A DNA stretch of 47,882 nt from the NCBI GenBank assembly GCA_947626845.1, contig CANQTW010000017.1, forward strand, positions 1 through 47,882. The letters run 5' to 3'. The stretch comes from an uncultured Oscillospiraceae bacterium. GTDB taxonomy: Bacteria; Bacillota; Clostridia; Oscillospirales; Oscillospiraceae. Of this stretch, positions 1-47,882 are shown in pieces. The position numbers were made by a program, and so were the translations under genes. How positions within the stretch are numbered: position 1 is the stretch's first letter; each line of letters starts with the position of its first letter. The notes beneath the pieces are model-generated. The model was not told the DNA's origin. It saw only the letters and a program-made list of their open reading frames with translations, and searched no databases.

Positions 1-110
1 AGCACTACCATATTTGCCATTTTCAGCCACCCATACGCCCGCTTACGCTGGGCGTGAGGTGGTTTTTTGACAGACTGAAAGGCAGCCGCCTTTCGGCGAC
101 TGCCTTCTTT
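1..110. repeat. Probable right-hand part of a family II structured repeat
   Basis: Positions 62-107 read TTTTTTGACAGACTGA followed by a GGCAGCCGCC/GGCGACTGCC hairpin. This matches the right terminal repeat of the family II element at 5459-5502 (TTTTTTGACAAACTGA plus a hairpin). Upstream, 31-60 forms another stem (ACGCCC/GGGCGT enclosed by CCACC/GGTGG). Read on the minus strand the 84-107 hairpin is followed by a T-rich stretch, so it can also terminate the tRNA-Ser transcript. The element is cut by the window edge, so family membership is an inference from the terminal repeat only. Confidence 0.5.
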
Positions 111-137
111 CGAGCTATCGCGACTTCCGCGACGACG

Positions 138-226
138 TGGCGCAGCGGGTGGGATTCGAACCCACGTGACGTCTCCGTCAAACTGATTTCGAGTCAGCCC
201 CGTTATGACCGCTTCGATACCGCTGC
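138..226 (-). tRNA. tRNA-Ser (anticodon CGA)
   Basis: Read on the minus strand, GCAGCGG at the 5' end pairs with CCGCTGC before the G discriminator and an encoded CCA (138-140). The anticodon stem GCTGA/TCAGT closes the loop CTCGAAA, giving anticodon CGA for UCG codons. A long variable arm and a GTGGG-TTCGAAT-CCCAC T-arm fit a class II serine tRNA of 89 nt. A consensus promoter lies just upstream, and a hairpin at 84-107 can terminate the transcript. It stands alone, with no neighbouring tRNAs visible. Confidence 0.95.
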
Positions 227-250
227 TTATAAATTTTTGTTGCAAATATT

Positions 251-279
251 AAGATACACTATTATAATTGATTTGTCAA
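251..279 (-). promoter_or_regulatory. Sigma-A type promoter for tRNA-Ser
   Basis: On the minus strand, TTGACA (274-279) is followed by a 17-bp spacer and TATCTT (251-256). The -10 box lies 25 bp from the tRNA 5' end. Confidence 0.75.
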
Positions 280-306
280 ACAGTTTTCACAAAGGGGACG
301 GGAAAT

Positions 307-1137
307 ATGAGCAGGGCAGACAGCATCTTCATCTCCAACTGCCGGGACATTTTAAGCTCCGGCGTATGGGACACGAACTTCAACGTGCGGCCCCGATGGC
401 CTGACGGGTCGCCGGCCCACACCATTAAAAAATTCGGCATTGTGAACCGGTACGACCTCTCCAAGGAATTTCCCATCATGACGCTCCGCCGCACCTATTG
501 GAAGAGCGCCGTGGATGAGCTTCTTTGGATCTGGCAGGCCAAGTCCAACAACATCAAGGACCTGCACAGCCACATCTGGGACAGCTGGGCCGATGAAAAC
601 GGCTCCATCGGCAAGGCCTACGGCTATCAGCTGGGGATCAAGCACATCTACCCTGAGGGGGAGTTCGACCAGGTGGACAAGGTGCTCTATGACTTAAAGC
701 ACGACCCGGCCAGCCGCCGCATCATGACCAACATCTACAATCACGCCGACCTCCACGAGATGGGCCTCTATCCCTGCGCCTACTCCATGACCTTCAACGT
801 CTCTGGCAACAGGCTCAACGCCATCCTCAACCAGCGCAGCCAGGACATGCTGACCGCCTCCAACTGGAACGTGGTGCAATACGCGGTGCTGGTGCATATG
901 ATCGCCCAGGTCTCCGGCCTGGAGGCTGGCGAGCTCGTCCACGTCATCGCCGACGCCCACATCTATGACCGGCACGTGGCCATTGTGAAAAAGCTCCTGA
1001 CCCGTGAGCCCAAGCCCGCGCCGAAATTCATTATAGACAAATCCGTCACCGACTTTTACGCCTTTACCCGCAACAGCTTCAAGCTGGAGGGGTATGAATA
1101 CAACGAGTTTGACGAGAAGATCCCGGTGGCCATATGA
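307..1137 (+). CDS. thyA: Thymidylate synthase
   Basis: Converts dUMP and 5,10-methylene-THF to dTMP and dihydrofolate in the cytoplasm. The 276-residue protein has the normal ThyA length. The catalytic cysteine is Cys157 in YPCAYSMTFNV, followed by NQRSQDM and NWNVVQYAVL, which correspond to the conserved dUMP-binding stretch, then ADAHIYDRH near the C terminus. The start chosen is ATG 307, preceded by GGGGACGGG; an in-frame upstream start would add 13 unrelated residues. The stop overlaps the ATG of folA (ATGA), so the dihydrofolate made here is recycled by the co-translated reductase. Confidence 0.95.
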   Translation: MSRADSIFISNCRDILSSGVWDTNFNVRPRWPDGSPAHTIKKFGIVNRYDLSKEFPIMTLRRTYWKSAVDELLWIWQAKSNNIKDLHSHIWDSWADENGSIGKAYGYQLGIKHIYPEGEFDQVDKVLYDLKHDPASRRIMTNIYNHADLHEMGLYPCAYSMTFNVSGNRLNAILNQRSQDMLTASNWNVVQYAVLVHMIAQVSGLEAGELVHVIADAHIYDRHVAIVKKLLTREPKPAPKFIIDKSVTDFYAFTRNSFKLEGYEYNEFDEKIPVAI

Positions 1138-1637
1138 GAGACGACCTTGAGATCGTGGTGGCCGCCGACGAGGACTGGGGCATTGGGAAAAACGGCACGC
1201 AGACCCTGATCATCCCAGAGGACCGGCGCCATTTCCGGGAGGTGACAGGCCGCGGCACGGTCATTGTGGGGCGGAGGACCCTGGCCGATTTTCCAGGCGG
1301 CCGGCCCCTGAAAAACCGCCGCAACATCGTGCTGACCAGGGACCGCTCCTTCACCGCGGAGGGCGCGGAGACCGCCGGCAGCGTGGAGGAGGCCCTGGAA
1401 AAATGCCGGCAGGACGATAAGGTATTCGTCATTGGCGGCGAGAGCGTCTATAGGGCGCTCCTGCCCTATTGTAAAAGGGCCCACGTCACGCGGATTTTCG
1501 CTAAAGCGGAGAACGACGCCTTTTTCCCGGCGCTTGACAGGCTCCCCGACTGGCATCTTTCGGACAGCACCGAACCCCTGGAATCCGCCGGCCTGCGCTA
1601 CGCCTTCCAGACCTGGGAAAAAATTAATCAGGAATAG
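1134..1637 (+). CDS. folA: Dihydrofolate reductase
   Basis: Reduces dihydrofolate to tetrahydrofolate with NADPH. The 167-residue protein has the family signature in order: an N-terminal AADEDWGIGKNG loop, an acidic active-site residue in PEDRRHF (the place of Asp27 in the E. coli enzyme), the NADPH-binding GTVIVGRRT and NIVLTRD strands, and FVIGGESVYRALLP near residue 100. It overlaps thyA by 4 nt, the usual thyA-folA arrangement, which couples dTMP synthesis to cofactor regeneration. A perfect hairpin follows 50 nt after the stop. Confidence 0.93.
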   Translation: MRDDLEIVVAADEDWGIGKNGTQTLIIPEDRRHFREVTGRGTVIVGRRTLADFPGGRPLKNRRNIVLTRDRSFTAEGAETAGSVEEALEKCRQDDKVFVIGGESVYRALLPYCKRAHVTRIFAKAENDAFFPALDRLPDWHLSDSTEPLESAGLRYAFQTWEKINQE

Positions 1638-1683
1638 CTTGAATAGACCGAAAGAAAGCTTAAACAGACCGGAAGGAAGGGTT

Positions 1684-1712
1684 TGTAAGGGGAACTATCA
1701 GAGTTCCCCTTA
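1684..1712 (+). terminator. Hairpin downstream of folA
   Basis: GTAAGGGGAACT/AGTTCCCCTTAC form a perfect 12-bp stem with a 5-nt loop. No T tract follows, so it may protect the 3' end or be a repeat. Near-identical AAGGGGAACC/GGTTCCCCTT palindromes recur at about 23213-23236 and 47739-47762 inside family I elements. Confidence 0.5.
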
Positions 1713-1723
1713 CAATGAAATGT

Positions 1724-1785
1724 CTCACTTCACAGATAAAAAAACAAAGGCCGAACGGCCTTTGTTTTTTTATCTGTGAAGTGAG
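1724..1785. terminator. Bidirectional 29-bp palindromic terminator
   Basis: A perfect inverted repeat (arms 1724-1752 and 1757-1785, 4-nt loop GAAC) has AAAAAAAC on the left and GTTTTTTT on the right inside the arms. A shorter AAAGGCC/GGCCTTT hairpin with a T tract therefore forms on either strand. It sits between thyA-folA (+) and the DUF1292 gene (-). The outer part of the right arm is also the 5' strand of the closing stem of the next ncRNA. Confidence 0.8.
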
Positions 1786-1961
1786 GGGCGGGCCCATTTA
1801 TAACCTGCACAATATATGCAGGTGGGTTGCTCCCTGAGTCCTTAACCGCTTCCAACTTCCACTCGCGAACGGCAAGCGGGAGGCCTGCGAACCGGCATCA
1901 GAGGTGGGCATCCCTTATAAGAGATGTGGGTTTAAACAGACCCGCCCCTCACTCCACAGAT
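1772..1961 (+). ncRNA. Structured closed-stem ncRNA, 6S RNA candidate
   Basis: Positions 1772-1794 (ATCTGTGAAGTGAGGGGC...) pair over about 23 bp with 1939-1961 (...GCCCCTCACTCCACAGAT). They enclose two small hairpins (ACCTGC/GCAGGT and CATCCCTTATAAGAGATG), a large internal bubble with TTGCTCCCTGAGTCC on its 5' side, and an apical stem CTTCCACT/AGCGGGAG. A length of about 190 nt, terminal pairing, a central bubble and a CCCTGAG motif fit 6S RNA, which binds RNA polymerase. The strand was chosen from the bubble motif. I see no good promoter on either strand, so strand and family assignment are tentative; the folded ncRNA itself is better supported. Confidence 0.55.
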
Positions 1962-1986
1962 CAGGTTCGATGTAGTTTTTAACGGA

Positions 1987-2277
1987 TCACTCCTGGGCGC
2001 CGTCCTCGTCGTCGGAGAAAAGCTCCTCCATGAAGAGGTCGTAGGCCCTGTCGATCTCCTCGTCCGTGGGGACCACCAGATAATCTTCGCCGTCCTCGCC
2101 CCGCTCGGTCTTCAGGATGACCATGCCCAGGTCCTCGTCCCCCTTGCCGTCGTTGACCGGCAGGAAGGCCAGGTAGTAGACCCCGTCCATCTCGATGGTG
2201 TCCAGGTGCTCCAACTCGTAGTTGTTGCCCTCCTCATCGCTGATGGAGATGATGTTGCCGCTGTATTCCTCGCTCAT
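1987..2277 (-). CDS. DUF1292 family small acidic protein
   Basis: A 96-residue acidic protein resembling DUF1292 (YrzB-like), widespread in Firmicutes and of unknown function. The start of the family fold is seen in NIISISDEEGNNYELEHLD and YYLAFLPVNDG, and the C terminus is a run of acidic residues. No signal peptide or membrane segment is visible, so it is probably cytoplasmic. ATG 2277 is preceded by AAGGACGCGCCAA, a modest ribosome binding site, and a TTGATT-17-TATAAT promoter lies just upstream. Transcription runs toward the 6S-like RNA and the palindromic terminator. Confidence 0.85.
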   Translation of the reverse strand: MSEEYSGNIISISDEEGNNYELEHLDTIEMDGVYYLAFLPVNDGKGDEDLGMVILKTERGEDGEDYLVVPTDEEIDRAYDLFMEELFSDDEDGAQE

Positions 2278-2312
2278 TTGGCGCGTCCTTCCGTATTCTC
2301 TTTGTTGCCCTC

Positions 2313-2341
2313 ATTATAGCGTATCCCGGCCCATAAATCAA
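2313..2341 (-). promoter_or_regulatory. Promoter of the DUF1292 gene
   Basis: Minus strand TTGATT (2336-2341), 17-bp spacer, TATAAT (2313-2318), ending 36 bp before the start codon. Confidence 0.7.
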
Positions 2342-2383
2342 GGGAAATTTTTGCTTTGGAAGAAATGGTTTTTCGCTCCGCCC

Positions 2384-2698
2384 CTACGCCCCGAAATCCT
2401 CCAAAAGCCGCACGGCCTGCTCCCAGGTATCCACGGCGATGCCCCGAACGATCTGCTCCCTGTCCACCGCCCGCAGGCTCTCCAAAGGCACGTCGGCGGT
2501 CATGAGAAGCCTGTCCCCCTCATATACGCCGATGACGCCGTTGTATTCGGCCAGGGTATACCCGCCCTTTTCCAGGGTATCCTCACTGACGCGCGCGGCT
2601 GCTCCGGTCTCATAATTGGCCAGGGCGGCGATGGACGCCACGCCCGCTGTCGCCGCCAGCGCCAGTGCCAGCAGCAGTATCCACATTCTTTTCCTCAT
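2384..2698 (-). CDS. Small exported protein, BofC C-terminal-like
   Basis: A 104-residue protein with an N-terminal hydrophobic segment (about residues 5-27, alanine-rich), then a short extracytoplasmic domain: YTLAEYNGVIGVYEGD, DVPLESLRAVDREQI and GIAVDTWEQAVRLLEDFG. This pattern is common in small clostridial proteins and resembles the BofC C-terminal domain, which in Bacillus restrains sporulation protease SpoIVB. The match is from memory and only moderate, so no function is assigned. ATG 2698 has an excellent AAGGAGG site. It is divergent from the PBP gene, and may be regulated with it from the shared 180-bp intergenic region. Confidence 0.75.
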   Translation of the reverse strand: MRKRMWILLLALALAATAGVASIAALANYETGAAARVSEDTLEKGGYTLAEYNGVIGVYEGDRLLMTADVPLESLRAVDREQIVRGIAVDTWEQAVRLLEDFGA

Positions 2699-2792
2699 GG
2701 GTTCGTCCTCCTTGCGGTAATTGTGATATTGAGGAGTAATACATTCATTCTGCCCGTTTCAGAGGAAATTTATTAAATGTTCAAATAAAAGC

Positions 2793-2821
2793 TACAAATT
2801 TTCCCCCTGTTGTGGTACAAT
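2793..2821 (+). promoter_or_regulatory. Possible promoter of the PBP gene
   Basis: TACAAA (2793-2798), 17-bp spacer, TACAAT (2816-2821), 56 bp upstream of the TTG start. The -35 box is weak. Confidence 0.45.
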
Positions 2822-2877
2822 AAGAAAATTAAGAGGATTGCTATTTTGTGGTTTTCACCGGATCGTGAGGTGTCAGC

Positions 2878-5250
2878 TTGAAATATAAGACGAAAAAAGC
2901 CATCAAAAAGACCGCCAAGGCGGGAGTGAACGCTGTTTTCAGCACCCTTGCGCTGGCGCTGAGGACTGTCGGCATCCTCCTGCTCATCTTTATCACCACC
3001 GGCGCCATCTTCGCCAGCATCTTTGCCATTTACATCAAGACCAACCTTGCCAGCGAGGATCTGGGCGTCTCCTTAGAGGAGTACCAGCTCAACGAGACCA
3101 GCATCATCTATTATTACGACAAAAATACGGACAGCTGGGTGGAGTCCGCCTCCATTTTCAGTGAGGACGGCTTCATGTACTGGGTGCCCTACGACGAGAT
3201 TCCCAAGGACATGGAGCACGCGCTGGTGGCCATCGAGGATCAGCGCTTCTACAAGCACCACGGCGTTGACTGGGCTCGCACCGTCAACGCCTTCCTCCAC
3301 ATGTTCCTGGGGAACAGCACCTTCGGCGGCTCCACCATCACCCAACAGCTCCGCAAGAACGTCACCGGTGAGAACGAGAACACCGTGCGCCGGAAGCTGA
3401 CGGAGATTTTCGCCGCGCTGCAGCTGGAGAAGGAATACGACAAGTGGGAGATCATCGAGTGGTACCTGAACGTGGTCAACTTCGGCCACGGGGAGTCCAG
3501 GGGCATCGGCGACGCCGCCCGGTACTATTTCGACAAGGAAGTCAAGGACCTGTCCCTGGCCGAGATTTGCTGCATCGTCGGCATTACCAACAACCCCTCC
3601 CTGTACAATCCCTATTACCACCCCCAGGCCAACAAGAAGCGCCAGGAGACTATCCTCTACGAGATGTACCGCCAGGGATACATCGATAAGGAGCAGTACG
3701 AGACGGCTAAGGCCGAGGAGCTCCACTTCGTCAACGGCGACACCGGCGGCAACACCGACGCCATCTACTCCTGGTTTGACGAGACAGTTCGGGAGGACGT
3801 GGCGGAATATCTGGCCGAGCAGAGGGGCGTGACCGTCAAGGCGGCCAAGAGCCTCTTAGCCACCGGCGGCTTTAAAATCTACTCCACCATGGACCCGGAC
3901 GTCCAGGCCAAGGTGGATCAGTATTACGGGAACAGGGAGTATATCGACAGCCTGAAGGCCAAAGGCGACGGGAGCCAGCAGTTCCAGTCCGCCATCGTCA
4001 TCACCGACCCCTACACCGGCAACATCGTGGCCCTGGCCGGCCAGGCGGGGGAGAAGACCGGCAACCTGTGGCTCAATATGGCCACCGAAACCCGCCGTCC
4101 CCCCGGCTCCTCCATCAAGCCCATCGCGGTGTACGCTCCGGCCATGGACTACGGCCTCATCACCCCCGACACCCTCATCGACGACGGCGCCACGGAGCTT
4201 GTGGGCAAGCCCGGCTGGATGCCCAAAAACGACGATAACAAGACCCACGGCATCGTCACCATCCGCCGGGGTCTGTCCAAGTCCTACAACCGCGTCTCCG
4301 CCCAGGTGCTGGATATGCTCACCCCCGCCTCCTCCTACGCCTTCCTCACGGAGAAACTGCATATGAGCCTGGACCCCAGGGATATGGACTACGCCCCCCT
4401 GTGTCTGGGCCAGCTGACCTACGGCGCCACGGTGCGGGAGATGGCCCAGGCTTTCGGCATCTTCCCCAACGAGGGCCAGTTCATCGAGACCCGCACCTTC
4501 ACCCAAATCTACGACTCCGAGTGGAATCTGATCTATGAGAACGTCCCGGAGACCGAGGGCGTCATCAGTCCCGTCACTGCCTATTGGATGACGGATATGC
4601 TCAAGGACGCTCCCACCATCGGCACCATCAGCATCAAGGTCACCACCAAGGATGGCCGTATGCCCTTCGGCGGCAAGACCGGCACCTCCGACAGCAAGAA
4701 GGACCGCTGGTTCGTGGGCTTCACCCCCTACTATGTGGCCGCCATCTGGACCGGTTATCCCTATCCCAAGCCCATCACCGTCAGCGGCAACCCGGCGGCC
4801 ACCATCTTCCAGGCCCTCATGTCATCCATCCACGAGGATTTGCCCATCAAGGACTTCTCCGTCCCCGCCAACACCTACCAGCCGCCCGTCCCCGGCGTGG
4901 AACCCATGAGCTACTACGCCCGCGGCATCGCCGTCAACGAGTACGGCGGCATCAACATCATCTACGAGCAGGAGGCGGGCACCAGCACCGTGGGCCGTGA
5001 GATCACCGTCACCGCTCCGGCCATCGAGGGCTACACCCTCACCGGGCCCTCCACCGTGACGCTGACCATCACCCAGGAGCCGGAGGACAACGTGGCCGAG
5101 TTCTATTACACCCCCGTGGCTCCTCCGCCGGACACCACGCCGGATACAGCGGATACCACGCCCCCGGAGACCACCCCGCCGGAGACCGAGCCTCCGGAGA
5201 CAACGCCCCCCGAAACGACCACCACCCCCGGCCCATCCCCGGAGGCCTGA
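2878..5250 (+). CDS. Class A penicillin-binding protein (PBP1A type)
   Basis: Bifunctional peptidoglycan polymerase, glycosyltransferase (GT51) plus transpeptidase, anchored in the membrane. The 790-residue protein has a basic N terminus, a membrane helix at about 31-53, and a GT51 domain with catalytic Glu120 in EDQRFYKHHG and GGSTITQQL. The transpeptidase domain has SSIK (411-414), SYN (469-471) and KTGT (600-603). A C-terminal extension from about residue 690 carries a beta-rich domain and a Pro/Thr/Glu tail made of PETTP/PETEP repeats, probably spanning the wall. The start is TTG 2878 with GTGAGGTG upstream; the LysxxLys-rich first residues fit a cytoplasmic tail. It is transcribed alone and ends at the family II repeat. 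Confidence 0.93.
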   Translation: MKYKTKKAIKKTAKAGVNAVFSTLALALRTVGILLLIFITTGAIFASIFAIYIKTNLASEDLGVSLEEYQLNETSIIYYYDKNTDSWVESASIFSEDGFMYWVPYDEIPKDMEHALVAIEDQRFYKHHGVDWARTVNAFLHMFLGNSTFGGSTITQQLRKNVTGENENTVRRKLTEIFAALQLEKEYDKWEIIEWYLNVVNFGHGESRGIGDAARYYFDKEVKDLSLAEICCIVGITNNPSLYNPYYHPQANKKRQETILYEMYRQGYIDKEQYETAKAEELHFVNGDTGGNTDAIYSWFDETVREDVAEYLAEQRGVTVKAAKSLLATGGFKIYSTMDPDVQAKVDQYYGNREYIDSLKAKGDGSQQFQSAIVITDPYTGNIVALAGQAGEKTGNLWLNMATETRRPPGSSIKPIAVYAPAMDYGLITPDTLIDDGATELVGKPGWMPKNDDNKTHGIVTIRRGLSKSYNRVSAQVLDMLTPASSYAFLTEKLHMSLDPRDMDYAPLCLGQLTYGATVREMAQAFGIFPNEGQFIETRTFTQIYDSEWNLIYENVPETEGVISPVTAYWMTDMLKDAPTIGTISIKVTTKDGRMPFGGKTGTSDSKKDRWFVGFTPYYVAAIWTGYPYPKPITVSGNPAATIFQALMSSIHEDLPIKDFSVPANTYQPPVPGVEPMSYYARGIAVNEYGGINIIYEQEAGTSTVGREITVTAPAIEGYTLTGPSTVTLTITQEPEDNVAEFYYTPVAPPPDTTPDTADTTPPETTPPETEPPETTPPETTTTPGPSPEA

Positions 5251-5268
5251 CATCAGTTCCCATAGCAC

Positions 5269-5507
5269 CACAGCGGCTGTCCTTGCGGCAGCCGCTGTTA
5301 GACTGTCGAAAAAGGGGAACGTGCGGGGGAATGGGACAAAATTGAAATTTTGGCCCATTCCCCCTGCTGTTTTGCCGCGCGCACGCCTATGGGCGCACAC
5401 TCGCAAAACAAGCTGGGATTTTCGCGACGTACATGCCGCCGCGAAAATCATCAAATAGTTTTTTGACAAACTGACAGCGGCTGCCGCAAGGACAGCCGCT
5501 GTTTTTT
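5269..5507. mobile_element. Family II structured repeat, copy 1, with terminal inverted repeats
   Basis: About 45-bp imperfect inverted repeats at 5269-5313 and 5459-5502 (both read TTTTT-GACA-CT-A then a CAGCGGCTG/CAGCCGCTG hairpin) bound a 145-bp core. The core (5313-5450) begins AGGGGAACGTGCGGG. It has three stems: GGGGGAATGGG/CCCATTCCCCC, GTTTTGC/GCAAAAC around GCCGCGCGC, and GATTTTCGCG/CGCGAAAATC around ACATG. The core recurs at 15070-15207 with different but still paired stems. The right terminal hairpin, with GTTTTTTG, can end PBP transcription. No protein is encoded; it looks like a non-autonomous mobile or structured RNA element. Confidence 0.7.
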
Positions 5508-5545
5508 GCCTCTACAAGGGGAATATAAGAAATGGTTAATTTTTT

Positions 5546-5575
5546 ATAATATCATATCTTAATCCCATTTGTCAA
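5546..5575 (-). promoter_or_regulatory. Minus-strand promoter facing the family II element
   Basis: TTGACA (5570-5575), 18-bp spacer, TATTAT (5546-5551). It would transcribe the family II repeat in the reverse sense, then run antisense to the PBP gene. No minus-strand gene is there to be served. Confidence 0.5.
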
Positions 5576-5738
5576 TTTTTTGCCAGTTCCTTACAAAGAC
5601 ACGCGCAAGACACAGGGAGTTTTGAAAAACGGGGAAAATGTTCGGAAAAGGTGGTTTGATTTGCTGGCTTTTGCTTTTTGCGCGTGCTTTATCGTCTGCT
5701 TTAGATGCTTCACGATGTTATTAAGGAGGAAACACTAC

Positions 5739-8700
5739 ATGAAGACTCTGAAGAAGACCCTGTGCCTGGTCTTGGCGGTAGTCATGGTAGTCGGCGTTCT
5801 TGTCTTGCCTGCCAACGCGGCGACAACGACAGCTGCGGACGCTGATGCCGAGACGGCCTTCAAAACCCTGTTCGGCTACGGTGTCATGAACGGCGTGGAC
5901 GCCAATAATACGCCCGCGCTGAGCAAGAACATCAACCGTCAGGAGATGGCCGCCATCATCTATCGCGTCATGACGGGCGACACGACGGACAAGTACGTAG
6001 CCAACTACGCCGGGTCCGCCAACGAATTCGCGGACAGCGCCACGTTTGACGCATGGGCAAAGGGCTACATCGGCTATGCCGGCAGCAAAGGCATTTTCAA
6101 GGGCGACAACAACGGCAACTTTAAGCCAAAAGAGGAGATCAAGGGCGACGATGTCCTGACCGTCCTGCTCCGCTGCATCGGCTACGGCCAGAACGGTGAG
6201 TTCACCGGCGCCAACTACGCGGCCAACGCCAAGGCCCAGGCCGCCGACATCAACCTGTTCGGTGGTGCTAAGGACTATGTGAACGTGCCTGAGGACATGT
6301 CCAAGGTCATCAACCGCGGCACTGTGGCCAAGCTGACCTACAACGCCATCCAGGCCCCCATGGCCGTTGTCTACAACGGCACCTACTCCGTCTATCAGGA
6401 CAACCAGGGCCGTCCCGCCGCTCCCAACACCGGCGCTACCCTGAATCCCCCCCTCGTTGAGTATAAGACCAACAAGGGCGACGCGCAGTTTGATAAGTGG
6501 GGCATTCCCTACTATGAGTACATCCCCACCATCAAGTTCAACAGCTCCTACAACGCCAAGCCGGTAGAGCTTGCCAAGGTCGTTGAGCAGGTCGAGCCTC
6601 TGGGCGAGTACTGGACTGCCATTACCCAGTGCGATCTGTCTGAAGACCTCGGCTTGAAGGCGGAGACCACCTTCAACGTCTGTGTCAACGGTAAAGATAA
6701 TAAGACGACCATCAAGGTAGCTCCCACCAACACCGTTGCTCAGATCGGCGCTCAGGGCCGTCACACCCTCGTTTATGATCTGGTGAAAGACGACAAGAAC
6801 ACTCCCGATACCATCGTCTACATCGACACCCTTTTGGCTGAGGTGACCAACGTTGTTGCCCCCACCTTCGACGCCAGGGGCCACATCAAGACCCCCGCTA
6901 AGCTGGACATGACTGTCTATACCAACAGAACAGGTGTGGCTGTCACCCAGACGAAGACCGATGGCACCTCTTATGCTTACGCCAAGGGCGACATGCTCCT
7001 GGTGAACTATATCCAGAATGGTCTGGATAAGACCGGTGCATATGTTGACGTCTCCGGCAATTCTGCTGAGGCGCAGGATATCAAGCCGGATGCTGATACT
7101 ACCGGCACTGCGGCTGTCAAGAAGGGCGTTAATGTAAAGATTGTCGACCGTGCCACCGCCTTTGACGGCAAGCAGACCACTATCTATTACACGAGCTCTG
7201 AAAAGCACACCATTGACAACGTCGACTACAACGACAACAACCGCTTCCATCTGGATCAGGCTAAGACCAACGCCGGCACGTACACCTGGTACATGGACAA
7301 CAGCCCTGAGGGCAAGAACCTGATCGGTTCCAAGCTTATCAAGAGTGAGGCCAGCTTCGGTGTCATCACCCGCATCTGGGCAGAGATCGCCAACGGCACC
7401 ACCGCTGTCAAGGCCAACGTGACTTATGCTGATGGCCGCACCGCCACCCTTGATGTCGGTACGATTATCACCGATAAGATCGATTCCGATGATCACGTTG
7501 CTGCCGGTACAGGTGTGACAGCCGTTACTAATCTCCATTGGGGTCCTGCCACTTATTTGAACGCATCCTCTAAAGAGCCGATGGCTTATGACGAAAGCAC
7601 TGCCGGGACTGCCAGCGATGCTTTCTATGTTTCCAACAGCTACGAGGAGAACCTGGCCGCCGATAAGGTGATTGGCTCCTCCAGCAAGACGAACCACATC
7701 ATCGGCGCCAACCTCTTCAAGATCGTTGCCAGCGGCAGCAAGTATAACTTCATCGAGGTCATCGGCGGTTCTACCAATGCAGACCTTAGTGCCGACGCTC
7801 CTTACGTAGATTACACGGGCATGGGTAATGCATCCACCGCCATGGTACCCAGCAAGGTTGCCAACGACACTGTGGTTGCTAATGACAACACCCGTTATCT
7901 GATCAAGACCGGCGGTGCCGGCACTGACGCTAACCCCTTCACCTTCGAGACCAAGGTTGGCTACACCAACATCGTTGAGTATATTGAGGGCGAGGTCGAC
8001 TACGCTGATGTGGACGGCGACGGTTATGCTGACATTGTTTACATCACCGCCGCTCCTAAGGCCGCTTCCGGCGATCACATCTTCTTCTCCGAGGCTGTTC
8101 TGAAGACCGACAAGGGCGTTGACACCTGGGAGCTGAATTACAGCTACGATATCTCCAGCAAGATTTACACCGTTTACGGCTGGCTGGACGGCGTGTATGG
8201 CGCAGTCCAGGTGAAGAACAACGGCGGCACTGTTACTGACAGCCTTGGTACCACCGCTTTCAACGCTTTTGTCACCGACGCCACGGGCAACCAGCTCTGG
8301 CTCGTTACTGTGACGGACGGCCTGGTCAAGGATATCGACGGTAAACGCAGCGATAATACAGCTGTGAATGCGACAGTGGGCTCCAACCTCTTTGGCTCAG
8401 GTACTAACGCTCTTGATGACGGAACGTATGGTATGAATACCCCCGGCGCCTATACGGGCATGAAACTGTTCGTGTACACTTCTGCCGGCACTCCCAAAAC
8501 CGAGGAAGTCAATGGCACCACCTTAAAGCTCGGTGATGGTAAGTACTTCAACATTGCTACTCTGAAGGATAAGCCCACTGTTGGCGACTGGGCCGATGTT
8601 CTTGTTAAAGACACGGTTGTCTATGTGGTCTACAACGGCGCTAATGTCGTCACCCAGGCTTACGTGGTTTCCCTGGCTGATGGCAGCGGTTACACCACTC

Positions 8701-9077
8701 CCACCACCTCGACCTGTGACATTGCGCTCTCTGCTGTTAGCGCTACGTTTGAAAACTCCAGTCACACCCTGACCATCAACTTCACTCTGACAAATGGGAC
8801 CACCACCATGGTGGGTGTTGATCAGACAAAGGTCAAGGTGTCTGGCAAGATTCAGTCTCAGGCTCTTGGAACCGGTGAATGGAGTGACTTGGGCACGTTC
8901 ACTGATCTTTCTCCTGCTGGGGCAATCGCCTCCGGCTCCGCAACGAGCGTGACTTCCACGACTGCATGGAGTGGTAACCTCAACACCAATCAGAACTACC
9001 GTGTTGTGTACACCATCACCTTCGATGGAGATACTGTTGGCACGGCCGACACCCCTGCTGGTGTCGCGGTTTCCTAA
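5739..9077 (+). CDS. SLH-domain S-layer protein
   Basis: A 1112-residue secreted surface protein. A signal peptide (residues 1-27, ending PANA) is followed by three S-layer homology repeats: about 35-75 (ending INRQEMAAIIYRVM), 90-145 (FADSATFDAWAKGYIGYA) and 160-210 (INRGTVAKLTYNAI). These anchor such proteins to pyruvylated wall polymer. The remaining 900 residues are Thr/Ala/Asp/Val-rich, beta-type sequence with DVDGDGYAD (a calcium-loop-like motif) and no enzyme motif I recognise. The start is ATG 5739 with AAGGAGGA 8 nt upstream; a longer in-frame reading would put a second hydrophobic segment in front and lacks a site. T-ending codons are far commoner than in neighbours. A strong terminator follows, as expected for an abundant monocistronic product. 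Confidence 0.9.
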   Translation: MKTLKKTLCLVLAVVMVVGVLVLPANAATTTAADADAETAFKTLFGYGVMNGVDANNTPALSKNINRQEMAAIIYRVMTGDTTDKYVANYAGSANEFADSATFDAWAKGYIGYAGSKGIFKGDNNGNFKPKEEIKGDDVLTVLLRCIGYGQNGEFTGANYAANAKAQAADINLFGGAKDYVNVPEDMSKVINRGTVAKLTYNAIQAPMAVVYNGTYSVYQDNQGRPAAPNTGATLNPPLVEYKTNKGDAQFDKWGIPYYEYIPTIKFNSSYNAKPVELAKVVEQVEPLGEYWTAITQCDLSEDLGLKAETTFNVCVNGKDNKTTIKVAPTNTVAQIGAQGRHTLVYDLVKDDKNTPDTIVYIDTLLAEVTNVVAPTFDARGHIKTPAKLDMTVYTNRTGVAVTQTKTDGTSYAYAKGDMLLVNYIQNGLDKTGAYVDVSGNSAEAQDIKPDADTTGTAAVKKGVNVKIVDRATAFDGKQTTIYYTSSEKHTIDNVDYNDNNRFHLDQAKTNAGTYTWYMDNSPEGKNLIGSKLIKSEASFGVITRIWAEIANGTTAVKANVTYADGRTATLDVGTIITDKIDSDDHVAAGTGVTAVTNLHWGPATYLNASSKEPMAYDESTAGTASDAFYVSNSYEENLAADKVIGSSSKTNHIIGANLFKIVASGSKYNFIEVIGGSTNADLSADAPYVDYTGMGNASTAMVPSKVANDTVVANDNTRYLIKTGGAGTDANPFTFETKVGYTNIVEYIEGEVDYADVDGDGYADIVYITAAPKAASGDHIFFSEAVLKTDKGVDTWELNYSYDISSKIYTVYGWLDGVYGAVQVKNNGGTVTDSLGTTAFNAFVTDATGNQLWLVTVTDGLVKDIDGKRSDNTAVNATVGSNLFGSGTNALDDGTYGMNTPGAYTGMKLFVYTSAGTPKTEEVNGTTLKLGDGKYFNIATLKDKPTVGDWADVLVKDTVVYVVYNGANVVTQAYVVSLADGSGYTTPTTSTCDIALSAVSATFENSSHTLTINFTLTNGTTTMVGVDQTKVKVSGKIQSQALGTGEWSDLGTFTDLSPAGAIASGSATSVTSTTAWSGNLNTNQNYRVVYTITFDGDTVGTADTPAGVAVS

Positions 9078-9111
9078 TCCCCCGCATCCCCTGAAAACTT
9101 AACAGCTTTCA

Positions 9112-9145
9112 AAGCCCCGCGGCCTACGCCGCGGGGCTTCCTTTT
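9112..9145 (+). terminator. Terminator of the S-layer gene
   Basis: AAGCCCCGCGG (9112-9122) pairs with CCGCGGGGCTT (9129-9139), followed by CCTTTTTG. Confidence 0.9.
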
Positions 9146-9254
9146 TGCCCCTGGCGCTTTTTGGATTCCCGTTGCGAAATTGCGCAAAGTCTGTCGCCCC
9201 AAAGGCGGTTTTTTATACAATAATACAAGCTTTGCGCGGCCCGCCTCTTTGGGC

Positions 9255-9284
9255 TTGACTTCCCGCGCTCCGGTACAATATAAT
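9255..9284 (+). promoter_or_regulatory. Promoter of the purine operon
   Basis: TTGACT (9255-9260), 18-bp spacer, TATAAT (9279-9284), about 59 bp before purE. Just upstream, 9196-9215 holds a short CGCC/GGCG hairpin with a T6 tract. I see no purine riboswitch aptamer in the leader. Confidence 0.7.
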
Positions 9285-9342
9285 GAGCATGGACATTTGT
9301 TTTTTGTATCACGAATTTTTGCCGAGGGAGAGAGGAGAGCGT

Positions 9343-9837
9343 ATGAAAAAAGTTGGTATTCTGATGGGCAGCGCCAGCGACCTGCCCGTGGTGGAAAAGG
9401 CCGTAACGACCCTGAAAGAGTTCGGTGTTCCCACCGAGACCCACGTCTATTCGGCCCACCGCACCCCGGAGGAGGCGCGGGATTTCGCCGCCAATGCCCG
9501 TGAGCGGGGCTTCGGCGTCCTGATCTGCGCCGCCGGTATGGCCGCCCATCTGGCCGGCGCCGTGGCGGCCAACACCACCCTGCCGGTCATCGGCATCCCC
9601 TGCAAGGGCGCCGTCCTGGACGGCATGGACGCCCTGCTCTCCACCGTCATGATGCCCCCCGGCGTCCCCGTGGCCGCCGTCGGCATCAACGGCGCCCAGA
9701 ACGCCGCCCTGCTGGCCGTGGAGATTCTGGCGGTCACCGAGCCGGCGCTGGCCGCGCGGCTGGATCAGGCCCGCGCCGCCGCCGCTGAAAAGGTTTTGAA
9801 GAGCGACGCGGAGGTACAGGCGAAGCTGTACGGCTGA
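9343..9837 (+). CDS. purE: N5-carboxyaminoimidazole ribonucleotide mutase (PurE)
   Basis: De novo purine synthesis: converts N5-CAIR to CAIR (or carboxylates AIR directly in class II enzymes). The 164-residue length and the N-terminal [25 protein letters not shown] and [14 protein letters not shown] motifs are standard for class I PurE; no PurK or PurC is fused or adjacent. The start is ATG 9343 after GGGAGAGAGGAGAG; an in-frame ATG 60 nt earlier has no site and adds atypical residues. It is the first gene of an eight-gene purine operon. Confidence 0.93.
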
Positions 9838-9883
9838 ACATCAAAGTTTAAGCCGGTTCCGCGACGACGAAGAAAGGAGATTT

Positions 9884-11308
9884 ATGGGCGGATTTTTTGG
9901 CGTTGCCAGCAAGCGCAACGCGGTATATGACGTATTTTTCGGCACCGACTACCACTCCCACCTGGGCACCCGCCGGGGCGGCATGGCGGCCTGGAGTCCG
10001 GAGGCCGGTTTGCAGAGGGAGATTCACAACATCGAGAACACCCCCTTCCGCACCAAATTCGAGCAGGACGCCGAGGACCTGAAGGGAAATTCCTGCATCG
10101 GCTGTATCTCAGACACCGACCCCCAGCCCCTGCTGATCCGCTCCCACCTGGGCGTGTACGCCATCAGCATGGTGGGCGTCATCCGCAACCAGGAGGAGCT
10201 GTCCCGGCGCTTCCTGGACGCCACCTTCGGCCACTTTGAGGCCATGGGCGGCGGCAGGGTCAACCAGTGCGAGCTGGTGGCGGCCCTTATCAACCAGCAG
10301 CGCTCCTTCGCCGACGGCATCCGTTTCGCCCAGGAGAAGATCGAGGGCACCGTCTCCCTGCTGATCCTCACGGACAAGGGGGAGATCATCGCCGCCCGCG
10401 ACCCCCTGGGCCGTCTGCCGATCCTGGTGGGAAAGAGCGACGACGGCTGGGCCGTCAGCTTTGAGTCCTTCGCCTTTGAAAAGCTGGGCTACCGCGGCGT
10501 GCGGGACCTGGGCCCCGGCGAGATCGTGCGCGTCACCGCCGACGGCATGGAGCAGCTGGCCGCTCCCGGCGAGAGGATGAAGATTTGCACCTTCCTGTGG
10601 ACCTACTACGGCTACCCCAACTCCCGCTACGAGGGCGCCAACGTGGAGCTCTCCCGCGCCCGCAACGGCCACCTGATGGCCCAGTATGACCGGACCCACA
10701 ACGGCATCCCCGACGTGGATTACGTCTGCGGCGTCCCGGACTCCGGCACCGCCCACGCCATTGGCTACTCCAACGAGTCCGGCATCGACTTCGCCCGTCC
10801 CTTCATCAAATACACCCCCACCTGGCCCCGCTCCTTCATGCCCCACAAGCAGGAGATTCGCAACCAGGTGGCGAAAATGAAGCTTGTCCCCGTCCATGAG
10901 CTGATTGAGGGGAAGAAGCTCCTCTTTGTGGATGACTCCATCGTCCGCGGTACGCAGCTGGCCGGGACCGTGGACTTCCTGCGCAACAACGGCGCCGGGG
11001 AGCTGCATATGCGCTCCGCCTGCCCGCCTATCATGTACGGATGCAAATATCTGAACTTCTCCCGCTCCACCAGCGAGATGGAGCTGATCGCCCGCCGCAC
11101 CATCAAGACCCTGGAGGGCGAGGAGGGCTTCGAGCACGCCGGGGAGTATGTGGACGGCACTACCGCCCGCGGAAAGGCCATGCGGGAGCATATCTGCAAG
11201 ACGCTGAAGTTCGACTCCCTGGAATACCAGACCCTGGACGGCACCCTGAGCGCCATCGGGATCGATAAGTGCAAATTATGCACCTACTGCTGGAACGGAG
11301 AGGAATAA
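9884..11308 (+). CDS. purF: Amidophosphoribosyltransferase-like protein lacking the N-terminal Cys
   Basis: By position and fold this is the first committed enzyme of purine synthesis (PRPP to phosphoribosylamine). The 474 residues comprise a class II glutaminase-like domain (about 1-230) and a phosphoribosyltransferase domain with the PRPP loop VDDSIVRGT (349-357) and PDSGTAHAIGYSNESG. The mature N terminus would be GGFFGVASK: position 2 is Gly, where PurF normally carries the catalytic Cys exposed by Met removal, and the first cysteine is residue 71. The C terminus has CKLCTYC, possibly a metal site. ATG 9884 follows AAAGGAG at ideal spacing, so the missing Cys is not a start-site error. 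Related Cys-less proteins are known in Clostridia and Bacteroidetes. Confidence 0.85.
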   Translation: MGGFFGVASKRNAVYDVFFGTDYHSHLGTRRGGMAAWSPEAGLQREIHNIENTPFRTKFEQDAEDLKGNSCIGCISDTDPQPLLIRSHLGVYAISMVGVIRNQEELSRRFLDATFGHFEAMGGGRVNQCELVAALINQQRSFADGIRFAQEKIEGTVSLLILTDKGEIIAARDPLGRLPILVGKSDDGWAVSFESFAFEKLGYRGVRDLGPGEIVRVTADGMEQLAAPGERMKICTFLWTYYGYPNSRYEGANVELSRARNGHLMAQYDRTHNGIPDVDYVCGVPDSGTAHAIGYSNESGIDFARPFIKYTPTWPRSFMPHKQEIRNQVAKMKLVPVHELIEGKKLLFVDDSIVRGTQLAGTVDFLRNNGAGELHMRSACPPIMYGCKYLNFSRSTSEMELIARRTIKTLEGEEGFEHAGEYVDGTTARGKAMREHICKTLKFDSLEYQTLDGTLSAIGIDKCKLCTYCWNGEE

Positions 11309-11387
11309 AATAAATACCTTGGCAGAACGGGCCGCCTCTCCTGACGGCCCGCCAACGACAGACACCTTTTTTGAAAGGATCATGACT

Positions 11388-12428
11388 ATGAACGACTCCA
11401 AGTCCGATTTTTACGCCTCCGCCGGGGTGGATATCACCGCCGGCTACAAGGCCGTGGAGCTGATGCGCGCCCACATCAAACGCACGGTGATCCCCGGCGC
11501 GGACGATGACATCGGCGGCTTCGGCGGCGCCTTTGTGCCGGACCTTGCCGGTATGCGCGAGCCTGTCCTCGTCTCCGGCACCGACGGCGTGGGGACGAAG
11601 GTGAAGCTGGCCTTTGAGCTGGACCGCCACGACACCGTAGGCATCGACTGCGTAGCCATGTGCGTCAACGACATCGTCTGCTGCGGCGCCAAGCCCCTGT
11701 TCTTCCTGGATTACATCGCCTGCGGCAGGAACATCCCTGAGAAGATCGCCGCCATCGTGGGCGGCGTGGCCGAGGGCTGTGTTCGGGCCGGTTGCGCCCT
11801 CATCGGCGGCGAGACCGCCGAGCACCCCGGCCTGATGCCGGAGGACGAGTACGACCTGGCCGGATTCTCCGTGGGCATCGTGGATCGGGAAAAGATTTTA
11901 CAGCCCGCCTCCGTGGCCGAGGGGGACGTCATCATCGCCCTCCGCTCCAGCGGCGTCCACTCCAACGGCTTCTCCCTGGTGCGCAAGATTCTGGCCGACT
12001 CCCACACCGCCCTGACGGATACCTTTGACGAGCTGGGCGGAAAAACCGTGGGCGAGACGCTTCTGACGCCTACCCGTATCTATGTGAAGCCCGTCCTGGC
12101 CCTGATGGACGCGGTGCGGGTCAAATCCGTGGCCCACATCACCGGCGGCGGGTTCTATGAGAACATCCCGCGGGCCCTGCCGGAGGGCCTGGGCGCCAGG
12201 ATCGACAGGGCCAGTCTGGATATCCCGCCGGTCTTCTCCCTCCTGGCCCGCCTGGGGGGCGTGCCGGAGCGGGAGATGTTCAACGTCTACAACATGGGCG
12301 TGGGCATGACCGTCATCGTGGCTCCGGAGGACGTGGACAGGGCCCTGGCGGCCCTGAAGGCCGCCGGTGAGGACGCCTACGTCTGCGGGACCGTGGCGCG
12401 TTCCCAGGAGAGGATGCGGATATGCTGA
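11388..12428 (+). CDS. purM: Phosphoribosylformylglycinamidine cyclo-ligase
   Basis: ATP-dependent closure of FGAM to AIR. The 346-residue protein has the usual PurM length. Motifs in order: YASAGVDITAGYKAVELM at the N terminus, LVSGTDGVGTKVKLA, DCVAMCVNDIVCCGAKP, IGGETAEHPGLM and HITGGGFYENIPRALP. Of two adjacent in-frame ATGs (11382, 11388) I chose 11388, because GAAAGGA then lies 8 nt upstream. A GGGCCG/CGGCCC hairpin precedes it in the 79-nt gap after purF. It overlaps purN by 7 nt. Confidence 0.95.
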   Translation: MNDSKSDFYASAGVDITAGYKAVELMRAHIKRTVIPGADDDIGGFGGAFVPDLAGMREPVLVSGTDGVGTKVKLAFELDRHDTVGIDCVAMCVNDIVCCGAKPLFFLDYIACGRNIPEKIAAIVGGVAEGCVRAGCALIGGETAEHPGLMPEDEYDLAGFSVGIVDREKILQPASVAEGDVIIALRSSGVHSNGFSLVRKILADSHTALTDTFDELGGKTVGETLLTPTRIYVKPVLALMDAVRVKSVAHITGGGFYENIPRALPEGLGARIDRASLDIPPVFSLLARLGGVPEREMFNVYNMGVGMTVIVAPEDVDRALAALKAAGEDAYVCGTVARSQERMRIC

Positions 12429-13033
12429 GAGCGAGGATCGCGGTGCTTGTCTCCGGCGGCGGCACCAACCTTCAGGCCCTGATCAACGCCGAGAAGAGCG
12501 GCCAGCTCCAGGACGGGGAGATCGCCCTGGTGGTCTCCAACGTGGACGGCGCTTACGCCCTGGAGCGGGCCAGAATGGCCGAGATCGAGACGCTGACCCT
12601 TCTGCGGAAGGAGCTGGGTGGTCGGGCGGCCTTTGAGGCGCGGCTCCAGGAGGAGCTCCAGGCCCACGGCATCGACCTCATCATCCTGGCGGGCTTCCTG
12701 AGCATCCTCAGCGCCGAGTTTACCGCTAAGTGGCCTGACCGCATCATCAACGTCCACCCGGCCCTGATCCCCAGCTTCTGCGGCAAGGGGTTCTACGGGC
12801 TGAAGGTCCACGAGGCCGCCCTGGCCTACGGCGTCAAGGTCACCGGCGCCACGGTGCATTTTGTCAACGAGATTCCCGACGGCGGGAAGATCATCGCCCA
12901 GAAGGCCGTGGAGGTACAGGACGGCGACACGCCGGAGATTTTGCAAAAGCGCGTCATGCAGGAGGCCGAGTGGGTCATTCTCCCCCAGGCCGCTCAGACC
13001 GTTTCAAAAGCTATTGTGGAGGGGAAACTATGA
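12422..13033 (+). CDS. purN: Phosphoribosylglycinamide formyltransferase
   Basis: Transfers formyl from 10-formyl-THF to GAR. 203 residues. Family motifs: LVSGGGTNLQALI at the N terminus (phosphate loop), LAGFLSILS, INVHPALIPSF (the HP pair near the catalytic site), VTGATVHFVNEIPDGGKIIAQ with the catalytic Asp. The GKGFYGLKVHEAAL stretch is the longer loop found in clostridial and GART-type enzymes. Translation is coupled to purM (7-nt overlap) and to purO (ATGA). Confidence 0.95.
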   Translation: MLRARIAVLVSGGGTNLQALINAEKSGQLQDGEIALVVSNVDGAYALERARMAEIETLTLLRKELGGRAAFEARLQEELQAHGIDLIILAGFLSILSAEFTAKWPDRIINVHPALIPSFCGKGFYGLKVHEAALAYGVKVTGATVHFVNEIPDGGKIIAQKAVEVQDGDTPEILQKRVMQEAEWVILPQAAQTVSKAIVEGKL

Positions 13034-13734
13034 TGTACGATATCGCGAAATTGCTTCGGGAGAACACCTACCCCGGACGGGGGATCATCCTGGGCCGCTC
13101 CGGGGACGATAAAAAGGCGGTTGTGGCCTATTTTATCATGGGCCGGAGCGCCAACAGCCGCAACCGGGTCTTTGAGGCCACGGAGGACGGCATCCGCACA
13201 AGGGCCTTTGACGAGTCCAGGATGGAGGACCCCAGCCTCATCATCTACCACCCGGTTCGGGTCCTGAACGGCACCGTCATCGTCACCAACGGCGACCAGA
13301 CAGACACCATCCGGGACCATATGAAGGCCGGCCACTGCTACCGCCACGCCCTTCATACCCGTACCTTCGAGCCGGACGGCCCCAACTGGACCCCGCGCGT
13401 CTCAGGCGTCGTCTCCCCGGACGGGAAATACAGCCTGTCCATCCTCAAATCCATGGACGGCGACCCCGCCTGCTGCTGCCGGTATTTTTACGAGTACGAA
13501 AGGCCCCTGGCGGGCACGGGCCACTTTATCCACACCTACAAGCGCGACGGGAACCCCATCCCCAGCTTTGAGGGCGAGCCGGAGCGGATCGCCATCCAGG
13601 CGGAGACGGCGGAGGCGTTTGCCAATCTTTTGTGGGACAACCTCGATCCGGATAACAAGGTGTCCCTGTATGTCAGTTACATCCACATCGCCTCCGGCAA
13701 GGCCGACAGCGTCATCATCAACAAGAACGTGTGA
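13030..13734 (+). CDS. purO: IMP cyclohydrolase, PurO type
   Basis: Closes FAICAR to IMP, the last step of purine synthesis. The 234-residue protein is unrelated to the cyclohydrolase half of bacterial PurH. It resembles the archaeal/clostridial PurO family (IMP_cyclohyd, an Ntn-hydrolase-like fold): ENTYPGRGIILGRS, YFIMGRSANSRNRVF, ITNGDQTDTI-like NGDQTDTI, and YRHALHTRTFEPDGPNWTPR. ATG 13030 overlaps the purN stop (ATGA). It is followed after a hairpin-rich 126-nt gap by the AICAR formyltransferase, so the two PurH activities are carried by separate genes here. Confidence 0.88.
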   Translation: MMYDIAKLLRENTYPGRGIILGRSGDDKKAVVAYFIMGRSANSRNRVFEATEDGIRTRAFDESRMEDPSLIIYHPVRVLNGTVIVTNGDQTDTIRDHMKAGHCYRHALHTRTFEPDGPNWTPRVSGVVSPDGKYSLSILKSMDGDPACCCRYFYEYERPLAGTGHFIHTYKRDGNPIPSFEGEPERIAIQAETAEAFANLLWDNLDPDNKVSLYVSYIHIASGKADSVIINKNV

Positions 13735-13796
13735 GGGAAGCGGAGAAAACGGGCCGCCCAATGCGCGGCCGCCGCAATGGCCATGAGTTTTTCCGC

Positions 13797-13821
13797 GGGG
13801 GCCGCCTCTCTTGGCGGCCCG
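13797..13821 (+). terminator. GC-rich hairpin between purO and purH
   Basis: GGGGCCGCC/GGCGGCCC stem with loop TCTCTT. No T tract follows, so it may be an mRNA processing or stability hairpin. Similar GGGCCG.. hairpins precede purM (11329-11350) and follow purL (20311-20333). Confidence 0.5.
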
Positions 13822-13860
13822 CTGTATCGATTCATTATCGAATAATAAAGGAGACAGAAT

Positions 13861-15045
13861 ATGACGGAATTTGAACTGAAATACGGCTGCAACCCCAATC
13901 AGAAGCCGGCGAAGATATACATGCGCTCCGGGAAGGAGCTGCCCCTTCAGGTCCTGAACGGGCGTCCCGGCTATATCAACTTCCTGGACGCCCTCAACTC
14001 CTGGCAGCTGGTGCGGGAGCTGAAGGGCGAGCTCGGCCTTCCCGCCGCCGCCAGCTTCAAGCACGTCTCTCCCGCCGGGGCCGCCATCGGCCTGAAGCTC
14101 TCCGACACCCAGAAGGCCGCCTGCTTCGTTCGGGATATCGAGGGCCTGGACGATTCTCCCCTGGCCTGCGCTTACGCCAGGGCCCGCGGCACGGATCGCA
14201 TGAGCTCCTTTGGCGACTGGATCGCCCTTTCGGATATATGCGACGTGACCACCGCCAAGATCATCAAGCGGGAGGTCTCCGACGGCGTCATCGCCCCCGG
14301 CTACACCGCCGAGGCGCTGGAGCTCCTCTCCGCCAAGAAAAAGGGCGGCTACAACGTGGTGAAGATCGACGAAAGCTACGTTCCGGAGCATGAGGAGACC
14401 AAGGAGGTCTTCGGCGTCACCTTCTCCCAGGGCCGCAACGACTTCAAGATCGACTACGAGCTTCTGAAAAACGTGGTGACGGACAATAAGGACATCCCGG
14501 AGTTTGCCAAACGCGACCTTGTGATCTCCCTCATCACCCTCAAATACACCCAGTCCAACTCCGTCTGCTACGCCGCGGACGGGCAGGCCATCGGCGTGGG
14601 CGCCGGCCAGCAGAGCCGCATCCACTGCACCCGCCTCGCCGGCGGCAAGGCCGACACCTGGCACCTCCGCCAGTCCCAGCGGGTGCTGGAGCTTCCCTTC
14701 CTGAAGGGCCTGGGCAGAGCTGACCGGGACAACGTCATCGACGGCTACATCAACCACAACGAGGAGGACGTCACCGCCGACGGCGTCTGGCAGCGCTATT
14801 TCACCGAGCGCCCCAGGTACTTCTCCGCGGAGGAGCAGAGGGAATATCTGGACACCGTCACCGACGTGTCCCTGGGCTCCGATGCCTTCTTCCCCTTCGG
14901 GGACAACGTGGAGCGGGCCCACAAGAGCGGCGTCCGCTATATCGCCGAGCCCGGCGGCTCCGTCCGGGATGACAACGTGATCGAGGTCGCGAATAAGTAC
15001 AATATGGCTATGGCCTTCACCGGCATGAGACTGTTTCATCATTAA
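13861..15045 (+). CDS. purH: Stand-alone AICAR formyltransferase
   Basis: Transfers formyl from 10-formyl-THF to AICAR, giving FAICAR for PurO. The 394 residues cover only the AICARFT domain; the N-terminal MGS-like cyclohydrolase domain of ordinary PurH is absent. The catalytic Lys-His pair lies in FKHVSPAGAA, whereas common bacterial PurH reads KHxNPCG. Other stretches (YARARGTDRMSSFGD, KYTQSNSVCYA, GAGQQSRIHCTRLA, SSDAFFPF-like GSDAFFPF, C-terminal RLFHH) recall the formyltransferase half of animal ATIC. ATG 13861 has AAAGGAGACAG upstream. The stop lies inside a perfect terminator-like palindrome. Confidence 0.92.
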   Translation: MTEFELKYGCNPNQKPAKIYMRSGKELPLQVLNGRPGYINFLDALNSWQLVRELKGELGLPAAASFKHVSPAGAAIGLKLSDTQKAACFVRDIEGLDDSPLACAYARARGTDRMSSFGDWIALSDICDVTTAKIIKREVSDGVIAPGYTAEALELLSAKKKGGYNVVKIDESYVPEHEETKEVFGVTFSQGRNDFKIDYELLKNVVTDNKDIPEFAKRDLVISLITLKYTQSNSVCYAADGQAIGVGAGQQSRIHCTRLAGGKADTWHLRQSQRVLELPFLKGLGRADRDNVIDGYINHNEEDVTADGVWQRYFTERPRYFSAEEQREYLDTVTDVSLGSDAFFPFGDNVERAHKSGVRYIAEPGGSVRDDNVIEVANKYNMAMAFTGMRLFHH

Positions 15046-15069
15046 AAGGGCTGACGCCCTTTTAATGAT
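15038..15069 (+). terminator. Palindrome overlapping the purH stop
   Basis: ATCATTAAAAGGG (15038-15050) pairs with CCCTTTTAATGAT (15057-15069). The TAA stop is within the 5' arm. It directly abuts family II copy 2. Confidence 0.75.
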
Positions 15070-15207
15070 AGGGGAACGTGCGGGTAAAAATTTTGAATTT
15101 GGCGAAATTCAAAATTTTTACCCTGCTGTCACGCCGCGCGCCGCCGGAGGCGGCACTTGCGTGACAAAAGGGATTTTTCGCAAGGCACATGTCCTTGCGA
15201 AAAATAT
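15070..15207. repeat. Family II structured repeat, copy 2
   Basis: Starts AGGGGAACGTGCGGG like copy 1 and keeps CTGCTGT, GCCGCGCGC, GGGATTTT-CGC and ACATG in the same order. The stems differ but still pair: GGGTAAAAATTTTGAATTT/AAATTCAAAATTTTTACCC, GTCACGC/GCGTGAC, GCCGCC/GGCGGC, and GATTTTTCGCAAGG/CCTTGCGAAAAAT. The long terminal inverted repeats of copy 1 are not seen. It sits inside the purine operon between purH and purD, so purD may be transcribed through it. Confidence 0.75.
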
Positions 15208-15263
15208 ACGAATTAAGATTTAAAGCTGTTACATTTGAGAAAATACGCTCTGGGGAGGAGAAT

Positions 15264-16535
15264 ATGAAGCTTCTTGTGGTTGGCGGCGGAGGCCGCGAGC
15301 ACGCCATTATCAAGGCCCTGAAAAAGAACCCGGCGGTGGACGTTATTTACGCCCTCCCCGGCAACGGCGGCATCGCCGCGGACGCCCAGTGCGTCCCCAT
15401 CGGGGCCACGGACATTGAGAAGATCGTCGCCTTCGCCGCGGAAAAGAAGGTGGACTACGCCGTAGTGGCCCCGGACGACCCCCTGGCCCTGGGGTGCGTG
15501 GACGAGCTGGAGAAGATCGGCATCCCCGCCTTCGGCCCCCGCAAAAACGCCGCCGTCATCGAGGCCAGCAAGGCGTTCTCCAAGCGCCTCATGAAAAAAT
15601 ACGGCATCCCCACGGCCAGATTTGAGACCTTCACCAACATGGAAAAGGCCCTCAAATATGTGGACAGGGTGGGCGCGCCCATCGTCGTCAAGGCCGACGG
15701 CCTGGCCCTGGGCAAGGGCGTCACCGTGGCCAAGACCGTGGCTGAGGCCAAAGCGGCCATACGGGAGATGATGGCGGAGGGCAAATTCGGCGCCTCCGGC
15801 TCCACCGTGGTCATCGAGGAGTACCTGGAGGGCCCGGAGGTCTCGGTGCTCAGCTTCACCGACGGCCATGTGGTGGTGCCTATGGTGTCCAGCATGGACC
15901 ACAAGCGGGCCGGGGACAACGACACCGGCCCCAACACCGGCGGCATGGGCACCGTCGCCCCCAACCCCTATTACACCCCGCAGGTGGCGGAGCGGTGCAT
16001 GAGGGAGATTTTCCTGCCCACGATCAAGGCAATGAACGCCGAGGGCCGGCCATTCCGCGGGTGCCTCTACTTCGGGCTGATGATCACCAGGGACGGCCCC
16101 AAGGTCATCGAGTACAACTGCCGCTTCGGCGACCCGGAGACCCAGGTGGTCCTGCCGCTTTTGGAGTCCGACCTTTTGACCGTCATGCGGGCGGTGACCG
16201 AGGGGCGGCTTGAGGAGACGGAGGTAAGATTCTTCGACAAGTCCGCCTGCTGCGTGGTGCTGGCCTCCAAGGGCTACCCCGGCAAGTATCAGGGTGGGTA
16301 TGAGATGGTCCTGCCGGCTCTGGGGGAAAACCGGGAGATATACGTGGCGGGGGCCGAGGCCAGGGACGGAAAGCTTTTGAGCCGCGGCGGGCGCGTTTTA
16401 GGGTGCGTGGCCGTGGAGGATACGCTTCAGAAGGCCGTGGAGGCGGCCTATCAGGTGGCGGACAGCGTGACCTTTGAAAACGGCTTCTGCCGTCGGGATA
16501 TCGGAAAACGGGCGCTGGACGCCCTGAAGGATTGA
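15264..16535 (+). CDS. purD: Phosphoribosylamine-glycine ligase
   Basis: ATP-grasp ligase making GAR from phosphoribosylamine and glycine. 423 residues, normal for PurD. Motifs: LLVVGGGGREHAI at the N terminus, AFSKRLMKKYGIPTA, VVKADGLALGKGV (ATP-grasp), DHKRAGDNDTGPNTGGMG and EYNCRFGDPETQVVLP (Mg/ATP site). The start ATG 15264 has GGGGAGGAG upstream; an in-frame GTG/ATG further upstream would run through the family II element and is unlikely. It lies second to last in the purine operon, after a 218-nt gap filled by the repeat. Confidence 0.94.
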   Translation: MKLLVVGGGGREHAIIKALKKNPAVDVIYALPGNGGIAADAQCVPIGATDIEKIVAFAAEKKVDYAVVAPDDPLALGCVDELEKIGIPAFGPRKNAAVIEASKAFSKRLMKKYGIPTARFETFTNMEKALKYVDRVGAPIVVKADGLALGKGVTVAKTVAEAKAAIREMMAEGKFGASGSTVVIEEYLEGPEVSVLSFTDGHVVVPMVSSMDHKRAGDNDTGPNTGGMGTVAPNPYYTPQVAERCMREIFLPTIKAMNAEGRPFRGCLYFGLMITRDGPKVIEYNCRFGDPETQVVLPLLESDLLTVMRAVTEGRLEETEVRFFDKSACCVVLASKGYPGKYQGGYEMVLPALGENREIYVAGAEARDGKLLSRGGRVLGCVAVEDTLQKAVEAAYQVADSVTFENGFCRRDIGKRALDALKD

Positions 16536-16549
16536 GAAGGGGACAGGAA

Positions 16550-19500
16550 ATGGTTTACAGAGTATACGTGGAGAAACGGAACGGCCTGACGCTGGAGGCC
16601 GACGCTTTGGCGTCGGACCTGCGGGAGCTTTTGGGAATCCGGGAGCTTCGGGGCGTGCGCGTCCTCAACCGCTACGACGTGGAGGGGATCGACGAGGCGC
16701 TTTTCCATACGGCGGTGCGGACGGTTTTCTCCGAGCCGCAGCTTGACGTGACCTATTCGGAGCTGGAGGCCCAGGGCACGGTCTTCGCCGTGGAGTATCT
16801 GCCGGGCCAGTTCGACCAGCGGGCCGATTCCGCGGCCCAGTGCATCCAGATCATCTCCCAGGGCGAGCGGCCCACGGTGCGCACCGCCAAGGTGTACGTG
16901 CTTCGGGGCAAGCTGTCGGGCAAAGACGTGGAGAGGATCAAAAAATACGTCATCAACCCCGTGGAGGCCAGGGAGGCGTCCCTGGACAGGTTTGCCACCC
17001 TGAAAACGGCCTATACCGTCCCCACCCAGGTGGAGACGCTGACGGGCTTTACAAGCCTTGACCACGGGCAGATCGAGCAATTTGTGGCCAAATACGGCCT
17101 GGCTATGGACGCCGACGACCTCCTCTTCTGTCGGGACTACTTCAAGTCCGAGGGACGGGAGCCCACCATCACCGAGATTCGCATGATCGACACCTACTGG
17201 TCCGATCACTGCCGTCACACCACCTTCCTGACCCATATCGACAGCGTGTCCTTTGAGGACGCCCAGGCCCAGGCGGAGTATGAGAATTACCTTGCCATGC
17301 GGGAGGAGTGCGGGGACAAAAAGCCCCTGTGCCTTATGGATATCGCCACCGTGGGCGCCAAATATCTGAAGAAAAAGGGCCTGCTGCCCAGGCTGGACGA
17401 GTCCGAGGAGATCAACGCCTGCACGGTGAAGATCAACATAGACGTGGACGGGGAGCGCCAGGACTGGCTGCTGCTCTTCAAAAACGAGACTCACAACCAT
17501 CCCACTGAAATCGAGCCCTTCGGCGGAGCGGCCACCTGCATCGGCGGGGCCATCCGCGACCCCCTCTCCGGGCGCAGCTACGTCTACGCCGCCATGCGTG
17601 TCACCGGCGCTTCCGACCCCACCGTGCCGGTCTCCGAGACCATGGCCGGAAAGCTTCCCCAGCGCCAGCTCGTCACCGGCGCGGCGGCGGGGTACAGCTC
17701 CTACGGCAACCAGATCGGCCTGGCCACCGGCATCGTGGACGAGCTCTACCACCCCGGCTACGCCGCCAAGCACATGGAGATCGGCGCCGTCCTCGGCGCG
17801 GCTCCGGCGGAGAACGTCAGGCGCGAGGCGCCCCTGCCGGGGGATATCGTGATCCTGCTGGGGGGCCGCACGGGCCGGGACGGCATCGGCGGCGCCACCG
17901 GCTCCTCCAAGGCCCACAACGCCCACTCGGTAGAGACCTGCGGGGCCGAGGTGCAGAAGGGCAACGCCCCGGAGGAGCGCAAGCTCCAGCGGCTTTTCCG
18001 CAACCCCCTGGCCACCCGCCTTATCAAGCGGTGCAACGACTTCGGCGCCGGCGGCGTCAGCGTGGCCGTGGGCGAGCTGGCCGACGGGCTGCTCATCGAC
18101 CTGAACGCCGTCCCCCGTAAATACGAGGGCCTGGACGGCACGGAGCTGGCCATCTCCGAGTCCCAGGAGCGTATGGCCGTGGTGGTGGCTCCGGAGGACA
18201 GGGACGAGTTCATGGAGCTGGCCGCTTCCGAGAACCTGGAGGCCACCGTGGTGGCCGTGGTCACCCGCGAGCCCAGGCTTGTGATGGAGTGGAACGGGAA
18301 GAAGATCGTGGATATCTCCCGTGATTTCCTGAACACCAACGGCGCGCCCAAGCACACCGATGTGAAGGTTGCCGCCCCAAGGGAGATTCCCCAGCGGGTC
18401 ACCGGCACCTTTACCGAGAATATGATCAAGACCGTCTCCGACCTGAACGTATGCTCCAAGCGGGGACTTTCCGAGCGGTTCGATTCCACCATCGGCGCGG
18501 CCAGCCTGCTGATGCCCTTCGGCGGCAGGAACCAGCTGACGCCCATCCAGGCCATGGCCCACCGGCTCCCCCTGGATCACGGGCACACCTCCGACTGCTC
18601 CTTTATGGCCTGGGGCTATAACCCCATGATCACCGAGGCCAGCCCCTTCCGGGGCGCGTATCTGGCGGTGGTGGAGTCCGTCTCCAAGCTCATCGCCCAG
18701 GGCGCGGCCTTTGAGGACGTGTACCTGACCTTCCAGGAGTATTTCTGCCGCCCCGGCGACAAGCCGGAGCGCTGGGGCCAGCCTCTGGCGGCCCTTCTGG
18801 GGGCCCTGAAGGCCCAGCGGGAGCTGGGCATCGCCGCCATCGGCGGCAAGGACTCCATGTCCGGCTCCTTTGAGGAGCTGGACGTGCCGCCCACCTTAGT
18901 GAGCTTCGCCGTCACCATGGGGAAGGAGAGCGACGTTGTCTCCGGCGAGTTCAAGGCCCCCGGCCACAAGGTCATCTGGCTGAAGCCGGAGACGAAAAAC
19001 GGCCTGCCCGACGCCGAAAGCCTGAAAAAGCTGTACGCCAAGGTCACCGGACTTCTCCGCTCCGGTGAGGCCGTGGCCGCCTGGACCCCCACCTGCGGCG
19101 GGCCCGCCGAGGCGGTGTTCAAGATGTGCGTCGGCAACGGCGTGGGCTTCAAATTCTCCTCCGCCGTGGATATGGACAGCATCTTCGCCCCCTGCTACGG
19201 CTCCTTCCTGCTGGAGATGACGGGGGAGACCGGCGAGAACGTCCTGGGCGTCACCACCGCCAGCGGCGAGATCGAATATAAGGACGAAAGCCCGGAGCTC
19301 TCCGCCCTTCTGGCGGCCTGGGAGGGGAGGCTGGAGAAGGTCTATCCCACCCGCGCCGGCGAGGAGGTCCCCGCCCCGGAGTACAGCTTCATGGCCATCA
19401 CCAGGGTGAGTCCCAAGGTGTCCGTGGCAAAGCCCCTGGTGCTGATCCCCGTGTTCCCCGGCACCAACTGCGAGTATGACACCGCCCGCCGCTTTGAGGA

Positions 19501-20224
19501 GGCGGGGGCCGAGGCCAGGATCTTTGTGGTACGCAACCAGTCCAGCGCCGCCATCGCCGAAAGCGTGGAGGCGTTCGCGGAGCTGGTGGACCGGTCCCAG
19601 ATCGTCTTTATCCCCGGCGGCTTCTCCGGCGGCGACGAGCCGGACGGCTCCGGCAAATTCATCACCGCCTTCTTCCGCAACGGCAAGGTGAAGGACGCCG
19701 TCACCGACCTCTTAGAGCGCCGGGACGGCCTTGTGGGCGGCATCTGCAACGGCTTCCAGGCCCTTATCAAGCTGGGCCTTGTGCCTTACGGCAGGATCAT
19801 AGACACCGATGAGACCTGCCCCACCCTGACCTACAACACCATCGGACGCCACCAGTCCCGCCTCGTGCGGATCAAGGTGGCCTCCAACAAGTCCCCGTGG
19901 CTGGCCGCCACCGAGCCGGGACAGGTTTTCACCGTCCCTGTCTCCCACGGCGAGGGCAAGTTCCTGGCCTCCGCCCAGACAGTGGCCCAGATGGCCGAAA
20001 AAGGGCAGATCGCCACCCAGTACGTGGACATGAACGGCCGCCCCACCATGGACATCGCCCACAATCCCAACGGCTCCGTGGCCGCCATCGAGGGCATCAC
20101 CAGCCCCGACGGGCGCGTCTTTGGCAAGATGGGCCACTCCGAGCGCGTGGGCGGACTCTATAAGAACGTCCCAGGCGAATATGACATGAAGCTGTTCACC
20201 TCAGCGGTGCGGTACTTCAAATAG
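16550..20224 (+). CDS. purL: Phosphoribosylformylglycinamidine synthase, long form
   Basis: Converts FGAR, ATP and glutamine to FGAM. The 1224-residue protein joins the PurS-like N terminus, the synthetase core (DTYWSDHCRHTTF; ETHNHPTEIEPFGGAATC; GGKDSMSGSF) and a C-terminal class I glutaminase equivalent to PurQ. The glutaminase Cys is 1066 in GGICNGFQALIK, with SHGEGKF as the His-containing motif. It corresponds to the clostridial clade of fused PurL and is shorter than the proteobacterial form. ATG 16550 follows AAGGGGACAGG. It is the last operon gene and is followed by a GGGCCGCC/GGCGGCCCG terminator. Confidence 0.95.
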   Translation: MVYRVYVEKRNGLTLEADALASDLRELLGIRELRGVRVLNRYDVEGIDEALFHTAVRTVFSEPQLDVTYSELEAQGTVFAVEYLPGQFDQRADSAAQCIQIISQGERPTVRTAKVYVLRGKLSGKDVERIKKYVINPVEAREASLDRFATLKTAYTVPTQVETLTGFTSLDHGQIEQFVAKYGLAMDADDLLFCRDYFKSEGREPTITEIRMIDTYWSDHCRHTTFLTHIDSVSFEDAQAQAEYENYLAMREECGDKKPLCLMDIATVGAKYLKKKGLLPRLDESEEINACTVKINIDVDGERQDWLLLFKNETHNHPTEIEPFGGAATCIGGAIRDPLSGRSYVYAAMRVTGASDPTVPVSETMAGKLPQRQLVTGAAAGYSSYGNQIGLATGIVDELYHPGYAAKHMEIGAVLGAAPAENVRREAPLPGDIVILLGGRTGRDGIGGATGSSKAHNAHSVETCGAEVQKGNAPEERKLQRLFRNPLATRLIKRCNDFGAGGVSVAVGELADGLLIDLNAVPRKYEGLDGTELAISESQERMAVVVAPEDRDEFMELAASENLEATVVAVVTREPRLVMEWNGKKIVDISRDFLNTNGAPKHTDVKVAAPREIPQRVTGTFTENMIKTVSDLNVCSKRGLSERFDSTIGAASLLMPFGGRNQLTPIQAMAHRLPLDHGHTSDCSFMAWGYNPMITEASPFRGAYLAVVESVSKLIAQGAAFEDVYLTFQEYFCRPGDKPERWGQPLAALLGALKAQRELGIAAIGGKDSMSGSFEELDVPPTLVSFAVTMGKESDVVSGEFKAPGHKVIWLKPETKNGLPDAESLKKLYAKVTGLLRSGEAVAAWTPTCGGPAEAVFKMCVGNGVGFKFSSAVDMDSIFAPCYGSFLLEMTGETGENVLGVTTASGEIEYKDESPELSALLAAWEGRLEKVYPTRAGEEVPAPEYSFMAITRVSPKVSVAKPLVLIPVFPGTNCEYDTARRFEEAGAEARIFVVRNQSSAAIAESVEAFAELVDRSQIVFIPGGFSGGDEPDGSGKFITAFFRNGKVKDAVTDLLERRDGLVGGICNGFQALIKLGLVPYGRIIDTDETCPTLTYNTIGRHQSRLVRIKVASNKSPWLAATEPGQVFTVPVSHGEGKFLASAQTVAQMAEKGQIATQYVDMNGRPTMDIAHNPNGSVAAIEGITSPDGRVFGKMGHSERVGGLYKNVPGEYDMKLFTSAVRYFK

Positions 20225-20239
20225 TCCTTGATATGATGA

Positions 20240-20267
20240 ATTATATCATAAAAATAATTATTGTCAA
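20240..20267 (-). promoter_or_regulatory. Consensus promoter antisense to purL
   Basis: Minus strand TTGACA (20262-20267), 16-bp spacer, TATAAT (20240-20245). It would start an RNA at about 20232 reading into the purL 3' end, with no minus-strand gene downstream. Confidence 0.55.
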
Positions 20268-20310
20268 GTATTTTTACTGATTTTATTAATGCAACTTTTG
20301 AATAAATATA

Positions 20311-20338
20311 CGGGCCGCCGTGGTGGCGGCCCGTCCTT
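20311..20338 (+). terminator. Terminator of the purine operon
   Basis: CGGGCCGCC (20311-20319) pairs with GGCGGCCCG (20325-20333), followed by TCCTTTTG. Confidence 0.8.
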
Positions 20339-20344
20339 TTGCCC

Positions 20345-20372
20345 TTGACAAAAGCTATAATTGGATTATGAT
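20345..20372 (+). promoter_or_regulatory. Strong promoter upstream of the composite element and MATE gene
   Basis: TTGACA (20345-20350), 16-bp spacer, TATGAT (20367-20372). The transcript would start near 20379, at the beginning of the long inverted repeat, and continue into the MATE gene. Confidence 0.7.
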
Positions 20373-20374
20373 AT

Positions 20375-20651
20375 AAGGTGACGGGAGTTGAACCCGCGCC
20401 GGTTTTCGCCGGCTGATTTGCGCCAGTACTTTGTCAAAAGCCTTGACAATACGCAAGTATTCTCTGTGGCTTTTTCCGCGTCCTGACGCAAATCAGCTCG
20501 CCGAAAACTGCGTACCACTCCACGCGGAGCAATTTTTGAGGGATTTTTGCCGCGAAGGAGGCAGCCTTGCTGACGCAAGGCAACGACGACAAGGTAAAAA
20601 GCACCGGAAAGGGCCCGCGTGGAGCGGCGCGGGTTCGACTCCCGTCACCTT
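20375..20651. repeat. Composite palindromic element with T-arm-like ends
   Basis: The ends (20375-20400 and 20626-20651) are 26-nt inverted repeats with one G-T pair. Each arm contains a tRNA T-arm-like hairpin: CGGGTTCGACTCCCG on the right and CGGGTTCAACTCCCG on the left when reversed, followed by CACCTT. Inside are a family III element (20401-20515) and an inverted, degenerate copy (about 20521-20612). No complete tRNA can be drawn from either arm, because the matching 5' half is missing. As RNA, the whole leader of the MATE gene would fold into one long closed structure. Confidence 0.6.
20401..20515 (+). repeat. Family III structured element, copy 1
   Basis: Stems nested from outside: GTTTTCG/CGAAAAC, CTGATTTGCG/CGCAAATCAG, AAAAGCC/GGCTTTT and AATAC/GTATT. 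The fixed internal loop is TTGAC on the 5' side and CTCTG on the 3' side. It aligns along its full length with 41129-41253, including TTGCGCCA, GTCA, CCTGAC and CTCGCCG. Confidence 0.65.
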
Positions 20652-20685
20652 AAGGGGAAAGACAGAAAAGGTTAGAGGCTTATAT

Positions 20686-22044
20686 ATGAAAGAGAACAAG
20701 ATGGGCGTCATGCCCGTGGGGAAGCTGCTGATCACCATGTCGCTTCCCATGATGGCGTCCATGCTGGTCCAGGCGCTGTACAACATTGTGGACAGCATGT
20801 TTGTGTCCCGCGTCAGCGAGAACGCGCTGACCGCCGTTTCGCTGGCGTTCCCCATTCAGACGTTGATCATCGCCTTTGCCAACGGTGTGGGCGTGGGCAT
20901 GAACGCGCTGTTGTCCCGCGCGTTGGGGGAGAAAAAGCCCGACGAGGCCAACAAGGTGGCCCGCCACGGCATTTTGCTGATGGCGGCGTGCTATATTATT
21001 TTCCTTGTGTTCGGCCTGTTTCTGACCCGTCCCTTCATGGTCACCCAGGTGACGGCGGAGACGGACCCGGAGATACTGGAATACGGCGTACAGTATCTGT
21101 CCATCGTCTGCGTCTTCTCCTTCGGCATCTTCGCCCAGATCGCCTCGGAGAGGCTCTTCCAGTCCACGGGCAGGACCGTGTGGTCCATGGTCACCCAGGC
21201 CACCGGCGCCGTCATCAACATCATCCTGGACCCCATCATGATCTTCGGCCTGGCGGGCTTTCCGCGCATGGGCGTGGCCGGCGCCGCCGTGGCCACGGTC
21301 ATCGGCCAGATCACGGCGGCTGTGCTGGGCGCGGTCCTCAACCGGTTCGTCAACCGTGAGGTCCGCATAGAGCCGCGGCTCCTTTTCCGGTGCGAACGGC
21401 GGGTGTTCCGCCAGATGCTCCTCATAGGCATCCCCACCACGGTGATGCAGGCCATAGGCTCTGTGATGAGCTACGTGATGAACCGCATCCTGATGGCCTT
21501 CTCCTCCACCGCGGCGGCGGTGTTCGGGGCGTATTTCAAAATTCAGTCCTTTGTCTGTATGCCCGTTTTCGGCCTGAACGCCGGCATGGTGCCCATCATC
21601 GCCTACAACTACGGCGCGCGGCAAAAGGAGCGCATCAAAAAGACCGTCCGGTACAGCGTGATCTTCGCCGAGGGCATCACCGCCGCGGGCTTTCTGGTCT
21701 TTCAGCTCTTCCCGGAGGCGCTGCTGGGCATGTTCGACGCCTCCCCCTATATGCTGGAGATCGGCGTACCGGCCCTGCGCATCATCTCCATCCACTTCCT
21801 CCTGTGTGGGGCCTGCATCGTCATAGGGAGCGTTTTTCAGGCCCTGGGCAACGGCGTCTACTCCGCCATCGTCTCCTTCCTGCGGCAGATCGTGGTGCTT
21901 CTGCCGGTGGCCTATATCTTCTCCAGGACCATTGGCCTCCAGGCGGTGTGGTGGTGCTTCCCCATTGCCGAGTCCGTGAGTCTGGCCGTGTCCCTGATCC
22001 TCCTGCGGCGCATCTATAAGAACGTGGTACAAACGCTTTCATGA
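20686..22044 (+). CDS. MATE family multidrug/sodium antiporter
   Basis: A 452-residue inner-membrane exporter of the MATE superfamily, expected to pump cationic drugs or metabolites out with Na+ or H+. It has about twelve hydrophobic segments in two pseudo-symmetric halves. Typical N-terminal MATE sequence is MPVGKLLITMSLPMMAS and ALYNIVDSMFVSRV, with GVGVGMNALLSRALGE after TM2 and AYNYGARQ in the second half. ATG 20686 follows TTAGAGGCT; the reading frame stays open further upstream through the repeat, but that sequence is not MATE-like. It overlaps the spacing of the next gene (DUF975) closely, suggesting co-transcription. Substrate unknown. Confidence 0.9.
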   Translation: MKENKMGVMPVGKLLITMSLPMMASMLVQALYNIVDSMFVSRVSENALTAVSLAFPIQTLIIAFANGVGVGMNALLSRALGEKKPDEANKVARHGILLMAACYIIFLVFGLFLTRPFMVTQVTAETDPEILEYGVQYLSIVCVFSFGIFAQIASERLFQSTGRTVWSMVTQATGAVINIILDPIMIFGLAGFPRMGVAGAAVATVIGQITAAVLGAVLNRFVNREVRIEPRLLFRCERRVFRQMLLIGIPTTVMQAIGSVMSYVMNRILMAFSSTAAAVFGAYFKIQSFVCMPVFGLNAGMVPIIAYNYGARQKERIKKTVRYSVIFAEGITAAGFLVFQLFPEALLGMFDASPYMLEIGVPALRIISIHFLLCGACIVIGSVFQALGNGVYSAIVSFLRQIVVLLPVAYIFSRTIGLQAVWWCFPIAESVSLAVSLILLRRIYKNVVQTLS

Positions 22045-22058
22045 AAGGGGTTTTTCTG

Positions 22059-22859
22059 ATGTTTTCCGATTCCCGTGAGCTGAAGCTCCGCGCCAGGGCG
22101 CGTCTCCGCCAGCGGATGCTCCCCATACTGCTGGTGGCCGCCGTCTATATCGTGGCGGGCTATCTCATCAACTATTTTGCCAGCGAGCTCTCCGGCGCCA
22201 ACGCCTACAGCAGGGCGGTAAACGAGCTGGTGAACTCCTACGCCGGCCAGGTGCGGGACGCGCTGAACGACCCGGAGCAGCTCCAGGCCGTCCTGAACCA
22301 AATCTACGCCTCCGTCCCCTCGGCCATGGAATTTTTCGCCGGACGGAGCCTGACGGGGCCGCTGCTGTCTGTGCTGGTGACGATGATCTCCCTGCCCCTG
22401 GCGGCGGGCTACACCCACCATATCCTCTTTGAGAGCCGCAAGAAGGACACCTCCGTGGGGTATCTGATGCACGGCTTCAAGGTGACCTTCAAGACCGTCG
22501 CCATCGGCCTGCTGACGGGCCTGGCGGTGGCCCTGGGCAGCGTCTTTCTGGTGATCCCCGGCGTCATCCTGAGCCTGATGTTCTCCATGTCCGTCATGGT
22601 GCTGATGGACGACCCGGACAAGGGGGCCATCGCCTGCATGAAGGAGTCGGCGCGGCTGATGAGCGGCCATAAATGGCGGCTTTTCAAGCTGTATTTCTCC
22701 TTCCTCCTGTGGACCATCGCCGCCGACCTGGTCACCTACCTTTTGCGCGCCCCCATCCTCAACATCTACCTGACGCCGTATATCAACCTGGCCGTGGCCA
22801 ACTTCTACAACGAGCTGGTCCACTACCAGCCTGATCCGGTGGAACCGATAGAGTTCTGA
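22059..22859 (+). CDS. DUF975 family membrane protein
   Basis: A 266-residue integral membrane protein. Hydrophobic segments lie at about 20-40, 95-120, 140-185 and 210-235, with ARARLRQRMLPILLVAAVY at the N terminus and the family-typical SRKKDTSVGYLMHGF and VIPGVILSLMFSMSVMVLMDDP. Proteins of this family are common in Clostridia and have no established role. I chose ATG 22059 because GAAAGGGG lies at good spacing; ATG 22041, overlapping the MATE stop, is the alternative. A family I repeat follows directly. Confidence 0.85.
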   Translation: MFSDSRELKLRARARLRQRMLPILLVAAVYIVAGYLINYFASELSGANAYSRAVNELVNSYAGQVRDALNDPEQLQAVLNQIYASVPSAMEFFAGRSLTGPLLSVLVTMISLPLAAGYTHHILFESRKKDTSVGYLMHGFKVTFKTVAIGLLTGLAVALGSVFLVIPGVILSLMFSMSVMVLMDDPDKGAIACMKESARLMSGHKWRLFKLYFSFLLWTIAADLVTYLLRAPILNIYLTPYINLAVANFYNELVHYQPDPVEPIEF

Positions 22860-22905
22860 GCCACATAGGCCGTCCAGGCTGTCCACGACAAATTCTTCGG
22901 CGACG

Positions 22906-23160
22906 GGCCTCCGTTCCCGTCGGGGATTTATAAGGATGTCCGCCCTTATAGGGCGGAGGGATTTACTTTTCTCCTTTTGGATTTCCAAAAGGAGAAAAGA
23001 AGCAAAAGAGGAAAAGAAACCAGGGGAGGGATTTCGATTTTCCCTCCCCTGGACCCTACCTTTTAAAAACGACCACACAGGGGCCGCGGCCCCTATGTGG
23101 AGAACCCCAGGGGAACGCCCGCGGGGGAGAAAAGCCGTAGGGGCGGGTTCAAAAACCCGC
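22906..23160 (+). repeat. Family I multi-hairpin element, copy 1
   Basis: Ordered parts: GGGATTTATAAGG; stem CCGCCCTTATAGGGCGG; stem TTCTCCTTTTGG/CCAAAAGGAGAA; anchor GCAAAAGAGG; stem CCAGGGGAGGG/CCCTCCCCTGG with loop ATTTCGATTTT; anchor AAAAACGACCA; stem CCACACAGGGGCC/GGCCCCTATGTGG; then GAGAACCCCAGGGGAACGCCCGCGGGG. It begins about 45 nt after the DUF975 stop and meets copy 3, which is in the opposite orientation. No coding capacity. Confidence 0.8.
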
Positions 23161-23496
23161 CCGACGATTTTTTAAATAGATTTTCGTTTATTCGGAGGGA
23201 AGGGATTGGAAGGGGAACCGTCAGGGTTCCCCTTCTGATTCAATCATTCGCCGCCGTGCGGCGGGGGCCCATCCCTACGGGATGTTTCCCCGCGGGCGAT
23301 CCCTGAGGGGAATCCAGATGGGGGGCTCGCAAGCCCCCCTCTGGTCGTTTCAAGGGGGTGTCCAGAGGGGGGAAATCGAAATCCCCCCTCTGGTTGTTTT
23401 TCTCTGCTTTGTTACTTTCATCTCTTTTGTCAACACAAAAGAGATGAAAGTAAATCCCCCTCCGCCCTGTAAGGGCGGAACCCTCCCCTTTTTGCG
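23161..23496 (-). repeat. Family I multi-hairpin element, copy 3 (long form)
   Basis: On the minus strand, just after metG: CCGCCCTTACAGGGCGG, TTCATCTCTTTTGT/ACAAAAGAGATGAA, anchor GTAACAAAGCAGAG, CCAGAGGGGGG/CCCCCCTCTGG and a second CCAGAGGGGGGC/GCCCCCCATCTGG. These are followed by a 3' extension with ATCCCGTAGGGAT, CCGCCGCACGGCGG, AAGGGGAACC/GGTTCCCCTT and GGCGGGTT/AACCCGCC hairpins. The same extension occurs in copy 4. Confidence 0.8.
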
Positions 23497-23505
23497 TATC
23501 TGTTT

Positions 23506-25452
23506 TCAGCAGAGCTTATAGCCCGCCGGGACGGCGTCGTCCAGCATGAGCAGGTGCAGCTTCTCCTCGCCGTTTTCCTCCTTGACGGCGGAGAGGAGCA
23601 TCCCGTTGGACTCCAGGCCCATCATCTTGCGGGCGGGGAGGTTCAAAATAGCGACAACGGTTTTTCCCACCAATTCTTCGGGTTTATAGAATTTGGCGAT
23701 GCCGGAGAGGATCTGCCGGGGCGTGCCGGAGCCGTCGTCCAGGGTGAAGCGCAAAAGCCGCTCGGATTTTTTCACGTTTTCACAGCTGAGCACCTTGCAC
23801 ACCCGCATGTCGCACTTGGCGAACTCGTCGATGGTCACGTCGGGGAGCACCGGATCGAAGGCGGGCGCGGGATTTTTGGCGGCGTAAAACGCCTCGATCT
23901 CCGCGGCCTTTTTGGCGGGATCGATGCGGGCGAAGAGAATCTCCGCGCCGCCGATCTTATGGCCCTCCGGGATGGCGCCGAAGGAGGAGAGGCTGTCCCA
24001 ATCGGACACAGGCAGGGCGAGCTGGGCGAAAATCTTCTCCGCCGTCTCCGGCAGGAAGGGCCGGAGGAGCGCGGCGCTGATGCGCACCGTCTCCAGAAGG
24101 TTATAGAGCACGGTGGCCAGGCGGGGCATCGTCTCCTGGCTCCTGGCCAGCACCCAGGGCTGTGTCTCGTCCACGTACTTGTTGGCCCGTCTGAGGAGGG
24201 TGAAAATCTCGTCGATGGCGTCAGCCACGTGGAGGGTGTTCATCTTCTCCTGGCACCGCTGGGGTGTCCGGAGCGCCAGGTCGATCAGCTCCGCGTCCAC
24301 AGGCTCCATGGTGTGATTGGAGCCCACCACGCCGTCAAAATACTTGTTCTGCATGGACACCGTGCGGTTCACCAGGTTCCCCAGGATGTTGGCCAGGTCC
24401 GAGTTGATGCGCTCGATGATCAGATCGTGGCTCATGGTGCCGTCGGAGGCGAAGGGCATCTCGTGGAGCACGTAGTACCGCACCGCGTCCACGCCGTAGA
24501 GGTCCACCAGATCGTCGGCGTACAGCACGTTGCCCTTGGATTTGGACATCTTGCCGTCGCTCATCAAGAGCCAGGGGTGGCCGAACACCTGCTTGGGCAA
24601 AGGCTCACCGATGGACATGAGGAACGCCGGCCAGTAGAGGGTGTGGAACCGGAGGATGTCCTTGCCGATGAGGTGTACGTCCGCCGGCCAGTATTTTTTG
24701 TAGTTCTCGCCGCTCTCGGAGCCGTTGACCTCCAGGCCGGGGAAGGTGGCGTAGTTGAAAAGGGCGTCCAGCCACACGTATACCACGTGCCTGGGGTCGG
24801 AGCGCACCGGGATGCCCCAGGAAAAGCTTGTGCGGGAGATGCAGAGGTCTTGAAGTCCCGGCTTTAAGAAGTTGTTGATCATCTCGTTCTTACGGGCTTC
24901 GGGCTGGATGAAGTCGGGGTGCTCCTCGATGTATTTCCGGAGGGGCTCGGTGTATTTGGAAAGCCGGAAGAAATACGCCTCCTCCTCGGCCCACTTCACC
25001 TCCCGCCCGCAGTCGGGGCACTTGTGGTCCACAAGCTGGCTCTCGGTCCAGAAGGACTCGCAGGGGGTACAGTACCAGCCCTCGTACTTGCTCTTGTAGA
25101 TGTCGCCGGAGGCCAGCATCTTCTCAAAGATGTCCTGAATCTTCCGCTCATGGTCCGGGTCCGTGGTGCGCACGAACCGGTCATAGCTGGTGTTCATCAG
25201 GTCCCAGATGCGCCGTATCTCCCCGGCGGTGCCGTCCACAAACTGCTGGGGGGTGACGCCGGCGGCCTCGGCCTTCTCCTGAATCTTCTGGCCGTGCTCG
25301 TCGGTGCCCGTCTGGAAGTACACGTCATAGCCCTCCATTCGCTTGAACCGGCAGATGGCGTCGGCCAGCACGATCTCATAGGTGTTGCCGATGTGGGGCT
25401 TGCCGGATGCGTAGGCAATGGCGGTGGAAAGGTAGAATTTTCCTTTACTCAT
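23506..25452 (-). CDS. metG: Methionyl-tRNA synthetase
   Basis: Charges tRNA-Met. The 648-residue protein has HIGN (20-23) and KMSKS (301-305) class I signatures. The CP domain carries a zinc knuckle, CTPCESFW and HKCPDCGRE. The helical anticodon domain follows, and a C-terminal tRNA-binding (EMAP/OB) domain occupies about residues 545-648 (DMRVCKVLSCENV, LVGKTVVAILNLPARKMMG). This two-domain-plus-tail layout is the usual Firmicutes type. ATG 25452 has AGGAGGTACACC upstream. It ends 10 nt before family I copy 3. Confidence 0.96.
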   Translation of the reverse strand: MSKGKFYLSTAIAYASGKPHIGNTYEIVLADAICRFKRMEGYDVYFQTGTDEHGQKIQEKAEAAGVTPQQFVDGTAGEIRRIWDLMNTSYDRFVRTTDPDHERKIQDIFEKMLASGDIYKSKYEGWYCTPCESFWTESQLVDHKCPDCGREVKWAEEEAYFFRLSKYTEPLRKYIEEHPDFIQPEARKNEMINNFLKPGLQDLCISRTSFSWGIPVRSDPRHVVYVWLDALFNYATFPGLEVNGSESGENYKKYWPADVHLIGKDILRFHTLYWPAFLMSIGEPLPKQVFGHPWLLMSDGKMSKSKGNVLYADDLVDLYGVDAVRYYVLHEMPFASDGTMSHDLIIERINSDLANILGNLVNRTVSMQNKYFDGVVGSNHTMEPVDAELIDLALRTPQRCQEKMNTLHVADAIDEIFTLLRRANKYVDETQPWVLARSQETMPRLATVLYNLLETVRISAALLRPFLPETAEKIFAQLALPVSDWDSLSSFGAIPEGHKIGGAEILFARIDPAKKAAEIEAFYAAKNPAPAFDPVLPDVTIDEFAKCDMRVCKVLSCENVKKSERLLRFTLDDGSGTPRQILSGIAKFYKPEELVGKTVVAILNLPARKMMGLESNGMLLSAVKEENGEEKLHLLMLDDAVPAGYKLC

Positions 25453-25546
25453 GGTGTACCTCCTGAAATGGTTAAGGTTTTAGTATTGTAACAGCTTTGA
25501 CAGGGAAATGGCAAGCAACGCGCGGTTTAAAGAGGATTTGATCCGG

Positions 25547-25909
25547 TTACGCCATCCGCTCCGCCAGCTTGGCGCCGCCCAAGATGTGGAAGTGGAGATG
25601 GGGGACGGACTGGCAGGCGTCGGGGCCGCAGTTGGAGATGACCCGATAGCCGCCGGTGAGGCCCTCCTGGGCGGCGATTTTGGCGATGACGGTGAAGATG
25701 TGGCCCACCAGGGCGGCGTTTTTCCCGTTGATCTCCGCCACGGATTGGATGTGGGCCTTGGGCACCACCAAAATGTGGGTGGGCGCCTGGGGGTTGATGT
25801 CACGGAAGGCATAGCAGAGGTTGTCCTCATAGACCTTTGTGGAGGGAATATCGCCTTTGATGATCTTGCAGAAAAGGCAGGATTCGTCGTAATTCAGAAC
25901 GTCGGACAT
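25547..25909 (-). CDS. HIT family (HINT-like) nucleotide hydrolase
   Basis: A 120-residue histidine-triad protein, usually hydrolysing AMP-lysine or adenosine phosphoramidates. CLFCKIIKGDIPS at the N terminus includes the CxxC zinc pair seen in many bacterial HINTs. Then come FRDINPQAPTHILVVPK and the triad HLHFHIL (104-110) with the nucleophilic middle His. ATG 25909 is preceded by GAAAGGAGTATGATCCC. It lies between alaS and metG on the same strand but is separated from alaS by repeats. Confidence 0.93.
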   Translation of the reverse strand: MSDVLNYDESCLFCKIIKGDIPSTKVYEDNLCYAFRDINPQAPTHILVVPKAHIQSVAEINGKNAALVGHIFTVIAKIAAQEGLTGGYRVISNCGPDACQSVPHLHFHILGGAKLAERMA

Positions 25910-25939
25910 GGGATCATACTCCTTTCATGTGTTCCGCCT

Positions 25940-26155
25940 TGCCCCGGCGGGGGTTTATAAGGTTTCCGCCTTTACGGGCGGAGGAATTTGCTTTTCTCTC
26001 TTTGGGTCGCCAAAGAGAGAAAAGCAACAAAAGAGAGAAAGCGACCAGAGGGGGGCTTTCGCGTTTCCCCCCTCTGGACTCCCCCTTAAAACGACCACAC
26101 AGGGGCCTGCGGGCCCCTATGTGGAGAACCCCGGGGGAGCGCCCGCACGAAAATA
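25940..26155 (+). repeat. Family I multi-hairpin element, copy 2
   Basis: Same order as copy 1: GGTTTATAAGG; CCGCCTTTACGGGCGG; TTCTCTCTTTGG/CCAAAGAGAGAA; anchor GCAACAAAAGAGAG; CCAGAGGGGGG/CCCCCCTCTGG; anchor AAAACGACCA; CCACACAGGGGCC/GGCCCCTATGTGG; GAGAACCCCGGGGGAGCGCCCGC. It is the only copy not placed 3' of a gene in the sense direction: the HIT gene is divergent from it. Confidence 0.8.
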
Positions 26156-26384
26156 GAAGCAACGCTAACGTTCCCCACACGATTACAGCCGCACCAGCGC
26201 GGGTGGAATAGGAACGACAGCTCCGTTAACTGAGCTGTGAGCGATTAGCGGGTTAGACGCAGAGACAATGCGATGACGTCACGCGCGGATATGAGTGGGA
26301 CCATGGGTATCGACCAATGCCGCGGGAGCCGGACCGCCGTAACGGAGCAGCTGCCCGGTCTATTGCCAGGCCCAAAAATAAATC
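26156..26384. other. Unassigned intergenic segment between two family I copies
   Basis: About 230 bp with no plausible gene on either strand. It holds an ACAGCTC/GAGCTGT hairpin (26218-26240) and a CAGCTGCCCGG-type GC-rich stretch. Base composition is less extreme than the flanking repeats. It replaces the usual 3' extension of both family I copies, and could be inserted foreign DNA or a decayed element. Confidence 0.4.
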
Positions 26385-26496
26385 TTTTCTCTTTTTGCAA
26401 GCTTTTTCTCTTTTCCATTTTGGGAAAAGAGAAAAAGCTGATTTTCCCCGCCCTTTTAAGGGCGGACACCCCCGCCGGGGGTAAGGGCGGAATCCT
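26385..26496 (-). repeat. Family I element, copy 5 (5' part only)
   Basis: Minus strand after alaS: CCGCCCTTAAAAGGGCGG, then CTTTTTCTCTTTTCC/GGAAAAGAGAAAAAG, then anchor GCAAAAAGAGAAAAG, where similarity ends. An extra CCCCCGGCGGGGG hairpin precedes the first stem. Confidence 0.7.
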
Positions 26497-29162
26497 TATA
26501 CCCCCAGCCTCTCGGCAACAAAGTTATCCACGCTCGCCAGAGCGTCATCCAGCATCAGCACGTCCCTGCCGCCGCCCATGGCGGAGTCCGGCCTGCCGCC
26601 GCCCTTGCCGCCGCAGACGGCGCAGACGGCGCGGATGATGTCGCCGGCCTTCACGCCCTTGGCCACCGCGTCCTTGCCGCAGACGGCCTGGAAGGTCAGC
26701 TTCTCCCCGTCCACGCTGGCGATCACCGCCACCACGGAGCCGTCCCGGTCACGGAGCATATCGCCCAGCTTGCGCAGCTCGTCGGGGCTGGCGCCGGGAC
26801 GGCTGGCGGTGACCACATGGAGGCCGCCCACCGTCTTGGCGGCGGCCAGGAACTGGCCGATCTCGCCGGAGCGCAGCTTGTCCTGAAGGGACTCCAGATC
26901 GTGGTGGAGGCGCCTGTTCTCCTCCTGGTTGGCCTTCAGCTTGTCCACCAGCTCAAAGGGGGAGGATTTGAGGACGTTGGCCGCCTCCAAAAGGGTGCGG
27001 TTCACGCGCTCGTTCTCTTTGAAATACGCAAGGCCCGTGATGGCCTCGATGCGCCGGACGCCGGAGGCCACGGAGAATTCGCTGGTGATGCGGAAGGGGC
27101 CGACTTTCGCGGTGTTGTCCTGATGGGTGCCGCCGCAGAATTCCACGGAGAAATTGTCCCCCATGGTGACTACCCGGACGATATCCCCGTATTTTTCGCC
27201 GAAGAGGGCGATAGCGCCCTTTTTCCTGGCCTCCTCGATGGGCAGCTCCTCGGTGACGATGGGATCGCCGTCCAGGACCTTCCTGTTGACGATATCCGCC
27301 ACCCGCAGCAGCTCCTCGCCGGTGAGGGCCGCGAAGTGGGTGAAGTCAAATCTCAGCCTGTCCGGCTCCACAAGGGAGCCGGCCTGATGGACGTGGTCGC
27401 CCAGAACGGAGCGCAGGGCCGCGTCCAGCAGGTGCGTGGCGGAGTGGGCCCGCATGATGGCCTCCCGGCGCTCACAGTCGATGGCGGCGCAGACGGTGTC
27501 GCCCAGCTTCAGGATGCCGGAGGTGAGCTTGCCGTAGTGCATGTACTTGCCGCCCTTGTTTTTCTGGACGTCGGTGACGGTAAAGGAGGTCTCTCCCGCG
27601 GTGATGAGGCCCTGGTCGGCCACCTGGCCGCCCATCTCGGCGTAGAAGGGGGACTTGTCCAGCACCACGATGCCCTCCACGCCGGGCATCAGCTCCTCGG
27701 CCTGCTCGTTTTCCACCACCAGGGCCACCACCTTCGCGTCGGAGACGCGCTTTTCGGTGTAGCCCACAAAGCTCGTTTCAGGCACGTCCTTGCCGAACTC
27801 CACGCCGGCCCAGCCCAGGTCGCCCAGAGCCTCCCTGGCCTTGCGGGCGCGGGCGCGCTGCTCCTCCATCTGCGCCCGGAAGCCCTTGTCGTCCACGGTC
27901 ATGCCCTGTTCCTCCGCCATCTCGCGGGTCAGGTCGATGGGGAAGCCGTAGGTGTCGTAGAGCTTGAAGGCGTCGGCACCGGCAAAGACCGTCTCGCCCT
28001 TCGCCTTGTGCTCCGCCAGCATGTCGTTGAAGATGCGCAGTCCGGCGTCGATGGTCTTGGCGAAATTCTCCTCCTCCACCCGGATGACGCGGGTGATATA
28101 CGCCTGCCGCTCCCGAAGCTCCGGGTAGTGGCCCTCGTTCTCGTGAACCACCGTGTCCACCACCTCATGGAGGAAGGGATCGGTGACGCCCAGCAAGCGC
28201 CCGTGGCGGGCGGCCCGCCGCAAGAGCCGGCGCAGTACGTAGCCCCGCCCCTCGTTGGAGGGGAGGACGCCGTCGCAGATCATAAAGACGCCGGAGCGGA
28301 TGTGGTCGGTGATGACCCGAAGGGACACGTCCTTGTCGTGACTTTCGCCGTAGTGGGCGCCGGTGAGCTCGCTTACCTTGTTGGTAATGTTCATCACCGT
28401 GTCCACGTCAAAGAGGCTGGCCACGTTCTGGCAGACGCAGGCCAGGCGCTCCAGGCCCATGCCGGTGTCGATGTTTTTCTGCTTCAGCTCGGTGTAGTGG
28501 CCCTCGCCGTCGTTGTCAAACTGGGAGAACACCACGTTCCAGACCTCGATGTACCTGTCGCAGTCGCATCCCACGTGGCAGTCGGGCTTGCCGCAGCCCC
28601 ACTCCTCGCCTCGGTCATAGTAGATCTCGGAGCAGGGGCCGCAGGGGCCGGAGCCGTGCTCCCAGAAGTTGTCCTCCCGTCCGAAGCGGACGATGTGATC
28701 CTCCGGTACGCCCACCACGTCCCGCCAGATGGCGTAGGCCTCGTCGTCGGCGGGGGTCATATCGTCCCCGGCAAAGACGGAGGGGTAGAGCCGGGCGGGG
28801 TCCAGACCCACCCACTCAGGGCTGGTCAGGAACTCCCAGGCCCAGGGAATGGCCTCTTTTTTGAAGTAATCCCCAAAGGAGAAGTTGCCCAGCATCTCAA
28901 AATAGGTGCCGTGGCGGGCCGTGTGGCCGATGTTCTCGATGTCTCCGGTGCGGATGCACTTCTGGCAGGTGGTGACCCTGTGACGGGGCGGCTCCTGCTC
29001 GCCGGTGAAGAAGGGCTTCATGGGCGCCATGCCGGAGTTGATGAGCAGCAGGCTCTGGTCGTTTTGGGGGATCAGGGAGAAGGAGGGCAGGCGCAGATGC
29101 CCCTTGGTCTCGAAAAATTTGAGAAACATCTCCCGAAGCTCGTTAAGGCCAAATGGTTTCAT
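26496..29162 (-). CDS. alaS: Alanyl-tRNA synthetase
   Basis: Charges tRNA-Ala and edits misacylated Ser/Gly. The 888-residue protein is full length. The class II catalytic core spans about 1-450 (FFETKGHLRLPSFSLIP, MAPMKPFFTG, CQKCIRTGDIENIG). The editing domain carries AHSATHLLDAAL and CGGTHQDNTAKVGPF zinc/active-site motifs. A C-Ala oligomerisation domain ends with GKGGGRPDSAMGGG. ATG 29162 has AAGGAGATACAAAAAC upstream. It lies 83 nt after mltG on the same strand, so the two may be co-transcribed. Family I copy 5 starts at its stop codon. Confidence 0.96.
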   Translation of the reverse strand: MKPFGLNELREMFLKFFETKGHLRLPSFSLIPQNDQSLLLINSGMAPMKPFFTGEQEPPRHRVTTCQKCIRTGDIENIGHTARHGTYFEMLGNFSFGDYFKKEAIPWAWEFLTSPEWVGLDPARLYPSVFAGDDMTPADDEAYAIWRDVVGVPEDHIVRFGREDNFWEHGSGPCGPCSEIYYDRGEEWGCGKPDCHVGCDCDRYIEVWNVVFSQFDNDGEGHYTELKQKNIDTGMGLERLACVCQNVASLFDVDTVMNITNKVSELTGAHYGESHDKDVSLRVITDHIRSGVFMICDGVLPSNEGRGYVLRRLLRRAARHGRLLGVTDPFLHEVVDTVVHENEGHYPELRERQAYITRVIRVEEENFAKTIDAGLRIFNDMLAEHKAKGETVFAGADAFKLYDTYGFPIDLTREMAEEQGMTVDDKGFRAQMEEQRARARKAREALGDLGWAGVEFGKDVPETSFVGYTEKRVSDAKVVALVVENEQAEELMPGVEGIVVLDKSPFYAEMGGQVADQGLITAGETSFTVTDVQKNKGGKYMHYGKLTSGILKLGDTVCAAIDCERREAIMRAHSATHLLDAALRSVLGDHVHQAGSLVEPDRLRFDFTHFAALTGEELLRVADIVNRKVLDGDPIVTEELPIEEARKKGAIALFGEKYGDIVRVVTMGDNFSVEFCGGTHQDNTAKVGPFRITSEFSVASGVRRIEAITGLAYFKENERVNRTLLEAANVLKSSPFELVDKLKANQEENRRLHHDLESLQDKLRSGEIGQFLAAAKTVGGLHVVTASRPGASPDELRKLGDMLRDRDGSVVAVIASVDGEKLTFQAVCGKDAVAKGVKAGDIIRAVCAVCGGKGGGRPDSAMGGGRDVLMLDDALASVDNFVAERLGV

Positions 29163-29245
29163 GTGTTTTTGTATCTCCTTGAATGAATTTGTCCGCGGCG
29201 GGCGTCGGCTTGCCGAAAAAGCCCGTCAGGGCTTTTCCGGCAGGT

Positions 29246-30982
29246 TTATCCGCCGTATTTATCGGAGTTTACGAAGTTGGTAAACTGCCTGTACGTCTCA
29301 AAGAAGCTGTGGCGTCCGTTGGTGCCCAGGGCGTAGAAGTAATACTTGGTGCTGGCGGGGTTCAGGGCGGCGCGGATGCAGGCGATGCCGGGGTTGGCGA
29401 TGGGGCCGGCCGGCAGGCCGGGGTACTTGTAGGTGTTGTAGGGGCTGTCGATGTCCGTGGAGAAGGCCTCGCCGGTGTCGGCGATGGCGTAGTAGATGGT
29501 GGCGTCGATCTGCAAAAGCCCGTTGGTGTCCTGCTTTTCCGGGTGCAGGAGGCGGTTGTAGATGACGGAGGAGATGGTATCCCGCTCGGCGTCCACGCCG
29601 GCCTCCTTCTCGATCATGGCGGCGATGTTCAAGATCTGGCGGCGGGTGAAGCCCTGCTTCTCCGCCAGCTCGTCGAAGCCGTCCTCCCACTTCTTTTCAA
29701 AGTTCACCAGGAAGCGCCGGATGACGGCGTCCGGGTCATCGTCCTCGTAAAACTCATAGGTGTCCGGGAACAGATACCCCTCCAGGCGCTTGGGATCGCC
29801 CAGGGGCGGCACGTCATCGTCCTTCAAAAAGTCGTAGTCAAAGTCGGTGTTGGCCATGGAATCCAGCAGATCGGCGGCGGAGCAGACGTTGTTTTTCTCC
29901 ATCAGCGCCGCGATCTGGGAGAGGGTGTAGCCTTCGGGGATGGCCACCATCACCGTGTTCCGGCGTCCGCTCTTGGGGTTCATGCCCTGGATGATGGCCC
30001 GGTAGTCGTAATTCATGTTCAGGGTGTAGGTGCCGGCCTGGACCTTGGTGCCGGCGTGGGAGATATCGGCAAAGAGCTTGAACAGCCACTTGTAGGAGAT
30101 AAGGCCCTTGCCGTAAAGCTCCTCCGCCACCGCGTCCATATCGGCCCGTAGGACGGTGACGGTCACCGTCTCGCCCTCGTCGTTCTCCTCCTCCACCTGC
30201 TCCTCGGTGAAGATGTTCTTGGGCAGGGTGACCTCCACGGCCTCATCCGTTCCGTCAAAGCCCAGCACATCCATGGCCCACATCCATCCCAGACACGCCA
30301 GCACCACGCTGACGCAGATGACGAAGAGGAACAGAAGGATGCCCGACATAAGCCCCGTGCGCTTTGTCCTGCCGCGCCGGATGGCCTTTTCGTTCACGTC
30401 CGGGTATTCGGCGTCAAAGTCGAACTCCACCTCGAAGTTGTCCTCCTTGGAGCGCCGCCGCCCGAAGCGGGCCGGGGCGGGGGGTTCCTCCTGGGAAACA
30501 GGCTTCCGGACCGGCTCAAAGCGCCGGACGGGCGCCTCCTGAGAGGGCTCCGCCGGCCCTTCAAAGGCCGTTGGGGACGTCTGAGAGGGTCTCTGAGGGG
30601 CCGTTTTGGGGGGTGCTGGAGGGGTAGTAGAGGGGGTGTTGAGGGGGGTTTGAGGGGGGTTAGAGGGGTACTTGGGGGGTGTTTGAGGGGTACTTGAGGG
30701 GGTGCGGGAGGGGGGTTGCGGGGGTGTGGCGCCGGACCCGGAGGTTCGCGCCGGCTCCGCCGGCTTCTCCAGGGGACTGCCGGAGCGGGATACATATTCT
30801 ATGGTGAAGCCCGGACCGGAGACGCCGCCGGACGGAGACGCCTCCCCGCCCTTCGCGGGGCCGGCCTTATCCGGGGAGGGCTTTTCCGGCGCGGGCGGCT
30901 GCGCCGCCGCGTCATCAAGGGATTCGACCTTGAAGTCGTCGCCCATCAGTTCCTTCCAGAAATCATCTTTGCTGCCGGACAT
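29246..30982 (-). CDS. mltG: Endolytic murein transglycosylase MltG
   Basis: Cleaves nascent glycan strands next to the membrane, releasing 1,6-anhydro ends and limiting chain length. 578 residues. The first 210 are cytoplasmic, disordered and Pro/Thr/Ser-rich, far longer than usual. A membrane helix follows (212-236), then a LysM-like region (IPEGYTLSQIAALM) and the YceG domain. The catalytic Glu is 458 in AAMIEKEAG, with YNRLLHPEKQDTNGLLQ and NTYKYPGLPAGPIANPG after it. ATG 30982 follows AAGGAGGTACTC. An open frame continues upstream through GC-rich DNA but lacks family features. Confidence 0.92.
   Translation of the reverse strand: MSGSKDDFWKELMGDDFKVESLDDAAAQPPAPEKPSPDKAGPAKGGEASPSGGVSGPGFTIEYVSRSGSPLEKPAEPARTSGSGATPPQPPSRTPSSTPQTPPKYPSNPPQTPLNTPSTTPPAPPKTAPQRPSQTSPTAFEGPAEPSQEAPVRRFEPVRKPVSQEEPPAPARFGRRRSKEDNFEVEFDFDAEYPDVNEKAIRRGRTKRTGLMSGILLFLFVICVSVVLACLGWMWAMDVLGFDGTDEAVEVTLPKNIFTEEQVEEENDEGETVTVTVLRADMDAVAEELYGKGLISYKWLFKLFADISHAGTKVQAGTYTLNMNYDYRAIIQGMNPKSGRRNTVMVAIPEGYTLSQIAALMEKNNVCSAADLLDSMANTDFDYDFLKDDDVPPLGDPKRLEGYLFPDTYEFYEDDDPDAVIRRFLVNFEKKWEDGFDELAEKQGFTRRQILNIAAMIEKEAGVDAERDTISSVIYNRLLHPEKQDTNGLLQIDATIYYAIADTGEAFSTDIDSPYNTYKYPGLPAGPIANPGIACIRAALNPASTKYYFYALGTNGRHSFFETYRQFTNFVNSDKYGG
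30607..30726 (+). other. G-run tract inside mltG (potential G-quadruplexes)
   Basis: The plus strand, which is the template for mltG, holds about a dozen runs of 3-6 G within 120 nt, separated by short TGTTT, TAGTA or TACTT spacers. On the coding strand they encode the Pro/Thr/Ser linker (PSSTPQTPPKYPSNPPQTP region). Confidence 0.6.
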
Positions 30983-31240
30983 GAGTACCTCCTTTTCCGG
31001 GATGCCGGCGGCGTTCCCCGCCGGCCTGAAAACCTTACTATCCTTTGAACAGACCGCCGCGGGGGACCCGGCCCGTCGGGCCGGAGGTTCCGCCGCTCCC
31101 GCGGTGGCACGCGCTTCCCGCCCGGCATAGAATGAGCCAGATGGCAGGCAAGTCATCCTGTCACGCCGGAAACGCGCGCGGCGCTGACAGAAAAACCATT
31201 TCAAAAATGCCGGGCGCGTCGGCAGAATGGAGTAAAAACT

Positions 31241-31384
31241 ATGTGCTTTGGCGGAAATAATTCTTGCATCTGGATCATCCTGATCATCATCGTCCTGTGC
31301 TGCTGCTGCGGCAACAACGGCAACGGCTGTGGCTGCGGCAACGACTGCGGCTGCAACAACAACGGCTGCGGCTGCGGCTGCTGA
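31241..31384 (+). CDS. 47-residue Cys/Gly/Asn-rich membrane mini-protein
   Basis: ATG 31241 to TGA 31382-31384 encodes 47 residues: MCFGGNNS, a hydrophobic helix (CIWIILIIIVLCCCC, about residues 9-23), then a tail GNNGNGCGCGNDCGCNNN and GCGCGC. That is 14 cysteines in 47 residues. AATGGAG lies about 10 nt upstream as a ribosome binding site. Similar high-Cys mini-proteins (sometimes annotated chorion class high-cysteine) occur in Oscillospiraceae; function unknown. The hydrophobic segment suggests membrane insertion and the tail may bind metal. It is divergent from mltG. Confidence rests on the helix plus the patterned tail, since GC repeats can also mimic this. Confidence 0.65.
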   Translation: MCFGGNNSCIWIILIIIVLCCCCGNNGNGCGCGNDCGCNNNGCGCGC

Positions 31385-31399
31385 CGGCGTCGTCGCACG

Positions 31400-31660
31400 A
31401 GCCGCTTTGCTTCGGGGCGAGGCTGATGCGAACGGCATCAGCCTCACCCCTCAGGCGCGGGCTCGGCTCCTCCTTTCCCCACGCGGTCTATGACCGCGCG
31501 GGGGCCCCGAAAAAGAGCAGGGCGCTGACTTCGCTCCTCCTTTCCCCATCGGGCGACAGCCCGATGGGGTTTTAAAAGGGGGACCCCGAAAAAAGGCAGG
31601 GGCGCGGGCTCGGCTCCTCCTTTCCCCATCGGGCGACAGCCCGATGGGGGCTTAAGGGGG
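31400..31660 (-). repeat. Family IV tandem hairpin array
   Basis: Three units of about 70-80 nt. Each has a stem (CCCCATCGGGC/GCCCGATGGGG at 31624-31650 and 31544-31569; CCCC-CGCGGTC/GACCGCG-GGGG at 31477-31504), then GGGGAAAGGAGGAGC, then a CTTTTTTCGGGG-like stretch, on the minus strand. A GAGGCTGATGC/GCATCAGCCTC hairpin closes the array next to the Cys-rich gene. It lies directly 3' of the 5-FCL gene. A related block sits at 47605-47690. Confidence 0.7.
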
Positions 31661-31670
31661 GGACAGGGAT

Positions 31671-32216
31671 TTAGTCATCGGTGATGAGGATATCCACCTG
31701 TATATCGTGGGCCTCCGCGGGGAGGGCGGGAAAAACGAATCCGTGCCGTGCCAGGGCCAGCTTCACGCCGCGGGTGCGGGGGAGATAGCGGTCATAGTAT
31801 CCGCCGCCCCGTCCCAGCCGGACGCCGCCGGGGGTGAAGGCCGCGCCGGGGACTAAAATGAGGTCGAAGGCCTCCGGGGGGATCGTCTCGCTCTCCTCAG
31901 CCGGGGCGGGGATGCCGTATCTGTCCGGGACAAGCCCGTCAGGGGCGGTGATTCGCCGGGCCTCCATGACGCCGGGGGCGACGATCCTGGGGAGGGCCAC
32001 GGTCTTGCCCGCCCGCAGAGCCGCGTCCAGCAGAGGGCGCGTGTCCGGCTCCTGGCCTACGCCGGCGTAGAGGAAGAGGACCCCGGCGCGCCGGTAGGCC
32101 TCCGACGCCAGGAACCGGACGGCGAGAACGCGGTCACTCTCCGCCTTCTCCGCCGGGGAAAGGCCCCGCTCCGCTTCCCGGACAAGCCGCCGGAGCTCAG
32201 CCTTGGAAGCCGTCAT
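31671..32216 (-). CDS. 5-formyltetrahydrofolate cyclo-ligase
   Basis: Converts 5-formyl-THF to 5,10-methenyl-THF with ATP, returning a storage folate to the one-carbon pool used by PurN and PurH. 181 residues, normal for the family. A basic N terminus (SKAELRRLVREAERGL) is followed by FLYAGVGQEPDT, the substrate-binding DLILVPGAAFTPGGVRLGRGGGYYDRYL glycine-rich motif (GRGGGYYDRYL) near residue 130, and DIQVDILITDD at the end. ATG 32216 lies inside the end of the DJ-1 gene (20-nt overlap), so translation is probably coupled; its own ribosome binding site is weak. Confidence 0.92.
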   Translation of the reverse strand: MTASKAELRRLVREAERGLSPAEKAESDRVLAVRFLASEAYRRAGVLFLYAGVGQEPDTRPLLDAALRAGKTVALPRIVAPGVMEARRITAPDGLVPDRYGIPAPAEESETIPPEAFDLILVPGAAFTPGGVRLGRGGGYYDRYLPRTRGVKLALARHGFVFPALPAEAHDIQVDILITDD

Positions 32217-32751
32217 AGTGGATGGCGCCGGCCACCTTTTTGGCCGCCTCCGCGCCACGCAGGGCGGTGAGGATGGCCAGGGCGAAGTCCCAGGACGTGC
32301 CGGCGGAGCGGCCCGTGATCACGGCGCCGTCCGTCACCACCCTGGCGCCGGGTTGAGGCGCCGCGCCGGTCAGCTCCCCCTCCATACCGGGGTAGCAGAC
32401 GGCCTTCCTGCCCTCCAAGATGCCGAGCCTGGCCAGCACCGTGGGGCCGGCGCAGATGGCGCAGGTGAGCCGGCCCGCGTCAAAAGCCTTTTTGATGGCC
32501 GTTAGGGCGGCGGGGGAGGCCTTCAGGTTCTCCACCCCGCGCAGGCCGCCGGGGACGATCATCGCCTCGCAGGAGGCCGGGTCGATGTCCGCCAGGGACA
32601 CGTCGGCGGCGACGCGCAGGCCGTGGCTGGCGGTGACGGTCATGCCGGTGACGCCCACTAACTGTACGTCCATGCGGGCGCGGCGCAGGGCGTCGGCGGG
32701 GGAGACAGCCTCCACCTCCTCAAAACCGTCGGCCAGAAGAATATAGACCAT
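32197..32751 (-). CDS. DJ-1/PfpI family protein
   Basis: A 184-residue class I glutamine-amidotransferase-like protein of the DJ-1/YajL/ThiJ group, variously linked to oxidative stress or glyoxal repair. It has the N-terminal ADGFEEVEAV with the conserved Glu, MIVPGGLRG, and the nucleophile elbow AICAGPT with Cys100. TSWDFALAILTALRG is typical of the C-terminal helix. ATG 32751 has GGAAAGGATCGG upstream. It shares an operon with the cyclo-ligase, and probably with the upstream glycosyltransferase 58 nt away. The exact substrate cannot be told from sequence. Confidence 0.9.
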   Translation of the reverse strand: MVYILLADGFEEVEAVSPADALRRARMDVQLVGVTGMTVTASHGLRVAADVSLADIDPASCEAMIVPGGLRGVENLKASPAALTAIKKAFDAGRLTCAICAGPTVLARLGILEGRKAVCYPGMEGELTGAAPQPGARVVTDGAVITGRSAGTSWDFALAILTALRGAEAAKKVAGAIHYDGFQG

Positions 32752-32808
32752 AATCAACCGATCCTTTCCGATCCAATGAATCCAATCAATCAAAACGGGG
32801 CAGGCGGA

Positions 32809-33531
32809 TCATTTTCCGCGCAGACGCTCCCCAATGACGCACAGCAGGAAGCGCGGGAGCTTCATCATGCGCCCCAGGCGCCTGGGTTCCTTTTTGAGCC
32901 GGTAGAGCCACTCCAGGTTCATCCTCTGCCAGCGCTCCGGGGCGCGCTCCACCACGCCGGCGTACACGTCCAGGGAGCCGCCCAGGCCCGCCATAAGCCG
33001 CACCTTCAGCTTATCGCGGTTTTCAAACATCCACTTCTCCTGCTTGGGCGCGCCCAGGCACACCAGCAGAAGATCGGGGGCGGCGGCGTTGACGGCGGCG
33101 ATGACCGGTCCGTCGTCCTGAAAATACCCGTCGTGGACGCCGGCGATCCGCAGACCGGGGAACCGGGCGGAGAGCTTTTCGGCGGCCAGCTCCGCCACGC
33201 CCGGCTTGGCCCCCAGAAGAAAGACGCTCCGGTTGGAGGCGGCCATCCGCTCCATCATGTTGAGGGCGAAATCCGCGCCGGGGACGCGCTCCGGCAGGGG
33301 CCGGCCAAGTATTTTGGCGCCGTAGATGACGCCGATGCCGTCAGGCAGGACCAGTGAGGCGCCGGCCACGGCCTGGGCGGCCTGCGGGTCCTCCCGGCAG
33401 ACCATCACCACCTCCGGGTTGGGCGTCACCACATAGTCCGGGGAGGCGGTGTCCAGCATCGCCAGGCCGCGCTCCACGGCCTCGGACATGGTCACGGCGT
33501 CAAACGCCACGCCCAGGACCTCCGTTCGCAT
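32809..33531 (-). CDS. WecG/TagA/CpsF family glycosyltransferase
   Basis: A 240-residue GT26 enzyme, which typically transfers N-acetylmannosamine (or a related sugar) to undecaprenyl-PP-GlcNAc in teichoic acid or wall polysaccharide linkage-unit synthesis. Motifs in order: VVTPNPEVVM, LVLPDGIGVIYGAKILG (conserved acidic Asp in PDG), SVFLLGAKPGVAELAAEKL, PDLLLVCLGAPKQEKW and LMAGLGGSLDVYAGVVERAP. The C-terminal LEWLYRLKKEPRRLGRM is the membrane-contacting region. No other teichoic genes are nearby. It is preceded by a promoter and a long structured leader. Confidence 0.92.
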   Translation of the reverse strand: MRTEVLGVAFDAVTMSEAVERGLAMLDTASPDYVVTPNPEVVMVCREDPQAAQAVAGASLVLPDGIGVIYGAKILGRPLPERVPGADFALNMMERMAASNRSVFLLGAKPGVAELAAEKLSARFPGLRIAGVHDGYFQDDGPVIAAVNAAAPDLLLVCLGAPKQEKWMFENRDKLKVRLMAGLGGSLDVYAGVVERAPERWQRMNLEWLYRLKKEPRRLGRMMKLPRFLLCVIGERLRGK

Positions 33532-33540
33532 AAAACCCCG

Positions 33541-33722
33541 CCTTTCCGTTTCTGTCTATTTTCTGTCTACCTATATAGTATTGCACCGGCGGTCAAATCC
33601 TTGCGATAGGCACAGCGGCCGCCTTTCGCGGCTGGCCCCCGACGGGCAAAAAGGCCTTTGAAGCGCCTATAAAGTCGGCGGGAGCGGCTGGCCGGTCCGA
33701 AACCGCGGGCATACTTATAAAC
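33541..33722 (-). promoter_or_regulatory. Long structured leader of the TagA-like gene
   Basis: About 190 nt of untranslated leader on the minus strand. It includes an ATAGGC/GCCTAT stem enclosing GCCGC/GCGGC and GGCC/GGCC hairpins, then an 11-nt tandem repeat (TAGACAGAAAA twice, 33554-33575). I do not recognise a known riboswitch in either orientation. Confidence 0.4.
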
Positions 33723-33728
33723 TATATC

Positions 33729-33756
33729 ATTTTACCACAAGAGCGGATTTTGTCAA
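33729..33756 (-). promoter_or_regulatory. Promoter of the TagA-like gene
   Basis: Minus strand TTGACA (33751-33756), 16-bp spacer, TAAAAT (33729-33734). Confidence 0.7.
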
Positions 33757-33808
33757 GGCGGAAGAGGGAAAATTAAGGCGGCCTTAACAAGCCGGCCTAT
33801 TCTGGGTG

Positions 33809-33837
33809 TTGTAAAACGGCGGGAAATCTGTTATACT
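33809..33837 (+). promoter_or_regulatory. Promoter of the DnaD/DnaI-like operon
   Basis: TTGTAA (33809-33814), 17-bp spacer, TATACT (33832-33837), 41 bp upstream of the start codon. Confidence 0.65.
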
Positions 33838-33878
33838 GTTACCATCTATGTATCATCCTGTTGAGGGGAGGGAAACAC

Positions 33879-34844
33879 ATGGCGGCTCAATTTGTGCTGA
33901 CCGAGGGCGGGGAGATCACCGTCTCCCGCGAGGCCACGGCCAGGCTCCTGTCCGCCGGAAGCGGCGACGCGGCCCTGCTGTATCTCTATATTCTCTCCCA
34001 CGGCGGCCACTATGAGCCTGTGGACGCCGCCGGGGCCATCCACAGATCGCCTGAGCAGGTGGAGAACGCCATGGAGGTCCTGGAGCGCGTGGGCCTGGTG
34101 GCGGCGCGGACAAGCCCCGTCCCTTCGCCCAGGCTCCGGCCCGCCGACGAGCGGCCCCAGTACAGCTGGGAGGACATCGAGCGGGCCGCCGCCGTCGACG
34201 AGGTCTTTCACGGGCTGGTGTCCGAGGTCCAGGCGGCGCTGGGGAGCGTGCTCTCCTCCGAGGGCCTCCAGCAGCTTTTCAACATCTACGACAACCTGAA
34301 GCTGGAGCCGGCGGCCATCCTGATGCTGGTGAACTGGTGTACGGCCCGGTTTGAGGAGCGCTACGGGCCAGGCCGCCGCCCCTCCATGCGCTCCGTGGAG
34401 AAGGAAGCCTACATATGGGAGCGGGAGGGCGTGATCACCGTGGAGGCGGCGGAGGACTACATGAAGCGCCAGAGCCAGCTCCGCTCCGGCGAGCGGGAGA
34501 CAGCCGCCGCCATTGGCCTTGCGGGCAGGAGCCTCTCCGCCACGGAGAAGCGCTATATCGACGCCTGGCTGGACATGGGCTTTACCACCGACGCCGTGGC
34601 CGTGGCCTACGACAGGACGGTGATCAAGACGGGCCGCCTCACCTGGCGGTATATGGACTCCATCCTGCGCTCCTGGCACGCCAAGGGCATCCACACGGCC
34701 CGTGAGGCCGAGGAGAAGGACGCGCCCCCCGCCCGTAAGGACCCGCCGCGCCGGCAGGGGAGCGGGCGTGAGGAGATCACAGCCGGCGAATATGAGCAGA
34801 TGCGGGCCACACTGAGGATGCTGAAAGGGGAGGACGAAGAATGA
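33879..34844 (+). CDS. DnaD domain protein (replication initiation/primosome)
   Basis: A 321-residue protein. The N-terminal winged-helix-like part (LLYLYILSHGGHYEPVDAAGAI and VENAMEVLERVGLV) and two helical DnaD-type repeats fit primosome proteins DnaD/DnaB of Firmicutes, which help load the replicative helicase. The repeats are at about 125-210 (LSSEGLQQLFNIYDNLKLEPAAILMLVNWC) and 220-285 (STEKRYIDAW-like ATEKRYIDAWLDMGF and GRLTWRYMDSILRSWHAKGI). The acidic C-terminal tail is linker-like. ATG 33879 has GAGGGGAGGG upstream. It overlaps the next gene (ATGA), so initiator and loader are co-translated. Confidence 0.88.
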   Translation: MAAQFVLTEGGEITVSREATARLLSAGSGDAALLYLYILSHGGHYEPVDAAGAIHRSPEQVENAMEVLERVGLVAARTSPVPSPRLRPADERPQYSWEDIERAAAVDEVFHGLVSEVQAALGSVLSSEGLQQLFNIYDNLKLEPAAILMLVNWCTARFEERYGPGRRPSMRSVEKEAYIWEREGVITVEAAEDYMKRQSQLRSGERETAAAIGLAGRSLSATEKRYIDAWLDMGFTTDAVAVAYDRTVIKTGRLTWRYMDSILRSWHAKGIHTAREAEEKDAPPARKDPPRRQGSGREEITAGEYEQMRATLRMLKGEDEE

Positions 34845-35857
34845 GCCTGGACGGAAAGCTTCTGGCCAGGGCCAGAGACAGACTGGAGACCATCCGGCGG
34901 GAGAACGAGGCCGAGACACGCCGCCGCCGGGAGGAGGTCTACGCCCGAAACCCCCGGATACGCGCCATCGACCAAAAGCTCCGGGAGACCATGCTCTCCG
35001 CCATGGGCGCCGCCCTGGCCGGCGGAGACCCCACCGAGGCCCTGGCGGCGGTGCGGGAGGAGAACATCGACCTGCAGGAGCAGCGGGGGCTGGAGCTGAC
35101 GCGCCTCGGCCTGCCCATGGACTACCTGGACGACCACTATTCCTGCCCGGACTGCCACGACACCGGCAGCCGGGGCACCGCCCTCTGCCACTGTCTGCTG
35201 GATATATACAGGGAGGAGCAGGCCAGGGACCTGTCCGCCCTGTTGAAGTTGGGGGAGGAGACCTTCGACAGCTTTGACCTGAGCTATTACCCCGACGCGG
35301 TGAATCCCGCCACGGGCATGTCCCCCCGACAGGTGATGGAGACGGCCTTTGAGACGTGCCTCCTCTACGCCAACAAGTTCTCCCCGGACGCCTCCCCCAA
35401 CCTGTTCCTCTCCGGCGCGCCGGGGCTGGGGAAGACCTTCCTCTCCGCCTGCATCGCCAGGGAGGTGGCCGCCAAGGGGTACAGTGTGGTCTATGAGACG
35501 GCGGTGGAGGCCCTGTCGAAATATGAGGCCGAGCGCTTCGGCAGGGGGGACCCGGAGGCCCTGCGGGCCGATATACGGCGGCTGGAGACCTGCGACCTGC
35601 TGATTTTGGACGACCTGGGCACCGAGTACCCCACCGCGTTCACCGTCTCGGCCCTCTATACCCTTATCAACACGCGCCTTACGGGCCGCAAAAAGACCGT
35701 CATCAGCTCCAACCTGACGGTGCGGGACCTGGAGACCCGCTACAACCCCGCCATCATGTCCCGCCTCACCGGCGACTACAGCCTGGTGAAATTCGAGGGC
35801 GACGATATCCGCCGCCTGCGACGGGAACGCAGGTTTACAAAACCGGGGGACAGATAA
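34841..35857 (+). CDS. DnaI/DnaC-like helicase loader ATPase
   Basis: A 338-residue AAA+ ATPase that delivers the replicative helicase to origins or restart sites. The N-terminal coiled-coil region (1-90) precedes a zinc-binding cluster CPDCHDTG...CHC at about 102-117, as in DnaI. The ATPase domain has Walker A GAPGLGKT (192-199), Walker B LLILDDLG (253-260) and the sensor region TVISSNL. The C-terminal arginine-rich MSRLTGDYSLVKFEGDDIRRLRRERRF is typical of IstB/DnaC-like loaders. No transposase is adjacent, and its pairing with a DnaD protein supports a replication role. The gene ends 23 nt before a cluster of DnaA boxes. Confidence 0.92.
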   Translation: MSLDGKLLARARDRLETIRRENEAETRRRREEVYARNPRIRAIDQKLRETMLSAMGAALAGGDPTEALAAVREENIDLQEQRGLELTRLGLPMDYLDDHYSCPDCHDTGSRGTALCHCLLDIYREEQARDLSALLKLGEETFDSFDLSYYPDAVNPATGMSPRQVMETAFETCLLYANKFSPDASPNLFLSGAPGLGKTFLSACIAREVAAKGYSVVYETAVEALSKYEAERFGRGDPEALRADIRRLETCDLLILDDLGTEYPTAFTVSALYTLINTRLTGRKKTVISSNLTVRDLETRYNPAIMSRLTGDYSLVKFEGDDIRRLRRERRFTKPGDR

Positions 35858-35883
35858 TCCGACAGTTTTCTCCCCTCCTCCCG

Positions 35884-35959
35884 TTATCCACCGGCGCCCC
35901 GTGTGGAAAAACCCCCGTTTACGGGGAGGTTTTGCACATTTTCCACAGAGTTATCCACA
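35884..35959. promoter_or_regulatory. DnaA-box cluster
   Basis: Five 9-mers matching or nearly matching TTWTNCACA within 76 bp: TTATCCACC (35884), TTTTCCACA on the minus strand (35902-35910), TTTTGCACA (35930), TTTTCCACA (35939) and TTATCCACA (35951). An AT-rich AAAATTTATGTAAAC stretch follows. It lies directly downstream of the primosome genes. It could be a DnaA-titration site, a regulatory site or an origin remnant; dnaA and dnaN are not in the window. Confidence 0.65.
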
Positions 35960-36112
35960 AAATTTATGTAAACAGGGGGATATTTCCAAGGGGTGACGGA
36001 GGTTACATAACCGCAGACGGGCGGGGAAAAAGGGGGCCGGACAGGTGAAAGTGACAAAACGGGGCGCGTCAAATCCCTTTGGGCGCGCGGCAGCCTGGCC
36101 GGTATAAAGGAC

Positions 36113-36141
36113 TTGCATTTTGCGCCGGAACGGTGTAAAAT
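36113..36141 (+). promoter_or_regulatory. Promoter of the flippase-mazG-hup-rqcP cluster
   Basis: TTGCAT (36113-36118), 17-bp spacer, TAAAAT (36136-36141), 76 bp upstream of the TTG start. Confidence 0.65.
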
Positions 36142-36217
36142 GACGTGGCCGTGAATAGATTTGTCAGTGGGGACAGGCGGGAACGCCCGGCCCACTTTAT
36201 TGAGAGGAACGATACCT

Positions 36218-37834
36218 TTGGCTGAATCCAAAAAAGCGAATTATCTCACCGGCGCGGCGATCCTGGCGGCCACGGTGGCCCTGACGAAGGTCATAGGCTT
36301 TGTCTACAAGATCCCCCTCTTCAACATCCTGGGCGACGCGGGGGCGGGCCACTTCAATGTGATGTACTACATCTACAACCTGCTGCTGACCATCTCCACG
36401 GCGGGGGTGCCCGTGGCGCTGTCCCGGCTCATTTCCGAGGCCAGGGCCTCCTCACGGCCCATGCAGGCGAAGCGCTATTACTCCGTGGGCATGATGGCCT
36501 TCGGCGCCATCGGCCTTGTGGGCTCGGTGGTGATGTTCGTCTTTGCCCCGCAGCTTGCCGGCCTTATGAAGGACGACCAGGTGGTGCTGGGCGTGCGGCT
36601 CCTGTCGCCGGCGGTGTTCTTCGCCTGCGTGGTCTCCGTCCTGCGGGGCTACGCCCAGGGCCACAACGACATGCGGCCCACGGCGGTGAGCCAGATCATG
36701 GAGGTGGTCTGCAAGCTGGTCTTTGGCCTGGCTATCGCCTGGTATCTGAAGGCCATGGGCTATCCCGTCAGCGTCATCGCCGCCGGGGCCATCGTGGGCG
36801 TCACCATCGGCCTTTTCCTGGCCATCCCCACCCTGCTGGTGATGCGCCGGCGCATCGCCCTGCGCACGCCCATGACCCTGAATCTGGACCGGCCCGACAG
36901 CGTGGGGGATACCCTGGGGCAGATATTGAAGGTGAGCATCCCCATCACCCTCAGCTCCTCGGTGCTGAACATCATCAATCTGGTGGATACCTCTCTTGTT
37001 CGGGGAAGATTGGCCTCCGGGGCCGGTTTTTCCCAGGAGGAAGTGGATATACTCTACGGTGTGTACTCCAAGGGCATGACGCTCTTCACCCTGCCCTCCT
37101 CCTTCATCACGCCCATTGCCGTGGCGGTGGTGCCCATCATCGCGGCGGCCCTGGTCACCAGGGAGCACGGCGAGGCCAGGGCCACCATGGAGTCCAGCAT
37201 GAAGCTGACCAATCTGCTGGCCATGCCCGCGGCTGTGGGTCTGGCGGTGCTGTCCCAGCCTATCTTCAACGTGCTGTTCCCCGGCTCCAACGAGAACGGC
37301 CCCATGCTCCTGGCCATGCTGGGCGTCGCCTCCTATTTCGTCTGCACGTACCTGATCACCAACGGTATCCTGCAGGCCTCCGGCTTTGAGAAGCTGGCCC
37401 TGCTGGCCCTGCCGGTGGGGGGCGTGGTCAAGATCTGCGTCAACTACGTCCTGGTGGGGATGCCCGCCGTGAACATCGCCGGCGCGCCTATCGGGACGCT
37501 GTGCTGTTACGTGCTCATTACGGTGCTGAACATCCTCTTCATGACGGTGAAGCTGCCGGAGCGGCCCAACTACCTGAAGATCACCCTGCGGCCCCTCCTC
37601 TGCGCCCTCCTCATGGGCGCCGTGGCCTGGGCGGTGGAGGGGTTGGGGGAGAAATTCCTCATGCCCGTCCTGGGGACCGGACGGCTGGGAAGCGCCGTCT
37701 GCCTGGGATTGGCCATTGCGGCGGCCCTGCTGGTCTATGCGGTGCTGATCGTTTGCCTGAAGGCAGTGACCAAGGATGACATATTATTGCTCCCAAAAGG
37801 ACAAAAAATAGCAAAAATGCTGAAATTACGGTGA
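36218..37834 (+). CDS. Polysaccharide/lipid II flippase-like protein (SpoVB/YabM type)
   Basis: A 538-residue MOP-superfamily membrane protein with about 14 hydrophobic segments. The N-terminal LTGAAILAATVALTKVIGF and VYKIPLFNILGDAGAGHFNV with STAGVPVALSRLISEA are typical of SpoVB/YabM/MurJ-like exporters of undecaprenyl-linked saccharides. I chose the TTG at 36218, giving an N terminus LAESKK, because GAGAGGAAC lies 8 nt upstream and no ATG fits. Gene order flippase-mazG-(hup)-rqcP parallels yabM-yabN-yabO of Bacillus. Whether it moves lipid II or another glycolipid cannot be decided from sequence. Confidence 0.88.
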   Translation: MAESKKANYLTGAAILAATVALTKVIGFVYKIPLFNILGDAGAGHFNVMYYIYNLLLTISTAGVPVALSRLISEARASSRPMQAKRYYSVGMMAFGAIGLVGSVVMFVFAPQLAGLMKDDQVVLGVRLLSPAVFFACVVSVLRGYAQGHNDMRPTAVSQIMEVVCKLVFGLAIAWYLKAMGYPVSVIAAGAIVGVTIGLFLAIPTLLVMRRRIALRTPMTLNLDRPDSVGDTLGQILKVSIPITLSSSVLNIINLVDTSLVRGRLASGAGFSQEEVDILYGVYSKGMTLFTLPSSFITPIAVAVVPIIAAALVTREHGEARATMESSMKLTNLLAMPAAVGLAVLSQPIFNVLFPGSNENGPMLLAMLGVASYFVCTYLITNGILQASGFEKLALLALPVGGVVKICVNYVLVGMPAVNIAGAPIGTLCCYVLITVLNILFMTVKLPERPNYLKITLRPLLCALLMGAVAWAVEGLGEKFLMPVLGTGRLGSAVCLGLAIAAALLVYAVLIVCLKAVTKDDILLLPKGQKIAKMLKLR

Positions 37835-37879
37835 GCGGACCGGATTTATTCATTTTTTACTTGCAGTTGAGGGAAAAGT

Positions 37880-38587
37880 ATGATAGATTTTGTATACAAG
37901 TCGTCCTACAATGTGTCAGACCTGAGACAGATCGTGAAGATCCTCCGGGGGGAGGGCGGCTGCCCCTGGGACAGGGAGCAGACCCATGAGTCCATCCGGC
38001 GGGAGTTCATCGAGGAGGTCTACGAGGCCGTGGAGGCCATCGACGAGAAGGACTCCGAGCATCTGCGGGAGGAGCTGGGCGACGTCCTTTTGCAGGTGGT
38101 CTTTCACGCGGACATCGAGGAGGACGCCGGACGGTTCGACCTGGACGCTGTGGCGGACGGCGTATGCAAAAAGCTGATCCTGCGCCACCCCCATGTGTTC
38201 GGGGACGTCTCCGTGGCGGATTCCGCCGAGGTCCTGCGCAACTGGGACAAGATCAAGCGGGCCGAAAAGCACCGGGATACCCTGGCCGCCGACTTGGACA
38301 GCGTGGCCAAGAGCCTGCCGGCCCTCTGGCGGGCGGAGAAGATCCAGAAGAAGGCCATCAAGGCCGGAGCGCTGGAAAACGGGACGGAGGAGGCGCTGGA
38401 GAGCGCCGGAACGGCCCTGGAGACAGCCCGCCGCGCCCTGACCGAGGGGGACGGGGAGGAGAAGGCCCTGGGCGATCTCCTTTTTGCCTGCGTGCGGCTC
38501 ACAAGGCTCCGCAAGCTGGATCCGGAGGCGCTTTTGAACGACGCCTCTGACCGGTTCATCGCGGAGACCGCCGGACGGGGACTTTAA
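37880..38587 (+). CDS. mazG: Nucleoside triphosphate pyrophosphohydrolase MazG
   Basis: Hydrolyses non-canonical or excess NTPs to NMP and PPi (house-cleaning). The 235-residue protein has two MazG-type helical units. The metal-binding signature is EExxE (residues 45-49, [12 protein letters not shown]) with EELGD (64-68) in the first unit, and a degenerate repeat follows from about 130 ([18 protein letters not shown]). [15 protein letters not shown] is the family N-terminal motif. The SAM-methyltransferase domain fused to MazG in Bacillus YabN is absent. ATG 37880 follows GAGGGAAAAG, 45 nt after the flippase. Confidence 0.93.
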
Positions 38588-38603
38588 AAAACCGATGTTC
38601 GAT

Positions 38604-38626
38604 TTAAAGAGCCGCGTGCTCTTTAA
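38604..38626 (+). promoter_or_regulatory. Palindrome upstream of hup
   Basis: TTAAAGAGC/GCTCTTTAA with loop CGCGT. It begins 17 nt after the mazG stop. There is no T tract, so it is more likely an operator or an mRNA processing hairpin than a terminator. Confidence 0.45.
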
Positions 38627-38678
38627 GATATACCTTTCATTCCAAAAGGGAAAAAATGTACAGGAGGAAAAGAACAAA

Positions 38679-38954
38679 ATGAACAAGACAGAACTCATCA
38701 GCGTCGTCGCTGAGAAGACCGGCCTTTCCAAGAAGGATTCCGACAAGGCCGTCAACGCCGTCCTTGATTCCGTCGTCGAGGCCCTGAAGGCCGGCGAGAA
38801 GGTCACCCTGGTCGGCTTTGGCGCTTTCGAGGTCAAGGAGCGCGCCGCCCGCGTGGGCCGCAACCCCCAGACCAAGGAGGAGATCAACATCCCCGCCACC
38901 CGTATCCCCCAGTTCAAGGCCGGCAAGGCACTCAAGGACACCATCGCCGAGTAA
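38679..38954 (+). CDS. hup: HU family DNA-binding protein
   Basis: A 91-residue nucleoid protein that bends and compacts DNA. It matches the family from end to end: [44 protein letters not shown] (beta arm with the intercalating Pro region) and [19 protein letters not shown] 38679 has AGGAGGA 10 nt upstream; the frame is open further upstream but those residues are not HU-like. Insertion of hup between mazG and rqcP is common in Clostridia. Strong translation signals fit a high-copy protein. Confidence 0.96.
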
Positions 38955-39021
38955 TTCAAGCGCGATAACCAATAGCGGAGTTGGATAAGCGCACAGGCGC
39001 TTATCCGCTCCAGAGGAAGGC

Positions 39022-39052
39022 TTTGCCCCGGCCCGCCGGGGCAAAAACTCTT
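39022..39052 (+). terminator. Terminator after hup
   Basis: TTTGCCCCGG (39022-39031) pairs with CCGGGGCAAA (39036-39045), followed by AACTCTTAT. A second perfect hairpin, GGATAAGCGC/GCGCTTATCC (38983-39006), lies just before it. Confidence 0.65.
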
Positions 39053-39108
39053 ATATGGGAAGATAACGCCCCATTTTATTTTACATAATCAGGAAAGGAG
39101 AGGCGAGA

Positions 39109-39354
39109 ATGCGGCTGGACAAGTATCTGAAGGTCTCCCGCCTCATCAAGCGCCGCACCGTGGCCGCCGAGGCCGCCGACGGGGGGCGGATCTCCGTCAA
39201 CGGCGTCACCGCCAAGCCCTCCAAAGAGGTGAAGGTGGGGGACGTGATCGAGATGTCCTTCGGCGCCAGGAAGGTACGGGTGGAGGTCACCTCCGTCCGG
39301 GAGACCGTCCGGAAGGATGACGCGGCCTCCATGTACCGGGAGCTGGACGTCTGA
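39109..39354 (+). CDS. rqcP: RqcP (YabO-like) S4-domain protein
   Basis: An 81-residue S4 RNA-binding protein. RqcP binds stalled 50S subunits next to peptidyl-tRNA and supports poly-alanine tailing by RqcH in ribosome-associated quality control. The S4 fold is seen in MRLDKYLKVSRLIKRRTVAAEAAD, GRISVNGVTAKPSKEVKVGD and the short basic C-terminal strand. ATG 39109 has AGGAAAGGAGAGGCGAG upstream. In Bacillus the next genes are yabP, yabQ and divIC, but none follows here. Confidence 0.93.
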   Translation: MRLDKYLKVSRLIKRRTVAAEAADGGRISVNGVTAKPSKEVKVGDVIEMSFGARKVRVEVTSVRETVRKDDAASMYRELDV

Positions 39355-39386
39355 GCTGCCGGGGGATTAAAAGGAAGTATGACCTT

Positions 39387-40778
39387 ATGAAAAACTTCAA
39401 GTGGGATAAAAAGTATCTTTACTGGGGCGTGACGGCCTTCTGCGTGGTGGTGGCCAGCATCGCGTTTTTCTGGCTGCTGAACACATGGAACGGCGCCAGA
39501 CACGGCATCGGCGTGGTGCTTTCGGCGCTGTCACCGGTGATCTACGGGTTTATCATTGCCTACCTCCTCAACAAGATACTGACTATATTTGAAAACCGCG
39601 TCTTTAAGAAGCTCTGCGCGCGGATGTTCCCCAAAGACCCCGTCAAGGCCCGGAAGGCGGCGCGGATCTTTGGCATCATCGTGACGCTCCTGCTGGCGCT
39701 GGGCTTTATCGCGGGGCTGTTCGCCATCGTTCTGCCGGAGATCACCGCCGGCGTGGTGACCATCGTCACCAATTCCAGCGGTTATCTGGAGAGCGCCATC
39801 TCCTGGCTGGAAAAGACCTTTGACGGCTACGCCCTGGAGCCCATGGTGGTGGAGTGGATCAACACCATCTCTGAAAAGGTGGTGGACTGGCTGCAAAACG
39901 AGGTGCTGCCCAACATCACCACGTTCCTGTCCAGCGTCACCGGCGGGGTCATTTCCGTCATCAGCACCATTGTGGACCTGGCCATGGGCCTGGTGATTTC
40001 CGTGTATGTAATGTATAACAAGGAGACCTTCGCCGCCCAGGCCAAGAAGATCATCTACTCCCTCTTCCGGGTAAAGACCGCCAACGTGATCATGGAGGAG
40101 CTGAACTCCGTCAACGACGCCTTTGGCAGTTACATCGTGGGGACGGTCATCGATTCGCTGATCGTGGGGATTTTGAACTACATCTTTATGGCCATTATGA
40201 GGATGCCCTATATGGCGCTGGTCTCCATCATTGTGGCGGTGACGAACCTGATCCCCATGTTCGGCCCCATTATCGGCGCGGTGCCCTCCACCCTGCTGAT
40301 TTTGCTGGAGAACCCCACCCAGGCGCTGATCTTCGTGATCTTCACCGTGATCCTCCAGCAGATCGACGGCCAGATCCTCAAGCCCCGCATCCACTCCTCC
40401 CGCACGGGCCTGTCGGGCTTCTGGATCATGTTCGCCATCCTGTTCTTCGGTGGGCTGTTTGGCATCCTGGGCATGATCGTCGGCGTGCCCGTCACCACCG
40501 TTCTGTACAGCATGTTCCGGCGGCTCAACAACCGCCGTCTGCGGGGCCGCTCCCTGCCGGAGGACACCGCCTTTTACCAGGGCCTGGAGGCCATCGACCC
40601 GGAGACCCTGGCGCCCACCTACGCCGCCCCGGAGCCGGAGGAGCGGAGCTCCAGGGTGACCGGTATCCTCTCCAAACGGAAAAAGGGCGGCAAGTCCGCG
40701 CCGGCGGCGGAGGAGAAGGACGGCGCGGAGCCGGAAGAGGCCCGCGGCGCCCAGACGAAAGAGGAGACGAAAAAGTGA
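39387..40778 (+). CDS. AI-2E family transporter (PerM-like)
   Basis: A 463-residue membrane protein of the AI-2E/PerM exporter family, some members of which are Na+/H+ antiporters or exporters of small metabolites. Hydrophobic segments lie at about 10-30, 45-65, 95-120, 185-210, 245-285 and 300-355. The family motif is NLIPMFGPIIGAVPS around residue 285, with QQIDGQILKPRI after it. A charged Lys/Glu/Ala tail (about 395-463) is probably cytoplasmic. ATG 39387 follows AAAAGGAAG. It is 32 nt after rqcP, so probably co-transcribed. Substrate unknown. Confidence 0.9.
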   Translation: MKNFKWDKKYLYWGVTAFCVVVASIAFFWLLNTWNGARHGIGVVLSALSPVIYGFIIAYLLNKILTIFENRVFKKLCARMFPKDPVKARKAARIFGIIVTLLLALGFIAGLFAIVLPEITAGVVTIVTNSSGYLESAISWLEKTFDGYALEPMVVEWINTISEKVVDWLQNEVLPNITTFLSSVTGGVISVISTIVDLAMGLVISVYVMYNKETFAAQAKKIIYSLFRVKTANVIMEELNSVNDAFGSYIVGTVIDSLIVGILNYIFMAIMRMPYMALVSIIVAVTNLIPMFGPIIGAVPSTLLILLENPTQALIFVIFTVILQQIDGQILKPRIHSSRTGLSGFWIMFAILFFGGLFGILGMIVGVPVTTVLYSMFRRLNNRRLRGRSLPEDTAFYQGLEAIDPETLAPTYAAPEPEERSSRVTGILSKRKKGGKSAPAAEEKDGAEPEEARGAQTKEETKK

Positions 40779-40811
40779 CCGCCGCAAGGCTTTTTCCGTT
40801 CGGGACACGTC

Positions 40812-40840
40812 TTGACATTTCAGGGCGGGTATGATAAGAT
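40812..40840 (+). promoter_or_regulatory. Promoter of the pheST operon
   Basis: TTGACA (40812-40817), 17-bp spacer, TAAGAT (40835-40840), just upstream of the T-box leader. Confidence 0.8.
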
Positions 40841-40847
40841 ACATGAA

Positions 40848-41105
40848 AAAAAGTGACAAAAGCGTTGATGGAGACGGTGCGCCGCGGAAACCGCGTGACA
40901 GAGAGAGGGCCAGCTGCTGAGAGGCCCTTGACACGGGGCGGCGCAGTTCACTCCGAAGCTTCCCAGGGGAAAGGGTGATCCTCCGGTAGTCTGGGACGGC
41001 GGCCCCCGTTACAGGGCGTTCAAGTGTTGTCACTCCTTTGGCAAAAACACGGGTGGTACCGCGGAGCAAAGGCTTCGTCCCTGTTCGGGGCGGAGCTTTT
41101 TTATT
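40848..41105 (+). promoter_or_regulatory. T-box riboswitch, tRNA-Phe specific
   Basis: The leader carries the T-box sequence GGTGGTACCGCGG (41052-41064), whose TGG bulge pairs with the uncharged tRNA 3' end. A terminator/antiterminator hairpin follows (GCTTCGTCCC/GGGGCGGAGC then TTTTTTATTTTTT, 41071-41104). The stem I specifier reads TTC (40947-40949) in GCAGTTCAC, a phenylalanine codon, matching the downstream pheST genes. Uncharged tRNA-Phe should stabilise the antiterminator and allow synthesis of phenylalanyl-tRNA synthetase. Confidence 0.9.
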
Positions 41106-41110
41106 TTTTA

Positions 41111-41269
41111 TACTAATACTTGACTAAAATCTTTAATTCACGGCGGTCTTTTTTGCGCCATGCATCGTCAGACGGCTTGGCAATACACAAAGTATTCCCT
41201 GCGCCGTCTTCCTCGCCTGACACAAAAAATCCTCGCCGCTCGGTTAAATATTTTAATCAAATATTAGTA
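41111..41269 (+). repeat. Family III structured element, copy 2, between the T-box and pheS
   Basis: Bounded by TACTAATA/TATTAGTA (41111-41118 / 41262-41269) within longer imperfect inverted repeats. Internal stems: CGGCG/CGCCG, TTTTTTG/CAAAAAA (41149-41155 / 41223-41229), GACGGC/GCCGTC (41171-41176 / 41203-41208) and AATAC/GTATT. The internal loop TTGGC/CCCTG matches copy 1. It lies after the T-box terminator, so pheST read-through transcripts carry it. Confidence 0.7.
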
Positions 41270-41324
41270 TATGTGCCTTTATAAATGAAACCTGTTTAAT
41301 AATTTTTCCTTATGAGGTGCTTTT

Positions 41325-42347
41325 ATGGAATCAAAAATCAAAGACATGCGCGCGCAGGCGGCGGAGGCCATCGCCAGGGTGGGCTCCAAGGAGGAGCTGG
41401 ACGCCTTCTGGCAGCAGTTCCTCAGCAAGAAGGGCCGCGTCCAGGAGCTGATGAAGTCCCTGGGCAGCGTCGCGCCGGAGGAACGTCCGGCCATGGGCAA
41501 GCTGATCAACGAGTTCAAGGCCCAGGTCACGGCTCTCTACGATGAGGCGGCGGCGAAGATCGCCCAGGCGGAGCTCGCCCGTCGCAACGTGTCCGAGCAG
41601 ATCGACATCACCCTGCCGGCGAAATGCCGGGAGGAGGGGGCGCTCCACCCCATCACCCTCACGAAAAACCAGATGATCTCCGTCTTTTCCGGTATGGGCT
41701 TTGAGATTTACGAGGGGCCGGAGATCGAGGACGACGACCACAACTTCACCCGCCTGAACGTGGCGAAAAACCACCCGGCCAGGGACATGCAGGACACCTT
41801 TTACATCACCGAGGACATCCTGCTGCGCACCCAGACAAGCCCCGGCCAGATACGGGTCATGGACGCCCAGAAGCCGCCCATCAAGGTGCTGGTGCCGGGC
41901 CGCGTCTTCCGCTCCGACAGCGATGCCACCCATTCCCCCCAGTTCCACCAGATGGAGGGCCTGGTGGTGGACAGGCACATCACCCTCTGCGACCTGCAGG
42001 GGATGCTGGACGAGTTTGTGAAGAAGCTCTTCGGAGACGGCGTCAAGACGCGCCTGCGCCCCAGCTACTTCCCCTTTACGGAACCCAGCGTGGAGGTGGA
42101 CGTCAGCTGCTTTGAGTGCGGTGGGCACGGCTGCGGCCTCTGCAAGGGCACCGGCTGGATCGAGATTTTGGGCGGCGGCATCGTCCACCGCAAGGTCCTG
42201 GAGAATTGCGGCATCGACTCCGGCGAATACTCCGGCCTGGCCTTCGGCATCGGCATCGAGCGTGTGGCCATGCTCAAATACGGCATCAACAACATCGGCC
42301 TTTTCTATGAGAACGATCTTCGTTTTCTCAGGCAGTTCAAACAGTAA
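41325..42347 (+). CDS. pheS: Phenylalanyl-tRNA synthetase alpha subunit
   Basis: Catalytic subunit of the alpha2-beta2 enzyme. 340 residues. The N-terminal coiled coil (1-90) that contacts tRNA is followed by [20 protein letters not shown], the class II core with [14 protein letters not shown] (motif 2) and [17 protein letters not shown]-terminal [18 protein letters not shown] is motif 3. The [17 protein letters not shown] segment is normal for this group. ATG 41325 follows TATGAGGTGC. Controlled by the upstream T-box and followed 14 nt later by pheT. Confidence 0.96.
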
Positions 42348-42361
42348 GGGGGTTGACGGAT

Positions 42362-44803
42362 ATGAAAGTACCGTTCAGTTGGCTCAAGGAGTTCGTCGAC
42401 ATCGACATAACCGCCGCCCAGCTTGAGGAGAAGCTTTTCGGCTGCGGCTTTGAGGTGGAGGAGGTTATCGACACCGGCAAGGACATCTCCGGGGTTGTGG
42501 TGGGAAAAGTGGTGGAGTGCGAGGCCATCCCGGACACCCATCTGCACGTCTGCAAGGTGGACGCGGCGGGAGAGGCTCTCCTGCAGATCTGCTGCGGCGC
42601 GGACAACGTGCGCGCCGGCGGGGTCTATCCCGTGGCCCTTCAGGGCGCCACGGTGTATGAGACGGCGGCGGACCACGAGACGGTCCTGGGCGTGGCCACC
42701 ATCAAAAAGGGAAAGATGCGGGGGTACGCCAGCGAGGGGATGCTGTGCTCCGGTACGGAGCTGGGCCTCAACGAGGACCTCTACCCCGGCGCGGGCTACT
42801 GCGGCCTGCTGGAGCTGCCGGAGGACGCCCCCCTGGGCGCGGATGTGAAGCCTCTGGTGGGCCTGGACGAGGTGGTCTTTGATATCTCCATCACCTCCAA
42901 CCGAGCCGACTGCCAGTCGATCCTGGGCATCGCCCGCGAGGTGGCGGCCATTCTGGATAAGCCCCTCAAAATGCCGGCCACGGACTACACCCAGACGGAC
43001 GTGACCTATCCGGGCCTGGACATCACCGTGGAGGCCCCCGACCTGTGCCCCCGGTATCTGGGCCACTGGGTACGGAACATCACCCCCGGCGTCTCTCCGG
43101 CCTGGATGCGCCGCCATCTGGCGCTGTGCGGCCTGAGAAGCATCAGCAACATCGTGGATATCACGAACTATGTGATGCTGGAGATCGGCCAGCCCATGCA
43201 CGCCTTTGACATGGACACCCTGGAGAGCCACCGGATCATCGTGCGCAGGGCGGCGGAGGGCGAGACCATCACCACCCTGGACGGCAAGACGTTCAGGCTC
43301 AATACGCAGAACCTGGTCATCTGCGACGGCCACAAGCCCGTGGCCCTGGCGGGCATCATGGGCGGCCTCAACAGCGAGATCACGGAGAATACCCGCCAGC
43401 TGCTCTTTGAATCGGCCAAATTCACCCGCGACAACGTCCGCCGGACGGCCCGCAGTCTGGGCCAGAACACCGACGCCTCCGCCCACTATGAGAAGGGCAT
43501 CTCCGAGTACACCTGTGAGCTGGGGATGGCCAGGGCCCTGCACCTTATCCAGGAGCTGGACTGCGGCGAGATCACGTCCAGTGAGTTTGACCGCGGCGCC
43601 GGCGCCCCCAGGGAGGGCAAGCGTTTCACCGCTACCGTCTCCGGCATCAACGATATTTTGGGCATCCAGGTCCCGGCGGACACCGTGGTGGACATCCTGC
43701 GCCGCCTGGACTTCCGGGTGGAGCGGGACGGCGACACGCTGGACGTGACCGCGCCCCGCTGGCGGGAGGACATCGAGATCGGCGAGCCGGACCTGGCCGA
43801 GGAGGTCATCCGGGAGTACGGCTATGAGCATATCGTCCCCACCTTCCTGAAGGACGCCGCCGTCACCAACGGCGGCCTGACCGCGGAGCAGGAGCGGGTC
43901 AACAAGCTCAAGCGGGTCATGTGCGCCCAGGGCTTCTATGAGACCTCCACCCTGGCCTTCTACGCCGACGCGGACCTGGACGGCCTGCGCCTGCCGGAGG
44001 ACGCCCCGGAACGGAACGCCATCAAGATCATGAACCCCATTTCGGTGAACCTGACCACCATGCGCACCACGCTGGCGCCCTCCATGCTGAGGACCGTGGT
44101 GGAAAACCTCAAGCGGGGCAACAGCGCCGGACGGATCTTTGAGTTCGGCAGCATCTACGTCCCCAAGGCTTTGCCGGTGACGGAGCTGCCCCTTGAGGTC
44201 CCCCATCTGGGCTTCGCGCTCTTTGGCGATAACGAGGACTTCTTCACCGCCAAGGGGGCCGTAGAGGCCCTGGGAGCGGCCTTCCACGTGAAATTCGACT
44301 ATGAGCGGGCCGCGGATGTGAGCTGGCTCCACCCCGGCGTCTCCGCCCGCATCATGGTGGGGAACACGCCGGTGGGCGTGTTCGGCAAGCTCTCCAACGA
44401 GATCGGCCCCACCCTGGACCTGCCCAAGGACAGCAAGGGCGGCGGCAGTATCTATCTGGGCGAGATCGATTACGCGGCCCTCTCCGAACTGTTCCCGTCG
44501 GCGCTGCGCTACGAGCCCATCTCCGATTTTCCGGATGTGGACAGGGACCTGTCCCTGGTGGTGGATGAGAACGTCACCTGCGGCCAGCTTGTCTCCGTGA
44601 TCCGCGGCAGGCGCAAGGCCGTCAAGTCCGTGGAGCTTTTCGACGTCTACCGCGGCAAGCAGGTGGGCGAGGGCAAAAAGAGCATGAGCTTCAAGATCGT
44701 CTTTACCCCCTCGGACAAGGCCCTGGAGCCAAAGGAGCTGGATCACTTCATCAAGGGCATCCTCTTTGACCTGAAGGCCAAGCTGAACGCGGACATCCGC
44801 TGA
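42362..44803 (+). CDS. pheT: Phenylalanyl-tRNA synthetase beta subunit
   Basis: Beta subunit with tRNA binding and editing. 813 residues. Domains in order: N-terminal OB-fold tRNA-binding domain (about 40-150), B3/B4 editing domain (220-395; EIGQPMHAFDMD, GGLNSEITENTRQLLFESA), B5 domain (400-475), catalytic-like core and a C-terminal ferredoxin-fold anticodon-binding domain (720-813; YEPISDFPDVDRDLSLVV, FKIVFTPSDKALEPKE). I chose ATG 42362, as AAGGGGG lies 9 nt upstream; a TTG 9 nt earlier is too close to that site. Confidence 0.96.
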   Translation: MKVPFSWLKEFVDIDITAAQLEEKLFGCGFEVEEVIDTGKDISGVVVGKVVECEAIPDTHLHVCKVDAAGEALLQICCGADNVRAGGVYPVALQGATVYETAADHETVLGVATIKKGKMRGYASEGMLCSGTELGLNEDLYPGAGYCGLLELPEDAPLGADVKPLVGLDEVVFDISITSNRADCQSILGIAREVAAILDKPLKMPATDYTQTDVTYPGLDITVEAPDLCPRYLGHWVRNITPGVSPAWMRRHLALCGLRSISNIVDITNYVMLEIGQPMHAFDMDTLESHRIIVRRAAEGETITTLDGKTFRLNTQNLVICDGHKPVALAGIMGGLNSEITENTRQLLFESAKFTRDNVRRTARSLGQNTDASAHYEKGISEYTCELGMARALHLIQELDCGEITSSEFDRGAGAPREGKRFTATVSGINDILGIQVPADTVVDILRRLDFRVERDGDTLDVTAPRWREDIEIGEPDLAEEVIREYGYEHIVPTFLKDAAVTNGGLTAEQERVNKLKRVMCAQGFYETSTLAFYADADLDGLRLPEDAPERNAIKIMNPISVNLTTMRTTLAPSMLRTVVENLKRGNSAGRIFEFGSIYVPKALPVTELPLEVPHLGFALFGDNEDFFTAKGAVEALGAAFHVKFDYERAADVSWLHPGVSARIMVGNTPVGVFGKLSNEIGPTLDLPKDSKGGGSIYLGEIDYAALSELFPSALRYEPISDFPDVDRDLSLVVDENVTCGQLVSVIRGRRKAVKSVELFDVYRGKQVGEGKKSMSFKIVFTPSDKALEPKELDHFIKGILFDLKAKLNADIR

Positions 44804-44854
44804 CACCGCGCATGTCGCCGGAAAAAGAGTAAAGGGAGGTTTGTCAGTACGCCG

Positions 44855-45541
44855 ATGTATATTCAATACACCATGCCCCTCCGGTTCTCAGAGGCGGATT
44901 TCACCGCCGCGGGGGCGGTGCGGGCCTCCCGCATCCTCCACGCCTTTCAGGACATCGCCAAGGCCCACGCCTCCTCGGCGGGGCTGGGGTTTGAGGAGCT
45001 TATCGCCAGAAACCTCATCTGGGTCATCGCAAAATACCGCTTTCGGGTCAACGAAAGGCTGGAGCCGAAGACGGAATACACCCTACTCAGCTACCCCCGA
45101 CGCACCGGATCGCTGATCTATGACCGCGACTTCCACATCCTCTCCCCCACGGGGGAGGAGACGGTCACCGGCACCAGCCAGTGGTGCATCGTCAACGCCG
45201 TCACCCGCCACGTGGAGCAGACGGACCTGGATTTCGCGGGCGTTTACAACCCGGAGCCGGCCATGCCGGAGGGCATCGGGCGTATCCGGCCCAAGGAGCT
45301 GACGCCGGCGGGGCGCCACACGGTCACCGGAGAGGACCTGGACGAGAACGACCACACCAACAACTGCCGCTATGCCGATATGGCGCTGGACGTCCTCGGC
45401 ATCGAGTCGGTGCGGGAGCTGACCATGAACTTCGCCTCCGAGACGCGGCTGGGGGACGAGATAGAGCTGTACACGGGCCCCGGCGGCATCGCGGCGGGCA
45501 AGCATAACGGCGAACTGGTTTTTGCCGCGAAGGCGGAGTAA
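44855..45541 (+). CDS. Acyl-ACP thioesterase
   Basis: A 228-residue double-hotdog protein of the acyl-[acyl carrier protein] thioesterase family (FatA/FatB-like), which releases free fatty acids from ACP. The N-terminal MPLRFSEADFTAAGAVRASRIL hotdog includes the SEAD turn. LIWVIAKYRFRV and SQWCIVNAVTRHVEQTD follow, and the second half has the catalytic-type motif DLDENDHTNNCRYADMALD (Asp/Asn/His). ATG 44855 is poorly spaced from the nearest GGGAGG (about 16 nt); no better start is in frame. It lies 51 nt after pheT and may be in the same transcript. A strong antisense promoter lies just past its stop. Confidence 0.88.
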   Translation: MYIQYTMPLRFSEADFTAAGAVRASRILHAFQDIAKAHASSAGLGFEELIARNLIWVIAKYRFRVNERLEPKTEYTLLSYPRRTGSLIYDRDFHILSPTGEETVTGTSQWCIVNAVTRHVEQTDLDFAGVYNPEPAMPEGIGRIRPKELTPAGRHTVTGEDLDENDHTNNCRYADMALDVLGIESVRELTMNFASETRLGDEIELYTGPGGIAAGKHNGELVFAAKAE

Positions 45542-45581
45542 AACTGCCGGACGGTGGGCGTCCGGCCCCGCTATGGTTTGG

Positions 45582-45610
45582 AGTATATCACAGAATTGCT
45601 CGTTTGTCAA
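45582..45610 (-). promoter_or_regulatory. Consensus promoter antisense to the thioesterase
   Basis: Minus strand TTGACA (45605-45610), 17-bp spacer, TATACT (45582-45587). The RNA would start near 45575 and quickly form a CCGGAC/GTCCGG hairpin followed by CAGTTTTA. It would then run into the thioesterase gene in antisense. Confidence 0.55.
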
Positions 45611-45682
45611 GTAAAAATATAATAAAAATAATTAATTTTTTGTAAACAAACAGACCATACGAGTGTTGAGCCGTAAAAAACA

Positions 45683-45740
45683 GGGGGACCGACCTGAACG
45701 CCGCGCGTGAGCGGTCAGGGCGGTCCCCCGATTTTCTTTT
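45683..45740 (+). terminator. Terminator before the glycosyltransferase gene
   Basis: GGGGGACCG..CCTGA.CGC pairs with GCG.TCAGG..CGGTCCCCC, followed by ATTTTCTTTT. Confidence 0.85.
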
Positions 45741-45752
45741 GGCCATTAATAC

Positions 45753-45801
45753 TTTCTTAAACGTTTTTCGGATTTTTTCTTAACCGCGCCTCTGGTATGA
45801 T
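45753..45801 (+). promoter_or_regulatory. Promoter with direct repeats upstream of GT2
   Basis: Two TTTCTTAA repeats (45753-45760 and 45776-45783, 23 bp apart) precede TATGAT (45796-45801). They occupy the place of a -35 box, as in promoters activated by OmpR-type response regulators. No regulator gene is nearby. Confidence 0.45.
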
Positions 45802-45830
45802 GAATCCATCAAAAAAAGGGAGGCGCGGTC

Positions 45831-47069
45831 ATGTCACTGTTGCGCACGGTCAACGCCGTTTTGTCGATCCTCTTTTTCACCTGCTATTTTTACCAGCTTG
45901 TCTATCTGTTGATCCCGCTGATCCGGCGGGACAGGCCCCACACGCCGGAGGTCCTCCACCGGTACGCGGTGCTGATCGCCGCCCGCAACGAGGAGGCGGT
46001 CATCGGGAACCTGATCGAGTCCGTCAAACATCAGGACTATCCGGAGGAGCTGGTCAGCGTCTTTGTGGCGGCGGACAACTGCACCGACGCCACCGCCGAG
46101 GCCGCCCGACGGGCCGGCGCCACGGTGTATGAGCGGTTCGACAAGGTGCATGTGGGGAAGGGCTACGCCCTGGATTTCCTGCTGCGGCAGATCAGGCGGG
46201 AGCGGGGAGACGTGTTTGACGGGTATTTCGTCTTTGACGCGGACAACCTGCTGACGCCGGGGTACATCACCGCCATGAACCGGCAGTTTGGCGACGGGCA
46301 CAGGATCGTCACCAGCTACCGCAACTCCAAGAATTTCGGCGACAACTGGATCAGCGCCGGGTACGCCCTGTGGTTTTTACGGGACGCGGAGTATCTCAAC
46401 CACGCCCGTGCCCTCATCGGCTCCAGCGCCGTGGTGTCCGGGACGGGCTTTTTGGTGGGACGGGAGATCCTTGACCGGAACGGCGGCTGGCCCTTCCACA
46501 CCCTGACGGAGGACACGGAGTTCACGGCGGACTGCATGATCCGAGGGGACAGGATCGGCTACGCGCATGACGCGGAGCTTTTCGACGAGCAGCCGGTCAA
46601 ATTCAGCCAGTCCTGGCGGCAGAGGATGCGCTGGTCCAGGGGCTTTTTGCAGGTGTTCCGCCTGTACGGCGGGCGGCTTCTCTCAGGCGCGGCCCACGGC
46701 AGTTTTTCCTGCTTCGACATGGTGATGTCCATTATGCCGGCCATCGTCCTGGCGACCCTGGGGATACTCATCAACGGGGCCGTGTCGGTGCTGACGCTGC
46801 TGTCCGGCGGCACACTGCTGGAGGTGCTCCTCCCGGCGGCGCGCTCCTTTGCCGGGACGTATCTTTTCATGCTGTTCCTGGGCGCCCTGACCACCGCCAA
46901 GGAGTGGCGCCATATCCATACCACGGCGGCCAAAAAACTGCTGTACACCATGACCTTCCCGGTCTTTATGATGACCTACATCCCCATCTCCATCTGCGCC
47001 CTGTTCCGGAAGGTGGAGTGGAAGCCCATCGAGCATAAGGTCAACGTGTCCATCAAGGACCTGGTCTGA
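45831..47069 (+). CDS. Membrane family 2 glycosyltransferase
   Basis: A 412-residue processive-type GT2 enzyme similar to BcsA/NodC/PgaC relatives. An N-terminal membrane segment (about 7-30) is followed by the GT-A domain: AVLIAARNEEAVIGN, VAADNCTDAT, DAD (136-138, metal/UDP-sugar), TED (226-228, catalytic base) and QRMRW (264-268, product binding). Three further hydrophobic segments span about 280-395. It probably polymerises or transfers a sugar at the membrane; the product is unknown and no partner genes are adjacent except a small membrane protein. ATG 45831 has GGGAGG 9 nt upstream. Confidence 0.92.
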   Translation: MSLLRTVNAVLSILFFTCYFYQLVYLLIPLIRRDRPHTPEVLHRYAVLIAARNEEAVIGNLIESVKHQDYPEELVSVFVAADNCTDATAEAARRAGATVYERFDKVHVGKGYALDFLLRQIRRERGDVFDGYFVFDADNLLTPGYITAMNRQFGDGHRIVTSYRNSKNFGDNWISAGYALWFLRDAEYLNHARALIGSSAVVSGTGFLVGREILDRNGGWPFHTLTEDTEFTADCMIRGDRIGYAHDAELFDEQPVKFSQSWRQRMRWSRGFLQVFRLYGGRLLSGAAHGSFSCFDMVMSIMPAIVLATLGILINGAVSVLTLLSGGTLLEVLLPAARSFAGTYLFMLFLGALTTAKEWRHIHTTAAKKLLYTMTFPVFMMTYIPISICALFRKVEWKPIEHKVNVSIKDLV

Positions 47070-47112
47070 TAGGAATTTTCAATGGATATTAGGATGAAAG
47101 GAGTATCGATCC

Positions 47113-47355
47113 ATGAAAAACCGCGCGCTCCAGTCCGCCGTCCTGTTTCTCCTGGCGGCAGTCGTCATCTACTTTGCCCTGAGCGTCTTGGTGCCGGGCT
47201 GGCATCTGAAGCTCTCGGCCTCCCCCATGACGGTGCTGTTTGAAAATCTCAAGCATATGGTCTTTTTAAAGCTCCTCATCACCCTCCCTCTGTCCACCCT
47301 TATCACCGCCCTGCCGATCCTGGCGGAGAAGGTGGAGAAGGGCGGGAAAGAGTAA
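47113..47355 (+). CDS. Small two-helix membrane protein
   Basis: I do not recognise this 80-residue protein. It has a hydrophobic helix at about 8-28 (SAVLFLLAAVVIYFALSVL), a short loop with GWHLKLSASP, and a second helix at about 49-69 (FLKLLITLPLSTLITALPI). The C terminus is charged (EKVEKGGKE). ATG 47113 follows AAAGGAGTATCG, a good site. It lies 43 nt after the GT2 gene on the same strand, so it may be a partner or stabilising subunit. Family I copy 4 starts about 10 nt after the stop. Confidence 0.75.
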   Translation: MKNRALQSAVLFLLAAVVIYFALSVLVPGWHLKLSASPMTVLFENLKHMVFLKLLITLPLSTLITALPILAEKVEKGGKE

Positions 47356-47365
47356 GTGGGGCAAA

Positions 47366-47830
47366 AAGGTTGTCCGCCTTCCAGGCGGACGGGGGATTAC
47401 TTTCTCCTCTTTTGTCTCGTCAAAAGAGGAGAAAGTAACAAAGAGGAGAAAAACGAGTCAAGGGGGATTCCGATTTTCCCCCTTGACAATCCCCTTTTAA
47501 AAACGGCCAGAGGGGGGCTTGCGAGCCCCCCATCTGGATTCCCCCCAGGGAGCGCCCGCGGGAAGGCATCCCGTAGGGATGGGGCCCCCGCCGAACGATA
47601 GTTCGGTGGGGAGAGGAAGAGCCAAGCCCGCGCCTGAGCCCTGGCGTTTACGCCGGGGCGAGGTTAAGCGGCTTGTGCGATGACGAGTAGGGGCCAGACC
47701 CGCTCGGCCCGCCGCACGGCGGCGGAAGATTGAATCAGAAGGGGAACCCTGACGGTTCCCCTTCCAATCCCTTCCCTCCGAATATCTGAAAATCTGTTTA
47801 AGAAACCGTAGGGGCGGGTTCAATGTCAAG
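47366..47830 (+). repeat. Family I multi-hairpin element, copy 4 (long form, interrupted)
   Basis: GTCCGCCTTCCAGGCGGAC; TTCTCCTCTTTTG/CAAAAGAGGAGAA; anchor GTAACAAAGAGGAG; GTCAAGGGGG/CCCCCTTGAC; AAAAACGGCCAGAGG stem with GCTTGCGAGC; ATCCCGTAGGGAT; then a family IV block (47605-47690); then CCGCCGCACGGCGG and AAGGGGAACC/GGTTCCCCTT. It is cut at GGCGGGTTCA, where copies 1 and 3 continue AAAACCCGCC. Confidence 0.75.
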
Positions 47831-47882
47831 AGCAACATAGGTAACACATCGGGAAGGGACATGGGTTACAGTCTGCGGATGG
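47831..47882. mobile_element. Probable end of an insertion sequence, truncated by the window
   Basis: Sequence after 47830 (TGTCAAGAGCAACATAGGTAACACATCGGG and onward to TGGGTTACAG) departs from the family I consensus in the middle of a hairpin arm. AACATAGGTAACACATCGGG and GACATGGGTTACA-type strings are, from memory, typical of IS ends in Firmicutes. No transposase is inside the window. Confidence 0.4.

Follow-up and report, generated by a model that had tools for sequence, protein, structure and literature searches.

Family I, a mosaic intergenic repeat from an uncultured Oscillospiraceae bacterium, as a candidate former of intrastrand-triplex pseudoknots

Family I, a repeat found in a window of 47,882 nucleotides (the whole stretch of DNA analysed) from contig CANQTW010000017.1 of an uncultured Oscillospiraceae bacterium, is, to judge from its sequence, rather probably a DNA-level, BIME-like mosaic intergenic repeat whose single strands would fold into intrastrand-triplex pseudoknots. 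Its units share the order arm - loop - arm - linker - antiloop, in which the linker is a mirror of an arm and the antiloop complements the loop. An iterated nhmmer search gave matches at all five places where the original prediction had put copies, in the orientations that it had assigned, and inspection of the sequence bore out the stems and the order in which they come, as well as the anchors that stay unpaired (Table 1). The regions 23161-23266 and 47585-47830, which it had counted in, are other repeat modules. Its "partial" copy at 26385-26496 matched in the 5′ half only (26384-26480). Rather than being a worn copy, it represents a second type (type II), in which stems 1 and 2 lead into another conserved core, roughly 200 nt long in an alignment of 11 distinct sequences. 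The 3′ end of copy 1 bears a separate hairpin, the GTAG of which (23137-23163) is presumably a REP head. Pairing of the stem 1 loop with the upstream TATAAGG was considered and rejected, being visible by eye in some copies and absent in others.

Table 1. Family I copies and their parts in the window. For copies 2, 3, and 4 the interval is that of the iterated nhmmer match.
Feature	Positions	Strand	Remarks
Copy 1	22906-23160	+	nhmmer match 22913-23153; 3′ of the stop codon of gene 22041-22859
Stem 1 (H1), CCGCCC..GGGCGG	22940-22956	+	
Stem 2 (H2)	22966-22999	+	pyrimidine arm 22966-22980, loop 22981-22984, purine arm 22985-22999
H2 linker, candidate third strand	23004-23015	+	mirrors purine arm; class II order Y-R-R′
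H2 antiloop, GAAACC	23016-23021	+	complements loop region; final two bases also begin H3
Stem 3 (H3)	23020-23052	+	arm 23020-23031, loop TTTCGATTT 23032-23040, arm 23041-23052
H3 linker	23053-23064	+	mirrors 3′ arm; single register across all H3 alleles
H3 antiloop, AAAAACGA	23065-23072	+	complements TCG.TTT in H3 loop
Stem 4 (H4)	23073-23100	+	followed by linker AGAACCCC, 23101-23108; weaker evidence
GTAG-headed REP-like hairpin	23137-23163	+	separate repeat family; 3′ end of copy 1
Copy 2	23267-23484	-	faces copy 1; begins 22 nt past metG stop codon
Copy 3	25943-26153	+	left end of composite; 5′ end adjoins start of HIT-family gene
Internal core of composite	26154-26383	.	kept in type II copies
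Type II right end	26384-26498	-	stems 1-2, mirror linker, antiloop; alaS stop codon inside its TATAAGG
Copy 4	47358-47584	+	3 nt past stop codon of gene 47113-47355
Appended modules	47585-47830	+	module B, then REP-like stretch shared with 23153-23265

The earlier layout had the two sides of each stem changing together, which held, and had overlooked that linker, loop, and antiloop change with the stem. Covariation was tested by allele-swap and register-slide controls. Over 29 alleles, the linker matched the mirror of the 3′ arm at 329 positions, against 288.8±5.0 by swap (maximum 307 of 2000), and the direct-repeat match of the same alleles was 289 against 283.5±4.4. In 80 collapsed units, the mirror match was 764 against 641.4±8.2 (maximum 670 of 600 swaps), and the direct-repeat match also exceeded every swap (698 against 649.8±8.4, maximum 672). 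The linker as a direct copy of the arm was rejected, with a signal below that of the mirror yet not nil, and as an alternative Watson-Crick partner for the purine arm it gave no signal (265 against 269.5±6.4). In a hairpin set diluted by unrelated hairpins the margin was thin, with 524 for the mirror (maximum swap 510) and 518 for the direct match (maximum swap 518). At stem 2, the linker had A on T-A at 457 of 467 positions and G on C-G at 193 of 199 in 61 units, counts that are inflated because the register was picked by the best mirror match and at least 8/12 was demanded.

For the stem 3 linker (45 distinct), mutual information with the arm reached 0.410 bits in a single register, whereas ten other registers gave 0.023-0.221 and swaps 0.091±0.022 (maximum 0.197 of 2000); identity to the arm was 0.67 as a mirror and up to 0.55 as a direct copy. 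Stem 4, in the same register as stem 3, gave 0.170 against 0.029±0.010 (maximum 0.085 of 1000) in a set of 70 hairpins of which about half seem unrelated by eye. At two loci, L132 and L133, the linker is direct, not mirror.

The antiloop complements the hairpin loop in one register. When one unit was taken per distinct loop (31 distinct loops), 104 of 186 positions paired, against 49.5±6.7 in swapped combinations (maximum 74), and the parallel-pairing control gave 59 against 51.7±5.2. With the register fixed by the mirror match alone, 201 of 366 positions paired, against 108.9±8.6 (maximum 141 of 5000), in 61 units that are not independent; the paired fraction was 0.55, against 0.20-0.31 in slid registers. 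In looser tests the parallel-pairing control also rose above all shuffles (252, 257, and 154, with maxima of 251, 256, and 145, respectively), and this signal disappeared only with one unit per loop. In the 45 distinct stem 3 units, the loop/antiloop pairs comprised 32 TCG/CGA, nine CCG/CGG, one GCG/CGC, and three mismatched pairs. L016_1287 and L144_1956 are exceptions, with loops that do not match their antiloops.

These correlations might have arisen in an ordinary palindromic mosaic (BIME/MITE-like) in which template switching and gene conversion maintain the perfect stems, with mirror linkers and antiloops arising incidentally from low complexity and common descent. Within one genome there are few alleles, which reassort as units, the direct match in the 80-unit set also lies beyond the swaps, and the 61-unit pairing set is not independent; mirror and direct copies resemble each other because the polypurine sequence is near-palindromic. 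However, the copies that template switching produces are inverted or direct rather than mirror-image, and the mirror signal is allele-specific and register-sharp, holding also where the arms are asymmetric and in further families within the order. The antiloop, moreover, tracks the loop over 31 distinct loops. We regard this explanation as quite unlikely.

The positions of the copies were examined in 63 intergenic regions, after removal of 14 doubly fetched matches. Single copies between tandem genes were sense in 15 cases and antisense in 14, showing no transcription-strand bias. Copies faced each other in all 21 multi-copy regions, and two of the 63 regions were divergent. Facing pairs were also found in nine regions between tandem genes, so half of each of these pairs is antisense. 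The absence of strand bias, the facing pairs, and the exchange of modules favour the DNA-level mosaic reading. In 47 of 60 cases a co-oriented gene ended close to the 5′ end of the element, as would also be expected from a role at transcript ends; where such a gene exists, the median distance was 16 nt past its stop codon.

This position bears on an alternative in which Family I is a 3′-end or antisense transcript that forms tandem H-type pseudoknots with linkers in the stem groove, stabilising mRNA ends or stopping transcription. The unit order is exactly that of an H-type pseudoknot. In G012, an ordinary terminator follows a gene whose orthologs in G000 and G011 are followed by the element instead, and a loose terminator scan was positive for 15 of 23 genes with the element after them, against 13 of 49 controls, mostly through stem 1 and a pyrimidine tract. 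The balanced sense and antisense copies and the antisense half of each facing pair speak against it, as does the loop pairing, in which G-U was not in excess over A-C (13 against 27); the same count in the stems (14 against 19) is uninformative because palindromes are read on both strands. Purine-motif triplexes are described in PMC4666352 as unable to form in RNA, and the candidate third strand of stem 2 follows the purine code. The RNA nature assumed in the original prediction is not supported, on this ground and on the strand counts, and the transcript explanation appears unlikely, though less so than the palindromic by-product.

Stem alleles reassort between copies, with four-combination quartets found in three cases for H2×H3, four for H3×H4, and eight for H2×H4. 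At orthologous sites in relatives, the element is kept and its stem alleles differ. Together with the further copies in the own genome and in relatives, these observations agree with the original prediction's view of selection on structure and conversion of whole units. No target-site duplication was found, the relatives being too diverged for intergenic alignment, and no gene of an autonomous version was seen by eye between the facing ends of L005, L022, and L027.

Family I was searched for in its own genome and beyond. In its own genome, blastn gave 76 matches (E values between 1.1e-130 and 5.6e-4, counting overlapping pieces), and 47 rows with stem 2 were obtained, 45 of them sound and distinct. 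Within the genus, 27 of 34 genomes matched a covariance model, as did 39 of 295 within the order; in a phylum-wide sample with a stricter cut-off, the only match among 299 genomes was the own genome. The 76 own-genome matches and the 27 genomes of the genus show that the repeat is not due to chance. The original prediction was staked on further copies and on covariation, and both were found. It had also named no RNA family, in line with the Rfam searches, which returned tRNA and 6S only for the whole window and nothing reaching the gathering score for the element at its five loci (E up to 1). No published description of Family I was found in the open PubMed Central texts searched. A phage or plasmid origin was rejected, copy 1 having no blastn match in that comparison.

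Movement of the element as a transposable-element end by a RAYT or other Y1 transposase of the same genome is very unlikely. A RAYT-like gene of the own genome (L114:1225-1848, 207 aa) matches PF01797, and GTAG-headed hairpins are frequently joined to the 3′ end of the element. Family I units, however, lack a GTAG head. PF01797 was found in 18 of 34 genomes and does not track the element: Y1_Tnp had no match in G004, G005, G026, G007, and G029 (draft genomes, so that absences are soft), which have 76, 30, 17, 9, and 10 matches, respectively, whereas G030 and G021 have Y1_Tnp matches and no element-model match.

We propose that Family I consists of tandem units, each of which would fold when its strand is single. 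A long hairpin would form, its linker would return along the stem as a third strand, and pairing of antiloop with loop would lock the fold. On the strand shown, stem 2 would adopt the class II motif Y-loop-R-loop-R′, with G*G-C and A*A-T triads, and the third strands of stems 3 and 4 would lie in pyrimidine-type order; on the complementary strand these two would form a purine motif (G*G-C, with T*A-T or A*A-T). Against the proposal, the A that faces A-T in stem 3 makes a non-canonical parallel triad when read on the strand shown. Facing pairs line intergenic regions from both ends; copies persist at orthologous sites, lose or swap units as wholes, and incorporate other small repeats. The folding molecule may be single-stranded DNA in replication, repair, or transposition, and the fold may be the substrate of some enzyme that spreads or converts units.

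Among known systems, the BoxC/PIT element of E. coli appears to be the closest kind. According to PMC4666352, BoxC/PIT/TM elements are likewise intergenic, multi-copy, without strand bias, and at times in inverted pairs, with a class II Y-loop-R-loop-R′ order on one strand and loci that differ among relatives. Stem 2 shows this order, and its R′ fits R in the manner of a purine third strand; the 63 regions and the 15 sense and 14 antisense copies accord with an intergenic, multi-copy repeat without strand bias. The TM(ECO) consensus CCCTCNCCC..GGGNGAGGG..GGGNGAGGG had no match in the window or the own genome. As far as the same account goes (PMC4666352), PIT/TM has a single 9-nt G-rich motif, whereas many stem 2 alleles of Family I carry some 12-13 A/G triads, and Family I adds loop-antiloop pairing, up to three tandem units, and spread within one order. 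That account also treats the formation of potential intrastrand triplexes in bacterial cells as minor or transient at most, with no agreed role (PMC4666352).

REP/BIME elements with RAYT, the subject of PMC2817692 and PMC6006769, are also palindromic intergenic mosaics of alternating orientation; Family I units are longer, have a linker and an antiloop, and do not track Y1 transposases. Genuine GTAG-headed hairpins adjoin Family I in the own genome. By eye, a REP head (GTAG or a similar tetranucleotide) is absent from stems 1-4 and present in the attached REPs. BOX elements of pneumococcus are modular intergenic repeats like Family I, but are not known to have a mirror linker or antiloop. H-type pseudoknots with triple helices, such as the SAM-V riboswitch (PMC6061858), share the linker along the stem and the loop pairing, but are short RNAs adjoining the genes they control, whereas the Family I linker mirrors about 12 stem bases without strand bias. 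H-DNA shares mirror-symmetric polypurine stretches but, in the description given in PMC4666352, arises from a duplex mirror repeat, whereas the Family I hairpin provides the duplex on one strand.

It is possible, and we suggest it tentatively, that these are mobile or convertible DNA elements of one gut-bacterial order whose heritable signal is a single-strand triple-helix pseudoknot, with stem, third strand, and loop lock changing together. Potential intrastrand triplexes in bacteria have been known since the BoxC/PIT work; if a third strand changes with its stem over many alleles and in several genera, this would speak for selection acting on the triple helix as such, and Family I would supply ready natural variants for triplex testing. 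If true, this would be natural covariation evidence of selected intrastrand triplexes. It would also explain the repeat mosaics of Oscillospirales in physical terms and suggest that some enzyme handles them, one that would recognise triplex DNA in its folded state.

Many copies of family I, an intergenic repeat, opened with a CCCCGGCGGGG hairpin 5′ of stem 1, which has the form CCGCCC..GGGCGG and was present as several such hairpins in some copies. Stem 2, with a pyrimidine arm and then a purine arm, was followed by its linker and antiloop (a stretch complementary to the hairpin loop), then by stem 3 with linker and antiloop, stem 4 with linker, and variable modules last. Module B, of about 125 nt (GGGGCCCCCGCCGAACG..GACGACGAG), lay downstream of family I in many copies and also inside the stem 3 loop at four loci (L028, L016, L002, and L027), and is therefore a separate small repeat and a unit of its own. 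A core of about 200 nt (..CATATCCGCGCG..CTAACCCGCTTAGCCGCT..), conserved between the window and L004, L006, L018, L019, L023, L026, L145, L159, L160, and L163, lay downstream of type II stem 2 units; it had no Rfam match.

Features with coordinates, in the window and at one fetched locus
Feature	Sequence	Position	Remark
tRNA-Ser	window	138-226	only tRNA called
Long palindromic inverted repeat	window	5270-5502	44-nt arms, 91%; intergenic; different family
Inverted repeat resembling tRNA T arm and acceptor end (GCGGGTTCGACTCCCGTCACCTTA)	window	20374-20413 and 20613-20652	recurs in the genome (L027 near 3200-3500) without a full tRNA
Family I copy 1	window	22906-23160 (+)	
Type II core	window	26154-26383	
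Tandem repeat, 67-80 nt	window	31433-31660	related to module B in inverse orientation
Small gene upstream of a compared site	window	47113-47355	
Module B	window	47589-47690	
Insertion-sequence-like sequence	window	47810-47882	same sequence breaks a REP-like hairpin at two contig edges, here and in L001
RAYT-like transposase gene, 207 aa	L114	1225-1848	two REP-like hairpins (GTACGGGCCGCCGCCC.. and inverse) in frame within the coding sequence

All five places at which the original prediction had put family I matched a profile grown from copy 1. The source draft genome (2,575,467 bases, 68 contigs, 90.92% complete) yielded 76 blastn pieces, including a copy near the end of contig C67 that was 99% identical to copy 1. 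Script parsing gave 47 rows with stem 2, and stems 3 and 4 were recognisable in 33 of them; because one row (L006_1898) repeats its neighbour and another (L009_1218) is doubtful, 45 and 32 are the safer counts. Among named records, the best match to metG in the window belonged to a rabbit-gut Oscillospiraceae genome (92% identity), which makes Oscillospirales the probable order.

Copy 1 had blastn matches in 27 of 80 relatives, 26 within the genus and one, weak, outside it. The covariance model matched 27 of the 34 genus genomes (at most 83 matches in any one), 39 of 295 genomes and 27 of 148 genera across the order under stricter filters, and only the source genome among 299 in a phylum sample (E 1e-5). 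Three genomes (G014, G021, and G030) gave weak blastn matches though they had no covariance-model match. Among 80 named loci, a facing pair was found in Ruminococcaceae RUG10626 and a single copy in Clostridiales bin70. Phage and plasmid collections gave no match to copy 1 at blastn sensitivity. No Rfam family matched the element in the window or at five loci; the sequence of BoxC, the E. coli intrastrand-triplex repeat, was absent from the window and its genome, and the presence of Y1 transposases did not track the element in the 34 genus genomes.

The site downstream of the small gene was compared in 14 genomes. G000 and G011 carried the full element with differing stem 2 alleles, G001 kept stem 1 and resumed at the stem 3 linker, G018 kept stem 1 alone, and G012 had an ordinary terminator; in the remaining nine, neither the small gene nor, within the stretch examined, any element could be found. 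In the region separating alaS from the HIT gene, facing pairs occurred in G000 and G001; their outer junctions were nearly identical and their units different, and G009 had stems 2 and 4 without stem 3. Downstream of metG, the element was present in G000 alone among the relatives listed (the 27 less G014, G021, and G033). Unit reassortment was observed as 3, 4, and 8 four-combination quartets. Together with this reassortment, the orthologous sites indicate that copies stay in place and change by losing and replacing whole units.

Once 14 duplicate hits and a further 11 for which no flanking gene was called had been dropped, 63 intergenic regions entered the count of positions; flanking genes were called by a codon-usage script. 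The neighbours were tandem, convergent, and divergent genes in 38, 23, and 2 regions, respectively. Single copies between tandem genes were sense in 15 cases and antisense in 14, and every multi-copy region (21/21) held a facing pair (20 plus-minus, 1 plus-plus-minus). The 5′ end lay a median of 16 nt downstream of a co-oriented gene (60 nt or less in 47/60), and the 3′ side was far from a gene (median 478 nt).

The stem 2 linker resembled the purine arm reversed, a mirror that makes it a candidate third strand, as in arm AAAAGAGAAGAAAG with linker AAAGAAGAGAAAA and arm CCAAAAGAGAGGAAAG with linker AAAGGAGAGAAAA. For 29 distinct arms, the mirror score was 329, compared with 288.8±5.0 after linkers were swapped between alleles (maximum 307 of 2000), and the direct-repeat score was 289 against 283.5±4.4. 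In a wider set from the whole order (80 units after collapsing), the mirror score was 764 against 641.4±8.2 (maximum 670 of 600 swaps). A direct-repeat component may exist beside the mirror in this set, because the direct score of 698 (swapped, 649.8±8.4) exceeded the swap maximum of 672; no Watson-Crick complementarity between linker and arm was detected in it (265 against 269.5±6.4). Where arms were asymmetric in distant genomes, the linker tracked the mirror (e.g. L180, L209, and L226). The exceptions, L132 and L133, were stem 2 relatives with a direct-repeat linker.

For loop-antiloop pairing, the register was fixed by the mirror match alone, and 61 distinct 48-nt strings were kept after 54, 31, 39, and 9 were dropped for orientation, loop size, short stems, and weak mirror match, respectively. 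Watson-Crick pairs occupied 201 of 366 positions, compared with 108.9±8.6 when antiloops were swapped (maximum 141 of 5000); the fraction was 0.55 in the set register and 0.20-0.31 in slid registers, and all three central pairs were present in 37 of the 61 strings. These strings are not independent, having 27 distinct loop tetramers. Because the parallel-pairing control was also high in looser tests (e.g. 154 against a maximum of 145 for all 61 strings), the case rests on one string per distinct hexaloop, for which 104 of 186 positions paired against 49.5±6.7 swapped (maximum 74 of 5000), with the control at 59 against 51.7±5.2 (maximum 72). By eye, loop/antiloop pairs that differed entirely in sequence from one another recurred: GTTG/CAAC, CTCGT/ACGAG, GTCGC/GCGAC, CGAAAT/ATTTCG, TGCGTG/CACGCA, and AAGGAT/ATCCTT. 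Antiloops of L016_1287 and L144_1956, the latter resembling an inverted hairpin, did not match their own loops.

Stem 3 was analyzed in 45 of 93 collapsed CG-/CA-loop hairpins that had its loop and antiloop, although a few of the 45 (e.g. L029, L168) probably represent other hairpins. When the linker was aligned with the base pairs of the stem, starting at its foot, a single register stood out, with mutual information of 0.410 bits against 0.023-0.221 in ten others and 0.091±0.022 under swaps (maximum 0.197 of 2000). Linker identity in this register was 222/330 (mirror 0.67; direct repeat up to 0.55). The linker had C facing 3′-arm C in 193 of 231 cases, A (50) or T (26) among the 84 cases facing T, and A facing G in 9 of 13. 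Loop centre and antiloop covaried (TCG/CGA 32, CCG/CGG 9, GCG/CGC 1), with misfits TCG/CGC (2) and TCA/CGA (1). For stem 4, a contaminated set pointed to this register too, at 0.170 against 0.110 or less in other registers and 0.029±0.010 under swaps (maximum 0.085 of 1000).

In the passages of PMC4666352 drawn on here, the third strand of a class II intrastrand triplex consists of purines and runs antiparallel to the purine arm (A*A-T, G*G-C), and purine-motif triplexes are said not to form in RNA. DNA is favoured as the folding molecule because stem 2 fits this purine code, which those passages exclude for RNA. On the strand shown, stem 3 has A opposite A-T, so its letters match no canonical triplex code; on the complementary strand they give G*G-C, and A-T is faced by T or A, combinations that the same passages include in the purine motif. 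Stem 2 would thus fold on one strand and stems 3 and 4 on the other, and the position of family I copies relative to genes agrees with folding as DNA.
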